Shown: one piece after another, positions 1 to 64,000 of the stretch
Layout of the letters: every line of letters begins with the position of its first letter
How positions within the stretch are numbered: the stretch's first letter is position 1
From: Polytrichum commune
Taxonomy: Eukaryota; Streptophyta; Polytrichopsida; Polytrichales; Polytrichaceae
NCBI GenBank assembly: GCA_950295325.1
Contig: OX485806.1
Span: 23,934,001-23,998,000, forward strand
Direction of reading: 5' to 3'
Length of the DNA stretch: 64,000 nt
Position numbers and translations under genes: made by a program
Notes under the pieces: generated by a model
Told to the model about the DNA's origin: nothing
Databases searched by the model: none
Seen by the model: the letters and a program-made list of their open reading frames with translations, nothing else

Positions 1-420
1 TGGAGGGAAAGAAATGGGCCGATGCCAAAAAATTGGGTCGAGGGTTTATGGAGACCCACTTCGCACCTTCGGCCCACTTCACCCAACTTCTGTCATATAG
101 TCATTTATGACTTTATGACTTTAGTTCAAGCAAGGGCATAATTCATTTAAGCCCAAGTGAGCCGTGGATTGGGCCTTACAATATAAAGTCCCTAGGCCCA
201 TTTGGAAGGCCCACTTTAAAGTAGAATTTCCAATTTGGGCCCTACAAGTGGGCCTATGGACTTTATATTGCAAGGCCCACTCTACGACCCACTTTGTAAA
301 GTAGGGCTAAAGTTAAGGCCCACTTCAAGTCCAAGTGGGCTCAACTCCAAATGGACCCAACTCCAAATGGGCCCTAATATAAAGTGCCCCTTAGTGTTTC
401 CAAGTCCAACTGATTACATG
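1..420. repeat. GGCCCAC-rich intergenic repeat with hairpin
   Basis: No gene is seen. The stretch repeats the word GGCCCACTT or its complement many times. It also contains an inverted repeat: the arm at 178-200 (ACAATATAAAGTCCCTAGG...) is mirrored at 249-271 with about one mismatch, which would form a hairpin with a loop of about 48 bases. It may be the remains of a small inverted-repeat element or simple decay of a repeat family; no target duplication was found. Confidence 0.5.
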
Positions 421-940
421 TTGACATCTTCTTCCGGTTTTCTTTCTTATTATATCGGGGTTTATTCCACAGATTCCTTTAATAACATGATCAATTGATA
501 TTTTCCTAATAACGGCCCTGTGGTGCCACATGGCGGCACATGAAGGCTCCCCTTGAATGACGCCTTGATTTATGGAACGCGTCCACTTAATTATTTGGAG
601 ACGAAAAAGGGCCGCTGGCCTTCCCTGAAGTGTAGGTGGGCGGTTGGAGCCCCCCCCCCCCCCCCCCACGAGCATTCATTCATGGGGGGCTTTACATTAA
701 CTCCTCTTCGTAAGGTGACAATTTGTTTCGGGCAGCTGGCGAAAACGTTGCATGCGGCTGCCCAACCACCCGGGCACTACCCTCCAAATTTTAACGCCTG
801 CTCAATTCTGGAGGCCGACCATGAGCCCGCCATTTATTATGAGAGGCATAATTGTCGTGAGAGGAAAAAAGAAACGAGAGAGAAAGAGACAATGATATTG
901 ACATTCCTACCTCTTTAATATGACACTTGATAATACTATG
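272..940. other. Intergenic, no gene seen; 18-bp poly-C run
   Basis: No convincing coding region is seen. An uninterrupted run of 18 C residues lies at 650-667. The piece at 388-450 resembles 4069-4135 (shared words such as TAGTGT.TCCAAGT.CAA.TG.TTACAT), so it belongs to a dispersed repeat family that I cannot name. Confidence 0.5.
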
Positions 941-1045
941 ATAACATCACATTATTCAGATCCCACATAATGTGGGATATTTTCCACATTTGGTAGAATA
1001 TTGTAAGTCTCGTGTATCATTGTTATGGATCTGAATAATGTTATG
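941..1045. mobile_element. Short palindromic MITE, copy 1
   Basis: The two ends are inverted copies: ATTATTCAGATCC on the left and GGATCTGAATAATG on the right. The inside is also palindromic (CCCACATAATGTGGG). About 105 bp long and non-coding. A related element with the same TIR theme (GGATCTAAATAATG) lies at 48953-49100. Family unnamed; target duplication unclear. Confidence 0.6.
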
Positions 1046-2870
1046 AACCTCGATGTAAGGACACAAACTTTATAAACCAAAACTTCTAGTTAGAATATGC
1101 CACTACAATACGAGTGTGAAGTTGTTAATACGACACTTCTTGGACCCCTAGAATGTCATATTATAGAGTTTATAAACGCATCTATTGGCGGGTCCACACT
1201 TGTATAAGTACACAATTTTATTGAATCTACGATGTAACTTTCACATATGAAATATGGACTAAATGAATTTGGATGATGATGATGATGATGTTACAACATG
1301 GGAACTGAGCGAACTAGGTTTCTATCTCAAAACCTAATCAAGATTCTCAAAGCATATGTCCCTTTCTTGGCAATATTTCACCTAAACCTAAACAAACGTG
1401 CACAATCTAATTTCGAGCATTTTGAACTCAATATTCATCAAATTGATTCGATTTACATGTTGTTGGAAAGCTCTTGAAATTTCCCCCATTAAAGTTTACT
1501 CATCCATACGTAATGAAATTGCAAACCATAGCGGAGAAGCTCAATATTACTTGCTAATTCAAAGTGGCAACATCAACATATTATCGATTCCTTCTTTGAG
1601 TCCACGTAGATTTCACAAGGAAAAATCCGCATATTTATAAAGACTTTTGAAATGATATTTATTTTGTATATGTGGCAAAATATCTAAAATGTGTTTTCAT
1701 GAAGTACCTCGTTATTACGAGGTCCAATCTGTCATGTTATTGAATATGTGACACCTTGATAATATGACAGTTTTCTCGTCACCCAAACGTGTCATTTCAA
1801 AGAGGCGGGATTGTATAGCCTCTAGTGCGGCATAATCAGGCCGAATTTAATAGTCTAAGTTTGCATGGGACTACAATTTACTGACAATGTTGATTCTTGA
1901 CAAAGGATCTTGCCTTCCATGTGATGGCCAAGTTTTACATCACTGGTTTTTTTGACAAGTTTCTCAAATTTCAACATGTCTTCTAACACTTACTTTTTAG
2001 AATTGACAATTCTCACTAAACCGACTTTGATATTTAGTGTCACTATGGTAACTTTTTGTTATGACACCATTGCAACCATCTACTACAATTCGACCATTGC
2101 GACTCATGACAAGAATATGCATAATTAAATCATCTTGGTTGACAACCGGAGGGTTTTGATTACCCAGGACGCCAATGGCCAAGTCACAACGGATGGGCAC
2201 TCAAGACAGTGTGATGAACCAAGGACCATGGCCGCTTTCCTAATGACTCAAATGAGCACACCTATGAAGACTTTTTGTCTAGACCTAAAGCTTACAAGGT
2301 AACATTCATTTTCGACCCACAAACTCGTAATTCAAAATCTATGTAAAACACTTTAAACTCCAACCAAAAAGTGATGCACATGATAACGTAGCGGTGGAAA
2401 TACAAGGGAAAGTGAGGATCCATCATTAACATTCGGGGGTGTTGGGGCTATTTTGCATGCAAAACATGCGATTCACACAGATCCTTTAGTCAAAAAGCCT
2501 CTCTTAGAAACAAGCTCTTTATTTTTGGTTTGTAGGCCAACAAAAGTGCTGCGAATTTTGAGGAGGGAGAAAGCTGGAAAGGCACTTGTGAAATGTCACG
2601 AGGTTCATTTGTGCCCAAAAAATAAAATAAAATAAAATATCACAAGCTTCCCGTGTCTATTGTGAATAGGCTTGTGGGTCAGCCTACCTACACTTCTTTC
2701 CAAAGCAAATAGGCTCAGTTGTGTGACCGAGACCCTAAACCCTAAACCCCATATATATATACTATTTATTTCGGTAGGAACAATAAAACTAGATCATGTT
2801 TGTTACATAATTAAATCATTGCAGTTTACATGTAGGAAGGTCTAACATTTGTTAATTTTGATCAACATCT
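1046..2870. other. Intergenic, nothing recognised
   Basis: AT-rich sequence with only short unrelated open frames. A (GAT)n run of six units is near 1273-1291. Two plant telomere-type units (CCCTAAACCCTAAACCCC) sit near 2733-2750; two units are too few to call an interstitial telomere. Confidence 0.5.
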
Positions 2871-2871
2871 T

Positions 2872-3079
2872 AAATCTTAGAGGTCGGTCTGAGATGACTT
2901 TAAGCTACCGGATGATGGTGGAGAGATACCCAAATCTCAAGGAAGAGGTTGGCGGTTCGAATCCCGGCTGTGAAATCTCCTCTCTACTTGACGGAAAAAT
3001 TGCCAAGTGGTGAACTGCCTCATGTGCTTTGGCGCTGGCCTGTCGGCCTTCTGTCTCAAAAAAAAAAAATCTTAGAGGT
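2872..3079 (+). mobile_element. tRNA-derived SINE with 13-bp target duplication
   Basis: The body (2885-3066) contains a Pol III B-box-like core, GGTTCGAATCCC, near 2956, and ends in an A-rich tail of at least eight A residues. It is flanked by identical direct repeats AAATCTTAGAGGT at 2872-2884 and 3067-3079, the target-site duplication expected from LINE-driven insertion. The A box is less clear. Length (about 182 bp), B box, A tail and target duplication together make this a confident SINE call. Its tail wording (TTGGCG.TGGC....GGCCTT.TGTCTCAAAA) recurs at 62050-62093. Confidence 0.85.
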
Positions 3080-4933
3080 AGCAAACACATTTACACAACT
3101 CCTATGTGTCAACAAGTGGAACTGATTCTATATTAGTATTTGGAAACCGCAAGTCAATACAATAATTCACGCTCTTCAAAAGGCCATGCTATTTATTGAG
3201 CCTCATTTAGTGTAGTCCCACTAGGTACAAGGCGCTCTTGAAAATATATAATGCTCATCGCTTCCTTCATTGGCTTTATATTGGGATTGGGTTTTTGTAA
3301 GGATGTTGATAGGAGTGGTTGTAGTTTGTAGTGCATGAGTGCGATTTTTCCTTCCAAAGAGACCTAAACATCCTACCCGAAAGGCCTCCCACTACACAAA
3401 ACAAGTGTATTCCACCCAATGTACACTAAAAATTACATTACTCTTCAACCCATGTTAAATGTCTAGTCAACGTTACTCTTTAATGTCGGTGATTGTTAAC
3501 TTTTGGGCTACTAGTGATGTAAGGTGACTATATAATTTTTTTATGTGAGGTGTCGGTCAAAAGTCTCGAGAAATAACGAGGGGGAAACCTAGGATCTTGA
3601 ACCCAGATTACCTCCACCCCAAGTAGAGATTTAGAGTGCCCCACGTAAATAACTTCCACCCACAACAATAGGACTATTTAGTGTAGATACACCAATACAA
3701 GTGGAATGCATCGGGCTTGTACTTGTACACGGTGATAATAGAGAAGAAACACAAATCAAGATCACTTAAGGAACCATTCAAAAATCCAACTAGCACGCCA
3801 ATGACAAAATGCACCTTCAAACATTGGATGGTTGCTCCCATCCTTTGAAAAATGTCTCTAATAGGTAAGCGTCTCATGGCCACATTACTAAGACTTCTTC
3901 CGCACGGATTCATGAATAAAACGAGGGATCGGAAACGGGACACACACACCGCCTCGATGATGGGAGTGGGTGGGATTTGTTTGAAGTACAAGTACCTAGT
4001 CCTCACCCAACTTCCTCATATGCACGGACCTAGTGTCCGGAAAGGACTTTTGGGCATAATTGGTCAAGATCCTAGTGTCTCCAAGTTCAATTGGTTACAT
4101 TTTGATATCGTTTGGTTTCTCTTTATTGAGATTTGAGTATATTACGTAGATTTTGCTAAAATGATTGGTAATTTCCCTAAAGTCTTGAACTTCGACCGGT
4201 TATGTCTCGAACTTAGGGCCACTTCACACACGAGCCAAGAGTAGTAACCATGAAATTGTGAGAGCCCAAAAAAGTGTCCAAGGGCCGTCCCAACACACCT
4301 CCAAAATCATGTAGTGTGGTCACAGACCCTCAATTGTAGTGTGGAGTCGTACGTGACCATGCCCTCAACCAAATGCTATTTCGATGAATTTCTATTCATG
4401 CGGGCCCTCACACATGATAATATAGAATAAATCAACGGTTGTGAGCGTTCGGAGTGCCATGGTCTCCTGGTTTTGTGTTAGGCCTACCTTCAAGAGGTGG
4501 GTTTCGAAAACAATCCACGTGACCATGAAACATGATCCATTCGTTGCCATGTAGGAATCCATGTAAACTTTACATGCATCTTGCATTCCCATGCTCCGTT
4601 GGTCCCTCAAGCGTAGTATGAAGTAGCGAACTTGGACCGGCTCCGCCTTTTCCACCAATGAGAGTGCTTGAAGTGTAATGGTCACGGGCTCTCGGTCTCG
4701 TGTGTGAAGTGGCCCTCAACCAATTCACCCATAACTAAGTTAGTGGTCGGTTCCCCATGTTCATTGCACGGACCCGCTTAACTTATTAGTTAATAATATC
4801 CGGGAGACCTTCGAAGTGGGACACCACATTGAAGTGTCGTGGCATCACATTAAGTTGCAGCGTGGCACAATTTCCTAGCATATCTATATATAGCTTTGGA
4901 TGAGTCTCTCATGAATAGCGGCGTTGGGAGAGG
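3080..4933. other. Intergenic with repeat relics
   Basis: No gene is seen. CAATAGGACTATTTAGTGTA near 3666-3685 matches the right end of the MITE at 24646-24983, so a degraded end of that family lies here. The piece at 4069-4135 resembles 388-450. The other short open frames look random. Confidence 0.45.
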
Positions 4934-5164
4934 GGGAATTATTGCATAAGAGCGTACCTCTTATCCATCCAATATAAAAACTTTTGACATCTTATAGGTT
5001 TTGTTGTCAATCCATCTCGATTGATTCCAAATACATTAGTATGAGGTCTTTGAAACTGACTTTGGTGTCAAATCGACCAAAAAATAGAAATATCTTAGTT
5101 GCATATCAGTTTAGGGCTTTTATGTTGGATGAACAAGAGGTACACTCATATACAATACTTTCCT
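4934..5164. mobile_element. MITE family A, copy 1
   Basis: Long terminal inverted repeats of about 46 bp: the left end reads GGGAATTATTGCATAAGAG and continues through ACCTCTTATCCATCCAA; the right end is its diverged reverse complement (TTGGATGAACAAGAGGTACA ... CAATACTTTCC). About 231 bp and non-coding. Related copies are at 7012-7242, 8236-8459 and, split by later insertions, 51924-52000 plus 58937-59050 plus 59865-59907. The superfamily cannot be set because target duplications are unclear. Confidence 0.75.
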
Positions 5165-7011
5165 TAGTGTGCAACTTTGGGTTTGTGGTGTGTACATGTA
5201 ACTTGTTTATCATGGTGAAAGGGGCCTAGTAAAAAACAAGTCCCTCCACTTACAAGGTTGAGGACCGATTCGTCGTGACCAAGTGCCTTTGGATGATTTA
5301 GGGTCTCTTCTAATGCTATTTCCATAGTTAAATGTTTTGAATCAGACTTTTTATGGGCTATAAGAAGCTCACTGGATTTTCACCTTGGCAATGGATGAGT
5401 TTATGTTCGACACCACAAATCCCTAGCCGTAACTAAGAAGGGTGCACAAGTGTTTTTATTTATTGAGCTACCAGCTTGAACTTCAACCCAAAATAATAGT
5501 AGGTAGGTGTGCAATCTTGCTCGTGACATTCAGCCGTAACATTATTCATCGTTCAGCTCTCGTTATGCAAGTCCTTGTAATATACTAGTGGGATGTTGTG
5601 CATGGAGACTCAAATTCAAACATAACTCCCATTGTCCCACTGTCGTATTTTGAAGGCCCCACATCGCTAAGTGATGTTATGACCTCCCAAGTCATGAAGT
5701 TCTTGTTTGATTAAGTGATGCATTAGTCAACCCTTCAATGACACAGTATTTATTGGAAAGTGAGATGATGATTTAATACGAAAAATGCTTGTTAAATGCG
5801 AGGGATATTCATTTGAGAAATAAGAATTGTTGGGGGAAAAAAAACCCTCAAGATAACATCTTTACAGTTTGAAGTTGCATACAGATGTTGGGTATGAAGA
5901 AAATTGCATTCTCGAATCTCAAAAATGAAATGCTCAAAATTACATACGTAATCCTTTATTGCCTCCGGGTGCATTGCATAAAGTTGGAATTTTATTACCA
6001 CCCTTGATGTTGAGGATAATTCATCTCACTGTCACCAACATATTCTATAATCAACCACACCTTTGTTGACACTAGTCGCATTGTGAAGCTACGTGGAGAA
6101 AAATCTCTTTGTTTCAACAAAAATTGAGGAGATCCAATAGCTGCAAATTTGAATGTTTCAACTTAGGACAACTAGTGGATATCTTCCTTTTCTATATTTG
6201 TATGATGGACATATGGACCCTTAATATAGATAAAAACCACATATGTCTGTAATCGATTTTACATATGTGGAAGAATTTGAGTTTCCAAAATCGGAGTTCA
6301 TATGCTCATTCTCGAGGCACTAACAATTCATTGACAAGATGATGAATGGCTCTCGCAATGAGCTTGAGTGCCATCCACGAGGCATGTTTGGTTCAAGGTG
6401 TTGCCCAAGCTTCTAAAGATGACCGATTCTTACAATGGGCACCACCACCCATGAGCAAGAAAAACTTTGTTTCCTCGTTCAAATCTAGTGACCTTTTACG
6501 AGCTTCAAAGCATCGTTCTCTTTTGAATTGAACAAAATTGAATGGGACTTGCACCTGAGGTAGATGGTCTTGATTCAATCTATGATTTCAAACAAACACC
6601 TATATTTGAGTGGTGACAAATACACCCATACATGACACGACTTCACAGTGACACCTCTTTTTTCATAATGAGTTTGTAGGACTCTTGAGGACCGGGGGGG
6701 GGGGGGCAGTAAATGGGCAATGTCAATGGGGTATTGTGAAATTGTAATAGCACGCATTTGATATGAAAACAAAACTCTACAACTTCGTAGAAAACAATCA
6801 TGACATTTGAGTGACATAATTTATATATACATAACCAAGAAACCCATGGGCATTCAAGCCCTCAAGAAATGTATATTAAAATCTTGTGCAAGCAATCCTA
6901 ATCCGACGTCAATATATGCCATCCATATAGTCACATCCGACATTAGAGGTGCAAGTTTCTCTATGTAAACTTTTGAATTGGGATGAAGTTTTCAAGACGA
7001 TTTTGAGAAAA
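5165..7011. other. Intergenic, nothing recognised
   Basis: No gene or element could be supported. A run of 13 G residues is at 6694-6706. The open frames on both strands are short and show no family resemblance. Confidence 0.5.
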
Positions 7012-7242
7012 GGGGAAATTATCGCACACAAACATGTCTTCATTCATCCAACATTAAAAACATCGAAACTAGTATGCAATCTAGGGATGAGTATTTTCAA
7101 TTTGGTTGGTACCGGAATCAACCTTTAAAACTACAAATTAGTATAGTCCAAATCAATCAATGTGAATCCACCACAAACTGGAGTCAAGTCTTTATGTCGG
7201 ATGGATGAAAACTTAAGTACTCTCGTACGCGATAATCCTTCC
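7012..7242. mobile_element. MITE family A, copy 2
   Basis: Same architecture as 4934-5164: left end GGAAATTATCGCAC...TTCATCCAACATTAAAA and an inverted right end (TCGGATGGATGAAAAC ... CGCGATAATCCTTCC). About 231 bp. A (CT)n microsatellite begins directly at the right end (7242-7262). Confidence 0.65.
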
Positions 7243-8235
7243 TCTCTCTCTCTCTCTCTCTCCACAATTTTGGGGGAAGTTTGCTCGGACCTTTACTAGG
7301 TGCCATGGTTTTCAAATACTTCTAATCTCACATTGGGACTCAACCCCATAAGATGTTGGATGAATGTCATTCATTACCGACCACGGACGGACGGTGACCG
7401 TCCACATCCGATACTTGTTATTTTCATGGCCATGTGGGCAGGTGAGGGCTTTGGACACGAGGAGTTGGCAAGTCAAGTGTACTTCAAAAGTGGTTCGAAA
7501 AGTCTCTTCCAAAGAGCAAAGGCGCACACGGCCTAGGTAGGTAAATATCTAACACACTAGAACCAACAAATATGATGGTGGTGGTGATGATGAGGATGTA
7601 TGTCTTTCTCTTTTGGTTCATAGGTATTCATACATACACATTTCATCTATCCTTTTTCATCTAGACAACCCATCTCCTTTGGGCCATTAATTCATTCTAT
7701 TTTCAACTTCCACATATTACATATTGTGAAAGCCTTCGAATTTGAAAATTTGAAACTTTTCACACCAATTACGGGAAGTAAGATCCGGATGATTGGCATA
7801 TGCCACACTAGATCATGCTTAATGTTGTTGCATCCTAAATATAGCACTAACTTACGGTGATTTTGCATTAGGGGTTAAGGGCAAGATCTTGAGTCTTGGG
7901 GGTCTAAAACACCCCTTACTAGATGTTACTCTCATACTCAAGGTTGGACCCGAAGTTGAAGATTGGTTTCTCAACTAGGAGGAGTTTCTTGGCTAAGGAC
8001 CGCCAAGATTTGGCAGTAATGTGATGCCACCTCATTTTCATATCTTGGACTTGAACCCTAGTGTAAACTACTTGGGTCCAAAATATTTCTCCTAACCAAT
8101 GGGACCCCTTGAGTTCATAGTTTTGTTGGGTTCGGCCTACATGCAAACCCACCCTAAGAAGGGAAGTCGGTCGACTCTGGATTCACTTCCATGCTTTATA
8201 CATGGGAATTGTCTTTTATTAGGTTGCCTTGACTA
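7243..8235. other. Intergenic with (CT)n tract and dispersed repeat
   Basis: A (CT)n microsatellite lies at 7242-7262. The piece at about 8048-8150 (ACCCTAGTGTAAACTAC..., then AACCAAT and CCCACCCTA) matches 17252-17345 with the same order of words, a diverged dispersed repeat. No gene is supported. Confidence 0.45.
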
Positions 8236-8459
8236 GAGAGATTATCGCATGCTAGTGTAACTCTCATCCATCCAACCAAGGAACTTGATGCCCTATGGGT
8301 TCATGGCCGATTCATCTCAAATGACTTGGACTAGACTAATTTGGGGTTCATAATGAGAATTCTAATATCAAACGACTTCAAAAAAATCCAGGTTGCATAA
8401 AGTTTTAGAGCTTTTATGTTGGATGAAGGAGATGTACACTCCTATGCAATAATTCCCAC
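8236..8459. mobile_element. MITE family A, copy 3
   Basis: Left end AGAGATTATCGCATGCTAG...CTCTCATCCATCCAAC; inverted right end TTTATGTTGGATGAAGGAG...CAATAATTCCCACT. The internal stretch at about 8306-8345 (TGGCCGATTCATCTCAAATG, then ACTTGGACTAGACTAATTT) matches the sequence on both sides of the large transposon at 52001-58926, so this copy shows the uninterrupted form of that insertion site. Confidence 0.75.
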
Positions 8460-8483
8460 TTGCCAACTTCCTTGGTGCTCATA

Positions 8484-8990
8484 AGAAATTAGACAGGAGA
8501 AGAAGACTTACATCCATCTATCCAACTTTACTTTTTTACTTTTTACTTTATACACAACCTACGAGCTTCTATATAACAATGTCCACGACACTGCCAAGGT
8601 CAATCACTTCCAAAATCAGTACGGCTTACCACATTTCAAATGATAGCCATTGAAGGTGGTTGGTAGTTGACTATCCCAATCCTCGAGATAAAAGACGAAG
8701 CCACTCCTGGTTTGACACAGTTGTTGAAAATGAAGCATACATTGTAATGGAGTGTCCCCTCTACGACTCCATTAGAGACATATTTCCTTTCCTTTTTGAA
8801 AAACAAATACTAAATAGTCTCGAGTCTTTCTTCCAATTGGACCAACAAGTTCATATTCACCTATATTTTACCAAGCCACTGCACTCCATTACTTTAGAGA
8901 ATTCATCTTTTCAACACAATCTTGATGTACTTCTTGTCCCATAAGCTTATTTGGATTCCATTAACTTTAAAGTTTCGTTTCGTTTCATTT
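8484..8990 (+). pseudogene. LINE 3' tail fragment A
   Basis: This is a decayed copy of the neighbouring LINE tail (9063-9660). Shared features are a leader with GACAGGAGAAGAAGAC and CAACCTACGAGC, then a frame (8660-8941) with VVENEAYIVMECPLYDSIRD, which parallels AVENKAHFVLECPLYKPIRD in the next copy. The first zinc-binding cysteines and the histidine of the finger are lost (Y in place of H). It is not a functional gene. The two tails are in tandem, suggesting a local duplication or insertion of the same family at adjacent sites. Confidence 0.6.
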
Positions 8991-9145
8991 CATTTCATTG
9001 CCTACAAAACAAAAGCAACGAGCACAAGGAAAATGGATGAATGTTACCTTTTAAGGCTTCCTTACTGCTCGTGAGAAACTGAACAGAAGAAGATTCATGT
9101 CCGTCTTTTTCTTTATTCACAACCTACAGCCTCTCTATATACATT

Positions 9146-9610
9146 ATGTTAAAAAAGAATGGCATTAGATCATATCATGAGGCTTTTCTTCCTAAAGAGT
9201 GGAATTTCTTCCATCTCCTAGGGAAGAAACTAGATTACATCCACCTCAAGGGTTTATGCAAATACGAATGTGAATTGTATTTGAAGCAACCATTGACACC
9301 AACACAACGCAAGATCATTGTTGCTTACCTAACTGCAAACCATAGACTTGCAATTGAAATTGGATGGTGGTCAATTATCCCTACCTCTAGAGATAATAAA
9401 CTATGCCACTTTTGCTCTTATAATGCAGTTGAAAACAAGGCACACTTTGTGTTGGAGTGTCCCTTGTATAAGCCCATTAGAGACAAGTTTCCATCAATAT
9501 TTGAGAATGTATCGGGGAGCCTCAAGTCTTTCTTTCAATCATATCATGAAGTTGACATGAGTGTCTCTCACGGAGGCTACTGCACTACTCCGCCACTCGT
9601 AAGAAATTAG
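9146..9610 (+). pseudogene. LINE ORF2 C-terminal zinc-knuckle region, 5'-truncated
   Basis: A 154-codon open frame from an ATG. The region TANHRLAIEIGWWSIIP followed by CHFCSYNAVENKAHFVLEC is the zinc-finger C-terminus (zf-RVT type, C-x2-C-x8-H-x4-C) that follows reverse transcriptase in plant non-LTR retrotransposons. No reverse transcriptase precedes it, so it is a 5'-truncated tail, the usual outcome of aborted LINE insertion. It shares its leader (AACAGAAGAAGATTCAT, CACAACCTACAGCCTCTCTATATA) with 8484-8583 and 10279-10397. It is not expected to make a useful protein. Confidence 0.7.
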
Positions 9611-10278
9611 CTGGTTTGAAACCATTGTGATGTACTTTCTTTCCCATTAGCCTTTAGGCTTCATGGACTCTAAAGTCAATTTCATTCATTCCATCATAGT
9701 TGTCAATAATAAGTTGCTAGCCTAAAAGTTCATTTTACGAACACAACCTCCACACCATTGACAAGTTTAGTCATGAGCCTAGTTGACAAAGGATGTGGCA
9801 TGGTTCAAAAGCGGAGGTTATAAGCCTCCAGCACAAACCCTCCCATTGGTACCTAGAGATGAGGCAAGAATGTAGGACCTTAAAAAGTGTCGCCTCCAAC
9901 TCTTGTGATTGGTTACCTCGAGTCTTAGCTGTAAGGGCACGAGGAGCTTCACTAACAAAAACCGATGGTAAGATAGATGAGTGGTAAGACATTTAGGGAT
10001 GGGACAAAAATTATTCAACATGTCATTGCTTGGGAGATAAAACAATGAACTTGTGCGAAAGTTACTGAACTAAAACCTACCCGAAAATCTCTAGAACAAG
10101 TTCTTGTAGGTGCACCAAGATAAACCAAGTGCCTCCGCTATGACCGAGAGAGCGCTTTACCCGGTTTTTAAGAAAGACTTTGGTTATTTGATAAAGCCAT
10201 GTGGGGATTGACTATTGCGTATAAGAAAAACCGATGAACGCAAAAGATGGAACACAAGGTAAGCGGATGAAAGCTACC
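9611..10278. other. Intergenic, nothing recognised
   Basis: Sequence downstream of the LINE tail. The open frames on both strands at about 9771-10045 overlap each other and match nothing I recognise. Confidence 0.45.
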
Positions 10279-10397
10279 TATCAAGAAACGGGACAGAAGA
10301 AGATTCATAATTATTCATCCATCCATTCAGCTTTACTTTATCCTTTTGTCTTTATACGCAGCCTGGGCCTACGAGCTCTCTATATATAAATAAACAG
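10279..10397 (+). repeat. Third copy of the LINE-leader repeat, with TATA-like end
   Basis: The sequence CAAGAAACGGGACAGAAGAAG through CTTTATACGCAGCCTGGGCC to GAGCTCTCTATATATAAATA parallels 8484-8583 and 9063-9148. In the first two copies the LINE zinc-knuckle region follows. Here the upstream region of the lipase gene follows instead. The last 20 bases contain a good TATA-like string (TATATATAAAT, about 10380-10391). Whether this serves as a promoter for 11786-13831 is inference. Confidence 0.5.
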
Positions 10398-11040
10398 CGG
10401 CCACGGTTAGGTCCGTTCCAAACGTATTTATTGAATAGAGGCAACGATGGATGAAAATACAAGAAAATGGATGAAATACTTGGAGGTATATGGAGGAGGC
10501 ATATACGGTACGTTCACATGCGGGAAGAGAGGGCAGGACATGGTCGCAGCGGAACCGGGGCGGGCCAAATAGGGTTCTGTCGTTGGAAAACCTCCTCCGA
10601 CCTCCTCGCACGAAGATCAGAATCACCCGCGCAGATGTTCCTCATCCCCCCTCCTTGGTTTCCTCTCATAGTTCCTGCGTTCTGGAGCTCTCATTTGGAA
10701 TCGATTTCTCAGGAAATGGTGCAGATATGATCCGATAAGGCGGTTTATTGGCACTCAAGCACCATACACACATGTCTCGCTCGCTCTCTCGCTCGCTCGG
10801 CCTCAATTTTCCAGCAGTTTATTGCCGCCGATGAGATAGATGTGCGCGTAAAATCATCGCGCCGTGTTTGATTGATCCTGAAATGATGATCTGAGGTTAG
10901 TATTGAAATCGATGACGGTTATGTGTTGGTAGTGTAGTGAGTGTTTGGAGTCTTGAGGGAGTGTGTTTGAGTCAAAGACACAATTTGGAGCAGGTGGATG
11001 GATAGGGTTTCAAGTCTGGGGGAGTCTGGCGATCTTGTTG
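10398..11040 (+). promoter_or_regulatory. Upstream and leader region of the lipase gene
   Basis: This GC-richer stretch lies between the TATA-like repeat and the duplicated leader. Overlapping open frames (10467-10738) do not resemble known proteins and look like untranslated or promoter sequence. A short CTCGCT repeat is near 10773-10800. Transcription start and splice donors cannot be fixed from sequence alone. Confidence 0.35.
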
Positions 11041-11690
11041 CTTCAAGTGTGTCGGTTGTGGCAATTTCGATCTAATTGATGAGCTCTCGTATTGTGAAGA
11101 AGTGAGAGTTTGACCGGTGGCCTGAGGGCTGTCGACATCAATGTTTTGAGGCCACGTTGAGGTCAGTGGGATTGATGTTTGTAGAGGCTACCGAGTATTT
11201 TCATTGCGTAGGATTAATAAGAAGCGGTTGTTCGTTGTTTTTTCTCAGGAGTGGAGGCTTTCGGGTGGACCTCCAATTTACTTTCAACCACGATAACGTA
11301 CATCGTTATGCTGTCGTGGAAGTAAAGAGGAACTGCCGGTAAGAGGAACTTCAAGCATGTCGATCGTGGGAATTTTGGTCTAGTTAATAAGCTCTTGCGT
11401 TATGATGAAGAACAGACAGTTTGACTCCGCGGCCTGGGGGCTGACAGACATCAACTTTCTGTGTTTCTGGAAGGACAGCGGGGTTGATGTTTTTAGGGAA
11501 AGACTATCCTTTCCTTTGCGTAATATAAGAATAATATTAAGAAGTGGTTGTTTGTTGTTCTTCTCAGGAGTGGAGGCTTTTCGGGTGGAGACCTCCTCAA
11601 GTTTTCGACACCCTTGCTCCTATAGACTGTCAACGACGATCACGTGCATTGTTTATGCTGTCGTTGAAGTAAACGTAAGAGGAACAACGT
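11041..11690 (+). repeat. Diverged tandem duplication in lipase gene leader
   Basis: Two copies lie head to tail: about 11041-11349 and 11350-11690. Matching words occur in the same order in both: CTTCAAG..TGTCG, TAATAAGCTCTTGCGT (TGATGAGCTCTCGTAT in copy 1), GACATCAA, GGGTTGATG, AAGTGGTTGTTTGTTGTTCTT, TCAGGAGTGGAGGCTTT and TGCTGTCGTTGAAGTAAA. They are roughly three-quarters identical by eye. Each copy carries a TTCTCAG polypyrimidine-AG site, so splice acceptors may be duplicated too. Confidence 0.75.
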
Positions 11691-11785
11691 TAGCGTGAAG
11701 ACAACGTCGTGGCTTCTGGACCTCGCTTGCTTCTCATCGGCATTCTAACTGCTTCTTCTCGTTTTTTGGAGCAGTATTGGAGGCC

Positions 11786-13831
11786 ATGCAGATGGATGTA
11801 ATGTCAGAGCACTCTGAGGTGCCATGCTTCAGCCAGCAGATGACGGACGCTCTTTTCTTCTCCATGGCTGTGTACCAACCTACACCGGAAATGGTGTTGT
11901 CAGACCTGCACACAAGGTTTGAAACAGTGACCCCTGTGATGGAGTTCGGATTCGGGGAAGAAGGAAAACAGGCGATCTTTGCTGGGCGAACCTCGAAAGG
12001 CCGCATTATTGTGGCGTGCCGAGGTACTGCTGGGCTGAAAGATGTTTTGCAGGACCTAAAGTACTTTCACACTCATCTCGCATACGTGCGGGGAGCTGCA
12101 CACTGGGGGTTTGCAGAGAGGGCGCAGAGTGTGCCTATCGATTACTTCTGCAAGCTGTTGAGTGCAGGGGAGGAAATTGTCTTTACTGGTCACTCATTGG
12201 GAGGCGCTGTTGCTTCTCTTTTGAGTTTAAGAGTGCTGGAACACACTAAAGGAAGCTTCCAGCATCAGGTGCATTGCATCACATTTGGGTCGCCACTCTT
12301 TGCAAGTGACAGCCTGGCGCAGACAATCAATTCCAAATATAAGAACGTCTTCCTCCACGTTGTTTCAAAGCGGGATGTCATCCCTAAAATTCTACCAGTT
12401 GTATCTGCCTTGCAACGCCTCCTGTATGCAGGTGAAGATCATCTTGAAGGGTTGTCTGTTATTAGGAAACTGCTGGAATGCATAAAGTGGCTACCTGTCG
12501 TTCCTTTCATGAAAGGGGTCGAACGAAGAATTCCCAGCCTTCTTAAGCTTCTTATTCGGTGTCTTATGAAGCTTGCATCACCAAGTCACGTGACAGGCTC
12601 TTATGCCTTCGCTGGACATGTCTTGATGTTGGACTCTGATGCAACCATTGAGAGTTCACTGAAGCTTTCGAGCGCGGACGACCTCAACAACTGGCACTCA
12701 CAGCTGAATTTTGCACTTGGAGCTGGGTTCGATCCGTCCATGATTGAAGAGCATGGATTGAACAGGTACAAAGATGGGATTTTACGAGCATTCTCTCATG
12801 TTGTTATCAATCGTGAGGTGAGTTCCTGTGGAGGGGACTGCATATGTGTTGAGTCGACATCGATACTGTCAAACGGGAGCTCACAGTGTACTTTTGAAGA
12901 CGAGGGACAGCAGAAGAAAATCCTTATTCGACTCACCAGTAAAGGTGATGTTGGAAAAGAGGCATGTGAGCTGCTGCTACAATGCACTATGAACAATGAA
13001 GTTGATGCAAAAGGTCTTCTTTCTCGGGGTTCCTTGAAGGATATTGATGTTTGGCAAAATGATGGCGATGGATCACAGGAAATTTTAAAGTACTTCCAAA
13101 TGATGGAAAGTTCATGTGATGAGCTTTGTGCCTTGAGCAGCGATAGTGGCCTGAAAAGAGTCGATGTCACCAAAGTTTGCCACTATGGTGCTTTCATGTG
13201 CAAGGGAGGCTCTGTTGCTTGTAGTTCTGGTGAAATAACCGTTGCAGGTCAGAGCAAGGAAGCATATGCGTACTCTGAATATAGGAAGACGTCATCTAGT
13301 CACATGAATCATGGAAAGAGTAAAGCACATTTAGAGGAAACCCAGGTCTTGGAGGGTAATGAAGGATATGAAGGCATGTCAATATGTGTTGGGGAAGGCA
13401 ATGGATCTTCTCTCTCGTTCAAGAACCTCACACATGCCATGGCTGCTGGTGAGAGATCTGGTCCACATTCTTTGGAAAAAGGAGGTTCTGGCAAATTGCC
13501 AGGAATTGATGGGCGTAGTTTGATGAGAAGCAGATCAGGTAGTTCCAACAGTTCCCAATGGCCTCTCATCCCCAGGGATTATCAAGGTGGCGTTCCAGGA
13601 CATGTTCTATGTTGCCAGACCTGCTCTTCTCTTGAGGTCTGCAAACTTTTGAATAGGCAGACTGCCATCACCAGTGTCAGCAAGGCTATTGTAAGAGGGT
13701 ATGGGCACAAGCGCTACAAATTTGGATGGTTTCTGGGTACGATTGGCCGAGTTGCACGACATCTGCGAGTGCTGGACAACATGTGCATTCTTACATTCAT
13801 CAAAATTGCCTTGAGCAATTTCTTGGGGTAA
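11786..13831 (+). CDS. Class 3 lipase-type alpha/beta hydrolase
   Basis: An uninterrupted 681-residue frame. The first ATG (11786) follows a likely leader-intron acceptor, TTTTTTGGAGCAG, ending at 11774. Lipase_3 fold features are visible: a beta strand plus oxyanion region (GRIIVACRGTAG, about 72-83), the nucleophile elbow GHSLGG with Ser at about 137, an acid candidate Asp at about 197 in SKRDVIPK, and a His candidate at about 325 in EEHGLNRYKDG. This triad layout matches plant Lipase_3 and EDS1-like hydrolases, which hydrolyse acylglycerol or related esters; the substrate is unknown. An extended C-terminal half (about 350-681) is unlike the usual short lipases. It is Ser/Gly-rich to about 590, then ends in a conserved-looking segment (RGYGHKRYKFGWFLGTIGR) and a hydrophobic tail that may contact membranes. 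No EDS1-type C-terminal domain is recognised. No signal peptide is seen. A polyadenylation-type AATAAA is at 14677. Confidence 0.85.
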   Translation: MQMDVMSEHSEVPCFSQQMTDALFFSMAVYQPTPEMVLSDLHTRFETVTPVMEFGFGEEGKQAIFAGRTSKGRIIVACRGTAGLKDVLQDLKYFHTHLAYVRGAAHWGFAERAQSVPIDYFCKLLSAGEEIVFTGHSLGGAVASLLSLRVLEHTKGSFQHQVHCITFGSPLFASDSLAQTINSKYKNVFLHVVSKRDVIPKILPVVSALQRLLYAGEDHLEGLSVIRKLLECIKWLPVVPFMKGVERRIPSLLKLLIRCLMKLASPSHVTGSYAFAGHVLMLDSDATIESSLKLSSADDLNNWHSQLNFALGAGFDPSMIEEHGLNRYKDGILRAFSHVVINREVSSCGGDCICVESTSILSNGSSQCTFEDEGQQKKILIRLTSKGDVGKEACELLLQCTMNNEVDAKGLLSRGSLKDIDVWQNDGDGSQEILKYFQMMESSCDELCALSSDSGLKRVDVTKVCHYGAFMCKGGSVACSSGEITVAGQSKEAYAYSEYRKTSSSHMNHGKSKAHLEETQVLEGNEGYEGMSICVGEGNGSSLSFKNLTHAMAAGERSGPHSLEKGGSGKLPGIDGRSLMRSRSGSSNSSQWPLIPRDYQGGVPGHVLCCQTCSSLEVCKLLNRQTAITSVSKAIVRGYGHKRYKFGWFLGTIGRVARHLRVLDNMCILTFIKIALSNFLG

Positions 13832-15352
13832 CTGGGAGGGTCACTTAGCCCCTCAATTATTATTATTGAATACACTTCAGCTAAGCCGCTGTCCTAGTGC
13901 AGCAGTAATGTAGGAAGTACATTGGTGGCTTGGTCCAACTGAATGAGAGTCTTTGAGCACCTAACTCGTTTCCACAGCAAGACACTTCAACCTTATTACC
14001 TTCAAGGTTTTTTACCTCCTTGTAATGGAGCAGGTATGGAGCTGAGCTGAAACCTTGTGGCTGCAAACAAACTTTTGAGTTTCTGGAAGACAAACAATTT
14101 CAAGTTGTCTTTCAATAGAAAAAGGTTATGGTTATTAGAGTGTTTTAGTAGTGAAGGACCTCCATCAGGAGTGTAGGTAGTGCATCATAGCTACAAAGGG
14201 CAGGTATTAGTGTGTTCTCTTGCTTGTGGTAGCTGCATGTAAGAAGAGCACTGATTCTTGAGACCCCACTTACAGGGTTTCTAGTCATTGATTGAAAGTC
14301 AACTAGTGGATATGACTTGCCTCTGTTTGTGTCGAAATTTGCCGAAATTTCTGGCTAACTTGCCTCTTGGGAGTGTGTTCGCATTCAATGCACTCATGCC
14401 ATGGCACCAAGAGTACGTTCACCAAACCTGGACTCTGACCCAGAGCTTGAGGAATAGCAAATCAGTTGTGTTGGATATGACTTTTCAGTAATTATGTATT
14501 ATTGCATATTGTTGTTTTGCTTTTTTTTGGGAAGTATGTCTGCCTCGGTTTAGGACTAAACTGCTTCAGCCACTTGCACCAGAGGAGAAAAGCTTTGAAG
14601 AGCTTAGTGGAGAAAAACTTTTGTAAGGGCTGGTACCTTGCATCTTCCTTTCATTTCTCCTTCTACTCTGGTTTCTAATAAAGTCAAGGGTATTTCTAAA
14701 TGACTAGCAAGGTTATGCAGTCAATACATGGTCCTAACAGAGCTCACATCAGAGGATAACCGCGACTTGAAATAGGGATATAGAAAGTTATTGCAGGAAG
14801 TGTGGAGATTGGTTCATATGAATTTGAAGTTGAGGGGTTCAATACTACTGCAGTGAAGGAATTGATAAGCAAGGATATCTTGACACTGAGTTCTGAGATT
14901 TGGAAATGCTTTGTTTGGAATTGTCCGCATACAAGTCCTATCATAGAGTCAAATTTTGCAACATGGGAGATGAGCTATTTTGAGGGAAAAAATGGGCATG
15001 AACAATAGGCTAGCAACCTTGCATTTGGAGTATGTAAGCTGTCCAATATTTCTAAACACATATGCAAAGAATTCTCTCAAAATTAGAGGGTGCCAAAATG
15101 TTGAATTGTATGGCCGATATCAGAATATGTTTGACCAAATGTTGGTTTTTCGTAAACATCAGAAAATATTTCACTTTATCAAAATGAACATTATTGATGT
15201 TCATGCAATGCTTGCATTCGAGTGGCAACCATTGATCAGAGTCAACACCTTCACATGAGCTCCCAACACATCAAAAACACAACCTCTTCCCACTTTGACA
15301 TTTGTTTTCACATTCTAATCTTCTCAAATTGCACAGCTCATGTGTCTATGGG
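13832..15352 (+). other. 3' region of the lipase gene
   Basis: No further gene is seen. A candidate poly(A) signal AATAAA lies at 14677-14682, about 850 bases after the stop codon; other T-rich stretches could also serve. The short open frames at 14288-15258 have no family resemblance. Confidence 0.4.
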
Positions 15353-15582
15353 TATAGTAACCTCCCGCTTAAGTACACAACTTGAACATGCGTAGTTTGT
15401 GCGTACTTAGCTGGTAGGTGCGTACTTTAGGGTTTCCCAAATTGCTTGTGTTTCGCTATAGTTGGTAGGTGTGTACTTTAGGATATAGGGTTTCCCAAAT
15501 CGCTATCGCTTGTGTTTTGCTATAGCTAGTATGTGTGTACTTTAGGGTTTAAAGTTTCCCAAATCGCTTGTGTTTCGCTACA

Positions 15583-15762
15583 ATGTCGAAGAAACCAAAC
15601 GGAAAGCGTCTCAATGAGCATCTACGTTGCGAAATCATCTTGAAGCTTAGCAAAACGAATACTCCAAGTAAAAGGGCTCTAGCCCGAGAGTACATCGTTA
15701 GTGAAGGTGATGTTAACACTCAAGAACTGAATGTTGGTTTAGAAGACGGAGTTATATTCTAG
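15583..15762 (+). pseudogene. pogo/Tigger transposase N-terminus (CENP-B-type HTH)
   Basis: From an ATG, the frame begins MSKKPNGKRLNEHLRCEII and continues through SKRALAREYIVSEG. This is the N-terminal psq/CENP-B-type helix-turn-helix of plant pogo/Tigger transposases, which binds the element's own inverted repeats. The frame leaves the family after about residue 45 and stops at 59 residues. The DDE nuclease core is missing. If translated it would be a DNA-binding-only fragment that could compete with full transposase; that role is inference. Confidence 0.75.
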
Positions 15763-15763
15763 G

Positions 15764-15969
15764 GGTTTTGACTCTCTTTATAAGCAGGTTCTTGACATCG
15801 AGGATTAGTTGCTCTGCCTTGAAGTTCAAGCAGAAGCAAAGGAAATTTTTGATGGCCTTAAGAAATCATTTGAATCATTTCAGAGCAAGATCCGAGCGGT
15901 CTACCTCAAAGCCAAACGCAAAAAACTTCAAAACTTACGCCAAATGACGATTCACGACATGTTCAACTA
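15764..15969 (+). pseudogene. pogo/Tigger transposase C-terminal remnant
   Basis: A second readable stretch follows directly after the N-terminal fragment's stop, in another frame. It is Lys-rich and helical (IFDGLKKSFESFQSKIRAVY) and ends LRQMTIHDMFN before a stop, resembling the short C-terminal tails of Tigger-type transposases. It contains one in-frame TAG near 15806. Together with the N-terminus this shows that a central block, including the catalytic domain, was deleted. Confidence 0.5.
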
Positions 15970-16063
15970 ATAAATCTTGAACCCTAAATTTTTTGCCAAA
16001 AAATGCGTACTTAACCGGGATGCGTACTTAAACGGGTGCGTACTTAAGCGGGAGGTTACTGTA

Positions 16064-17480
16064 TATATCCATGTTGGCTTGATGTTTAGAGTTATTTGAT
16101 TGCAAATGAATGTGTTGGGTGGGATTAATGTAGAGACCAAATCATATGTTAACCCAAAATGGGTTGCTTGGAAGTTAGGGCTAAGTAATGTCGACCTGGA
16201 CATTAAATGAAGAAATGCACGTCTAGTTGACGTGAACTTGCCATCCATTTCCCCTCATAATGTCAACCCTATCATGCCCTTAACTTTCCAAAATTTTGAT
16301 GGGTTACTATCCCTTTCTAGAGGCTTGCTAAGCCTTCTTGTCACTCTCCAACCCTCGTGCTATCACTTTCTTACCTTTTCTTCATCACTATTTTGGCCTC
16401 TTTTCCTCCCACTTTTGTCTTGGTGTAGGAACAATGCTTGCCTACCCACTGTGAGTGAGAAAGATATGCGACATATGTTGCCTTTTATGATTGAGTTGTA
16501 GAAGCAATATTGACTTTTCAAGAGGGTTTTATGAGGTGTGAGTTTCATTGTAGATATGAGAAATGTGTGTTGCCCCATGCATCATCACTCCATTGAACAA
16601 GATGTTTAATGTCTTGTTGAATTTCATAAACATATTGAATTAGGATCCCATTTTGTTGTTGGTTGCAAATTTGGAACTTGTGCTCAAAAAAAACCTTTAT
16701 TGTGGAAACTCATTAAAAGGGTGTCACTTGCATGAACGACTAAGGTAAGCATGGTTTAAATGACATTTTTCATTATTTTCTTCCTTTTACTCACCGGGTT
16801 GATTGACTCATAATTTTGTTGGTTTAGCAAATGAATTAGAACATCCATGCAATAAACAAAATGCACAATTTTTTATTATAAATTTGACATTTGATTGAAT
16901 TTATGGCACTTTCCAAACTGGCATGGTCTCAAATCCATGAACCATTTTCTCATTTCCTGTAGCACATTGAAATCCACTTCGTAACTATGAGAATTTATAT
17001 TTTCTTTACCCTAATTTCGACTTGAGCTTGATATGACATTGAAGAGATGAAGGTTTATGCAATTGCCTCGTCGTAAAAGGCTATTGTTCATAAGCATTGG
17101 AATATGATTCAACAAACTCTGAAGGTGGTTGCAACCACTCCCCTTATAGAACTCACACAATACAATCACCATTTAACAAAGACATATGTTAGTTTAAGCC
17201 CCAAAAACAAGTGTTTGTTTAAGGAGACAAGCCGAATTAAGACCGCTTACTAGGACCCTAGTGTAAACTCCTTGGTCCAATTTGGTTTTCTCTCAACCAA
17301 TAAGGTTACCCAATTTTGGAGTTTCTTTTTGTCTTGGACCCCTAGTGTACCCACCCTACTTCAGTGCATATTAGATTTGGGCACACAGATTAGAGCCATC
17401 CTAATGCCAACGTTGGCACCTCGGAACGGGACCTGGATGGGCGTTGGGCCGTCGGTCGGGACCTGGATGGAAGAAGACCT
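16064..17480. other. Intergenic with a dispersed repeat
   Basis: No gene is supported. The piece at 17252-17345 matches 8048-8150. Words near 17208-17235 (AAGTGTTTGTTTAAGGAGACAAG) recur in altered form at about 19108-19140 inside MIC60 intron 1, suggesting ends of the same unnamed element. Confidence 0.4.
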
Positions 17481-18195
17481 AGCTTGAGGATGTGGATGTA
17501 TCGCAGCCTAAACACCAGGGCCAGTGTCGCAAGAAGATTGAAGGGGAATGCACGACAACAGAAGAGACAGAGAGAGAGGGGCCCTCAGAGCTTCCCTTTC
17601 TTCTCTTGCCCATTCTTAACTTGCGACCTGGAATCTCGCCACTCGCATCAGCAATCCAACGAGCTCTCGCATCCCCAATTTGAGCCCCTGAGGCGGGAGA
17701 TCTTCGCATTTCTTGAGTCCACCAAGTAGGCAGGCTATTTTTTCAGTAGGTTTTCATGCCATTTCTGTGCACTGGAATTGCACATATCAAACAGCAATGT
17801 ATGTTTGAGATGCAGCTATTATAACCACGGCCATTTGAGGAGCAATTCTATCCGGAAGATTATCATAGTGTAAAGCTTTAGGTCCAGGCAGTGTGTTGGA
17901 TTTGGAGTGACATCGTGGAAAGCTGGAATGTTAAGGAAATTCTATGTTTCAATGCCATGAGTTAATGTATTAGTGCTGATGAATAGGTGCCCTGTTTTGT
18001 GTTTACTCTGTAACCAGGGTTTCTAGTGGCATGCCATGGGGAGGGATCTCAAAAACCTCAGAATTGCGACATTGAAGAGGGGAAAAGAATCGGTATGTGC
18101 ATTTCGATAGGTTTCTTTATTGCAGTGGAGCATTCTTGTAAACCCTAAAACAGGGGACACGTAAGATTGAAAAGTGGTAACAAAGGGCCGCAGCC
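17481..18195 (+). promoter_or_regulatory. Upstream and 5' leader of MIC60
   Basis: A GC-richer block at about 17480-17725 is typical of a plant 5' leader exon. It could be joined to sequence just before the ATG at 18196 by a donor near CAAGTAGG (17724) and an acceptor near TGTAACCAG (about 18018). Neither junction is proven. Open frames here lack family resemblance. No clear TATA box is seen. Confidence 0.35.
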
Positions 18196-21100
18196 ATGAG
18201 CGGTGCAAGCAGCCTACTTCGGCGACGAGTTTTGACCTTGCTTGTCAAGCATCGTCTGAGGGAATTCGAGCTTTTGTCCGAGTCTCCTTTTGGGAGTGGT
18301 CACAGCTTACGACACTTCATCGCAACGAGGGAGCGTTTTGCTGCTGCTGCTGCGACGTTGCCACCATCATATGTTAAGGTATGTTGTTTGATGTGATCAT
18401 TCATGTGATTGATGTGTCTGTCGTTTTTGTGGTTTACATTCCATCTGATTCTGAATTGCCCTCGGGCTCTACTCGGTGGAGCCTGTTAGCTTTAATGTGC
18501 CGACCGTTAACCCCTTCACCTTGATGTAGGTAGCTGAAGAGCCTCGAATTGCTGTGGCCTCGGAAATGCTGTAGATTCGTGAAATGCTTTTAACAAAAAT
18601 ATCACAGAATACTTCATATTCGTCAATTTAAAGACCGCAGAGTCTGAATCCTCAGCATTCAAGCTACCTGTAGAGTTTTTGTTGCAGCAATTGCTAGTTT
18701 TGTCAATTTCCAGTGAGAAAGGTATGTTAAGGTATGTTGGTTGATCAGTTTCTTGATGTTGTGATCACTCATGTGATGTGTCCTATGAGTAGCTTAAGGA
18801 AAGCGGGCCTTAAATGTCTGCACCCACTTCACGTAGGTTACAAAAAACTCTATTAATGCAAGATGTAGTATATCTAAATTGTGCCCGCAGCCATTTTCTT
18901 CATAATTTTCAGAGTTCATATGGATATCGTATTCATTATCAAAGTGGAGACTATCTTTCTCATTAAATGATCATATAGGTTCCCCCCGGTTATGTTGACT
19001 ATTGAGACTAGAATGGTTGATGAATTCTGAGCATAAAGTCCAATCTCTTTTAAAACACATGTGTTGTTGGTGTTTGTTCTTAGATCCACACCTAACCACC
19101 CAAATTACAGGTGTTTGTTTAAAAAAAGTAACCGAGTAAGTCCCGCATACCTTACTTGATGTGTCAACCGTTAACCTCTTAACCTTGATGTAGGTAGCTG
19201 AAGAGCCTCTATTTGCTGTGGCCTTGGAAACGCCCTAGATTCATGAAGTGTCTTCAACAAAAGAACGACAGAATACTTCAGATTCATCAATTTAGGACTG
19301 CAAAGTGTGAATCCTCAGCAATCAAACTCTCCCTAGAGTTGTTGTTGCAGCAGTTGCTAGTTTTGTTAAATTTCTAGTGAGAAAGCCTTCCTGCATCATA
19401 AAGCAAGATTGCCCCTTTAGTGTTCTAAGTGTATTGTTGTCAGAGATTTTTACACCTTAATTGATGTGCTTGTTACCTGCTTAATGCCTATGGGCCTCAT
19501 TTCTGGCAACACTTGAATGGTCTTGGCATAAATAATTGAAGTCCTCGGACCTGATAACATGAAGTCATATTTGGTTGTCTTCTTCCTTCCTCACTATCTG
19601 GTGCAATGTTACGGGACAATCTGGGTGAAGAAAAGAGTCGGCAAGGTTGTCATCTTCGGAATGAAGGGGTTGAATAGGAGATGAACTGAAGAGTCTGTAG
19701 TTGTCCTCTTGTTCACATCTTTGACCAATTCAACCTGCATAATTGGAGCATTAGGGCTTGAAGAACTGGCTGTAGAATTTTATGTGAGAAATCTGATTCT
19801 CCTCAGTAGATCCCTCATTGTGAAAAGTATAAGGAGAGGTGAACTTCAAGGAAGAGATTTGCCACAAGATTAGAAAAGAGTTAGTTGCTGCTTGAAGCAG
19901 AAACCACTTGGTTGTGATTAAGACACACAACAAACTGCAATAGTATTTTACGTGTGCAAGGAGCTTATATCAGGAACATCTATTATGCATTTATTTTAAG
20001 ATGGTTGGCTTATGCATTTATGTTGCCTACAGCAGAATCTGAACTTCCTTGGTGCTCGTACCAATGGTTATCGGAGCTTTGCAACTAATGGTGTACCTGA
20101 TTCACCCACTTCTTCTCCATCCCCACCAGATGCCGCCTCTGGACCAGGTTGGTTCATCCACGAATTATCATTTGGATTCTTTGTTGTCAGCCTTTTTAAT
20201 CAGCAATAATTAAGAGGAGGTTGAGATTGCCATGTGATCTAGTGGCTCAGATTTCTTGTTTCTGTAAAGTGCAACCAAAACTTGTGCAGAGGTTTGCATT
20301 TGAGGTTAATGTATCCTGGTGATAGGTATTGAAGGCTTTAGAACCAGCAGTAACTTGTCAATAACTGTGCATTTTATGGAGGTGATGTTTCATGACAGAC
20401 TTATTGTGACAAGAGTGTTCAAAGTCTGGATGACAAGCTTGACTTAGTGCAGTCAATATGGTCAGATGTTTATGTGAGGAGTTCTATGTGAATGGAGTAT
20501 TCTATGAAGGTTTCTGTGTGTCAGTGGTGTGTCTCTGTGTGTACCTTGATGCCGTCAAGGTTCACTTGTGTTCCAATATTTGGATTATTGCTGTTTAATT
20601 ATAGGCCTTCAGATAAAGCTTGTCAATAAAGAATTTCTTTCTGGACCTTGTTTGAGTTCATCCCCAGGCTTCACACTAGGGTAATGGTTTTTAGTTTACT
20701 GCAGTCTCCTGCTTAATTATTTACATGTGGGTATTGTGAGTTGATCACTGAATTGAAGTATCGTGTGCACTCCACTGGCCCTCTTGTATCTCACTGAATA
20801 TCATTGTGTGATCGAATAAGCAGGAAAAATAGCAAAAGTAGGTGCAGTGGCAGTTACAGTGGCAGCTGTGACATGGGTTGCATATTGGGTCCTGGATCTG
20901 AAACCCAAGGAAGTGCCAAACATTTTGTCCAAATCTACACATGTTCAGCCAGGAGGGATCTTTGAAGTTAATGACAAGACATCAAGGACAAATCATGGTA
21001 TAGGAGGTGCTGAAAAGGTGCCGCATGATACTGGTGCAAAGACACACCAGGAAATTGAGGTATGTGAAATAGAAAGTGTACCAGAAGCTATTGCAACTAC

Positions 21101-24100
21101 TGCAATGTTAAAAAAAACATTTGAAGAAGCGGCTGTGACTCCAACTCCAAATGTTGCTGGAGAATCAAAGAATTTGCTGCAGGTGAAGTCATTATCAAAA
21201 ATGCTGTCTTGTCCTTGAGTCTTAGTGTATTTGCCTTCCAAATCATAAACTTAGAGCATGGGATTCAGTACATTTCTTGTAAGTGTGGAGTTTTCTCTGT
21301 GCTTACAACGATCTGTGCTCCAGGTAATTCAGGGGACACCTCTGAAGCCACAAGCTATGGAGGATGTTGAGGGGAAACAGAAAATGATGGACTCTGATTT
21401 TCAAATTAAAGAAATTGAGGATGTCCAGTCTAACTCTCAAACAGAGGACAACAGCAAAAATCCTGAGGTGTTTGTGGCCCCAGAAGAGTTGCCACAGATT
21501 ATTGGGGAAAGCATTACTACTGATATCAACGGGGATGAGTTGACAATTACAAAATTGATAGAGGTAGAGAAGGATGATAGGCAGTCCCATCTCTATGAAA
21601 TTGTCAATCATGTAACTGTAGAGGAGATTGACTCTAATCAACCTGCAGGTCAGCCAGAAATTGCTCCACCTCTTAGTTTAGATGGAGAGCAGATTGACAT
21701 CCCTCAGATAGAAGATCTAGAACCTGAACCTTTTAGGAAAGAAATGCAGGAGTCAGCCAAGAAGGAGGAGTTGATGGAGTTTTCTGACAAAATCCTGTAT
21801 AATCAAACATCTGATGACCAAACCAAGAAAGGAGAGAATTTTGCAACAGACACGATGCAGAGCAGCAATTTTTGTGAGATAGAGGAGGTGATACTTACCC
21901 TTTGGTTTCTTATCTCTTGTATTGGATGAAGCACTTCTTTAATCTGTCTGAATTAAAATGTAGCTGTGTCAGAGCTTAGTGACTGCATTCACTTCAAGTA
22001 CCACATTAATAGATCAAATCCTGGAATATTGTCAGGTAATCAATTCATTCTGAAGAATGGACAGCTACTGCACTGATATCCATCATACATATTACATTTA
22101 CTCAGTGCTATTTAATTTGTGGTAATGTGTGGTGGTTTGTCATTGCCTTTTGCAGGCCCCAAAGGAGACCTCAGAAGTACTTCATTCGTATCCCCGTCAA
22201 GACATGCAAGGGCTTGCTGAATCATATCTACTTTCAAAAGCAAGGAGGAAAGAGGTCGGCCATTCAGTGATGATGTCACTGCCAACCTTATTTTTGTGTT
22301 TACTTTCCGTGCTTCTATTTTGGGTCCTTTGATGTTCAAGTACAGAGGTTCTGTATATTTTGAAATATCTTACTCTTGCCATTGGAGAAGGCTTCGCCAC
22401 AGGATCTTGATAAATGAATTACTGATCTTAGTTCATGAAATAATCTACATAATTAGTGCTGTCTCTTTTGAAATTTTTTTGGCTTGTGTTTGTGTGCTTC
22501 TTTGCATTTTGTTGCAACCTGCTCCGTGACCTCTATGAAAATTCTGGATTACCTCTTGCAATAACTTTGTGAGACATAGATGTAAGTTTAACAAAGGCCC
22601 ACATGCCCATCTTTGATTCGTGATTTGTTTTTGTCTTTGTCTTCCTTGTCCCAGATAGAGGAAGCAATTGGTCAGGACAGCTTTTTGAACGGAAGTGAAA
22701 ACAGAGATCACTACACTGGAGCAATCCAGGAATCTGAAAGGAGGCAGGCTGAAGCTGATGCCCAGTTTCGTGAGATGTTACTCAAGCTGGATGTAAGCCT
22801 CTACAATGTGGGGTGGAATTTTGAAATGCCTAGTGCTCAATATGTGTGCATTCATTACAGTGCACTGCAGCAACTTGAATTGTTGGCGATCAATGGCGAA
22901 TTGTTGCATCTTATTGTGTGCTCTTAGGCTATAATCTGAAGTGCATTACTGAGTTAGAAATATCTTGTGCAAGCTTCTTTTATCTGATGAATTTTCCTAT
23001 ATATGATGTATTCTGTTGGTTTGTCTATTCTGCTCCTTTTCAGGAGGAATATCAGCAGGAGCTGATGGAGGCTCGCAAACAACAAGAGTTGCAAGCCGAG
23101 TATGCCAACAAACTTGAGAAGGTGTGTGCCTCTCTATCATGACAACTGAAGGTCTCAGTGGCAACAGCTCAGATTCTGCCCTCAAATTCTAATTTCATTC
23201 TTGAAGAATGTTTGCAGTCATTTTGCCCAAAATTGTGGTCAAGGCTGATATGGTAGTATCATTCGGTACATTTGTTCTCACTGTATAGTTTTTATGTATG
23301 TTTCTATGCAGGATTTGAGTGCAGAGAGGGGCAGGTTACAAGCACAAGCTGAAAAGCAGGTGCATGAGGTGGAGCAAAGGTTTGGTGATGAAATGAAGCG
23401 CAAGGTACTCTATCAATTATAGATTTTCCTCTTGGTATGGAGACTCTGCAGGTCATATGGAAACCCCTGTGCTGAAGGGTATGACAGTATTGAGCTATTT
23501 TCGTATGCATCTCTATTATACAACAATCTGTTTAGAAATTCAAAATAGTGAAGGAGGAAGTAGGAGTTAAGATTATTGTCAACCATGAATCAATATTCAT
23601 ATGGACTCTAGCAACACTTATCTGGTTATAATTTCAGGTGTTGAGTGGTACCTGTTTCTTGTGTGTGTAAGCTATGTCTCAAAATGACATGCAGCACCTT
23701 GATAGGCATGTTGCTTATAAAAGTTAGTTACTGTGTTCAGGAGGAAGAGGCACGAAGGGAGATAGAGAAAATGGAGCTTCTCACTCAGGCTCGGACAAGT
23801 GCAGCTGTGACCATGGAGAAGGCACGACAATTGGAAGGCACTAAGGATTTGCAGATTCAGGTGATTCTGAGTTTCATGGACCTTCCTTTCTGTGCACAAA
23901 TGTATTTTAGATGAATGCTATTCTGCAGGTGGTGTCTACATATGCTGACATGATAAAGTTGACGGCCTTGAAGCAAAATCAAAGAAATGCTATTGATCTA
24001 AGTGCTCAAGGTCAAGGAGTTCATATCCATTACATCCCCTCCGATTTTGACCATCGTAAGTATACCAACTTTCTATTCTGAGCAGAAAGGGTAAAAATAA

Positions 24101-27100
24101 CTGTTTTAGTCTTTTTTTTTAATAAATGCTGCAGTATACAACTTTTTGTGTGGTTACCCTGAGCTTTGGGGGACTTGGATTGTGGTATATATCATCTGTA
24201 GAAAACACATGTAGTTTATGCTTGGACTTCAGTAATGCAAGTTCTCAGTCAATCCTTAAGGGTTTGAGGTCACAGGTATGGAGTAAGATCTTAGATAGCT
24301 GTGGGGCCATTAGGCTCCAACAAATATCTAATGTGCTCTTGTATATTTCTAGCCCTTATGCAACTATGAACCTAATTTGAATTTACCTTTCTATCTATTA
24401 AAATCCTCTACTGCATTACACAATGTGTGCTACATAATTTCAGATGTCAATTCAGCTGTAAATAGTAAATTTCAGGCTATAAAATAGTTCACTGCATTTC
24501 CACCTTTTGAATGGATGAGTTTATGTGGGCAGGGGAAAGCTTAAGCCTATTTGAGTGGGCTAGATTTGAAGACTTGTTTAGCTCATTTCTATATATAGTA
24601 CACTTGGTCACCATAGTTAGTATGGTTGAATCTTTTTGCTTGCTACACTCAATAGTCCTATTAGTGTGTGGAAAATTAGCGTGGGCCACACTAATTTCTA
24701 GGTGAGGCGGAATTAACCTGGGTCCAAGACCCTGGTATTCCCCTAAGTCTTCATTAGGACTTTCGACCAACACATTGAATTTTAGTTATAGGTCAAAAGT
24801 AGCACAAAATATAATTATGACCCACATTGTTTCTAAGGAAACAATCAATGTGGCCCATGGTGATTTTTTACTTCAAATGTAGTGTTGGTTGAAAATCAAT
24901 GTGGCCTACAGTAATTCTCATGATGAGAATTGATGTGGGCTCTAGAAAATTACTGTGGCCCACAGCAATAGGACTATTTAGTGTACTTGTGGCATGTTGT
25001 GCCAAAGATAGGTTAAACCCGTATTTGCAATTCCACAGGATTTTAATATAATATCATTTAAAAACCTCAAACATGGATTACGTTATTTTGTACTTCACAG
25101 TATGAATACAACTTATACTTACATAGAGTGCTTGATGGTGTGGTTTTATGCAGGAAGTAAACCTTTACTTGTTCTTTTATATATTTATTTATTTATATTT
25201 GTACTTCAGGGAAATAACTTATCTCTCCTGGTTTACTTGTGCTGAAATTGAGGTCTTGGTATACATATTAGACAACAACTTGCTTGAGTCTGTCCATTGC
25301 CTCTGGAGACATGGCAGAAACTCAGACAAGGATATTATAATCATATAGATGTTAATGTTTAGGCCATTTGTAATTTCTCTCAGAAGCCTTTCGTCTGAGA
25401 CCAATATACTTGTCAAAAGGCACCTTGGACCTTTAAGGCCCAGAGACCATGGAGGTATCAATCTTTTTTATAATGTGTTCTGAGAATGTGAAGGCCATTT
25501 TTCCAGTTTTAATTAAATCCTAACAAAGATCAGTTTCATCCGTCTTCAGTCTTGCACATGATCATACATTAATAGTCATGATATTCTATCAAATACTTTT
25601 GCTTCTCATTTGTGACCAGTGCCATGTAAATTAGAGTTTTTTGACTCTTGTTTCATTGAAAAGATACACAAGAAAATTTTGAAGAATATTGTTTCAAATT
25701 ACCCAAATTCAAGATCATTTGTACTAATCGATTGAAGTTGAAAGCATCATTCCTTACTCATAAGTTGTGTGGAAAATTACAGAAACAAATTTTTATCAAG
25801 GGCCTCTCCAAAATAGTTTTGTAATCCTCATGCTTTAGTTAATCTAACCGAAACTAAATATGTCTGGGCATTTATGGGTTGTGATCATGGGTGCTTATCA
25901 TCTAGAGATATTCTTGTGTTGTAGATTAATTTCTAGCAGGATGATGTTTCTGATGTATTTTATAGGTCCTTCATCAGGTAGATTCAGTAGGCAGATTCTG
26001 AGGTTTGATTTGGCCCACATTTGATTCATGGATATCTGTTCTTTATGTACAAATGAGGTGGTTATTGAGGTAGCAGGAAAATGTATTTTTCTGGTGGGGC
26101 TCCTGAGTCATCTTCTTTTCCTGCTGATGTTTTACAGATTGAAGCACTGCACAAGGCATTCAATGCGCGATCAGAGGGGACTAGAGTTAGTCACACAACA
26201 CACAAGCTGGCAATGGTAAGATTTGAACTCTTACATTTTTCCTGAAAGAAAAACACTATTTATGCAACTTTGAAGGAATGAATATCTGTGAGGACTCCTT
26301 CTATCAACATTCTATCAAGGACATATGGTCTATTCTGTGCAGGGGGCTTTTGCTCTTGAGGATGCCATGTTAAGAGGAGCACCGATAGAAAGAGAAGTCG
26401 AGCTGCTGAGGCAAGCGGCTGGTGGGATTGGAAACGATGAGCTTTTAGATGTGGCCCTTCAGTCTTTGCCAGAGGGGATACTCAAAGAAGGAACATTGAC
26501 TCAAAGTCAGCTTCAGGATGAGGTAATTTTACCTTCTGTCTGGTTCTTCCAGCAGCTAGAAAGTGTAACCTTACTCTATGTTAAAAAAAATATTGAAGTC
26601 TTATGCATGGACGTATGCGCACATTTGAATCATATTACAGCTGTCTCATTACTCATTGATACTATTGGTGAAGATGATAGTTTAAAATAAGGTGGATCAA
26701 GTCTTAGAATAGATACTGAAGTTGTAATGAAACAATTTGTTAGTTGATTTACTGTTATGGGGCACTCCCAAGGGGTGATGCCGGGGATTTGTTTTTTGCC
26801 TGGTCGAATACCTTGGGCATAAAATAACTTCTTGCTGATAAAGCAGCTGATTCTTTGTTATGTATGCACTCATCTGCAGTTTGAGTCAATTCAAGGCCCC
26901 TTGAGGCAACTGGCGCTTATACCTAGGGGACAAGGTGGTCTTCTAGCACATGCTGTTGCCAGTGCTGTTGCAGCCATTAAGGTATTACACTTATAGCTGA
27001 TTGAGCTATTTGCATTTGTTTGTTTGTCATGTGCATGTTTCTTCAGATTTTTGAATCTGAGATGATCTCTGGATCCCCATTTTGACTTTTCTTGAATATC

Positions 27101-27617
27101 TGGCACGTATGATATTAGATTCTTGTGCAAGGTATAAATGACATCATCAATATGCTCCTTTATGATACTACTTTTCATGTTTGAAGGAGTTTTGAATATG
27201 TGAAATATGCACACTACTGAACAGTGGGAATTGGGTAAGGGATGCACATGAGGTTTGAGGGAGATGTTTGTGAAGTTTTCTTGTGTGCTGCCACTTTTAG
27301 GGTTCAGGGTTTGAAGACTAATTTAATCTATCACAATACTATTTCTCAACTACATTAAATTGGAGAAATGTTTGTATCAGGTCCGCGAGGGTGTTGGACG
27401 TGATGGAGTTGAGTCTATGATTGCGACAGTGGAAAAGTGCCTTGTAAGTGGGCAGCTGTCAGAAGCAGCTAACATTCTCGAGAAGGGGGTCAAAGGGACA
27501 AAAGCCGAAGTATTTGTTTTAGATTGGGCACAGAAGGCACGCATGAGGGTTATTGCTGAGCAAGCATTGACCCTTGTTCAGGCCCATGCTATTGCGACTG
27601 CAGCGGGCCTTGCATAA
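18196..27617 (+). CDS. MIC60: MICOS complex subunit MIC60 (mitofilin), 13 exons
   Basis: Exons: 18196-18378, 20033-20147, 20824-21182, 21324-21887, 22156-22254, 22655-22792, 23044-23121, 23312-23404, 23741-23860, 26138-26215, 26343-26522, 26880-26981, 27381-27617. All have GT-AG borders and join in frame to 781 residues (plant MIC60 is about 650). An Arg-rich presequence (LLRRRVLTLLVKHRLR) suits mitochondrial import. One transmembrane helix (about 102-122, KIAKVGAVAVTVAAVTWVAY) anchors it in the inner membrane. An acidic, low-complexity stretch (220-440) and a coiled coil (about 450-583) follow, then the mitofilin C-terminal domain (584-781) with GAFALEDAM, ILEKGVKGTKAE and AEQALTLVQAHA. MIC60 holds cristae junctions and contacts outer-membrane complexes. 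The long acidic exon 4 explains the extra length. Eleven of twelve introns are phase 0; the second is phase 1. Confidence 0.9.
18369..19385 (+). repeat. Tandem duplication in MIC60 intron 1, copying the exon 1 donor
   Basis: Unit A (18369-18720) starts inside exon 1 with TATGTTAAGGTATGTTG and ends after AGTTTTGTCAATTTCCAGTGAG. Unit B (18722-19385) starts with the same TATGTTAAGGTATGTTGG and ends with AGTTTTGTTAAATTTCTAGTGAG. The shared middle (CCGTTAACC...TTGATGTAGGTAGCTGAAG) is at 18507 and 19168. Unit B also holds about 300 bp of extra sequence (about 18790-19150), probably a later insertion. The last codons of exon 1 and its splice donor are therefore present twice. Confidence 0.8.
24646..24983. 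mobile_element. MITE in MIC60 intron 9, TA-flanked
   Basis: Inverted ends CACTCAATAGTCCTATTAG (left) and CAATAGGACTATTTAGTG (right), extending inward as GTGGGCCACA..AATTT.CTAG on both arms, with TA dinucleotides on both flanks (24644-24645, 24984-24985). The inside has nested palindromes such as CCACATTGTTTC...GAAACAATCAATGTGG and ATTCTCATGATGAGAAT. About 338 bp, non-coding. It sits within the 2.3-kb intron 9 and does not disturb any exon. A right-end relic of this family is at about 3666. Confidence 0.7.
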
Positions 27618-29452
27618 CCTTGTCCATTTCATTTGGGAATTTTCTCCTTCAATTTCAAAACTGAAGATTCTTAGCCATAAAGCTGCCCATTGCTGTTGAA
27701 CAGTCTGTTCATGGACATGGTTAAAGAATTTTGTGGAGTGGGGAAATTAAATTTGGCATTTTGATACTCATAAAAGAGGGTGCCGTAAGAAGTGCTTCTA
27801 GTTTGTTCAGTACTTTTTGTCCTGCCTACCTCCATATGAAAAACTTCAACAACCTTTGAAAGGATATGCATTTCCTGTTGATAGTAACTTGAGATACTCC
27901 ATAATTGTTGGGAATTTTTGACAGCAAGTTTTTGTTTGAGTGTGAAACGTTTCAGATAACAGACTTCAGTGGAGTGTCATAATGGCATAGCTTGTGTGCC
28001 TACTATCCCCTGCATGTTCGAAAACACCCTTCTCGAAACGGGAGTTCTGTAGGCCAAGGTGAAAGAATTTTGGTCTTGACGTGTGCCTAATCTTGGGGAG
28101 CTTGGTTTCAAGGTTGCTCCCTCTTTTTTGGGTAGAAATGTCCAACCCCATGAACATGTATTTGGTTTCTGAAGTGTCCATTAGATGACAGCTATTGCCA
28201 GCAATAAGCTGAAATTAAACAGTTGTGATCTGACATGTAGATGCCTTGATAAAACTAAATTTATACAAGCCCATGGAATATCATGTCTTCTCATTGTGAA
28301 CCAGAATATGCTCATGGCCCACTTACACTGTCCCAAATGCCCCTTGTATTTCTTACTGTATTTCTCCCACATTGTCTGGGGAGGTTTGGGCACAATCAGT
28401 TGAGATGATGTTGATATGTTTTGGTTTTTCTTTAATGATTCAAGGTGTATTCTTTAGATTCCTTTAAAATGATTGACAGTCTTGAACTTGAACTGGTCAT
28501 TTCTCAAACTCAACTAGCGCATCTGGAAGTAGTGGTCGGATCTGCTTGTGTGTAGATCTCAGCCATGGTTTTCTTCTCAGTAGGACTGTATGAATTAGAG
28601 TCATCAATATGGGCCTGAAAGAACCACTGTTAAGCTCTCTCCCCTTTGTCCCCGAGATATTTGGTCCTACATTCAGTTTGAGATGATTAGCAATCCCAAA
28701 TCAAGCGGCAACCTTTTTCTTTCCAAGTTTTGGAGCTCATATGATTAGCTTCATTGTCAAAGTGATGATGCTCTTTCTTCTTAAGGGATCCTATTGGTCC
28801 CCATAGTTAAATAATCAAAATTTTCACAAATGTTTATGGCAAGAGGAAGTTTTTATGTATGAGCTTACCTCTCACTGATCCATGTTAAAACCTATAGGTT
28901 TGTGTTGATTCATTTCAAATGTTGTTCACTAGGGTAATTCGGAGTCTTAAAGAAAAAGTTGGTGTCTTCATTTCAAATTAGTAACCTCCTACTTCCATAC
29001 TATTTCAGGGCGGTGTAGTTGGCTGAGTGAAAGCTATGCTTGCATGTACAAGTTCTCCCTTGTCATAATTTTAACATGTTTTTATTCTTATATTGAATGT
29101 GAAAACATTTATTAATAGTTTTAGTATAATTAGGAAGTTCTATTCTTGTATTAAGTGCATCTATATAAGATTCGTAGTTCATGAGATCTGGTACAATTTA
29201 TGGAGAAGGGTTTTTTATACAATTAAAACTCATAATAAACTAAATGTATGCCACATTATTCCATGTACTAAGCGGAAGCTATCTACTTTATGTTAGCTAC
29301 TTTAATCTTCATTTTCCATAGTTTCATTTTCATCATCTGCAACAAAATAGTCTGTGTTTTACGCACAACATTTGTCTACTAGTATTTGTCCACTAATATT
29401 CATGTAGAAGTCTTCTTTAGTATGAATCTATTTCTCACTGCAATGTAATGCT
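27618..29452 (+). other. 3' region of MIC60 and following intergenic DNA
   Basis: Nothing coding is seen. Transcript end is not fixed; several weak AATAAA-like strings exist. The open frames at 27671-28403 overlap on both strands and match nothing. Confidence 0.4.
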
Positions 29453-29730
29453 TCAACCAACCTTGTTTTTCCAATTATCATAGGAGGTTAATCTCAGCTC
29501 ACTCAAATAAAATTTCAAACATTTTTGAATGTATGATTTTCTAGTTTTTCTCCCTGCAATCCACTTTTTCTTATCAATTGCTTCTTTTAGTGCCTTGATT
29601 CTAGGAATCCGTTTGCATTTAGCAATGAGGTCCAAAAGGACCTCATTGTCTTCTAGTCTTTCTAATTTAAAAATGCTTACATCTCCCACACCCCAATCTC
29701 GATACCAAGCTACTTTTAAGGTATGGTTTA
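29453..29730 (-). pseudogene. Unidentified coding-like fragment
   Basis: On the - strand a frame reads from about 29730 (AWYRDWGVGDVSIFKLERLE) into a Lys-rich helical stretch (CKRIPRIKALKEAIDKKKW) and stops at 29453. Composition looks like real protein (charged, helical, few low-complexity runs), but I do not recognise the family. Upstream of AWYRD the frame is closed, so this may be one exon or the remains of a transposon gene. There is no other support. Confidence 0.25.
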
Positions 29731-32700
29731 ATGATTATAACAAAAAGAGGTTTTGCAAGAGCAACTTTGCCTTCAAGTGCATTTTTTAGTTTATTCCACT
29801 TCTTCTTTGTAGTTCACAACTAATCACGTTCATATTGCCACTCTTATTTTCAGTTCTGCTTCAAACAATCTTCAAGAACAAATGCATTCATCTTCTAATG
29901 GTCTTGCTTCTTTGGACCACCTTTCTTGTTGATGGATGATTCCCTTAACCATGAGGAATCTGAAGGTCATGTTTCTTTTTCATGTGTTGTACATCATGAT
30001 ATGGCCTTAATATCTTGTAGTTTTTTTATGTCAACAAAGAGTAACAATCGTGTGCTTATTTTTTTTGGCACTCTTTCAATTGCCATATATTACAGTGAGT
30101 TCACGATGAAGGTATCAGACAATTGGTACCTATTTAAAAGAACCTCACCAAATCTATTGCTCTAGAATCTTACCAACTCATGCGGGGATGCAAAAAACTA
30201 CCCTATCGAGACACGAGAGGTTGGATCTCAAAACTTGTTGAGGCAACACTATTGTTGGTTAATTACATCCAATTTGAGACTTGGTTTTTTGAGTTTGGAA
30301 TTGAACCGCTTATGGTGATTGAGTTTGGAATTAAACCGCTTACGGTGATATATGACTCGAGTATAGGTATTAATAAAGAGTAGTGACCACATAAGGCCCA
30401 AAAATTATGAGAAACGACAATCTTTGTCATTGGCAATTGGTAATCGGATGCTAACCATATGTAACTCTAATTTTGCAATGCACATCTTGCAACCTTAATT
30501 CACATGCATGTAAAAGCCTTTTCTTAGAGTCATTAGTACAGTAGATGCATGGCGTTCACTTTGGAGACTTTAATAGAGAATTTCACAACCAAACCCTTGC
30601 TATGTGTTTGAAGCTCAAGTATTTCGGAGCTAGGGTACAAAACAATATCTTCAAAATACAACTTCTTTAAAAGCATTCCTACAAGTATGCCAAGTGCAAG
30701 CAAATACACTACAAACCCTAATTTGGCAACACTTGACATTCATTTGAGACCCTAATACACCACAACACTAATTTTGCATTACACATATGCAACCTTGATT
30801 TTACAAAAATATCAAGAACTATGCTCACATGTAAAAGATAGAGGCATAAATTGATGTAGAAACTAAATGCTCAAATCAATCTACAATAAAGGTAGTAGCA
30901 GCCATACCGGAGAAAAGTAGGGAGAAAACGGATTCATAGTGAAGAAAGGGAAAATTAAAAGTAGGGAGATTGACGTAAGTCAAGTGGGTCCCATCCACGA
31001 CTCATCCACACACACTCTGTAGCTCCACAATGTCATCCGTCGCATGTACCAATGTATTGGTTGTTGTGCCCATGCCGGTGTAAACGTATGTCATGTATCC
31101 AAGCTTTGAAGGATGATTATTAACTTTGTGTAAAAGTGACTCCTACGGAAACTGTAAAATGCTTGTCTCTATAATTAGCTCTCAAAGTCATTTGAGCCAA
31201 TGACGCATGATCATTTTGCATGCAAAGTCTCTCTCCATATACATATATAATGACTCACACACAAAATATATATCAAAACCCCTCGTTGCCCATGATTGAT
31301 TATGAGAGAGAGAGACAACCCTCAAAAATACTTTGACCCTCTATTCTCAAGGAAGGTTAACATAACATTCTTCAGTCCCTAGGCATTGTTTGGTGGGGCC
31401 AAAATTTAGGGGCAAAGATGTCAACAATTATCTTTAAAAGTGTGAATCTTAGCTTAACATCATACTTATTTTGATTCAAGGGAAGGCGATTGGTATCGTT
31501 GCAAGAGGTATAATTAGCCAAGGAAGTTGGTTTAAGAGTGTGGAAAGAGAAGGACCTCCCCCCCTCTGAAGGATCTTAGGAAGGGGGTTAGAGCGTTACC
31601 TCTCTCTTAATAATCGTTGGGCTTTGTGGTTGGAATGAGCATGTGGTCTAGTGAACCTGAAACCTAAAGAAGTTGATTATTGGGATAATTTTTCTTGGGT
31701 GACCATAGGAGTTGTTCTAATTGCTTGTGCATATAATATAAGTTGTATTTTCATACACTTACCATAGATACTTGTTAATCCACCGCGACAAATTTTATGG
31801 ACACCTATATTTTGGATGGTATGTGGTTAGGTGTGGCCTATCTTAAAACATACATATTTAACAAAGAAGAAAGAAATATGTGCTCAAAATTTGTTAATCC
31901 ATTCTAAACTCAATAAGCAACATGACTGGAGACTTATATGACCCACTTAATGAGCATGAGAATCTTCACTTTGACGATGAACTAGATATACATATGAGCT
32001 CCAAAAACAACGACGAAAATGGCTACATGTATGATTTGGATTTGCTAATCATCTCACAGTAATTGAGTGTTTCGTATTCTATGAGAACTGGGTGCAAGAG
32101 GAAGAAAAAAACGGTGTGTAATGCCTGCTTACCTTTACTTAACCTAACCTAATTTGGGTGCATTAAAGTGTTGGTGTGGACTTCGGTTTGTGGAGCTAAA
32201 AAATATAATAATTCTCAGGAATTTTGTGCATGTTAATTGTTTGTCCAAGTAGCTTATTGACTGGGTGGTCTCAGGCTTGCTTGAACACACTGCCAATTAT
32301 TGAAGGCAATTGCAGGGGTCGCCAGCTGTATACATGCATGTATATTATTTTCTTGGACAAATTCAGCATTGAGGTATATATATATATATATATATGTGGG
32401 CCTTACTATGTGCTCACAATTCGTAATCGGACACCTATGTTTATATTTGACTGGTAGTATTTGTTCAAACAAGTCTTGTTGTAAAGAATGGACACCAAAA
32501 AGACATGTGTTACGTTAAGATTGATCATGTATGTGCTTGAAATTTTGATAACCATTTTAGGTTCAGTAGGGAGCATCACAATTGGTCAGAGGGTCTTTGC
32601 GACCACGTGATCAACAGAGTGGAGATTTTATCACTTTGATCTCTATAACTTTTGCATTCAATTTCGAGGGTGATGTTCATAACACCTACTGAGGGGGAGG

Positions 32701-33136
32701 GCAAAGAATGAAAACGTTGAATACTATTGTAGAGCTTGGATTCTACCTTGATAACCCCTATGTTGGGGTGAGAAACCCAAATCAAACTATTGAACTTAAA
32801 TTAGGATAATTCAACAACCAACCTATATGAGGCATGTTTGGTTTTGTTTTGTTTTTTTTAATAAGAAAATTATGCCTTTACCTTCTCGGTAGGTGTCATG
32901 AACCAAACCCAAATTTTGATTCTAAAACTTGGGATAACAATCCGACGTGATTCATCAAAATTGCTAACCTAATCAAACGATTCTCAATCCAATCCAACGG
33001 TCACAATAGAGCCATATAAGTACCATTATATTCTTGACGTTTCATCAACCTCGATCGGGGAACACTGTTTGAGGTGATAAGAGGCCTTTTGAAGGTTTTT
33101 AACTAACACTTGCTACCCAATGGAAGGGGAAAATCA
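29731..33136. other. Intergenic, nothing recognised; short duplication and (TA)n
   Basis: No gene supported. A 29-base direct duplication (GAGTTTGGAATTGAACCGCTTA / GAGTTTGGAATTAAACCGCTTA words) is at about 30291-30350. A (TA)n microsatellite is at about 32376-32396. The remaining open frames are short and conflicting. Confidence 0.45.
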
Positions 33137-33490
33137 ATTGCTAGTTACAGATGAACTGGGTGAGGGGTTGATCTCACCGGCCACTTCTGGCATCATCCAT
33201 CGGCATCCCCGATTATAATAATGTGAAAAGTGGTGGGCCAACATCAATTTCTTAATAAATTCCCAACAATTTCATAGTTGAAACCGGATGGAAACGTTGG
33301 TGTGATTAGGACATGAGTTTCAAAAATAACCAGTTGAAGTTTAAGACTTCAAGATAACTACTGATCATTTTAGAGGAATTTAGAAAATATACCTCAAATT
33401 AATAAAGTAAGCCGAAACATGTCAACATGTAGTTCGTTGGACTCGGAAACACTAGGATCTCAACCAATTATGCCCAACAATCTCCGTAGA
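33137..33490 (+). repeat. Dispersed repeat, copy 1
   Basis: Shares ordered words with 35363-35565: TAGTTACAGATG, AAATAACC.GTTGAAGTT, GACTTCAAGA, ATCATTTTAGAGGAAT, ATATACCTCAAAT, and CACTAGGATCT..ACC. This copy contains an extra block (about 33175-33315) between the first two words. Non-coding, family unknown. Confidence 0.6.
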
Positions 33491-33644
33491 CATTGTTGTT
33501 GCCTTAGGTGTTGATGACGTGGCCAAAGATATCCACTCTTAGCACACAAGGCTATGCTCTTGGGGCTCAATTCATTGAACTCCGGAGTGCAACTCACGCA
33601 TCTCATTGGATATTGACTAGCTTATGTCCTGGACGCATTCCTCT

Positions 33645-33788
33645 ATAACATTACTCAACTGATGAGTTGTGTTTAGTTGTCATAACTTTAAATTTAGTGT
33701 GAAGCATTGGAATTCTGGCATTTGGTGGCTTTATTCTTGAATCTATTGCCGTGCCCATGAACACAACTCATCAACTAAGTAATGTTAT
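33645..33788. mobile_element. Short MITE with about 30-bp inverted ends
   Basis: Left end ATAACATTACTCAACTGATG continuing AGTTGTGTT; right end AACACAACTCATCAACT continuing AAGTAATGTTAT. The arms are inverted copies with a few differences. About 144 bp, non-coding. Target duplication not clear. Confidence 0.65.
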
Positions 33789-34240
33789 GTCATTTTTTTG
33801 GGTCATTATTGCCTTGCTTAAATGACTGATTATGTTGCACTCCTCGAGTATTGTGGGTGTAATTCGATTCGTTTCATGTTCTCCGATTTTTGGTGATTAG
33901 ATACACGCAATGTAACGTGTGTTGCATTACCAAATCTATGATGAAGCATAAGCGAAAAATCAAATGAAAATTGGACTTCTCTTGATTTAAGCATGATTAT
34001 CAAAAGTGCATTTTCAAAAATAAAATTAACACTTAGGTTTTCCCCATTGTGTTGATTGTCAAGTCTAGAGTGGTTCATAAATTTTGAGCACGTAGCTCAA
34101 CATGTGCCTTGTCGGGATATGTTCTATGATCTAATTTAATCATGCAAAACTCAAATAAAGGTGTGTGATCAAGATATATATATCTAAATATTGTTTGCGT
34201 ACTTTGCATATCACTTTTCAATACACTAGCTTATTTATTT

Positions 34241-34803
34241 AATGTGGCCCAAAATATTCATCATTGACCCACATAAATTGTATTGCACTCACTAGGTGGC
34301 AACTAGAGAAGGTGTCATATGACACTTGATGCTACATGAGAAGCTGTGGAGGCCACTCTAAATAACATGGCACACCAATTTTAATACCACATTGAATCAT
34401 ATATTTAGTGTAGCCACCCCCAATCAACGTCATTGCAATAACAATCGTGAGTTGATTCCATGCAGTGCCACTACACTGTAAATATGAATTAATGTGGTCC
34501 ACACTATTCATTATTGACTTGCATGACTGATCTTGGAGTCACTGGGAAGGTGGCATGGGACACTTACTACTACATGACATGTCATTGAAGGCCATTCTAA
34601 TCAACATGGCACATCACTTTTAATGCCACATTGTACCAAATATTGAGTGTACTATGGCCTATAGAACCGTGGCAGGAAGGTACACTCAACATTTGATTCA
34701 ATGTGGCATTAGAATTGATGTGCCATGTTGATGAAAGTGGCCTTCAATGACTTGTTTTGTAGCAACAAGTGTCCAATGCTACCCTCGTTGATTGCTACCT
34801 AGG
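34241..34803. repeat. Three-copy direct-plus-inverted repeat cluster
   Basis: A unit of about 165 bp appears at 34241-34412 (+), 34491-34652 (+) and, incomplete, inverted at 34681-34803 (-). All share AATGTGG, GTGGCA, GACACTT..TGCTACATGA, GGCC..TCTAA..AACATGGCACA, TTTTAATGCCACATTG and a terminal TATT.AGTGTA. The second and third copies face each other around about 34666 and could fold into a long stem. No coding potential. Confidence 0.75.
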
Positions 34804-35362
34804 AAATTTGAAATCCTTTACGTGTTCGTGGATGAGCAATTGTGGGCCACACCAAAACAAAAAGTATAATGTAGTTAGCTAAGGTAGGGTACGCATGTAG
34901 GGATAAGTTTTCACATGTCGTTTGTGTAGGGAGGTCAATGGACTTACACTTTGTACATGCACGAAAGTGAACCTATCTAAATTATCTCAAAAATCACAAG
35001 CAAAATTTCAATCATAGCAAGCATAAATTTAAATTGACTAATAGGGAGGTTTAAGCTCATATAAATGACTTAGACTCAAATACATGTCACACATATCTAA
35101 CCACCATTGTCAAATATAGATTTTTTAAAACTTCCTTGTGTTAGTAGGTTATGCTAAATATGGATCGAATTTATTGCATCAAAAAATTCAATGCTTGTTG
35201 GAGGTTCATACAAATCATCACATAACCGTGTAATCACACCCCCGCTCCTTGAAGGGTTAATGTCTACATTGGAATGTGCATTGAAGATGCCTTTGTGAAT
35301 AGGTTGAATCTTTACCCATACAAATTATCTTGGGTCAAAATCATATTACAAATGAGAACCGG

Positions 35363-35565
35363 CGGTTAGTTACAGATGCACCGGTTGAGTTTGAGAAATA
35401 ACCGGTTGAAGTTGGAGACTTCAAGAGGATTACCAATCATTTTAGAGGAATCTATAGAAGAATATATCTCAAATGAATGAAAGCAAAACCGGAAGATGTC
35501 AAACATGTAACCGGTTGGATTTAGAATCACTAGGATCTTGACCGACTATGCCCAAAAACTTCCTT
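35363..35565 (+). repeat. Dispersed repeat, copy 2
   Basis: Matches 33137-33490 in ordered words (TTAGTTACAGATGCACC, AATAACCGGTTGAAGTT, ATCATTTTAGAGGAAT, ATATATCTCAAAT, CACTAGGATCTTGACC). The word ACCGGTTG recurs several times. Non-coding, family unknown. Confidence 0.6.
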
Positions 35566-35646
35566 CCCAGGCACTGCTTCACACTCTTGGTATTACTCGG
35601 GGCTAATCGGTTCTTTTGTACTTGATCTACCACCCCTGACCTGGTA

Positions 35647-35846
35647 TACTAAATATGATATTTTGTGTGACTTGTTGTTCGGAGTTACATGTTCCTATAT
35701 CATTTTACTATTGGTGTACTTTTTTATCAAATAAAAATGTCCAAACAACCAATTCAACCATGGTTGGTAAAAATGACATATACAATAGACAATTATAGCA
35801 TTGCATGATTCTAATTAGTAAGTCACACTAAATATCATATTTAGTG
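35647..35846. mobile_element. MITE family B, copy 1, TA-flanked
   Basis: The ends are inverted copies: TACTAAATATGATATTTTGTG on the left and CACACTAAATATCATATTTAGTG on the right, each arm itself a near palindrome, with TA on both sides (35645-35646 and 35847-35848). About 200 bp. A second copy is at 59647-59870 with the same internal words (GTTACATG/TTTACATGATG, CTTTTTACTATTG, TAGCATTGC). Family unnamed. Confidence 0.7.
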
Positions 35847-35848
35847 TA

Positions 35849-37480
35849 CCTCCATTACCAATACTTCACCTTGACCCTCCCGCGGCCGACTAGTAGCTAG
35901 ACTTCCACTACCAAACCGGCTTGTTTAGTGGCCCCAACTATGGCTTTATTGCTTACCGGTCATTCCGAGATTATCGTTTGAGTGAGTATTTCCTTCTCTT
36001 CTACGGGGCCTAACCTATTTCCTAATGCTTAGGTATCTACGTCCCAAAATCCCACATTATTAATCAACTCTCCATCCTAAAATGCCAGTAATTCAGCTAT
36101 TACTACTCTACTACCTTGAGTTCATCATTCCTTCCTTTCTTCTCTAAGCAAGGTCAACAAACCAAGATAAGTAAGGATTATCAACTCCATTAGACATACT
36201 ACCTTATGCATTCGTGCACTCCTTGAGGTACAAAGTACGTGCATTCTTTTAATAGTCATTCAACTTCCACACAAGGTCCTAGACTAAAGCCTCATGACTA
36301 TCCACACCTTCACACAAGATGGTAGCCTTCACAAAATTGTTCGATCCAAAATGGTCACACCTCATCGGTGTTCCTTTTCCCTCAAATACTATGTTACTTG
36401 TCCTATCTTTAATCTCATCTTGTCTTAAGCATTCCTTAAACAATGGTTCCCCGTTCATAGAACCTTCTACCTTATCGTTATCCAACTCATTCTCCCAAAC
36501 CCCTATCCATAACCATGTATACTCTTACTTTGTGCGCTTGTGAGACTCTTTAACATTCACATGTACTTATGACGAGCATGGTGTTTGCATGGAGCGTGCA
36601 TGGAGGACATACAATGGACCAATCATTATTAATGGGCATTTGCCCAACGTATATGTCAAAGAAGGGTACAAAAGTGTCCAAAACAAAAGTATTTGAGATT
36701 TGATATGCATTATGAGCGGACACTAGGTCTTGAGGTCTACTTACATGTGTGTGCAAACTATATTGATACTCTCCTTTCAGTTTTAATTGACCTAAAACCT
36801 AGGATTGTACTTGCTTGTAAGGTTTTGTTTTCACTTTCGATTGTGGAGGCTGTGTGGCTTAAGTATGGGGATCACACTGTTGGTGGCAATCTCGAATACA
36901 CAACTCCTGTACTATATGGCCTTGATTCCAATCACATATATTGCATTTTAGTCCAATCTTGAGTGATATAAATGCATATTATTGTAGGAAACTCTTGTAG
37001 CCCTTCTATCAAGGAATCCAAAAATGTAATTATATAGAGGAAATGAATATTCCTTGAAGCATATAATTCCATTAAAACCTAATTATATGAGTTTTTTTAA
37101 TACATGTACCATATAGGGCAAGCTACCCAAATTTTTGGGCTTTTCAATAATAAAAAAATAAATTTATCTTCATTATTAAAAAATTGCCAATGACTTTTAA
37201 TTTTAATTGGAGGCAACTACTCATGTGGATCTTTTAAAAATAGACAATTTACAAGGTTAAAAAAATTTGTTTCAAAATTTTTATATATGTTGTGGAGTTT
37301 TTTTTTGGTTTTTTTAAAATAAATATGCAACCCAACTTTTTCTACATCTTATTTAATTTAATCTAGTCTTCACTCAACTTTTTGGTCCTTTGATTTTTTT
37401 ACATTTTTTATATAATTTTTATAAATGCCGTCCTCTAAGCGGTTTTAATGCCGATGCCCCATGTGTATAATATGGGAGTT
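35849..37480. other. Intergenic, nothing recognised
   Basis: No gene or element supported. The T-rich stretch at 37100-37420 may mark the decayed 3' flank of the Ty3/gypsy element that follows on the - strand. Confidence 0.4.
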
Positions 37481-37946
37481 GCATACCCGGGGTGGCAACC
37501 CTTGTGAATTGACTGTGACTAATTCATTTGTTTCAAATGTATGGTACCTAGATGTTCAAATATCGTGTCACTTTGTTGTCCTCCTAGTTATGCATTTAGA
37601 GATTGGTATCCATCCTTAGTTATTCCTTTTCATTTGATTGGTAATGACTCATGTGAGGTATTCTTGTACAAAATTGGAGGCATGTAAGATATGGAAAGGG
37701 CCTACAATTTTCAAGAGCTATCACTCTAAATCATTTAGCTATTGAACATTCTAAAAATGGGCTACAATTTAGGAGGGTGCAATGGTTCTTTTCTTCACTA
37801 TTCAAGAGGCTACTCGCATAGTAAATTGTGGAATCCACTTTCCCATGTATGTTTGTGCCAACACTGCTTTTTGGCTATGTTTGATGCATCACAATGTATG
37901 TGGAATTCCATTATTCGATTTGGACACACAAGTATCGGTGTTGTTG

Positions 37947-38228
37947 TCAAAAAAAACAAATTGCTTCATCGAAAGTACGTTGGCATTCCTCAATCCATTC
38001 ACATTTTTTCTCTTCCTTGAGTAACCAATGTGATGATTGTGTAATCTCGGCATACATATAAATGAACCTCCTGTGATATGTAGCCGCTCCTAAAAAACTT
38101 CTTAGACCTTTTACATTGGTTGGAGATGGCAATGAAGCAATCACTTCAATCTTCTTAGGATCCACAAGTAGGTTCTTTTGCACACTACATGGCCTAATAG
38201 TCTTCCCGAAGTGATACATATCATGCAT
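37947..38228 (-). pseudogene. Ty3/gypsy RT thumb to RNase H start
   Basis: The frame contains VDPKKIEVIASLPSPTNVKG and LRSFLGAATYHRRFI, the RT C-terminal/connection motif of Ty3/gypsy elements, then WIEECQRTFDEA, the start of RNase H. It ends where a frameshift moves the RNase H reading to another frame (HIHCDAS at 37881-37902). Part of the element at 37480-42150. Confidence 0.85.
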
Positions 38229-38679
38229 TTTTCCGGGTTAAAGGTGAATCCGTTCTCTTGATACTTTTGTAAACATAAGTCTATATACCTAAGGTGTTCA
38301 TCCTTGCCTCAATAGATGTTAAAGTCGTCAAAAGACACCTTCATCAACTTATCCAAATATTTTACAAATATTTCCATCACTACCCTTTGCAATGTTGTTG
38401 GTGCACTCATTAACCCAAAGGATATTACTTAGTTTGCGAATGCTCCCCATTCCATGATGAAGCAATTTTGAGTTGATCTTCCAGTGCTATCAAGATTAGG
38501 TTGTAGCCGTTGAGACCATCCATAAGGGATTAGAGATCATGTTTGGCTATTGTCTCTAGTATGGAGTCCATGAATGGTAATGGAAATGGATCCGACTTGG
38601 TTAACGCATTAAGCATGTGGTAGTCCATGCATACTCTTAACTGTTCATTCTTCTTCAATACTAAAACTATTGGTTATAG

Positions 38680-39072
38680 TCACTCGGACCTATCCACTAA
38701 ATAAACTAATCCTATCCTCAACAACTTGTCAATTTCTTCCTTTACTTGAGCCACATAGGTTAGATTCATCTGGTACCTCCTTTGTTTGAACGGCTTGGCA
38801 TCAGGCTCAATTTCTGTATTATGTTCACAAGTATATGGGGGTATCCCCTTCATATCTTCATAGATCCATGCAAACGCATCCTTATACTCTTTAAGGAGCT
38901 TTATCAACTTCATCTCATATTTGTCTTCTATATATTTTCCTATCCTCACCATCTTTAGGTCTTCTTCAGTCTCTAGGCTCATCTCATCATCCTTGATTGT
39001 CCAACCCGCAATTTGTTGTCCTTTTACAGCTTCCAAAGCCGGGAACCTATTTGTTATTGTCTCTCCTTTCAT
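38680..39072 (-). pseudogene. Ty3/gypsy reverse transcriptase, N-terminal part
   Basis: A 130-codon open stretch that starts before the RT fingers (LKEYKDAFAWIYEDMKGIPP) and continues through PFKQRRYQMNLTY and KEEIDKLLRIGLVY. These are the standard linker and first RT motifs of Ty3/gypsy polyproteins. The frame breaks just before the palm, whose YHMLNALTKSDPFPLP-type block is readable in another frame at about 38570-38640. It belongs to the element at 37480-42150 and is not a stand-alone gene. Confidence 0.8.
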
Positions 39073-39404
39073 CTTGTAGAAGTGAGTGGAATATGTTTTT
39101 CTTCCATATCCGCTTCTTCTTTCTTAGTCAACTTCAAAGGTCGAGGATTCTCGGTCACCTCTTGGCTTACCCTAGGTATACCTTTGGTCATCTTTTTTTT
39201 TTCTTCCCGTTCAGGGGCATTCACTTGTCCATTTGTCTCTTCAATTGGAGTTACTACATGGCATCATATCTTGTACGACTCCTTGAGCCCACATAAATCT
39301 ACCTTACCTACGGGTTGGAGTTTTGGAAAGGCTTTGTACATTGTAGCCTCTTCTTCATCGGATAATTCAGAATCCCAATCATAGCCTTTCCATGCTAACA
39401 CCCT

Positions 39405-39590
39405 CTAAGAGGTTGGTACCACTAGGGTCCATTGCACATTGACAACTGCTTCTTCTTTTCCATCTTGGAGGGTGATTTTGCTAGTATCCCAATCATCCTT
39501 TGCTTGAGCTTGTTTCAACCATGTTCTTCCTAGCATCATCTCATAATCGTTGTTTGTTGGTGGTAAATCTATTACCATAAAGGTCATCAT
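39405..39590 (-). pseudogene. Ty3/gypsy protease C-terminal part
   Basis: The frame includes DYEMMLGRTWLKQAQA, the ILGR-W-L motif that closes retropepsins in Ty3/gypsy elements. The active-site end of the same protease, IDVGSGVNIM, lies at about 39728-39757 in a nearby frame, with Val where Thr or Ser is normally required. Part of the element at 37480-42150. Confidence 0.65.
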
Positions 39591-40079
39591 CTTCTTTACT
39601 CTGCCCTAGTCTATTTTCAAGTTTCTAATCCATTCTACTGGCACAACTTTTCATTGGTCCGTCATCTTGATTGTAAAGGGGACCACCTCTATATTGGTAA
39701 GGCCCAACTTTTCCTTAGTGCATTCGTCATAATATTTACTCCCGATCCTACATCAATATGTACATTTGGCACTTTCCTATTCTTTGTAACCATTGTGATC
39801 ATTGTCATCTCTTCATCTTAATCTTGAGCTTTCACGTGATAAGAATGAGAGGGCCCCACCGCATTCTCCTCTTCCTCCTCTTGTAATGCGGTCATATCTC
39901 TCTTTTTACAGCATGGGCCTATCTCTCATAGTTGTCTTATGGAGATGTTAGCCTTTGTTTTCTCAAACACTTCTCTAATAATCATGTCTACTGTCACAAC
40001 CTTCTCTATGTCGCTCTTGCTTTTAGCCATTGTCTTCCCTCCATTCTCGGGGGGGGGGGGGGGGGGGGCACTCCCTTGT

Positions 40080-41290
40080 ATATTTTGCATACACCTGCGA
40101 TAATGACCTATTAAAATGGGGGCTATTTACCTATGAGAAAGGATTATAAGGGATGCTAATTTTTGAAACAATGGTAAATTGTTGTGATTATTTGCACCCT
40201 ATTGGTAATTATAAATTCTTGGATGGTTGATTTTATGGTACCCTATATTACTTATATGTAATTTTTTTCCCCTGATTGCCCCCATTCCTTAAAGTGTATG
40301 ATACAGTAGAATTCTCGTTAGAAGCACGTGTACAGAGTAAGAGAAACAAACATTTACTAGGGTTTAGGGTTCAGGGTCACACTGAAGTCCGGGCAAAGCA
40401 AAACACTAAACAATAACAACAAAAGATTGCAATTACATGTCATTAAGCAACACGAGCCAACGAATAAAAGTTGTGTTGGATAACACAGTTAGAAACCTTG
40501 AGGTCTTAGGGAACAGGCCAACAACATGTGTCTCAAAGTCACATTTACAAGGTTTGCAGAAGCCCTACAATTGATGCCTTGATCTTCCAATCCTACACAT
40601 TGGAGGAAAATCCCATGCCATGCAAGCAAAATCCACCTAAACTAGCTAGGCTACCATTTACACATGTGGGAAATATGAGGGTACTCGAACTGAAATGACT
40701 ACTACAGATTTCAAGGTATACTAATGATCATTCAACCCTTTTTCCAAATTATATCTCCACATGTGTGAGATAGTACAAATTTAGCAAGTTTTGTTTTTTT
40801 ATTTGAAATGAACTCACTCAATGAGTTTGCATCTACCTCGTCTAAGGTGTAGATTGATTCATACACTAGAGACACAGTTGAGATAATACTTATATTTGTT
40901 GAGACCCAACTGTTTTTTGAACCAATGAAGGTAAGCCATAGCAATTGGGAAGAGCGTTTCTCTATTTCCGTTCTGGACTGCACGTTTCATCAAGTCAATG
41001 GGTTGCCAACAATTGCCCCACTTAGTACCAACCTTCACCCTTATCTTTTGAACCCTTCCTATATAGAACATGCCATATTTTGGTGGCAAAGTATTTAATT
41101 TTTGAAACTATCACTTTTTCTCCATGCTATTTTATATGTACCACTTAGGTAATTTAATCATGTTTTGTCAAATGCTATATTACATATAATCATGTTTCAC
41201 AATCCAGAGCACCCTATACTACATCTAATAATTTTACAAATTTTACGCCAAATTTTTATACAAGACCCTATATTTTATCGCACGTAGTTC
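40080..41290 (-). other. Unexplained block inside the Ty3/gypsy element
   Basis: It separates the gag tail from the protease and reads as unrelated sequence. On the - strand two overlapping frames (41089-40859 and 40983-40732) join by a frameshift into a protein-like stretch: GRVQKIRVKVGTKWGNCWQP, then AYLHWFKKQLGLNKYKYYLN, then YTLDEVDANSLSEFI. The composition suggests a decayed transposon gene, but I cannot assign a family. No target duplication or clear inverted ends were found. It may be an insertion or a remnant of another element. Confidence 0.35.
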
Positions 41291-41761
41291 CTACGTTTTT
41301 CGCCAGTGCCCCCCCGAGCCTCCATTGTCCTTACTCTTCTTCTCAGCTGGTTGTTGGTACAAAGGTACGAACTCTAGCGTTGGGAGTGCTTCGTCCTCTT
41401 CCTTTTGCGTATCTCGGACGGCTTGACAATGTATTTTCTTTTTTGTTTGCCATTCACTTTCTTTGATCAAATCCTTGCCTAGTTGTCTACTTTCTTTTCT
41501 TGCTTCTTCATTTTCTCCTTCATTCGGGAGCTCTTCATCGCTACTTGAGTCACTACCGTCTTTATCTTTGTTCTTGGAATTTGTATCACTATCACTACAA
41601 TCTGACATGTTATTATCTTTTGAGTCGTATTTATCGTCATCATTATTATCTCTTTGTTCTCTTGCCACTGCCTTTTGGGCTCTAATCATTACACACACAT
41701 CAGGGGTGACTACATTTGCTCCTACGGTGGGCTTTGTATTGTTGTTGGGATATCTTCCCAT
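41291..41761 (-). pseudogene. Ty3/gypsy gag C-terminal acidic tail
   Basis: A 156-codon open frame rich in Asp, Ser, Lys and Glu (SDSDTNSKNKDKDGSDSSSD) that starts after the degraded zinc knuckle and stops before the foreign-looking block at 40080-41290. Its position between the zinc knuckle and protease fits the variable gag-pol linker. No domain is recognised in it. Confidence 0.5.
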
Positions 41762-42150
41762 TTCTTGTTGATGTCTAGTAAAGAGTTGGCATTATGACTA
41801 CCTATGCCTTTTTTTTATAACAATAATAACATTCGTCAGCGTTGCCAGCCTGTTGTGATAAGCTAGTATACCCAGTTGTCAGCGCTACCTTGTTGTTAGT
41901 AATTTCCATCATATGTCGGGGGTATTCATGTTGCATGTGGTTGATAGGTCTCCTAGGACCTCCAAAGTAGAGGTATCCATCTTCTCTCCGAGAGTCTTGG
42001 CCTCGGTAGGGGTATGGCGCATCCCTCCTATAATCATTCTTATAGCCATCATTGGTCCTATACTACTAGCCTTTGTATCATCCCTGTAATATTCATTTCC
42101 CTGAGAGGGGCCTCCTTCCTCATGTCAGTAATCGCTTTCTAGGTATGGGG

Positions 42151-43835
42151 GTAAAAGATTGTCTAAATAATGCATAGTCAAGTAACATGCCTCCAACTCC
42201 ATTTGATCGTTAAGACATATCGTTACCTCAAATCCTTTTAGAGAATATATTTGGATCTAAAAGGTACCTGATTGAGCCAATAATTGTCCAAGCCAAGTAG
42301 ATCATTTTTATTTGATTGTCTTTAAACAATTAATAATATAATTAAAATTTAGTTGAGTCCTTTAAAATAATCTACTAATAGACCTATAGATTTCATTGTT
42401 TAGGCTCTCATCTATCTAAGCTAACCTCTAGAACCAAAATCATCATAATCAATCATATAATTCATTTTATACCCCAACTTACCACAATGTAAAGTTTATT
42501 TGACCCCCCCCAACAACCCAACAACCCAACAAAAACAAAAACAAAACCCATTTTATTTTTATTATAATCACAATCACAATCATAATCATAATAGTAACCT
42601 GTCATATTAATGTGTTGGGGATGATATGTTCTGGTAGGCCTTGTTTGTAATATAATGGGAATTGGGAATCTATGTCTCAAACTGGACCTTTTCAGAAGTT
42701 TTGGCTATGGAAGTAGTGGAGATGAAGGCGGTAGATGTGTACGCCTTGCCCATTTGCGGTGGCTAATGATTTGAGGGTCATGACTTTTGCAACTTTATCG
42801 CCCATGTCATTAGCTTTGGAACATAGGTAGGAGTCGATTTGATAATGGAGGTTGGGTGTGGATGTTTTTGTAGGTTCATTAAACTAATTGTGAGCACAAA
42901 TTAGTTTGAGTGGTCTATGTCGGATGTGAGGCAGGGAGGGCATGTAGTTTTGGAGGAAATAAAAGAAGACCATGTTGTTTATAAAATAATAGAATTGACA
43001 TGTAGGTATATTGGGACAAACGACTTGTCAAAAAATAACAACTGATGTGCACTTGTGGAGACAAGAACATCCAATGACAACAACTCCAACAACAACAAAA
43101 GCAACAAAACAATAACCATAACTTTGCATGTTTGTAATTCATGTTTGCCAACCATCATGATTGTGCAGCCTTGTGATCTAGTGTATGTTATATTGGCTGT
43201 TGAAATCGTCCAAAATTCACACATAAATCCAAATATGCTTAAATCTTAGTTGTATATAACCATGTGGAGTTGGAGTAGGGATTTGGCTTTGCAAATGGCC
43301 ATGAGGTATGCACGTAGAATGTTTTGACTTCATGGGAAGTAGTTGGCTAGTTGTGAGTTGTGATATGATGCGTAGATGCCATAGTCTCCACATGGTTGTT
43401 TTTCGGCCTCTATGATTAAGCCATTTATGAAGATGTTGGCAATGGATTAGTAGTTGGTCGTTTTGAAGTACAATCTACCAAGTTTGGTTGACTACTAACA
43501 CCAAATGCATAATGAGCTGACAAGTACTTGTTTGTGAGATTTTATTTTCAGTTTAACATGTTACATGGTGCATGACCACTTGTTGTCTTCAATAAGCCAA
43601 CATTTCATCATTTTGTAGTGCGATGTAATCACTAAAGTTAGTGCATTGCTAATGTCAGCCTTTAACTCTTCCACCATGTCGTGCAAGTGTCAGCCCTAAA
43701 CTCCCACCCCTTTGCGTCGTAATCCAAGGGGGAAGCTTCAGACTCACATGTATATGTTTGATGTGGACTTAACCCTTAGGGACCCAGACGTCCAGGTTTA
43801 CCCCAAATAAACGCTTAACACACAACTTTATTCCA
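42151..43835. other. Intergenic, nothing recognised
   Basis: No gene is supported. ACAACAACAAC-type and AATCATAATC-type simple repeats occur at about 42520-42590 and 43070-43110 and account for the low-complexity frames here. Confidence 0.45.
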
Positions 43836-44288
43836 GAAACCTAAGGCTTGGTGTGAGCCCAAAATGGTGCCCACATGTGGTGATTAACTCTTTGAAACCA
43901 ATTTTAGTTTGACTTTGAGGTGTTATGATTATTCACAAAACATAAAAAGAGTGAAGTGTGGTGTGGATTTAAGTTTAGGCATTAGAATGTGTTGTGTGGT
44001 TATTTCAAGGTTTGATTTCAATAAGAGAATGCCTTGATTATGTGAGTAAGGGGTAAGGTGAGGCAAGGTGAGCTCCGTGGGTTAAATGCCCACTTTTGGA
44101 TCCACCTTGTTGGTTTAGGAAGGAGGAAGCTTGGTGGATGGGGATTAGTCCCTACTTTGGAGGAGAAGGTTAAGGGATTGTGATTGGAGGTGCTAATCCT
44201 CTCACCCTATCCTCACCTCTCTCCCCCTCTCTCTCTTTGCTACTTAAGGTGTTTTTCTCTCATTTTACCTCTCTCTCTATCAAGTGCT

Positions 44289-44430
44289 CTCAAGAGAGCG
44301 AGCTCTTAAGAGCTTGAGCCACGTGTGTGGGTTGATTAGTTTTTAGTGAAGTGAAGGAGTTAAGCTCTCTCTCTCGTCCTCTCAAGGAGGTGAGCTCTTA
44401 GAGCTTGGAACCACGTGTGTAGATTAGTTA
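44289..44430 (+). repeat. About 90-bp direct duplication
   Basis: GAGCTCTTAAGAGCTTGAGCC followed by ACGTGTGTGGGTTGATTAG (44301-44340) is repeated as GAGCTCTTAGAGCTTGGAACC and ACGTGTGTAGATTAG (44391-44428), separated by CT-rich sequence. It follows a promoter-like TACTTAAGGTGTTTTTCTC stretch at about 44240, so it could be a transcribed leader of the element at 43836-48110; that is inference. Confidence 0.6.
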
Positions 44431-44593
44431 ATGTTGTTAGTTTATTAGTTAGTTTATTAGTCAAAGAATAAAAAAGTTATCCATTGTCCGATTAAGCATC
44501 TTGAGAGGATTACATTTAGTGTGTAGTTGAAAGGCTCCCATGTGGGCCTTTGACTAATTAGGTGATTAGGTGGATTGTGGTAAATTTTAGTTC

Positions 44594-45044
44594 GGCTTGA
44601 TTAAGCTTCTGGGTTACTGAGGTCTGGGCTAAGGCCCCTGGATCACCGAGACTGGGCTAAGCCCTTGCAGCACTGAAGTCTGGCTTAAGGCCCCTGGATC
44701 ACCGAGACTGGGCTAAGCCCTTGCAGCACCGAAGTCTGGCTTAAGGCCCTGGAGCGCCGAGGCTGGGCTAAGCCCTTGCAACACCGAAGTCTGGCTTAAG
44801 GCCCCTGGATCACCGAGACTGGGCTAAGCCCTTGCAACACCGAAGTCTGGCTTAAGGCCCCTGGATCACCGAGACTGGGCTAAGCCCTTGCAGCACCGAA
44901 GTCTGGCTTAAGGCCCTGGAGCGCCGAGGCTGGGCTAAGCCCTTGCAGCACCGAAGTCTGGCTTAAGGCCCCTGGAGCGCCGAGGCTTGGCTAAGCCCTT
45001 GAAGCACTGAAGTTTGGCTTAAGGCCCCTGGAGCGCCGAAGTTG
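44594..45044 (+). repeat. 57-bp minisatellite, about 7.5 copies
   Basis: The unit, with the landmarks GGCTTAAGGCCCCTGGA, CGCCGAGGCTGGGC and TAAGCCCTTGCAGCACCGAA, is repeated head to tail. CTAAGCCCTTG occurs seven times. Units alternate between GGATCACCGAGACTGGG and GGAGCGCCGAGGCTGGG types, so the array grew by multi-unit steps. No spacer sequences exist, so it is not CRISPR-like. Units contain short palindromes such as GGGCTAAGCCC. Confidence 0.9.
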
Positions 45045-45333
45045 TAGGCTAGTTAAATTAAAAGGTTACCTGGTTGGGTAAACCATTTACATTTAATTAA
45101 GCTAAGAGGCTACTCGAAGTTGGAACTAATCAATAAGGCACAAACATATTCTAGCATCTATCACATTAGATTCCCTAAAACCTTAATTAGCCATGGGAAA
45201 GTAGTTAGGACTTTTAGTATAGTTAGAATTAAGGGTGGCCGCAAGGCAATTGTGTGGGAGCGTGTTTAACCATTAAGGGAGTGTTTTTCAACACTTACAT
45301 CCTTTTTGGTAGAAAATCGATCACTTATAAAAA

Positions 45334-45559
45334 AATGGAGAAAGCGGAGGACATCCACATTGGCGAGACAAAGGAGGTTAGGCCGATGGAGAAAGCGGAA
45401 GACTCTAGCAATGGTCAAGTAACGAAGAGAATAATCAAAGGCCAAAGGGGGATATCCTTGAGAGCTTGTGTTGCCAAGGCCGCCGGTTGGACCCTTGAGA
45501 AGGCCAACGCGGCCCAAAGCCAAGAGGCTACCACTAATAAACAAAGTGATTCAAAATGA
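45334..45559 (+). CDS. Small Lys/Ala-rich hypothetical ORF inside inverted-repeat block
   Basis: From the ATG at 45334, a 74-codon frame reads MEKAEDIHIGETKEVRPMEK and onward; it contains an internal duplication (MEKAEDIHIGETKEV / MEKAEDSSNGQVTK). It is rich in Lys, Glu and Ala. No family is recognised and no other support for expression exists. It may be a chance frame within the repetitive element. Confidence 0.2.
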
Positions 45560-48110
45560 TATGAACGCCTTTGGGTACAAAGAGATCATTCTTCCGATAC
45601 AAACAATACATGTGATTCTCAACACCATCACCCGGACTAGGACGCTTAAGGGTGGTGGGTTTGGCCTCACACTTGGGTATCAAAAGATACTTCCAACCCA
45701 TAATTCCGGCCACCACACACTCTTATTTAAGCTAATCACCTAATCAAATTCTAATCTAAAATCTCCCTTCACCCTATTAACTTGGTATTAGTTCGTGATT
45801 AACCACACATCCCCATGGTCAATCCCCAAGCTCAAGCACACCATCTAACCCCTCAAAATCTCACTGCTAATCTATTCTGTCCGCCCAAGGAACCTCAGCA
45901 GTCGGCCCCATCCCCCGTAACCCCTGCCTCAGTACCCGATCCTGGAGTGCAGACGAGTATGGAGTCCCTCCCAACGCACTGTTCGCAGCCTTCTAAGCCC
46001 CTGCCATTCGGCCGCAGCTGGAGCAATTCCACCCAACCTTCATATTGCATTAGCCCTATCCTGACCCTTACTTCGTCTCGCACACAATGCAACCTTCTTT
46101 TTCACTTCCTCCCAGCTGCCTCGGTATTCAATTAGCTGAGCGACTTACAGGCAGTTTCTGCCGATCCCAATTCGTGCTCAATTTGTATTGATTGGATCGC
46201 AGCCGCTAGTACACCCTGAGTTTCCTCATTCCCCTGCATCTGGGCATTGGTTCCTTCAGTGCACACCTACACTCACTCACAATCTTGAGGTTCAAAATTC
46301 AGACAATGCAGGTCGTTCCCCTGTCGAATCCAACCATTGACATTCAAACGGTCAGGGTAGCTACCAAGGCCGCAATTTTCCTTCTAACCAGCTTGAGCGG
46401 TTCCCCATCCATCCTTATTCAATTCAGTAGCCTGTCAAGCTTTCCCGGCCGCTCCTCGGTGTATCTTCCTCCCTTCCTCCTTAGGCTGTCCAAGTGAGAT
46501 TGCCAATCCTCAATTGCGGCCACCTCTAATCCCACCAGCCGCTATGGCCTCCTTGATCCCCCTCCCCCTGTTCGGCGACCGCCCTCATTGTCGCAACCCT
46601 TGCTAGCCCCCCCTTGACCATCTTGCCAAATTTCATTTTCTAGCAAAGGTTACGAGCGCAAACCCTTCGCATTCCGCCATGCTAATGGTTAGCTCCTCTT
46701 ACCCCGGACCATATAGTTCATAGGAGGGGAACCAACCCTCCTACTTTACTTTACTTCGGAACTCACCCCTTTAATCGGTAACCAATCCTTAGATGTGGAC
46801 TTCCATCCATGGAAGTCCAATCTTATGTTGATCATCGCGTTGCCGGAGCAACACTACAACAACCCGAACCATACTAGGCAACTATGGCCTCACAATGGGC
46901 CGAAGCCCATGGAGGCCGTGCCGTTCGGCCTCGGGTGGGTGAGGCCACATCACCTCACCCATATAAGCCTCTAGGACTCTACGCGGGGCCCCTACCCCAC
47001 CGTCAAGAAACCTCTTGTCTCTCTACCAAGAGTTGGGGCCAAGTAGACATTTTCCCTTAGCCGCTGGGCCTAGAAGCCCCTAGCAACTTCAGGCCATCAT
47101 AACTTCCTTGTACGAAATCTGATGCTAACAAGCAACCACTTGATCTTCATCTACGCTTCACGTAGATACCGATGGACTCCTCACTTACCCCATTCAGGCA
47201 AGTTTTGAGGAAGTTATGCCTGTTTGAACCTTGGCAGTCCCGGGAATCACACCCAGGCACTGCTGTACCAGGGCGCTGTCCTGGGAAAGCGCCCCACTCA
47301 AATGGCCATAACTCCTAGCTCACACCTCCGATTGAGGTGTTCTTGAGCATTCTATAATCACCACACCATAAGCTACGCATAGCTTATGGCCCTACCCTCA
47401 TGCCTCCTAATCTCCGTGGGTGGGAGGCGTTCCCAACGCCCGGGGCCCTCACCCACACTAGGATCACTTGGGCCCTCTCACCAACAGCGCCACAAGTCCC
47501 GGGTGTCACTCCGGGGTCCCCCTTGTGCCCATGGTGTTTCGGGCACTCCTCATGGAGAGGTGCGCGACACTCATAGTATGCACACACGTATAGCTACTGC
47601 CCCAAGATTGGGTTGCTGAGCCCTCAGCCTGATTCCCCTCGTCGAGAGAGGCATCCTTCGACCTCGAAATCTTCTGGACCATCCTTCGAACTTCTGCCTT
47701 CCCACACCGAGAACCAGCAGCACTCCAGAGCCTCACAGGAGCTCTCTGCTGGGATCCGAAACTCCAGGTCCTATCCTCCCGAGGAGGCCGACCCCTTCCT
47801 AGAATTAACACCCACTCATCCTAATCTAAACAATTAATCCTGGTCAAAACCGCCATCTCCATTAATTTACAGCTTAAGTACTAACCCCGTAATTCATGCC
47901 CAACCCAACCATTAATTAACAATTTAATTGAACATCCATGCCTCATTCCAGCCCACACAAATCTTCATCTTAACACTAATTTAAACCTAGCCCCTTCACT
48001 CTTTTTATGCTTTCAAGTAATTAAATAGTTATCAAGTCCAAAATCTAATGAACTACTCAATTCAACCACACATGTGGGCACCATTTTGGGCTCACAGCAA
48101 GCTATGTTTC

Positions 48111-48952
48111 AATATGTCTTCTTGGAACATCAAGTGTGCGTAGTCCACCAATTAATCATTGTATACCAATTTCCAAACAAGGGTCGAAAGTAGTTGGGCG
48201 ACTTTCATCTTACTTCCATCATTGAAAAAAATGATAGTTTGAGACCATAGTATTCTATGTTATGCTCTCAAGTAGGGGGTTTGGCAACCTTCCCTTTGTG
48301 CATTTTGAAAGTCAAAGTGGCTTCAATCTAGTTGAGATGATACACTCATTATCTACTAACAAATCATCCAGAATATGTGATTTCATTCTAAATGATAACC
48401 ATGTAAATAGTTGGCCATAACATCAAAATATTATAGAGAATTGCTCATGACGACAATACTCAAATACATACGATTCATGACTCCAAATTTGTGAACTTAA
48501 GTTTGGAATTCATAACAGAGAAGAATGAAATGTGAGCCCAAAGACAATTCAGTTCATATCCATCTTAAACATTTACGGGACATTTACGGGACACTTCAAA
48601 AGTGTTCAATGCATCTCCAATATTGTTCATACCTTTATTAGATATTGAATATAATATGCATTTGCAACATATTCAATGAATGGAAACACCTCTATAAATG
48701 TCAACAACATAATTGCGTGCATTTTTAACAAATTTTCTACAAATATTTGACATTTGAAACGCAAAAGTAAACCCAAAAACCAATACAATACAATACAATA
48801 AAATATTGTCAATTGACATGCACAATTTAGAATTTGACATGTAGTGTGACATGTGAAGAAATCAAACTACATGTCAATTGACATGTTAGAAATTGAAAGG
48901 ACACATATTACTAGGCAACTTATAAAATGAAAATTACAGCTCAAGTTTTTGG
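48111..48952. other. Intergenic, nothing recognised
   Basis: AT-rich sequence with no supported gene. AATACAATACAATACAATA is a short pentanucleotide repeat at about 48785-48803. Confidence 0.45.
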
Positions 48953-49100
48953 ACATAACGCTATTCAAATTCTTAACAATGTTATGTGGGATTGACAGTA
49001 TTCAATGGAATATTCTTCACATTCATACTCAATGTGAACAATATTCTATGGAATATTATCCGTCCCACATAACAATGTTATGGATCTAAATAATGTCATG
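48953..49100. mobile_element. Short palindromic MITE, copy 2
   Basis: The left arm CATAACGCTATTC...CAATGTTATGTGGGA is mirrored by the right arm TCCCACATAACAATGTTATG...AATAATGTCATG. The centre is also palindromic around CACATTCATACTCAATGTG. About 148 bp. The right end resembles that of 941-1045. Confidence 0.65.
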
Positions 49101-51923
49101 GAAAATACAACCCATAACAATAGAAGAACTTTCTGCACTCACTTATAAAGTTAACTTCAGCCATGATCCTGGACTTTCCTTTCTAACTGGGATGACAGAG
49201 TTAGGTTGGACAATATTTTTAGCTTACGAATATTACATGTATATTATTACTTTGTTCATTGCTGCAGTTAATGCACTTTATATTTTCTAGGTTTCTCATC
49301 CGAGCTCAATTTGATCTCTTCATTGCTTGACTACTTGAAACCTAGTTGAATGCTTGATGCCTGCTTGAGAACTTGAAATGTTCATAGCCCTACCCTCTTC
49401 AACATTTGGATAGGCATGTGAGACCAAAGGGTACTGACGCTCAATTGATAGTTTTATTGGTTACAAATCAAACATGTATTTTGATTTTTACATTAAATAT
49501 TAGTTGATCTAAAATGTTGTGTAATCGAGTAAAATGTGGATGTCGATTGAGTGTTGATTTACTTTTTTGAAGTCATTACATGACATTTTGGATTTGAAGT
49601 TGAATGTCAAATGAAATTTGTTGAACATACACATTGTAACATAGTCTCTAGAGCATGCGCATATCACAATTCTAGGCCTATGGATATTTCCAAGGTGGCT
49701 CTAGCAAGGAGGATAGCAATTCTCATTGTCTTCAAGCAAGTCATCTTTGCTAATGGGAAAGGCTTAAGAACATGCCTGAATGCTTCACATGCATGTGAGA
49801 ATAGAGTTCTTGAGTTTTCCCAGAAAGCTTGAGGATACTTGTGCACCAACCTTAAACGACACCTATATTTATGTAAGTTCACCAACGCCTCTCCACCATG
49901 CATCTTATGCCTAGTAATTGGTGATACAAAACAAATGCATGATGAATGCAGGATGCAGGTGCCCACAAAAAGCCCACACATAACCTCCATTCTTGATTGA
50001 CAGACTGCAACAATTAGAGGGTAGTGATTTACTGAACATTACCGTAAGCAATCAACTCGAAATTGTCCACAAGCATGGGTCATATGTGGTCGACAACAAC
50101 CAAGCATGTAACAAACTCCTAGTGCGTCGATACGTAGGACAATAATGGTATTGTCCAATGAGTGGGGATGTGCCAAGACTATGAGGAAGTCATCAAAAGA
50201 TGACCACCCGCACACATGTGCTCACACAAAGGGGGCTCTAAACATTCCAACTCAACTATGCCATGATCATTGTAATAAGTGGGACAAACCTTTGGAGTCT
50301 TAGTTTAGATGTAGCTAGAGTATGGAGTTGGAAAATCATGGAGCATGGATTGTGACATGCTAGGTTCCCTAACCCCATGCAATTCACTACATGGCCTCAA
50401 CATGAAAGTGCCAAATCAAAATGTTAAGGCTTAATATAGTATTACAATGCCTTACAAACTAAGGAATACTTGCTTCATACTAAAGCACAACATGCAATCA
50501 AAATATTTGAGGGGATTTGCATTGACTTATAATCAATTTGCGTTCAATTTAAAGTCTAGGAGTTGAATATTGACTAGCATGTTAATCAATTCATTGTAAA
50601 GGCCTTAATTAAAGATAGAGACTTGCAAACCAAAGCACAAAAAGTAAGTCTTGAATTCTTGCATGCACCCTAAGACTCATGAAGATTTGTATTTGATATG
50701 AAATCAATCCATACTTCATGAGCTCATTATACAGTATGAATGCACCCTAATCAATTCATTATGCGCACATCAAATTGCAAAGGCTTGAACCTCCCATCGG
50801 CAACCCTAGACCTTTCACATCGTGGCACAATTCTATGGCAATTCGGTTTGGCACCCTGCCCCTACTGGAGATTGTAGTAAATGATGAAGAATGCAAGGAG
50901 AGCTTACTAAATTTAAAACAACCATACTCCTCATGACTATGTGGATGTCTCCCAATTTGCGGGAAGCTTGCGGTAAGGCACTGCTCAAAAACTATGGACC
51001 TTGGTAGGATTGGGGTGGCATTGCAATCCCCTCATGCCTTGCATTGGCAATCCTTAGGTGAGGGCCCTGGCCCATGAACACTCCTTTAGTGAGCGACAAA
51101 TCTCTTTGGCAAGCCCTTGAACCGCTTGGATGAATGCCAATCACCAATTACCTTCAACATTTTTTGTGATCTACATGACAACATGTTGAAATGAGCCAAA
51201 GAGAGTTGCATTGGAGAGAAAGAACACAAGGATCTCATTGAACACAAGCAACACCCAATGCCATACTCTTGTGATTCTTGAAAGAACATGTGTCCACTTT
51301 GATATCCATGAAGCTTGTTGTGCACCCACTCCAAAACGGTCAATGCAAGACATGATGTGTTTTGATAGCCCCACATTTCCAAAGCAACTCGCAAACTTTT
51401 CAAAAATTAGCATACATCGACAACCATGTGTATCACAACTTTAGTTGCCCCTTGTCATACTCTAACCAATTGTCATTAGCATGTGGTTATATTATAGTTA
51501 CAAATTTCCACCAATGTTTATACTCTACAATTTCAACCAACACATCATGTTTCTTATAAAAAAAAGAACAAGGAGATTTGTGATAATGATGATTTTCTAG
51601 AAAGAAAAAATGCTTCTAAAATTCACAAAGGAATATCAAAAGAACCATGTTAATATTTTAAACATGATGTATGTCTTCCTTTCATGGTGCCTCACACGTT
51701 CTCTTTTGTGACAATTCTTAAGAAACCCTAAGAATTGGTATTTTATAACCCCTCAGGTATTCAAGGTTTCAAATGTTATCATTCCACAATATCGGACACA
51801 TTGTCTTCCTCTGTCACCTCGTAGCATTATCACATCTCAAAAGGATTGCCACAATAATAGAATTGTACCTAGTAGTAATCATATTTTCACATGTCGCAAA
51901 TCATGATTACTTGCAAATGTTGA
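49101..51923. other. Intergenic, nothing recognised
   Basis: No gene, RNA gene or element could be supported. Open frames at 49611-49990 and 51086-51444 lie on both strands over the same bases and have no family resemblance. Confidence 0.45.
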
Positions 51924-52000
51924 GAGGGAATTTATGATACAAGTATATCTCTCTACCATCCAACATAGAAATTGGACCCCCTATAGGTTTGTGGCCAACT
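51924..52000. mobile_element. MITE family A, copy 4, left part
   Basis: Begins AGGGAATTTATGATAC... and contains CTACCATCCAACAT, as in the other family A left ends. It is cut at 52000 by the MULE-like element. The copy continues at 58937-59050 (CATTTCAATTAGCTTGGACT...), is cut again, and its right end (GTGAACAAGAGGTAC...CAATAATTCC) is at about 59870-59907. Confidence 0.65.
51991..52000. repeat. Target-site duplication, left copy
   Basis: GTGGCCAACT, identical to 58927-58936. Duplications of 8-11 bp are typical of Mutator-like elements. The uninterrupted relative at about 8306-8316 has TGGCCGATTC at this place, confirming that one copy is the original and one was created by insertion. Confidence 0.9.
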
Positions 52001-52066
52001 GAGGGAAGCTAGCATGTGAGCGTTGAGTGGTGAGTAGTGAGCAGTGAGCGGTAACATGTGAGCAGT
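52001..52066 (+). repeat. Left terminal inverted repeat, GTGAGC-array
   Basis: After GAGGGAAGCTAG it consists of CATGTGAGCGTTGAGTGGTG then AGTAGTGAGCAGTGAGCGG, that is repeated (G/T)TGAG(C/T) words every 7-8 bases. Such spacing suggests several adjacent protein-binding sites. The right copy is at 58861-58926. Confidence 0.8.
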
Positions 52067-52389
52067 CAACAAAAAAATGACCAATAATAGGATTTTAAAA
52101 GAAAATATTCCAATATAGTTGGATTATATATTATGAAAACAAAATTGTGGGAAAAAAAATGTATTGAACTCGACCCTATTACCATGGATTTCAGGAAGTT
52201 TGTTGATCCACGGTGATAGGCATTTTATTGACATGTCAAGTACGGCATTGAAATGTCGAGCACTTTATTGTGACAAACAACTATTTAGTTGTACCATCAG
52301 TTTGTACTACATACATTTCATATGGATATACACAACTATTTCTATATATGTAAAAATGATGAATAATTGCGTCCATGCCCTTCACCCCT

Positions 52390-55300
52390 ATGCCACTACG
52401 CCTCTTCTGCAACACCCGCGAGCTCAAGAAGTCGCATCACCTCATTGTAGCTGATGTCGGTGCATGAATGAACTTGTCAGTGGCGTAGTCAACCTTGCAC
52501 AAATACTTGAACACGTAATACAAGTGCTTGCATGAAACCCACTGACCCATTTTTCCCACTGCCAAAGACAACATTTTCACAAAGTCCGGGCAAATGCATT
52601 GTGGAATATTTGCAATGGAGACAAGGTATGTCTTCTCTTCTTTGGAAACTATGGTTATGATGCATCCGTATCCAGGGTATGGAATGGGAGTCACACCAAC
52701 CACATAATACCCATCCATGTGTAATGCGCTCTCCCATTTATTCATGTGCTCTGATAATGGTGCTGCCATGTTCCGTCAAACTGCCTTAGAAAACCGTGTG
52801 TTTGGATGCGCATTTGGGTTTGGAGGAACACAAAAATGTGAACGAGGGATGGGGAGGTTTGTCATTGTTCTCAATCGACGACGTGGTGACAGTGCCTCTT
52901 TCTGTTGTAGTTGAAACCCAACATCTTCCAATGCAAACACCTCCTCCCATGTAAGGTTTGTACCAACCTTCACTGGCCACACCTTAGGGAGATTTGGCCA
53001 ATCAAACACCCATTTCTTCTTGCTCCCCTTCACACATTGATTAATGTCATCTGCACAAAACCAAAAATTTGTTGGAACATGGTTGTTGGAATGGTATTCT
53101 TTTTTCATGCTTGTGTACGTTGGCGTAGGTGTGCCATGTGTATTTTTCCCAACTTTAGCCCTACATGGATGTCCAGTATTGGCCTACAATGCCTGACACT
53201 CTTTCTTGGACGGATAAGGCAATCGTGAAATATACCATTGGTATTCAAGACACTCTGACTCCAACACATTAGTGGTGTGAGACACCATATTCTCATCACG
53301 CTTGAAGGATTCATCTATGCGTGCCCTCGTTGACCTTGTATTAGGGTGAGGGATGGAGTAGTTCACTTTGTCGGGACGATGAGAATCATACTCAAATCCA
53401 GGTGGTAAGTCTAGTTTTCTTTTGGTTGATCCAAACAACTCAGAGCTCTCAAGTGTACAATTCCTTGTATTAAGATCCTCTGCCCCAGGGTATGACCTCA
53501 TTGCCTCTGCAAGAAGTTTGGAATCACCAATGTGTGTTGCAGCTTTGAGCTTCAATGATGCTTGATCTGGCCCTTTTCCTGAAGAACCCCCTTTAAGCCA
53601 AGAACGATAATTTGCGATCTGCATGAATGCGCGGATCATGTCATCCACGGTGCCTCGTACAAGCATGTCATTTTGTTCCATGATTGTTGTAGCCACTTGT
53701 TATGCACTGTTTCTGCTAGGTTGCAAGTTGGCATCTCAGCACGCTGATCCAAACCCAAATCCTATAGTACATATTGGGAATATTTTTAGTTTTAAAAATT
53801 GAGATGACACAACAATTTTATCAATAGTAGAGAAGGGACACTTGTGTATAGGATAAACTTACAATGAGCATGTGAACTCCCCATTGTCTATATCGATAAT
53901 GCCAAAACCCCAACCATTCCGACAAGCTGTATATGCCCTGCTCAGTGGTTGCCCCTGATGACAACCACCATGCCCGTATTACATGGTATTTGATGTTGGC
54001 GTCCTCCAAACTCTTGGCATCCTTGTAGTCTTTACAAAGTTGTTTGTGTTCATGTTGCAATGACGGTCGGATGTGTTTTTGTGTTATTTTATCCAAATTG
54101 GCAAACCAATGAAAAAAACATGTACGTTCGCGACCCTTGAGGGGAACAGATGGATCACCATCCCCGTAAATCTTCCTCACATCAATCTAATTTGCTTGGG
54201 CACTGTCCGCTATGAATCCTTTGAAATTGACATTGGGAACACCATTCTTCAATATGACAGCATTTAAATTTTTCCAAAAAATGGTTTGGGCCCGAGCATC
54301 CTCCGATTGTATATCACAACAGGCTATTGTGAGAACCTTGCAATATTTGCTATCGTAGATATGACACGTCATTGTAGTCCAGTCTCGTAATTGCTTCACA
54401 TGGTCAAACATGATCCACGAATTTTCCATGTCTCCTCCATACTGCATGCGCTTTACCAAATCGACTCCGCTTCTAGCAAGATCCACAGACATCTTCAACA
54501 CAAAGACCTTATCTTTGGATTGCCCTGGAAATCGACTATCATGCACATATTTGAACCCAGAGTGGTTTTTTAGCGCCATGATACTATCCAGGGAACCCAT
54601 TCCACTACGAATGAAACATTTGGAACCCGCCACAAAGTTCCTACAGTTAGGGGAAGCCAAAGTGGAGAATTTATCCATTACCACCTCCAAGGATGCTCCA
54701 TGAAGATGGTTTTTTTCTCCTAGGAGTGGGAATTTGAGGATGTAATCAGCCAAAAACTGTTTATTGGCAGTCATAACAATAGCCGAGTTCTTTGCAGTTG
54801 GAGTTTAGCCACCTCATTTGCCACACACTGGTAAGCCATGTCTAGTGACTCACGACACACTCCACTAGACACAGGGTGGTTGTGAACACCCAAATGAATA
54901 CAAACACGGGACATATTTGACGATTGTGAATGCACGTATATAATTTTTGCATAGCAAACATCAAGACATATGGGAGCGGCATGACAAACCTTGCATTGAA
55001 CCTTAGATTTCTCTGGTGGGTCTGTACCAACCATGAAAGGAGTGGGTGTAATACCGATCCATTCAGTACAGGTGCGAACTCCACCATTTCGTGAAAAATA
55101 CTCACATAAGTCGTTAGGACATTGGAGATGACCAACGCATGAAGACCTCCGAAAAGTCAAACCAAATTCATTTTGAATATTTGCTGTTTTGGTTCTGCAC
55201 CAAGCATGTCCGTCGTAAATCTTGTCCATGCCATCCATCGCCTTGCCATAAGCATATGGAATTTCAGTCTTGACCGGTGGCAAAATGAAAAGGACATACC

Positions 55301-55462
55301 CATTGAAAGAAGACGGCAGATACTTCACATCCTCTATAGCAATATTATCGAAGTCAATATTTGTGAGATTGGATTTGGATCTTCTACGACATTTGGTGAT
55401 TTTGAGGGCTTCTAATACATGGACATCAGCTATGGATGACGTAGGATGAACATGAAGTTGTC
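52390..55462 (-). pseudogene. MULE-like transposase with zinc-finger N-terminus and SWIM finger, decayed
   Basis: Reading starts near 55462 and runs leftward through frames 55328-54771, 54774-53863, an intron (53862-53762, GTAAGT...ATAG), then 53761-52437; about 990 codons in all. The N-terminal part has Cys/His-rich DNA-binding features (GHLQCPNDLCEYFSRN, CKVCHAAPICLDVC, LGVHNHPV), like WRKY-GCM1/FLYWCH-type fingers of MULE proteins. The core has CKVLTIACCDIQSED...IFWKNL and GFIADSAQAN, then CFFHW, consistent with a MULE DDE core plus its C..H motif. The C-terminus has CICPDF...CKHLYYVF, a SWIM (CxC...CxH) finger. Damage: frame change near 54790; TAG at 54187-54189 in a place where Trp is likely; frame change near 53670; TAG at 53184-53186; TGA at 52776-52778; frame change near 52445. 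The start codon is uncertain. Confidence 0.75.
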
Positions 55463-55465
55463 TTG

Positions 55466-56405
55466 ATATGTATGCTTGAAAAGTGTTGTGTGGTTTGCTT
55501 GATGGGTTTTTAGTGCATCAAAGAATTTCAATGAAGAAGCTTCAAGGTTGAAATTGAAGCTTCTAGGATTTCTAAAAGGTTGAGGGCAAGGATTTCATGA
55601 CCTTCACCTAGTCCTTGCTCTCATAAGGTGCTGAAAATGAGACATTAATGTCCATAAAAACAACAAATGAAGAAGCAAGAAAAAACCTCAAAACTTCAAC
55701 AAAATGAGTTCCGGTTCCGAGACTAGGTTTTTTGGAATTTTCGGGTTTTCTTCTTGTCTCTTCATATCTTATTTTTGTCTTTCTTCTTGCATTTGTTTAT
55801 CTTCATTACTTGTATCTTGCCTTGATATGTATGTTTGGAGGTTATTGTATGGTTTGCTTGATGGATTTGTACTACATCAAAGAGTTTCAATAAAGAAGCT
55901 TCAAGCTTGAAATTGAAGCTTCTAGAATTTCTAAAAGGTTGAGGGCACGGATTTCATGACCTTCACCTAGTCCTTGTTTTCATAAGGTACTTAAAATGAG
56001 ATATTAATGTCCACAAAAACAAGAAATGAAGAAGCAAGTAAAAACATCAAAACTTCAACAAAGTGAGTTCCGGTTCCAAGACTAGGTTTTTTGGAATTTT
56101 CGGGTTTTCTTCTTACCTCTACATGTCTTGTTTTTGTTCTTCTTCTTGCACTTGTTTATCTTCATTACTTGTATCTTGCCTTGATATGTATGCTTGGAAG
56201 TTGTTGTGTGGTTTGCTTGATGGGTTTTTAGTGCATCAAAGAATTTCAATGAAGAAGCTTCAAGGTTAAAATTGAAGCTTCGAAGATTTCTAAAAGATTG
56301 AGGGCACGGATTTCATCACCTTCACCTAGCATTTGCTTTCATAAGGTGCTGAAAAAGAGACATTAATGACCACAAAAAACAATAAATGAAGAAGCAAGAA
56401 AAAAC
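55466..56405. repeat. 359-bp tandem repeat between divergent transposon genes
   Basis: Period about 359 bases, 2.6 copies (starting about 55466, 55826 and 56185). Each unit holds GATATGTATGCTTG, GTGTGGTTTGCTTGATGGG, GGTTGAGGGCA.GGATTTCATGA, GAGTTCCGGTTC and GGTTTTTTGGAATTTTCGGG. Copies are about 90% identical. The first copy overlaps the presumed 5' end of the transposase gene; the last ends about 40 bases before the ATG of the methyltransferase-like gene. A 68-codon frame occurs in each full unit (55704, 56063), but the second has GTG where the first has ATG, so it is unlikely to be translated. The position suggests a shared bidirectional promoter or a silencing target. Confidence 0.85.
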
Positions 56406-56441
56406 CATTAAAGTGGAATTATGCCACGTTAAAGTGGGATT

Positions 56442-58346
56442 ATGCTACTTTGCAGTCTTGTCCATGGTTTATTAAGTATCCTCTTACATTTTTGTTCAAG
56501 TGAGGAGGAGGAGCTTAGGAAACAGTCATATCCAATAGACTTGTCTCCTGATGATATTGACATGATAAACAATGAGGTTGTATGTGTGGTGAAAGTAATC
56601 AAACCGGAGGGAAAAACTAAACGTAAGCGTGGCTTAAAGGTGGATGAGGGTAATCCAACACCTTCATCTCAAATTGGTATTATGGCACGCAATCATAATC
56701 TTTCAACATCTACACCTAGCACTCAAGGCAATGATGGACCTAAGTTTTCTCCTATTTCGAGATCACAACGATCTCAACATGTGTCAAAAACCATTGTCAA
56801 TGGTGCTTCATCTTTTGGGCCAATTTCTTCAGTGATGTTGGAGAAAATTTCAATACAAACATTGATGGAGAATGGTTGTCATGAGAATTTGTTAATGTTG
56901 AAAACATTCGAATTTGTGACTAAGGTTAGTATACTGAACATTGAACTTATTTTTATTTTATAAAATATGGTGTTGATTTTGCAACATGCTTTGGACTTGA
57001 GTGTAATTATTATTTTTTGGTTCTTTTGATAGGTGGGTTCCGGACGCAAGAGGAGGGTTTCTTCAGAGGATTGTAATTTTAGAGGTTTTAATCTTATTAT
57101 TGCAGATTTGCCAGAAGGTTTATTTGTACCTAACGTTTCATCTCCTTCACATGTAATCCCAGCTTGGAACGACCACAAGAGAAAGAACATTGAGGCTCTA
57201 TTTGAATTTGCATGTGCATATCTCACCGATGATGGCCCCTTGCTTTTGTTTGTCCCTGAAAAGAAAGATGTTAGAAACGATGTAAGGACATTCGCAGCCT
57301 CCTATGATTTTGTATTGCGAAAAGATTGGTGGGGCTTCAACGAGTTGCCTTTGTGTTATCCATTTGACACGTCGTTGACGGTATACATTAAACTCTATTA
57401 TTTATTACTTCGATTTCTACTTTTTCATTGTATTGCAATGTTCTCCTCAATTTTGCAATCGAATCCCCCGTTAAAGATTTTCTTGTGGTTTATAGACTCG
57501 TCGTTTCCGCATCATGTTGTTTCTTCGTTCTACTCCCAAGTCGGAGTTTATTTTTCAAAAAAGAAACGCAAATACTGAGGTGGATGTGGAGGCCTTGGAT
57601 GTGTTCTTAATCTCACATCGGCGAGCAATCAATTCATGAATGGAAAAGTGCCATGGAGAGGTGGTAGGGAGAAGGACTCAGAATCTATGCAAATCTTAAT
57701 AGAGGCTTTAACAACCCCCGCATCGGTTATCCTCGATGCTTACGCATCTACATGTCGGTTTATCTCTTAGTCATGGACCTATTATATCATCTCTCAATGT
57801 GTTTTAATGAAGTCACTATAGTATTGTCAGTGGTTTTTGCAAATTAACTGACATTGCAACATTTCATTGGCAGGTGCATCTATTCATGCTTGCAGAAATA
57901 GTGGCCGCCATCTAATTGCATACGAGAAAGATTCTGCATTGTTTGATGCTATTCTATCCCCATTAAGTGATCCACTACCAACTACTAGTGTAGGTGGATT
58001 TATGCCACATAATGCCTCCATCGATTCCGATGAAGAGCTTGTTAAGAAGGTTGTGAGAAAAGATCGATTGAAAACGTATGTTTTTAATTTCTCCATATTG
58101 TTTGCTAACTTGGCCTCCAATGTCTAGTATGTGTGCACTAGAAGTCTAATACTTATAATTTTATTTCGCAAAAAAAAGAACAACATGACTTCATCTCCGA
58201 ATATGGGTTTGCCAATATATACTGAAAATGTTGCTCAAATCATGGCAAGATCAATGACGCCAACACCTCGCCGTATGTCTGCACGAATTGCCCGTAACCC
58301 GTACGTAGATGATGAGGCGATTCAATGCGATGATCTAAATGATTAA
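56442..58346 (+). CDS. Transposon-borne amino DNA methyltransferase-like protein, 5 exons
   Basis: Proposed exons: 56442-56924, 57033-57380, 57496-57753, 57874-58075, 58142-58346. GT-AG borders hold; the last junction is uncertain. Exon 1 is polar with a nuclear-signal-like KTKRKRGLK. Exon 2 holds the catalytic-loop equivalent (FNLIIADLPEG, about 181-190) and helix-strand LTDDGPLLLFVPEKKD. Exon 3 has VPWRGGREKDSESMQILIEA and VILDAYAST, completed in exon 4 by ASIHACRNSGRHLIAYEKD, the AdoMet-binding motif. The order, catalytic motif before AdoMet motif, is that of permuted beta-class N6-adenine/N4-cytosine methyltransferases. The usual D/N-P-P-Y/F is D-L-P-E, so activity is doubtful in this copy. 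One frame change near 57620-57640 is needed to join exon 3; no nonsense codons otherwise. The tail has RRMSARIARNPY. Alternative: an RNA or protein methyltransferase of the same fold. Confidence 0.65.
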
Positions 58347-58860
58347 GCTAAATTAGTTTAGGGACATTTAGGTAGTTGTCAATACCATCCACTATGTATT
58401 TGATTGGATTGGATATGATTGGATTGGATATTATTTGGTTGGATGTGTGACAATGTTTGGATTCATCATTTTAAATTACCACCATTAGTGAACATTGAAT
58501 TGTGTGAGCAATTTCCTCTTATTCCTGAATCCTATATCCTAAAACTTAATTACCTCCATCAATTCATTTCTCAAACTTACATGAATTTTAGAATTACAGT
58601 TCAAAGCAATACTTGGAAGGTGCTTGCATTGATATTACAATTGGATGTTGAATCCAACAACAATATTAAAATTCTTTTTCAAACCCTCAAGCCAAGCTTG
58701 CAATTGTTGAATTTAAAAATAGAGTTAGGCATTCATGAGGATAATTATATTTTTTAACTCTTCATTAATTTTATTTTAGAAAAAATATATTATTATTTAT
58801 GCCAAAATACCACGGATATAGGGTACTAGTGCGTGTATTTCCAAAAATCTTTCCTCACTC
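58347..58860. other. Transposon right subterminal region
   Basis: AT-rich sequence between the methyltransferase-like gene and the right inverted repeat. GGATTGGATATGATTGGATT repeats occur at about 58400-58442. The frame at 58419-58757 is low in complexity and matches nothing. Confidence 0.5.
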
Positions 58861-58926
58861 ACCGTTCACAAGTTACTGCTCATCGCTCACCGCTCATTGC
58901 TCACCGCTCACATGATAGCACTCCCC
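58861..58926 (-). repeat. Right terminal inverted repeat, GTGAGC-array
   Basis: Reverse complement of the left end, about 74% identical. Read on + it is a run of GCTCA(C/T) words (GCTCATCGCTCACCGCTCA etc.) ending CATGATAGCACTCCCC. Confidence 0.8.
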
Positions 58927-58936
58927 GTGGCCAACT
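58927..58936. repeat. Target-site duplication, right copy
   Basis: GTGGCCAACT, identical to 51991-52000, directly after the right inverted repeat of the MULE-like element. Confidence 0.9.
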
Positions 58937-59646
58937 CATTTCAATTAGCTTGGACTAGATTGATTTAGAGTATGTAAAACTAAATATGGTGCCAATCAAC
59001 TACAAGAAGCAACCCCAAGTTGCATAGTATTTCAGGGTTGTTCTGGTACACTGACATATGCAATTAGTTTGTCTTTACGAATAGGTCGCCCTTTTTACCC
59101 ATGCAAATACCTTAAGTCATATTTAAGTAAATATAGACATACTTTCAAAATTGATTTTTTGATTGCCTCAATTCTATGAGTGGAGTTGTCAATACAATGT
59201 TTATATAACTAAATGTTATGGGAGATATGTGAATCCTTAATAATTACTTGAATGTCATGCGAATATGATAGGATGATTTTTTTTTTTTAAAAACTTTAAA
59301 TCTATGTAAATAAATTTTGAATAGTAAAATTACAATCAAAGCAACTGCTATAATCTTAACATAATCATCTTTGCATATTCTAATAGAGGATTTCACCATA
59401 CAATTTTTATGTAGGATCCTATGATGGAATTCAACTTATTATATTGTGGACTTGGACTTAGTCCAATAACACTTGCATATCATCTCTGTGGGTCAAAATC
59501 ATATTGCAAAAACTTATAGCTTTGTTTATCAATCCGTATGGAAACCACAATGAAAAAACACTCCCTATGTTTTGGTAATTGTGGCAACCAATATCCAAAA
59601 AGGCGTGTCAATATATTAACGTGGGGCAACCTAATTGCACATACCA
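58937..59646. mobile_element. MITE family A copy 4, continuation, then unassigned sequence
   Basis: 58937-59050 continues the split MITE (TTAGCTTGGACTAGATTGATTT and GTTGCATAGTATTTCAGGG match copy 3). From about 59051 the sequence no longer follows the family and has no gene. The family's right end reappears at about 59870, so roughly 0.8 kb has been inserted or rearranged here, including MITE B copy 2. Confidence 0.5.
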
Positions 59647-59870
59647 CACCAAATATGATATTTAGTGTGACTTACTATTTGGATTTACATGATGCTATAT
59701 CTTTTTACTATTGAAATAATTTTTTGCCAAGTAAAGTTGTGAATGTTGTATAATGTTCAAACTACCAATTTAACAAGTGTTGGTAAAATATGAGATGTAC
59801 TATAAATAGATATAGCATTGCGTAATTCCAAATAGTAAATCACACTAAATATCATATTTAGTTTAGTGTG
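59647..59870. mobile_element. MITE family B, copy 2
   Basis: Left end CACCAAATATGATATTTAGTG; right end CACACTAAATATCATATTTAG followed by TTTAGTGTG. Internal words match 35647-35846 (CTTTTTACTATTG, GTTGGTAAAA, ATAGCATTGC). It sits next to the right end of MITE A copy 4. Confidence 0.7.
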
Positions 59871-59950
59871 GGTGAACAAGAGGTACGCTCGTATGCAATA
59901 ATTCCTTCTCACCCTTCCAAAGACACATGGCACACCAAAAAATGACATTA

Positions 59951-60883
59951 CCGTAGCTTAATAGCAGGTTCGGCACAAAATAATTCTAAAAATAGATGCC
60001 TAAAAGTTTGGAATATTATTGGCATTTTTTGCCGAATATAAAATTAATTATTTTTCAAAATTGCCAAAAAGTAAGATATTTTTACTTCTCACTAGAGTTT
60101 TACTTACAGTGGAAGCATATGTAAATTTTGAAGGAGAGAAGGTGCTCCTTTTGTAATCAAGCTCACTTACATTAGTCCACATAGAATATGGGTTAAGAAG
60201 TAGCAAGACTCTAGGTGAGGCTTTTCAAATGTGTTGTACACAAATTTTTGGAGTCCAATTGAGCATAGAAGATGAAGTTTTATGGAATTTTGTCCAACTA
60301 ACAAAAGTTGAGAAATCAATCCTTCTTCCACCTCCAACAAGTTTTGTGTCAAAATAAGTCTTTATGCAAAAGATATGGACAAAACATTGCAGCCGTGTAA
60401 AGATCAAAAAATTAAAATGTGTTCATAACAGTTTTTCGGAGCTCATTTGTGCATAGAAGATCAACTTTTTTTGAATTTTGTTGGTCTAAGAAAATTGAAA
60501 TCAAGTAATCTTTCACCTCCAACAAATTTTATGTCATTTGAAAACTCTATGCAAAAGTTATGCGTGTTATAAAAATGAAGTCTAACTAGGTGCTTCACCT
60601 CAAAGTTTACATATCCCATATGCATTGTTGAACACAACTCCACTCTACTTGCATAAAGCACAGATCATTCTCAATTCTTCACTCACATCTTACTTGTCAT
60701 TCAATGCAAGAGAGATGTACACGATATAAGCTTAAATAAAAAATGAATTTAAGCCAAATTTTTAAAAATTAAAAGAGAAAATTGCCGAAAATATGAATAT
60801 ACTATTTTTAGGTGCCGAACCTACTTTCTGAACTTTAATTAAATATTAGGCAGCAAGTTGCCGAACCTGCTAGTAAACTACGG
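59951..60883. mobile_element. 933-bp inverted-repeat transposon with TA target duplication
   Basis: Left end CCGTAGCTTAATAGCAGGTT followed by CGGCA; right end is its reverse complement (TGCCGAACCTGCTAGTAAAC then TACGG) with two differences. TA flanks both sides (59949-59950, 60884-60885). A second inverted pair lies inside (AAAAATAG, GCCGAA words at about 59985-60040 and 60775-60830). The centre contains a direct duplication of about 190 bp (60222-60400 and 60412-60580; shared GTGCATAGAAGAT / GAGCATAGAAGAT, CACCTCCAACAA, TATGCAAAAG). Non-coding, so non-autonomous; TA duplication fits the Tc1/mariner (Stowaway-like) group. Confidence 0.75.
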
Positions 60884-60932
60884 TAGTAAGCTTTTGTTTT
60901 ACTATGGATAGCTGCACCTATCACTGACCTAA

Positions 60933-61026
60933 GTGTTCATAAAACTACCAGCCTATTATCTAAGTCACTCATTATCAATGTTCAATATCTTGGCCTAGAT
61001 AATAGGGTTGGTGATTTTATGAACAC
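60933..61026. mobile_element. 94-bp palindromic MITE
   Basis: The arms GTGTTCATAAAACTACCAGC (then CTATTATCTA) and TAGATAATAGGGTTGGTGAT (then TTTATGAACAC) are inverted copies over about 35 bases with a few mismatches. A (GT)n microsatellite follows at 61056-61082. Confidence 0.7.
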
Positions 61027-61055
61027 TGACACAACAAGGAAATAGGAGTCAATTC

Positions 61056-61086
<31 letters not shown>

Positions 61087-61169
61087 TGTTTTCTTTTTTT
61101 CTTTGGCACAAATTGAAAGCAAATTCAACTCCAAAGAAAAAGTGCAATCACCTCGAGCAAATCAGAGCA

Positions 61170-64000
61170 AACGAGGGGACTTAAGAAATAATGCCCATCC
61201 AGGGTTTGCCTTCGCAAGTATTCACTAAATTGCTCCGAGTAACAATAGGTTTGTTGACACAACAAACATTGTCAAAATCTTTAAGAACATCCACATAAGC
61301 AACATCCAATGTTTGTGACAGTTTGTTGCCATTCAAGTCTACCATATTCAAGTAGGGAGTCCCACTCAACTTGGTGTGTTTTCTTCATTGGCCATTGAAG
61401 AGCATTAAAAACCATATCATTTTGTGGATGCCAAATAATCCATGGAAGGCCACTCCTCAAGAAGAACCAAATGTGACTGAAAGGTTTGAGTGATTTGCTA
61501 AGAGGTTGAAGAAATAGACACTACATCATGGAAAAAGATTACCAAGGGCCAAGGTTACCTTTTTTAGCAAAGAGTTGCCAAATGATCTTAGTTGCATAGC
61601 ACCACACTTGTAGAGCCAATGAACAATTGAAGAATTTGTGCTCCACCGACTTCACAACTGGGGAGCCACAACAAGGGCAACTCTTGTCAATCTCTATCAA
61701 GATTCATCCACGTCATTCGTTGACCGCCACTACCTTATGAATGACTGACCAAGAAAGGTGACCTTCTTTTGTGCCTTGTGCTTATGCCAAATGATCCTCC
61801 AATTCGGAGAGGTGGAGGGAGGAATTTTGTTCCACCATTTGTTAGAGATTGGTTTTTTAAGAGTCTCTTGAGTAGTGATCCATTTCCTTCTAAAGTTGCC
61901 CGAAAATGCCAAGAAGGGAGTAATCTCATGCCACCACCACCTCGCCATGTCAAAGAAGAATTGATCCTTCTCTTTACCTGGCGGTGTTTCACGCCCAAGG
62001 GCACCCACCTCCCCTCGGTGTGGGCGTGTTTTTTATTTGGTTTTATTCATTTTGGCGTTGGCTAAGTTGGCCTTTTGTCTCAAAACAAAAAAACAAAATG
62101 ATCCAATTTTCCAAAGAATAAATTGAAATGGGTATGAGCACTGCCACATGAATGTCTATCCAACCTAACTCATGACATCCAACCCGAGAATGCCATGGGG
62201 GCTCCGCATCCCTAACATATGGTTTAACTTCACTAAGAGTAAAGTATTACGACCCAACAATGGATTTAGGGAAAGTACCCATAAATGTAACACTAAATTG
62301 GACTAGCTCGAAAACTAACTTCCTTAAAATAACCTTCACTAACCACCCATTCTGACAACTCATCTTCTTGATTCTATACAAACCAACCCATTCTTGTGAA
62401 GTGGGATGCGCTTCTTGCTGGAAAATAATCCTATCACAGAACAAATCATAGCGTTCTAGTAGTTTGATCCAAAAATCATAATAAACATTTGCAATGGAGA
62501 ATTTGGTATGTGCTTCCTCCCATTCTAAAAAATCATTCCTCCCCGGATCCCAAATATCTCGAAAGTATCTCAAACCTTTACTATAAAGTACGAAGCCCCT
62601 ATCCATCGTAATGCCGAAGTACAAACTTTAGTATTCAGTTTGCCACCAGAGGTTAAGTTGTAAAATATCGTCCAAGCAAGACGGAGAAAGAAAAGTCATT
62701 GTGCGTGCCATCACCTTCCATCATTGAGCAATATGACGCCAAACTTTTGACCCGCCTTTGATAGAGAAGTTAGGAGAGAACAACTAGAGAGAGAAGAGCC
62801 CCATGAACCATGCTAAGAAGGTTGGACTTGCTTAATGTGGTACCTCAACAAGATTTGCATAATCAACTTGGTTGGGTAAAAGTGCTTGAATGATCCACTT
62901 ACTTATGAGTGCTTGCATTGCATCCTCCTGGGAAGTAAGATTGAGACCTCCAACTTCCTTCAACATCACACAATCGTCCCAACACACCCATTCTCTTGGA
63001 GTGTTCTCAAACCCTGACTAGAGGTAATTATGCAACAAAGCCTGAATTTTCCTCAAGATTTTCTTGGAACCAACCCAACCCACAATGAATTACCAAAGGG
63101 ATGACATCAACACCTTATTCACAATGAGTAATCTGCCAACAAGCGATAGCTTTGTGGAACTCTAGTACTTGAGTTTGGCCTTGAACCTATCCACAAGAAT
63201 TTGGTTGACATCTTGTAGCTTAAGATTCAAGCCGAAAGGAATGCCGAGAAGCTCGGACAAATCTCCGGTGGCAACCCATTATTATTGATATTTCTCCACC
63301 CAACCCGGTTGAGTACCACATCTGCACCAATATGCCACATTTTTGTGCTAGCCAATCTCCAGGCTAGAGGCAAGCCCAAACTTCCAAAGAATCCCCACAA
63401 GATTATCCATGCTAGCCTCTTTCACTCTCACTTTAAATGAAGTATCGTTTGCATATTGGCTAATTGTTGGGTATGGCATTGAGGAAGGGAAATGCCTCCA
63501 ATACGGCCAGTCCTTACCACAATTTTGACCGCAACATTCAATGCTCCTGCAACTATAATAAAGAAGTAACGAGCTAGGGGGCAACCCTAACGAACTCCTC
63601 TATCTAATCTAAAAAGTTGTGTCATTTGGTGGTCAATATTGACAAAGATCAATGCATCACATAACAACAATCTAATCATATTAATGAAGGAGTTAGGCAT
63701 CCCTAATTTCTTCATAACTTGAAACATGAAGGTCTAATCAACTTTATGATATACTTTGTTAAAGTCAAGATTAAAAAATATTAAGTCCTAACGTGACTCC
63801 TTAGCCCATTGAATTTACTCATGTGTAAGGAGAATGTTATTTAAAATGAATTTGAAAAGGAGGAAAGTAGTTTGGTCATAGTCAATTACCTCCACCAAAA
63901 ATGGTTGAAGACGCCTTTGTATAGCTTTAGTGCAAATCTTGTAGGTGGTAATGAATAAAGTGATAGGCCTCTAGTTTTGTCAATGAAATGGGAGATTGAG
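61170..64000 (-). mobile_element. Decayed L1-type LINE, ORF2 C-terminal half (runs off the window)
   Basis: Reading leftward from 64000: reverse transcriptase palm (FFNLDFNKVYHKVD near 63750; RGVR-stop-GCPLARYFF at 63573-63606; QYANDTSF at about 63440-63465, the YADD box with Asn in place of the first Asp), then RT thumb (LSLVGRLLIVNKVL, about 63120-63160), WDDCVMLKEVGGLNL (about 62940-62990), KWWNKIPPS near 61820, the zinc finger CPCCGSPVV...VEHKFFNC (61624-61692) and WHPQNDMVFNALQWP (about 61385-61435). These are the ORF2 parts of plant L1-type LINEs in correct order. Several stops and frameshifts make it a pseudogene. The 5' portion lies beyond the right edge. Confidence 0.85.
62010..62096 (+). 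mobile_element. SINE-like tail inserted in the LINE
   Basis: TTTTGGCGTTGGCTAAGTTG then GCCTTTTGTCTCAAAACAAA matches the 3' part and A-rich tail of the SINE at 2885-3066, in + orientation, opposite to the LINE. It interrupts the LINE reading frame. TGATCC occurs on both sides (61966 and about 62098), a possible short target duplication. Confidence 0.5.

Follow-up and report, generated by a model that had tools for sequence, protein, structure and literature searches.

A plant DNA transposon family that carries a methyltransferase-like gene beside its transposase gene

The window, a stretch of 64,000 nucleotides of Polytrichum commune DNA, corresponds to C4:23934001-23998000 of a genome of 407.8 Mb with seven large contigs, in which a plant-type telomere is present. 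A DNA transposon occupies positions 52001-58926 of the window. It has inverted ends, is flanked by a perfect 10-bp target duplication and contains two divergently oriented genes. The left copy of the duplication (GTGGCCAACT) is located at 51991-52000 and the right copy at 58927-58936. The left terminal inverted repeat spans 52001-52066 on the plus strand and has at least 41 matches genome-wide (40 of 93 candidates scored), the right one spans 58861-58926 on the minus strand and has at least 40 (40 of 680 candidates scored). The terminal arms (52008-52066 and 58861-58919) are 78% complementary over 59 nt.

A transposase relic lies on the minus strand at 52437-55517. Its first exon, which holds the catalytic part (53821-55517), is broken: it contains a stop in frame near 54187 and changes frame near 54771-54804. 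In-frame stops are also carried by the C-terminal part (52437-53699). A SWIM-like CxC..CxH pattern was read by eye at 52524-52598 on the minus strand.

Divergent to the transposase, a gene of five exons is found on the plus strand, the exon boundaries of which were read by eye. The first surviving exon (56476-56923, start uncertain) is followed by exon 2 (57033-57380), which contains the position of motif IV, DLPEG, at 57105-57119 and for which the genome holds at least 154 matches (150 of 1185 candidates scored). Exon 3 (57496-57753) comprises PWRGGREK of the motif X region (57651-57674) and the motif I sequence LDAYAST (57732-57752), exon 4 (57874-58075) contains the remainder of motif I and motif II (ASIHACRNSGRHLIAYEKD), and exon 5 (58180-58346, boundary approximate) encodes a C-terminal tail. 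Exons homologous to this methyltransferase (MTase)-like gene are present in loci L002-L008, and judged against these the window copy has a frame break in exon 3 near 57600-57615. Longer relatives have further exons upstream, which encode a conserved GNHR domain; no match to these was obtained in the window copy. Both genes are thus broken, the transposase gene by stops and frame changes and the MTase-like gene in exon 3, and the window element represents a decayed member of its family that has been shortened internally. An earlier note on this DNA had described inverted ends with a perfect 10-bp duplication, and within them a transposase relic and a divergent five-exon gene with permuted amino-MTase motifs. 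This layout is borne out by our data, with the correction that exon 3 of the MTase-like gene is broken as well and that its motif IV is the non-standard DLPEG.

The arrangement recurs in the genome. Among 39 left-end matches, 10 are complete elements with transposase, MTase-like gene and right end in the same order, the window element included. This pairing took in 39 of the at least 41 left-end matches and 150 MTase matches; 15 of the 39 were followed inwards, at a distance of 4.5-13.4 kb, by an MTase match on the strand expected for it, and the right end was present as well in 10 of the 15. Perfect 9-bp duplications flank the elements at C1:66.72, C6:38.02, C5:1.24 and C7:1.02, and 8 of 9 bases match at C6:27.51. 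At C1:52.66, C1:4.04 and C5:19.26, for which the fetched pieces were offset, 9 matching bases were read by eye; among the 10 complete elements, the check left out C2:12.29.

The same question was approached from the transposase, for which at least 150 matches were obtained (150 of 1574 candidates scored), by comparison with matches to the GNHR part (150 of 3172 candidates scored) and with a further set for divergent MTase plus linker. For 116 of the 150 listed transposase matches, a part of the partner gene lies divergently downstream within 15 kb, compared to a mean of 0.9 and a maximum of 4 when positions were shuffled (300 shufflings). The partner was detected by MTase or linker matches for 35 and by GNHR matches for 86 of the transposases, and the counts for the GNHR part across the four orientations relative to the transposase were 86, 1, 0 and 0. 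For the other 34 transposase matches, neither partner was among the matches listed. These data demonstrate that the MTase-like gene is a recurrent, regular part of the transposon. The earlier note had proposed a genome search for copies with both genes between matching ends and 9-10 bp duplications, and such copies exist in the form of the 10 complete elements. It had also named two findings that would speak against its view, ends that never include the gene and a single accidental trapping of a host gene; neither agrees with 10 complete elements and the pairing of 116 out of 150, which rule out a single accidental capture.

The element at C7:1.02 is 11,168 bp long with both ends seen. Its transposase frames comprise 734 and 458 aa; divergent to them lie exons for the GNHR and MTase domains and for a linker. 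This layout is repeated at C4:3.36, C6:9.37, C1:3.44, C5:48.8 and C7:36.9. Since the window is of the C7:1.02 type, these seven elements represent six subfamilies; at least six subfamilies have the layout in common, with MTase identities as low as 24%. The element at C6:9.37 additionally contains a protein-kinase-like frame, which stayed below the cut-off for PF00069 (E 7.6e-7) and just exceeded that for PF07714 (23.3 versus 23.1 bits). In full-length relatives, the second protein is encoded by multiple exons and begins with a GNHR domain, which a linker connects to a beta-class N6/N4-MTase-like domain. The pattern [WY][DE]GNHR..AW is kept in all five sequences compared. No Pfam, PHROGs or NCBIfam entry matched the GNHR domain above cut-off, and its own profile found chance matches in the PDB (ryanodine receptor) and none to ParB; a likeness to ParB is a by-eye reading that has no profile or PDB support.

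The earlier note had termed the element Mutator-like. Target duplications of MULEs span 8-11 bp (according to the accessible part of PMC6446971), and the 10 bp of the window element and the perfect 9 bp at four other elements are within this range. Terminal inverted repeats, as in MULEs, are present as well (59 nt, 78% complementary). The transposase sequence gave a different picture. Open transposase frames of relatives comprise 734-794 aa, and the open 734- and 458-aa frames of L009 had no match to the MULE transposase domain PF10551 at E 0.5. A PDB search with the transposase profile gave no match. Comparison of the transposase by hhalign with a set of five aligned MULE frames, taken from four to five loci in the same genome, gave no significant similarity (probability 0.08); the second D and the C..H columns were nonetheless in register. 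The SWIM finger of the note is a by-eye CxC..CxH pattern, the homologous stretch of which in L011 scored 15.8 bits against PF04434 (E 0.01, cut-off 19.6); L071, a MULE of the same genome, scored 15.7 bits against the same cut-off. Judged from its duplications, ends and SWIM-like pattern, the element looks and behaves like a MULE, yet we do not class it as one, because its transposase sequence has neither the Pfam domain nor a significant profile similarity.

Since single window pieces had no Pfam match above cut-off, the motifs of the MTase-like domain had to be read with the help of relatives. L042, which has a continuous frame of 577 aa, passes PF01555 with 29.9 bits (cut-off 26.7); other single sequences remained below (L012 26.4, L046 13.7 and L063 12.6 bits), and L045 and the window pieces had no match to this family. 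The family profile A6 was aligned to CcrM (6pbd) over nearly the whole domain (E 1.8e-4) and to DpnA-type enzymes (5hfj) over the motif X-to-II stretch only (E 6.1e-8). In the order of its motifs (IV, X, I), the domain agrees with beta-class amino-MTases. All nine A6 rows conserve the D of motif I, the E and D after RH of motif II, and PWRG..K.

The canonical motif IV of amino-MTases is [DNS]PP[YFW]. In the alignment of A6 to CcrM, DLIIADLPEGL faces DLIFADPPYNL. None of 34 translated loci has PP[YFW] at this position, which reads DLPEG, DIPEG or DIPEN, and also DIPDG (L042), EYPDG (L046) or QFPDG (L063). Ten relatives of L063, picked among those of the 150 listed GNHR matches that have an open GNHR part, showed LQFPDG in nine cases and LQFPNG in one, and seven of the ten were open over both exons. 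LQFPDG marks one large young group. In every subfamily examined, motif IV departs from the canonical pattern, while the motifs on the SAM side are kept. We therefore call the protein MTase-like and do not claim an active enzyme; the methyltransferase activity considered in the earlier note is not supported. An active DNA amino-methyltransferase, which would methylate adenine or cytosine of the element despite DLPEG or LQFPDG and thereby tune transposase binding, replication timing or silencing, appears doubtful to us. It would account for the conservation of motifs I, II and X; the related proteins identified are N6A enzymes, and palindromes within the elements (see below) could serve as methylation sites. 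The lack of PP[YFW] from all 34 loci speaks against it, as do the Q as first residue of motif IV in 10 of 10 young copies checked and the E in L046. Given the altered motif IV in all subfamilies seen, we consider a role as DNA-binding or regulatory factor on an MTase fold likelier than that of a standard N6A/N4C methyltransferase.

Selection on the gene was assessed from ten stop-free sequences (nine of sixteen listed, and L042), of which 12 of 45 pairs were computable and 33 were saturated. At dS values of 1.2-1.6, dN/dS was 0.18-0.21 for L019 compared to L002, L004 and L007, and 0.14 for the pair L013-L016. Seven other pairs had values of 0.24-0.57. The recent pair L002-L004 had a dN/dS of 0.99, as expected, because copies decay after insertion. 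Within the L063 group, which shows few changes, 19 of 21 pairs without L063 had values of 0.00-0.47, one had 0.79 and one was undefined; the seven pairs with L063 itself, also with few changes, had 0.61-1.57, and the second exon of L063 starts in a different frame. These ratios are signs of purifying selection and suggest that the MTase-like gene is under constraint. They also bear on the view that a host MTase gene was trapped by chance in one element and has no role. MULEs tend to pick up host gene fragments (PMC6446971, accessible part), but the ordered, recurrent pairing with the transposase, the low dN/dS between subfamilies and the presence of the gene in all ten young copies checked, open in both parts in seven of them, make such trapping extremely improbable.

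Three repeats with a spacing of 359 bp are located between the two genes of the window element (55458-56475). They include three inverted repeats, each with AAGCTT arms, the first of which (AGAAGCTTCAA-8-TTGAAGCTTCT) is at 55535-55564 and the others at 55894-55923 and 56254-56281. Five shuffles gave up to two such inverted repeats, and the three in the window may simply result from the 359-bp repetition. Repeated palindromes (arms of at least 9, spacer of at most 8) were seen in all seven elements examined, mostly between both genes, with counts of 3, 5, 10, 11, 9, 7 and 11 compared to 0-3 in shuffled sequences (five each). The palindromes are GTTTCGGTACCGAAAC at C4:3.36, TTTGTGCGC..GCGCACAAA with 104-bp spacing at C6:9.37, TGTGCGTTAACGCACA at C1:3.44 and GGTGCCGTTAACGGCACC at C7:36.9; at C5:48.8, CTGTCGGATCCGACAG occurs upstream and three copies of GCCTCGGATCCGAGGC lie past the MTase exons.

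TGTGCGTTAACGCACA has 694 sites genome-wide, and its reversed control has none. All 50 sites listed lie upstream of a GNHR match, at a distance of no more than 18 kb and in 43 cases of no more than 6 kb. Out of 42 short spacings, 30 deviate by at most one base from a multiple of 64 bp. For GGTGCCGTTAACGGCACC, 259 sites were counted (control 0); the 50 listed are clustered, and one cluster surrounds a linker match of the MTase-like gene. The palindrome GTTTGGGTCGGCCGACCCAAAC was rejected as a part of the system, since the 50 sites listed out of 277 are mostly scattered singly. In eight further upstream regions, repeated 20-mers were found throughout. CGGTACCG palindrome arrays occurred in two of them, both of the already known C4:3.36 type, and the other six had neither repeated perfect palindromes nor palindromes with a CG-N4-CG core. 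Upstream repeats are thus general, and CG-N4-CG palindromes belong to some subfamilies only; their presence in all subfamilies was not confirmed.

Taken together, we consider the second protein to be most probably a self-directed, sequence-specific DNA-binding factor built on an MTase fold, with a probably regulatory or anti-silencing role and putative catalysis, and give this reading, which is drawn from sequence comparison, a probability of roughly 0.55. The protein would work for the element and not for the host. Its conserved parts suggest binding of SAM and DNA, and most likely it would target the repeats within the element that encodes it and there control or de-repress this transposon, in the manner of VANC proteins in VANDAL MULEs. 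The earlier note had suggested that the enzyme could mark the element's ends for the transposase, protect DNA or alter silencing; the palindrome arrays within several subfamilies favour self-recognition. More tentatively, the GNHR-MTase-fold protein of each subfamily may recognise its own repeat array, in some subfamilies CG-NNNN-CG palindromes. With a DNA mark or nucleoprotein complex private to it, the element would then escape silencing or control transposition. The fold might act as a reader or an unconventional writer, and proteins and sites would co-diversify.

A self-directed factor has to be weighed against a modular passenger, in which a GNHR-MTase cassette (or an addiction or counter-defence cassette) would be swapped among elements so that transposase lineages acquire different versions. 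Among the seven elements, MTase identity was 24-36% in 18 of 21 pairs and transposase identity 40-87%, and the two were uncorrelated (Spearman -0.19; Mantel 3591 of 5040). In this comparison the C6:9.37 MTase was replaced by its near-identical copy L042, the N-terminal 398 aa represented the C1:3.44 transposase, and two MTases were without the last exon. Given the lack of correlation, either an exchange of cassettes or highly unequal rates of evolution have to be taken into account. Transposases that are 83-87% alike go along with MTases only 29-30% alike (C7:1.02 versus C6:9.37, and C6:9.37 versus C1:3.44, the latter transposase identity covering 160 residues and L042 again representing the C6:9.37 MTase), and TET/JBP genes that moved between fungal DNA transposons provide a precedent (PMC12730594, as far as its text was accessible). 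The position and divergent orientation are, however, constant in the elements seen, and faster evolution of the MTase would produce the same pattern; we regard exchange of this kind as unlikely and retain the self-directed DNA-binding factor as the preferred reading.

To our knowledge, few eukaryotic DNA transposons with DNA-modification genes are known. DIRS retrotransposons with DAM-like methyltransferase domains are eukaryotic mobile elements that carry an amino-MTase domain, but as tyrosine-recombinase retrotransposons they differ from DNA transposons that encode a transposase and generate target duplications. A literature search, for which most subscription papers were beyond reach, found no DNA transposon with such an N6/N4-MTase-like gene. 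MULEs with accessory reading frames are described in the accessible part of PMC6446971, the main text of which does not contain the words methyltransferase and moss. No relatives were found in viral contigs. In phages the GNHR part had no match and one weak methylase match was obtained (E 0.3), and plasmids gave one match (E 4).

The family described here is abundant, includes copies with open frames and combines a constrained MTase-fold protein with element-specific repeats. This abundance, the open frames and the pairing of protein and repeats make the idea of transposon-encoded epigenetic counter-measures directly testable in one plant. Like bacterial CcrM (6pbd) and DpnA-type enzymes (5hfj), the plant proteins have the motif order IV-X-I and the residues of motifs I, II and X; unlike these enzymes with DPPY, they have D[LI]PE[GN] and variants, an extra N-terminal domain, a linker and introns. 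Virus-borne Mariner elements also encode a methyltransferase beside the transposase, but according to the available text of PMC3627910 their enzymes, encoded alongside endonucleases, are of the Methyltransf_26 or C5-cytosine kind, and the virus-integrated elements form no plant family. Fungal TET/JBP DNA transposons are similar in that second genes for DNA modification are passed between transposon lineages, and differ in enzyme class (dioxygenases) and in transposase lineages; SET genes are reported from oomycete MuDR and Harbinger elements (both from the accessible part of PMC12730594). The VANDAL MULEs of Arabidopsis with their VANC proteins are likewise DNA transposons with an accessory gene beside the transposase and internal tandem repeats (PMC5735166, PMC10398659, accessible parts). 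The accessory protein described here differs in having N6/N4-MTase-like and GNHR domains. Within the tandem repeats of the VANDAL element that encodes them, VANC proteins bind short accumulated motifs and cause methylation to be lost (PMC5735166, accessible part). Accessory proteins and their target motifs have diverged between VANDAL families (PMC5735166, PMC10398659, accessible parts), and repeats are also present in the elements described here.

Four elements have a left end 97–99% like that of the window element (C1:52660639, C1:4040298, C6:38018788 and C1:66725138; C1, C2 and C6 are large contigs of the same genome). Stops were compared by type and number per stretch, and in the genome match tables the same transposase stretch carries one TGA and one TAG in each of the four. 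This would fit copies with a dead transposase that had been mobilised in trans.

In a related element (C6:9371500-9385700; locus L011), a protein-kinase-like open frame (L011:7366-8874, plus strand) is flanked by the transposase and the GNHR-MTase gene, an arrangement noted for this one element. In the Pfam search its match to PF00069 (E 7.6e-7) fell below that family's cut-off, and its score for PF07714 slightly exceeded the cut-off. At C1:27.98 Mb, a 1551-aa open frame (L039:5322 to L016:274, minus strand) lies within or beside an MTase-bearing element and, by eye, reads as a Ty3/Gypsy-type retrotransposon.

The palindrome GTTTGGGTCGGCCGACCCAAAC occurs 277 times genome-wide, is mostly dispersed among the 50 sites listed (e.g., C1:625785, C2:767526), and probably belongs to a different repeat family. 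Elsewhere in the window, G+C is raised at 44001-48000 (50% versus 36–38% in both flanks), and a 710-aa open frame (11699-13831, plus strand) with a GHSLGGA motif, lipase-like when read by eye, is probably an ordinary host gene.

The conserved N-terminal GNHR domain (motif [WY][DE]GNHR..AW) is present at L009:6782-7477, L038:6765-7181, L045:6387-7142, L046:1435-2004, L012:1-423 and L063:3799-4416 (coordinates within loci cut from this genome). Searches of Pfam, PHROGs and NCBIfam returned nothing above cut-off for this domain; judged by eye from its sequence, it looks like ParB or sulfiredoxin.
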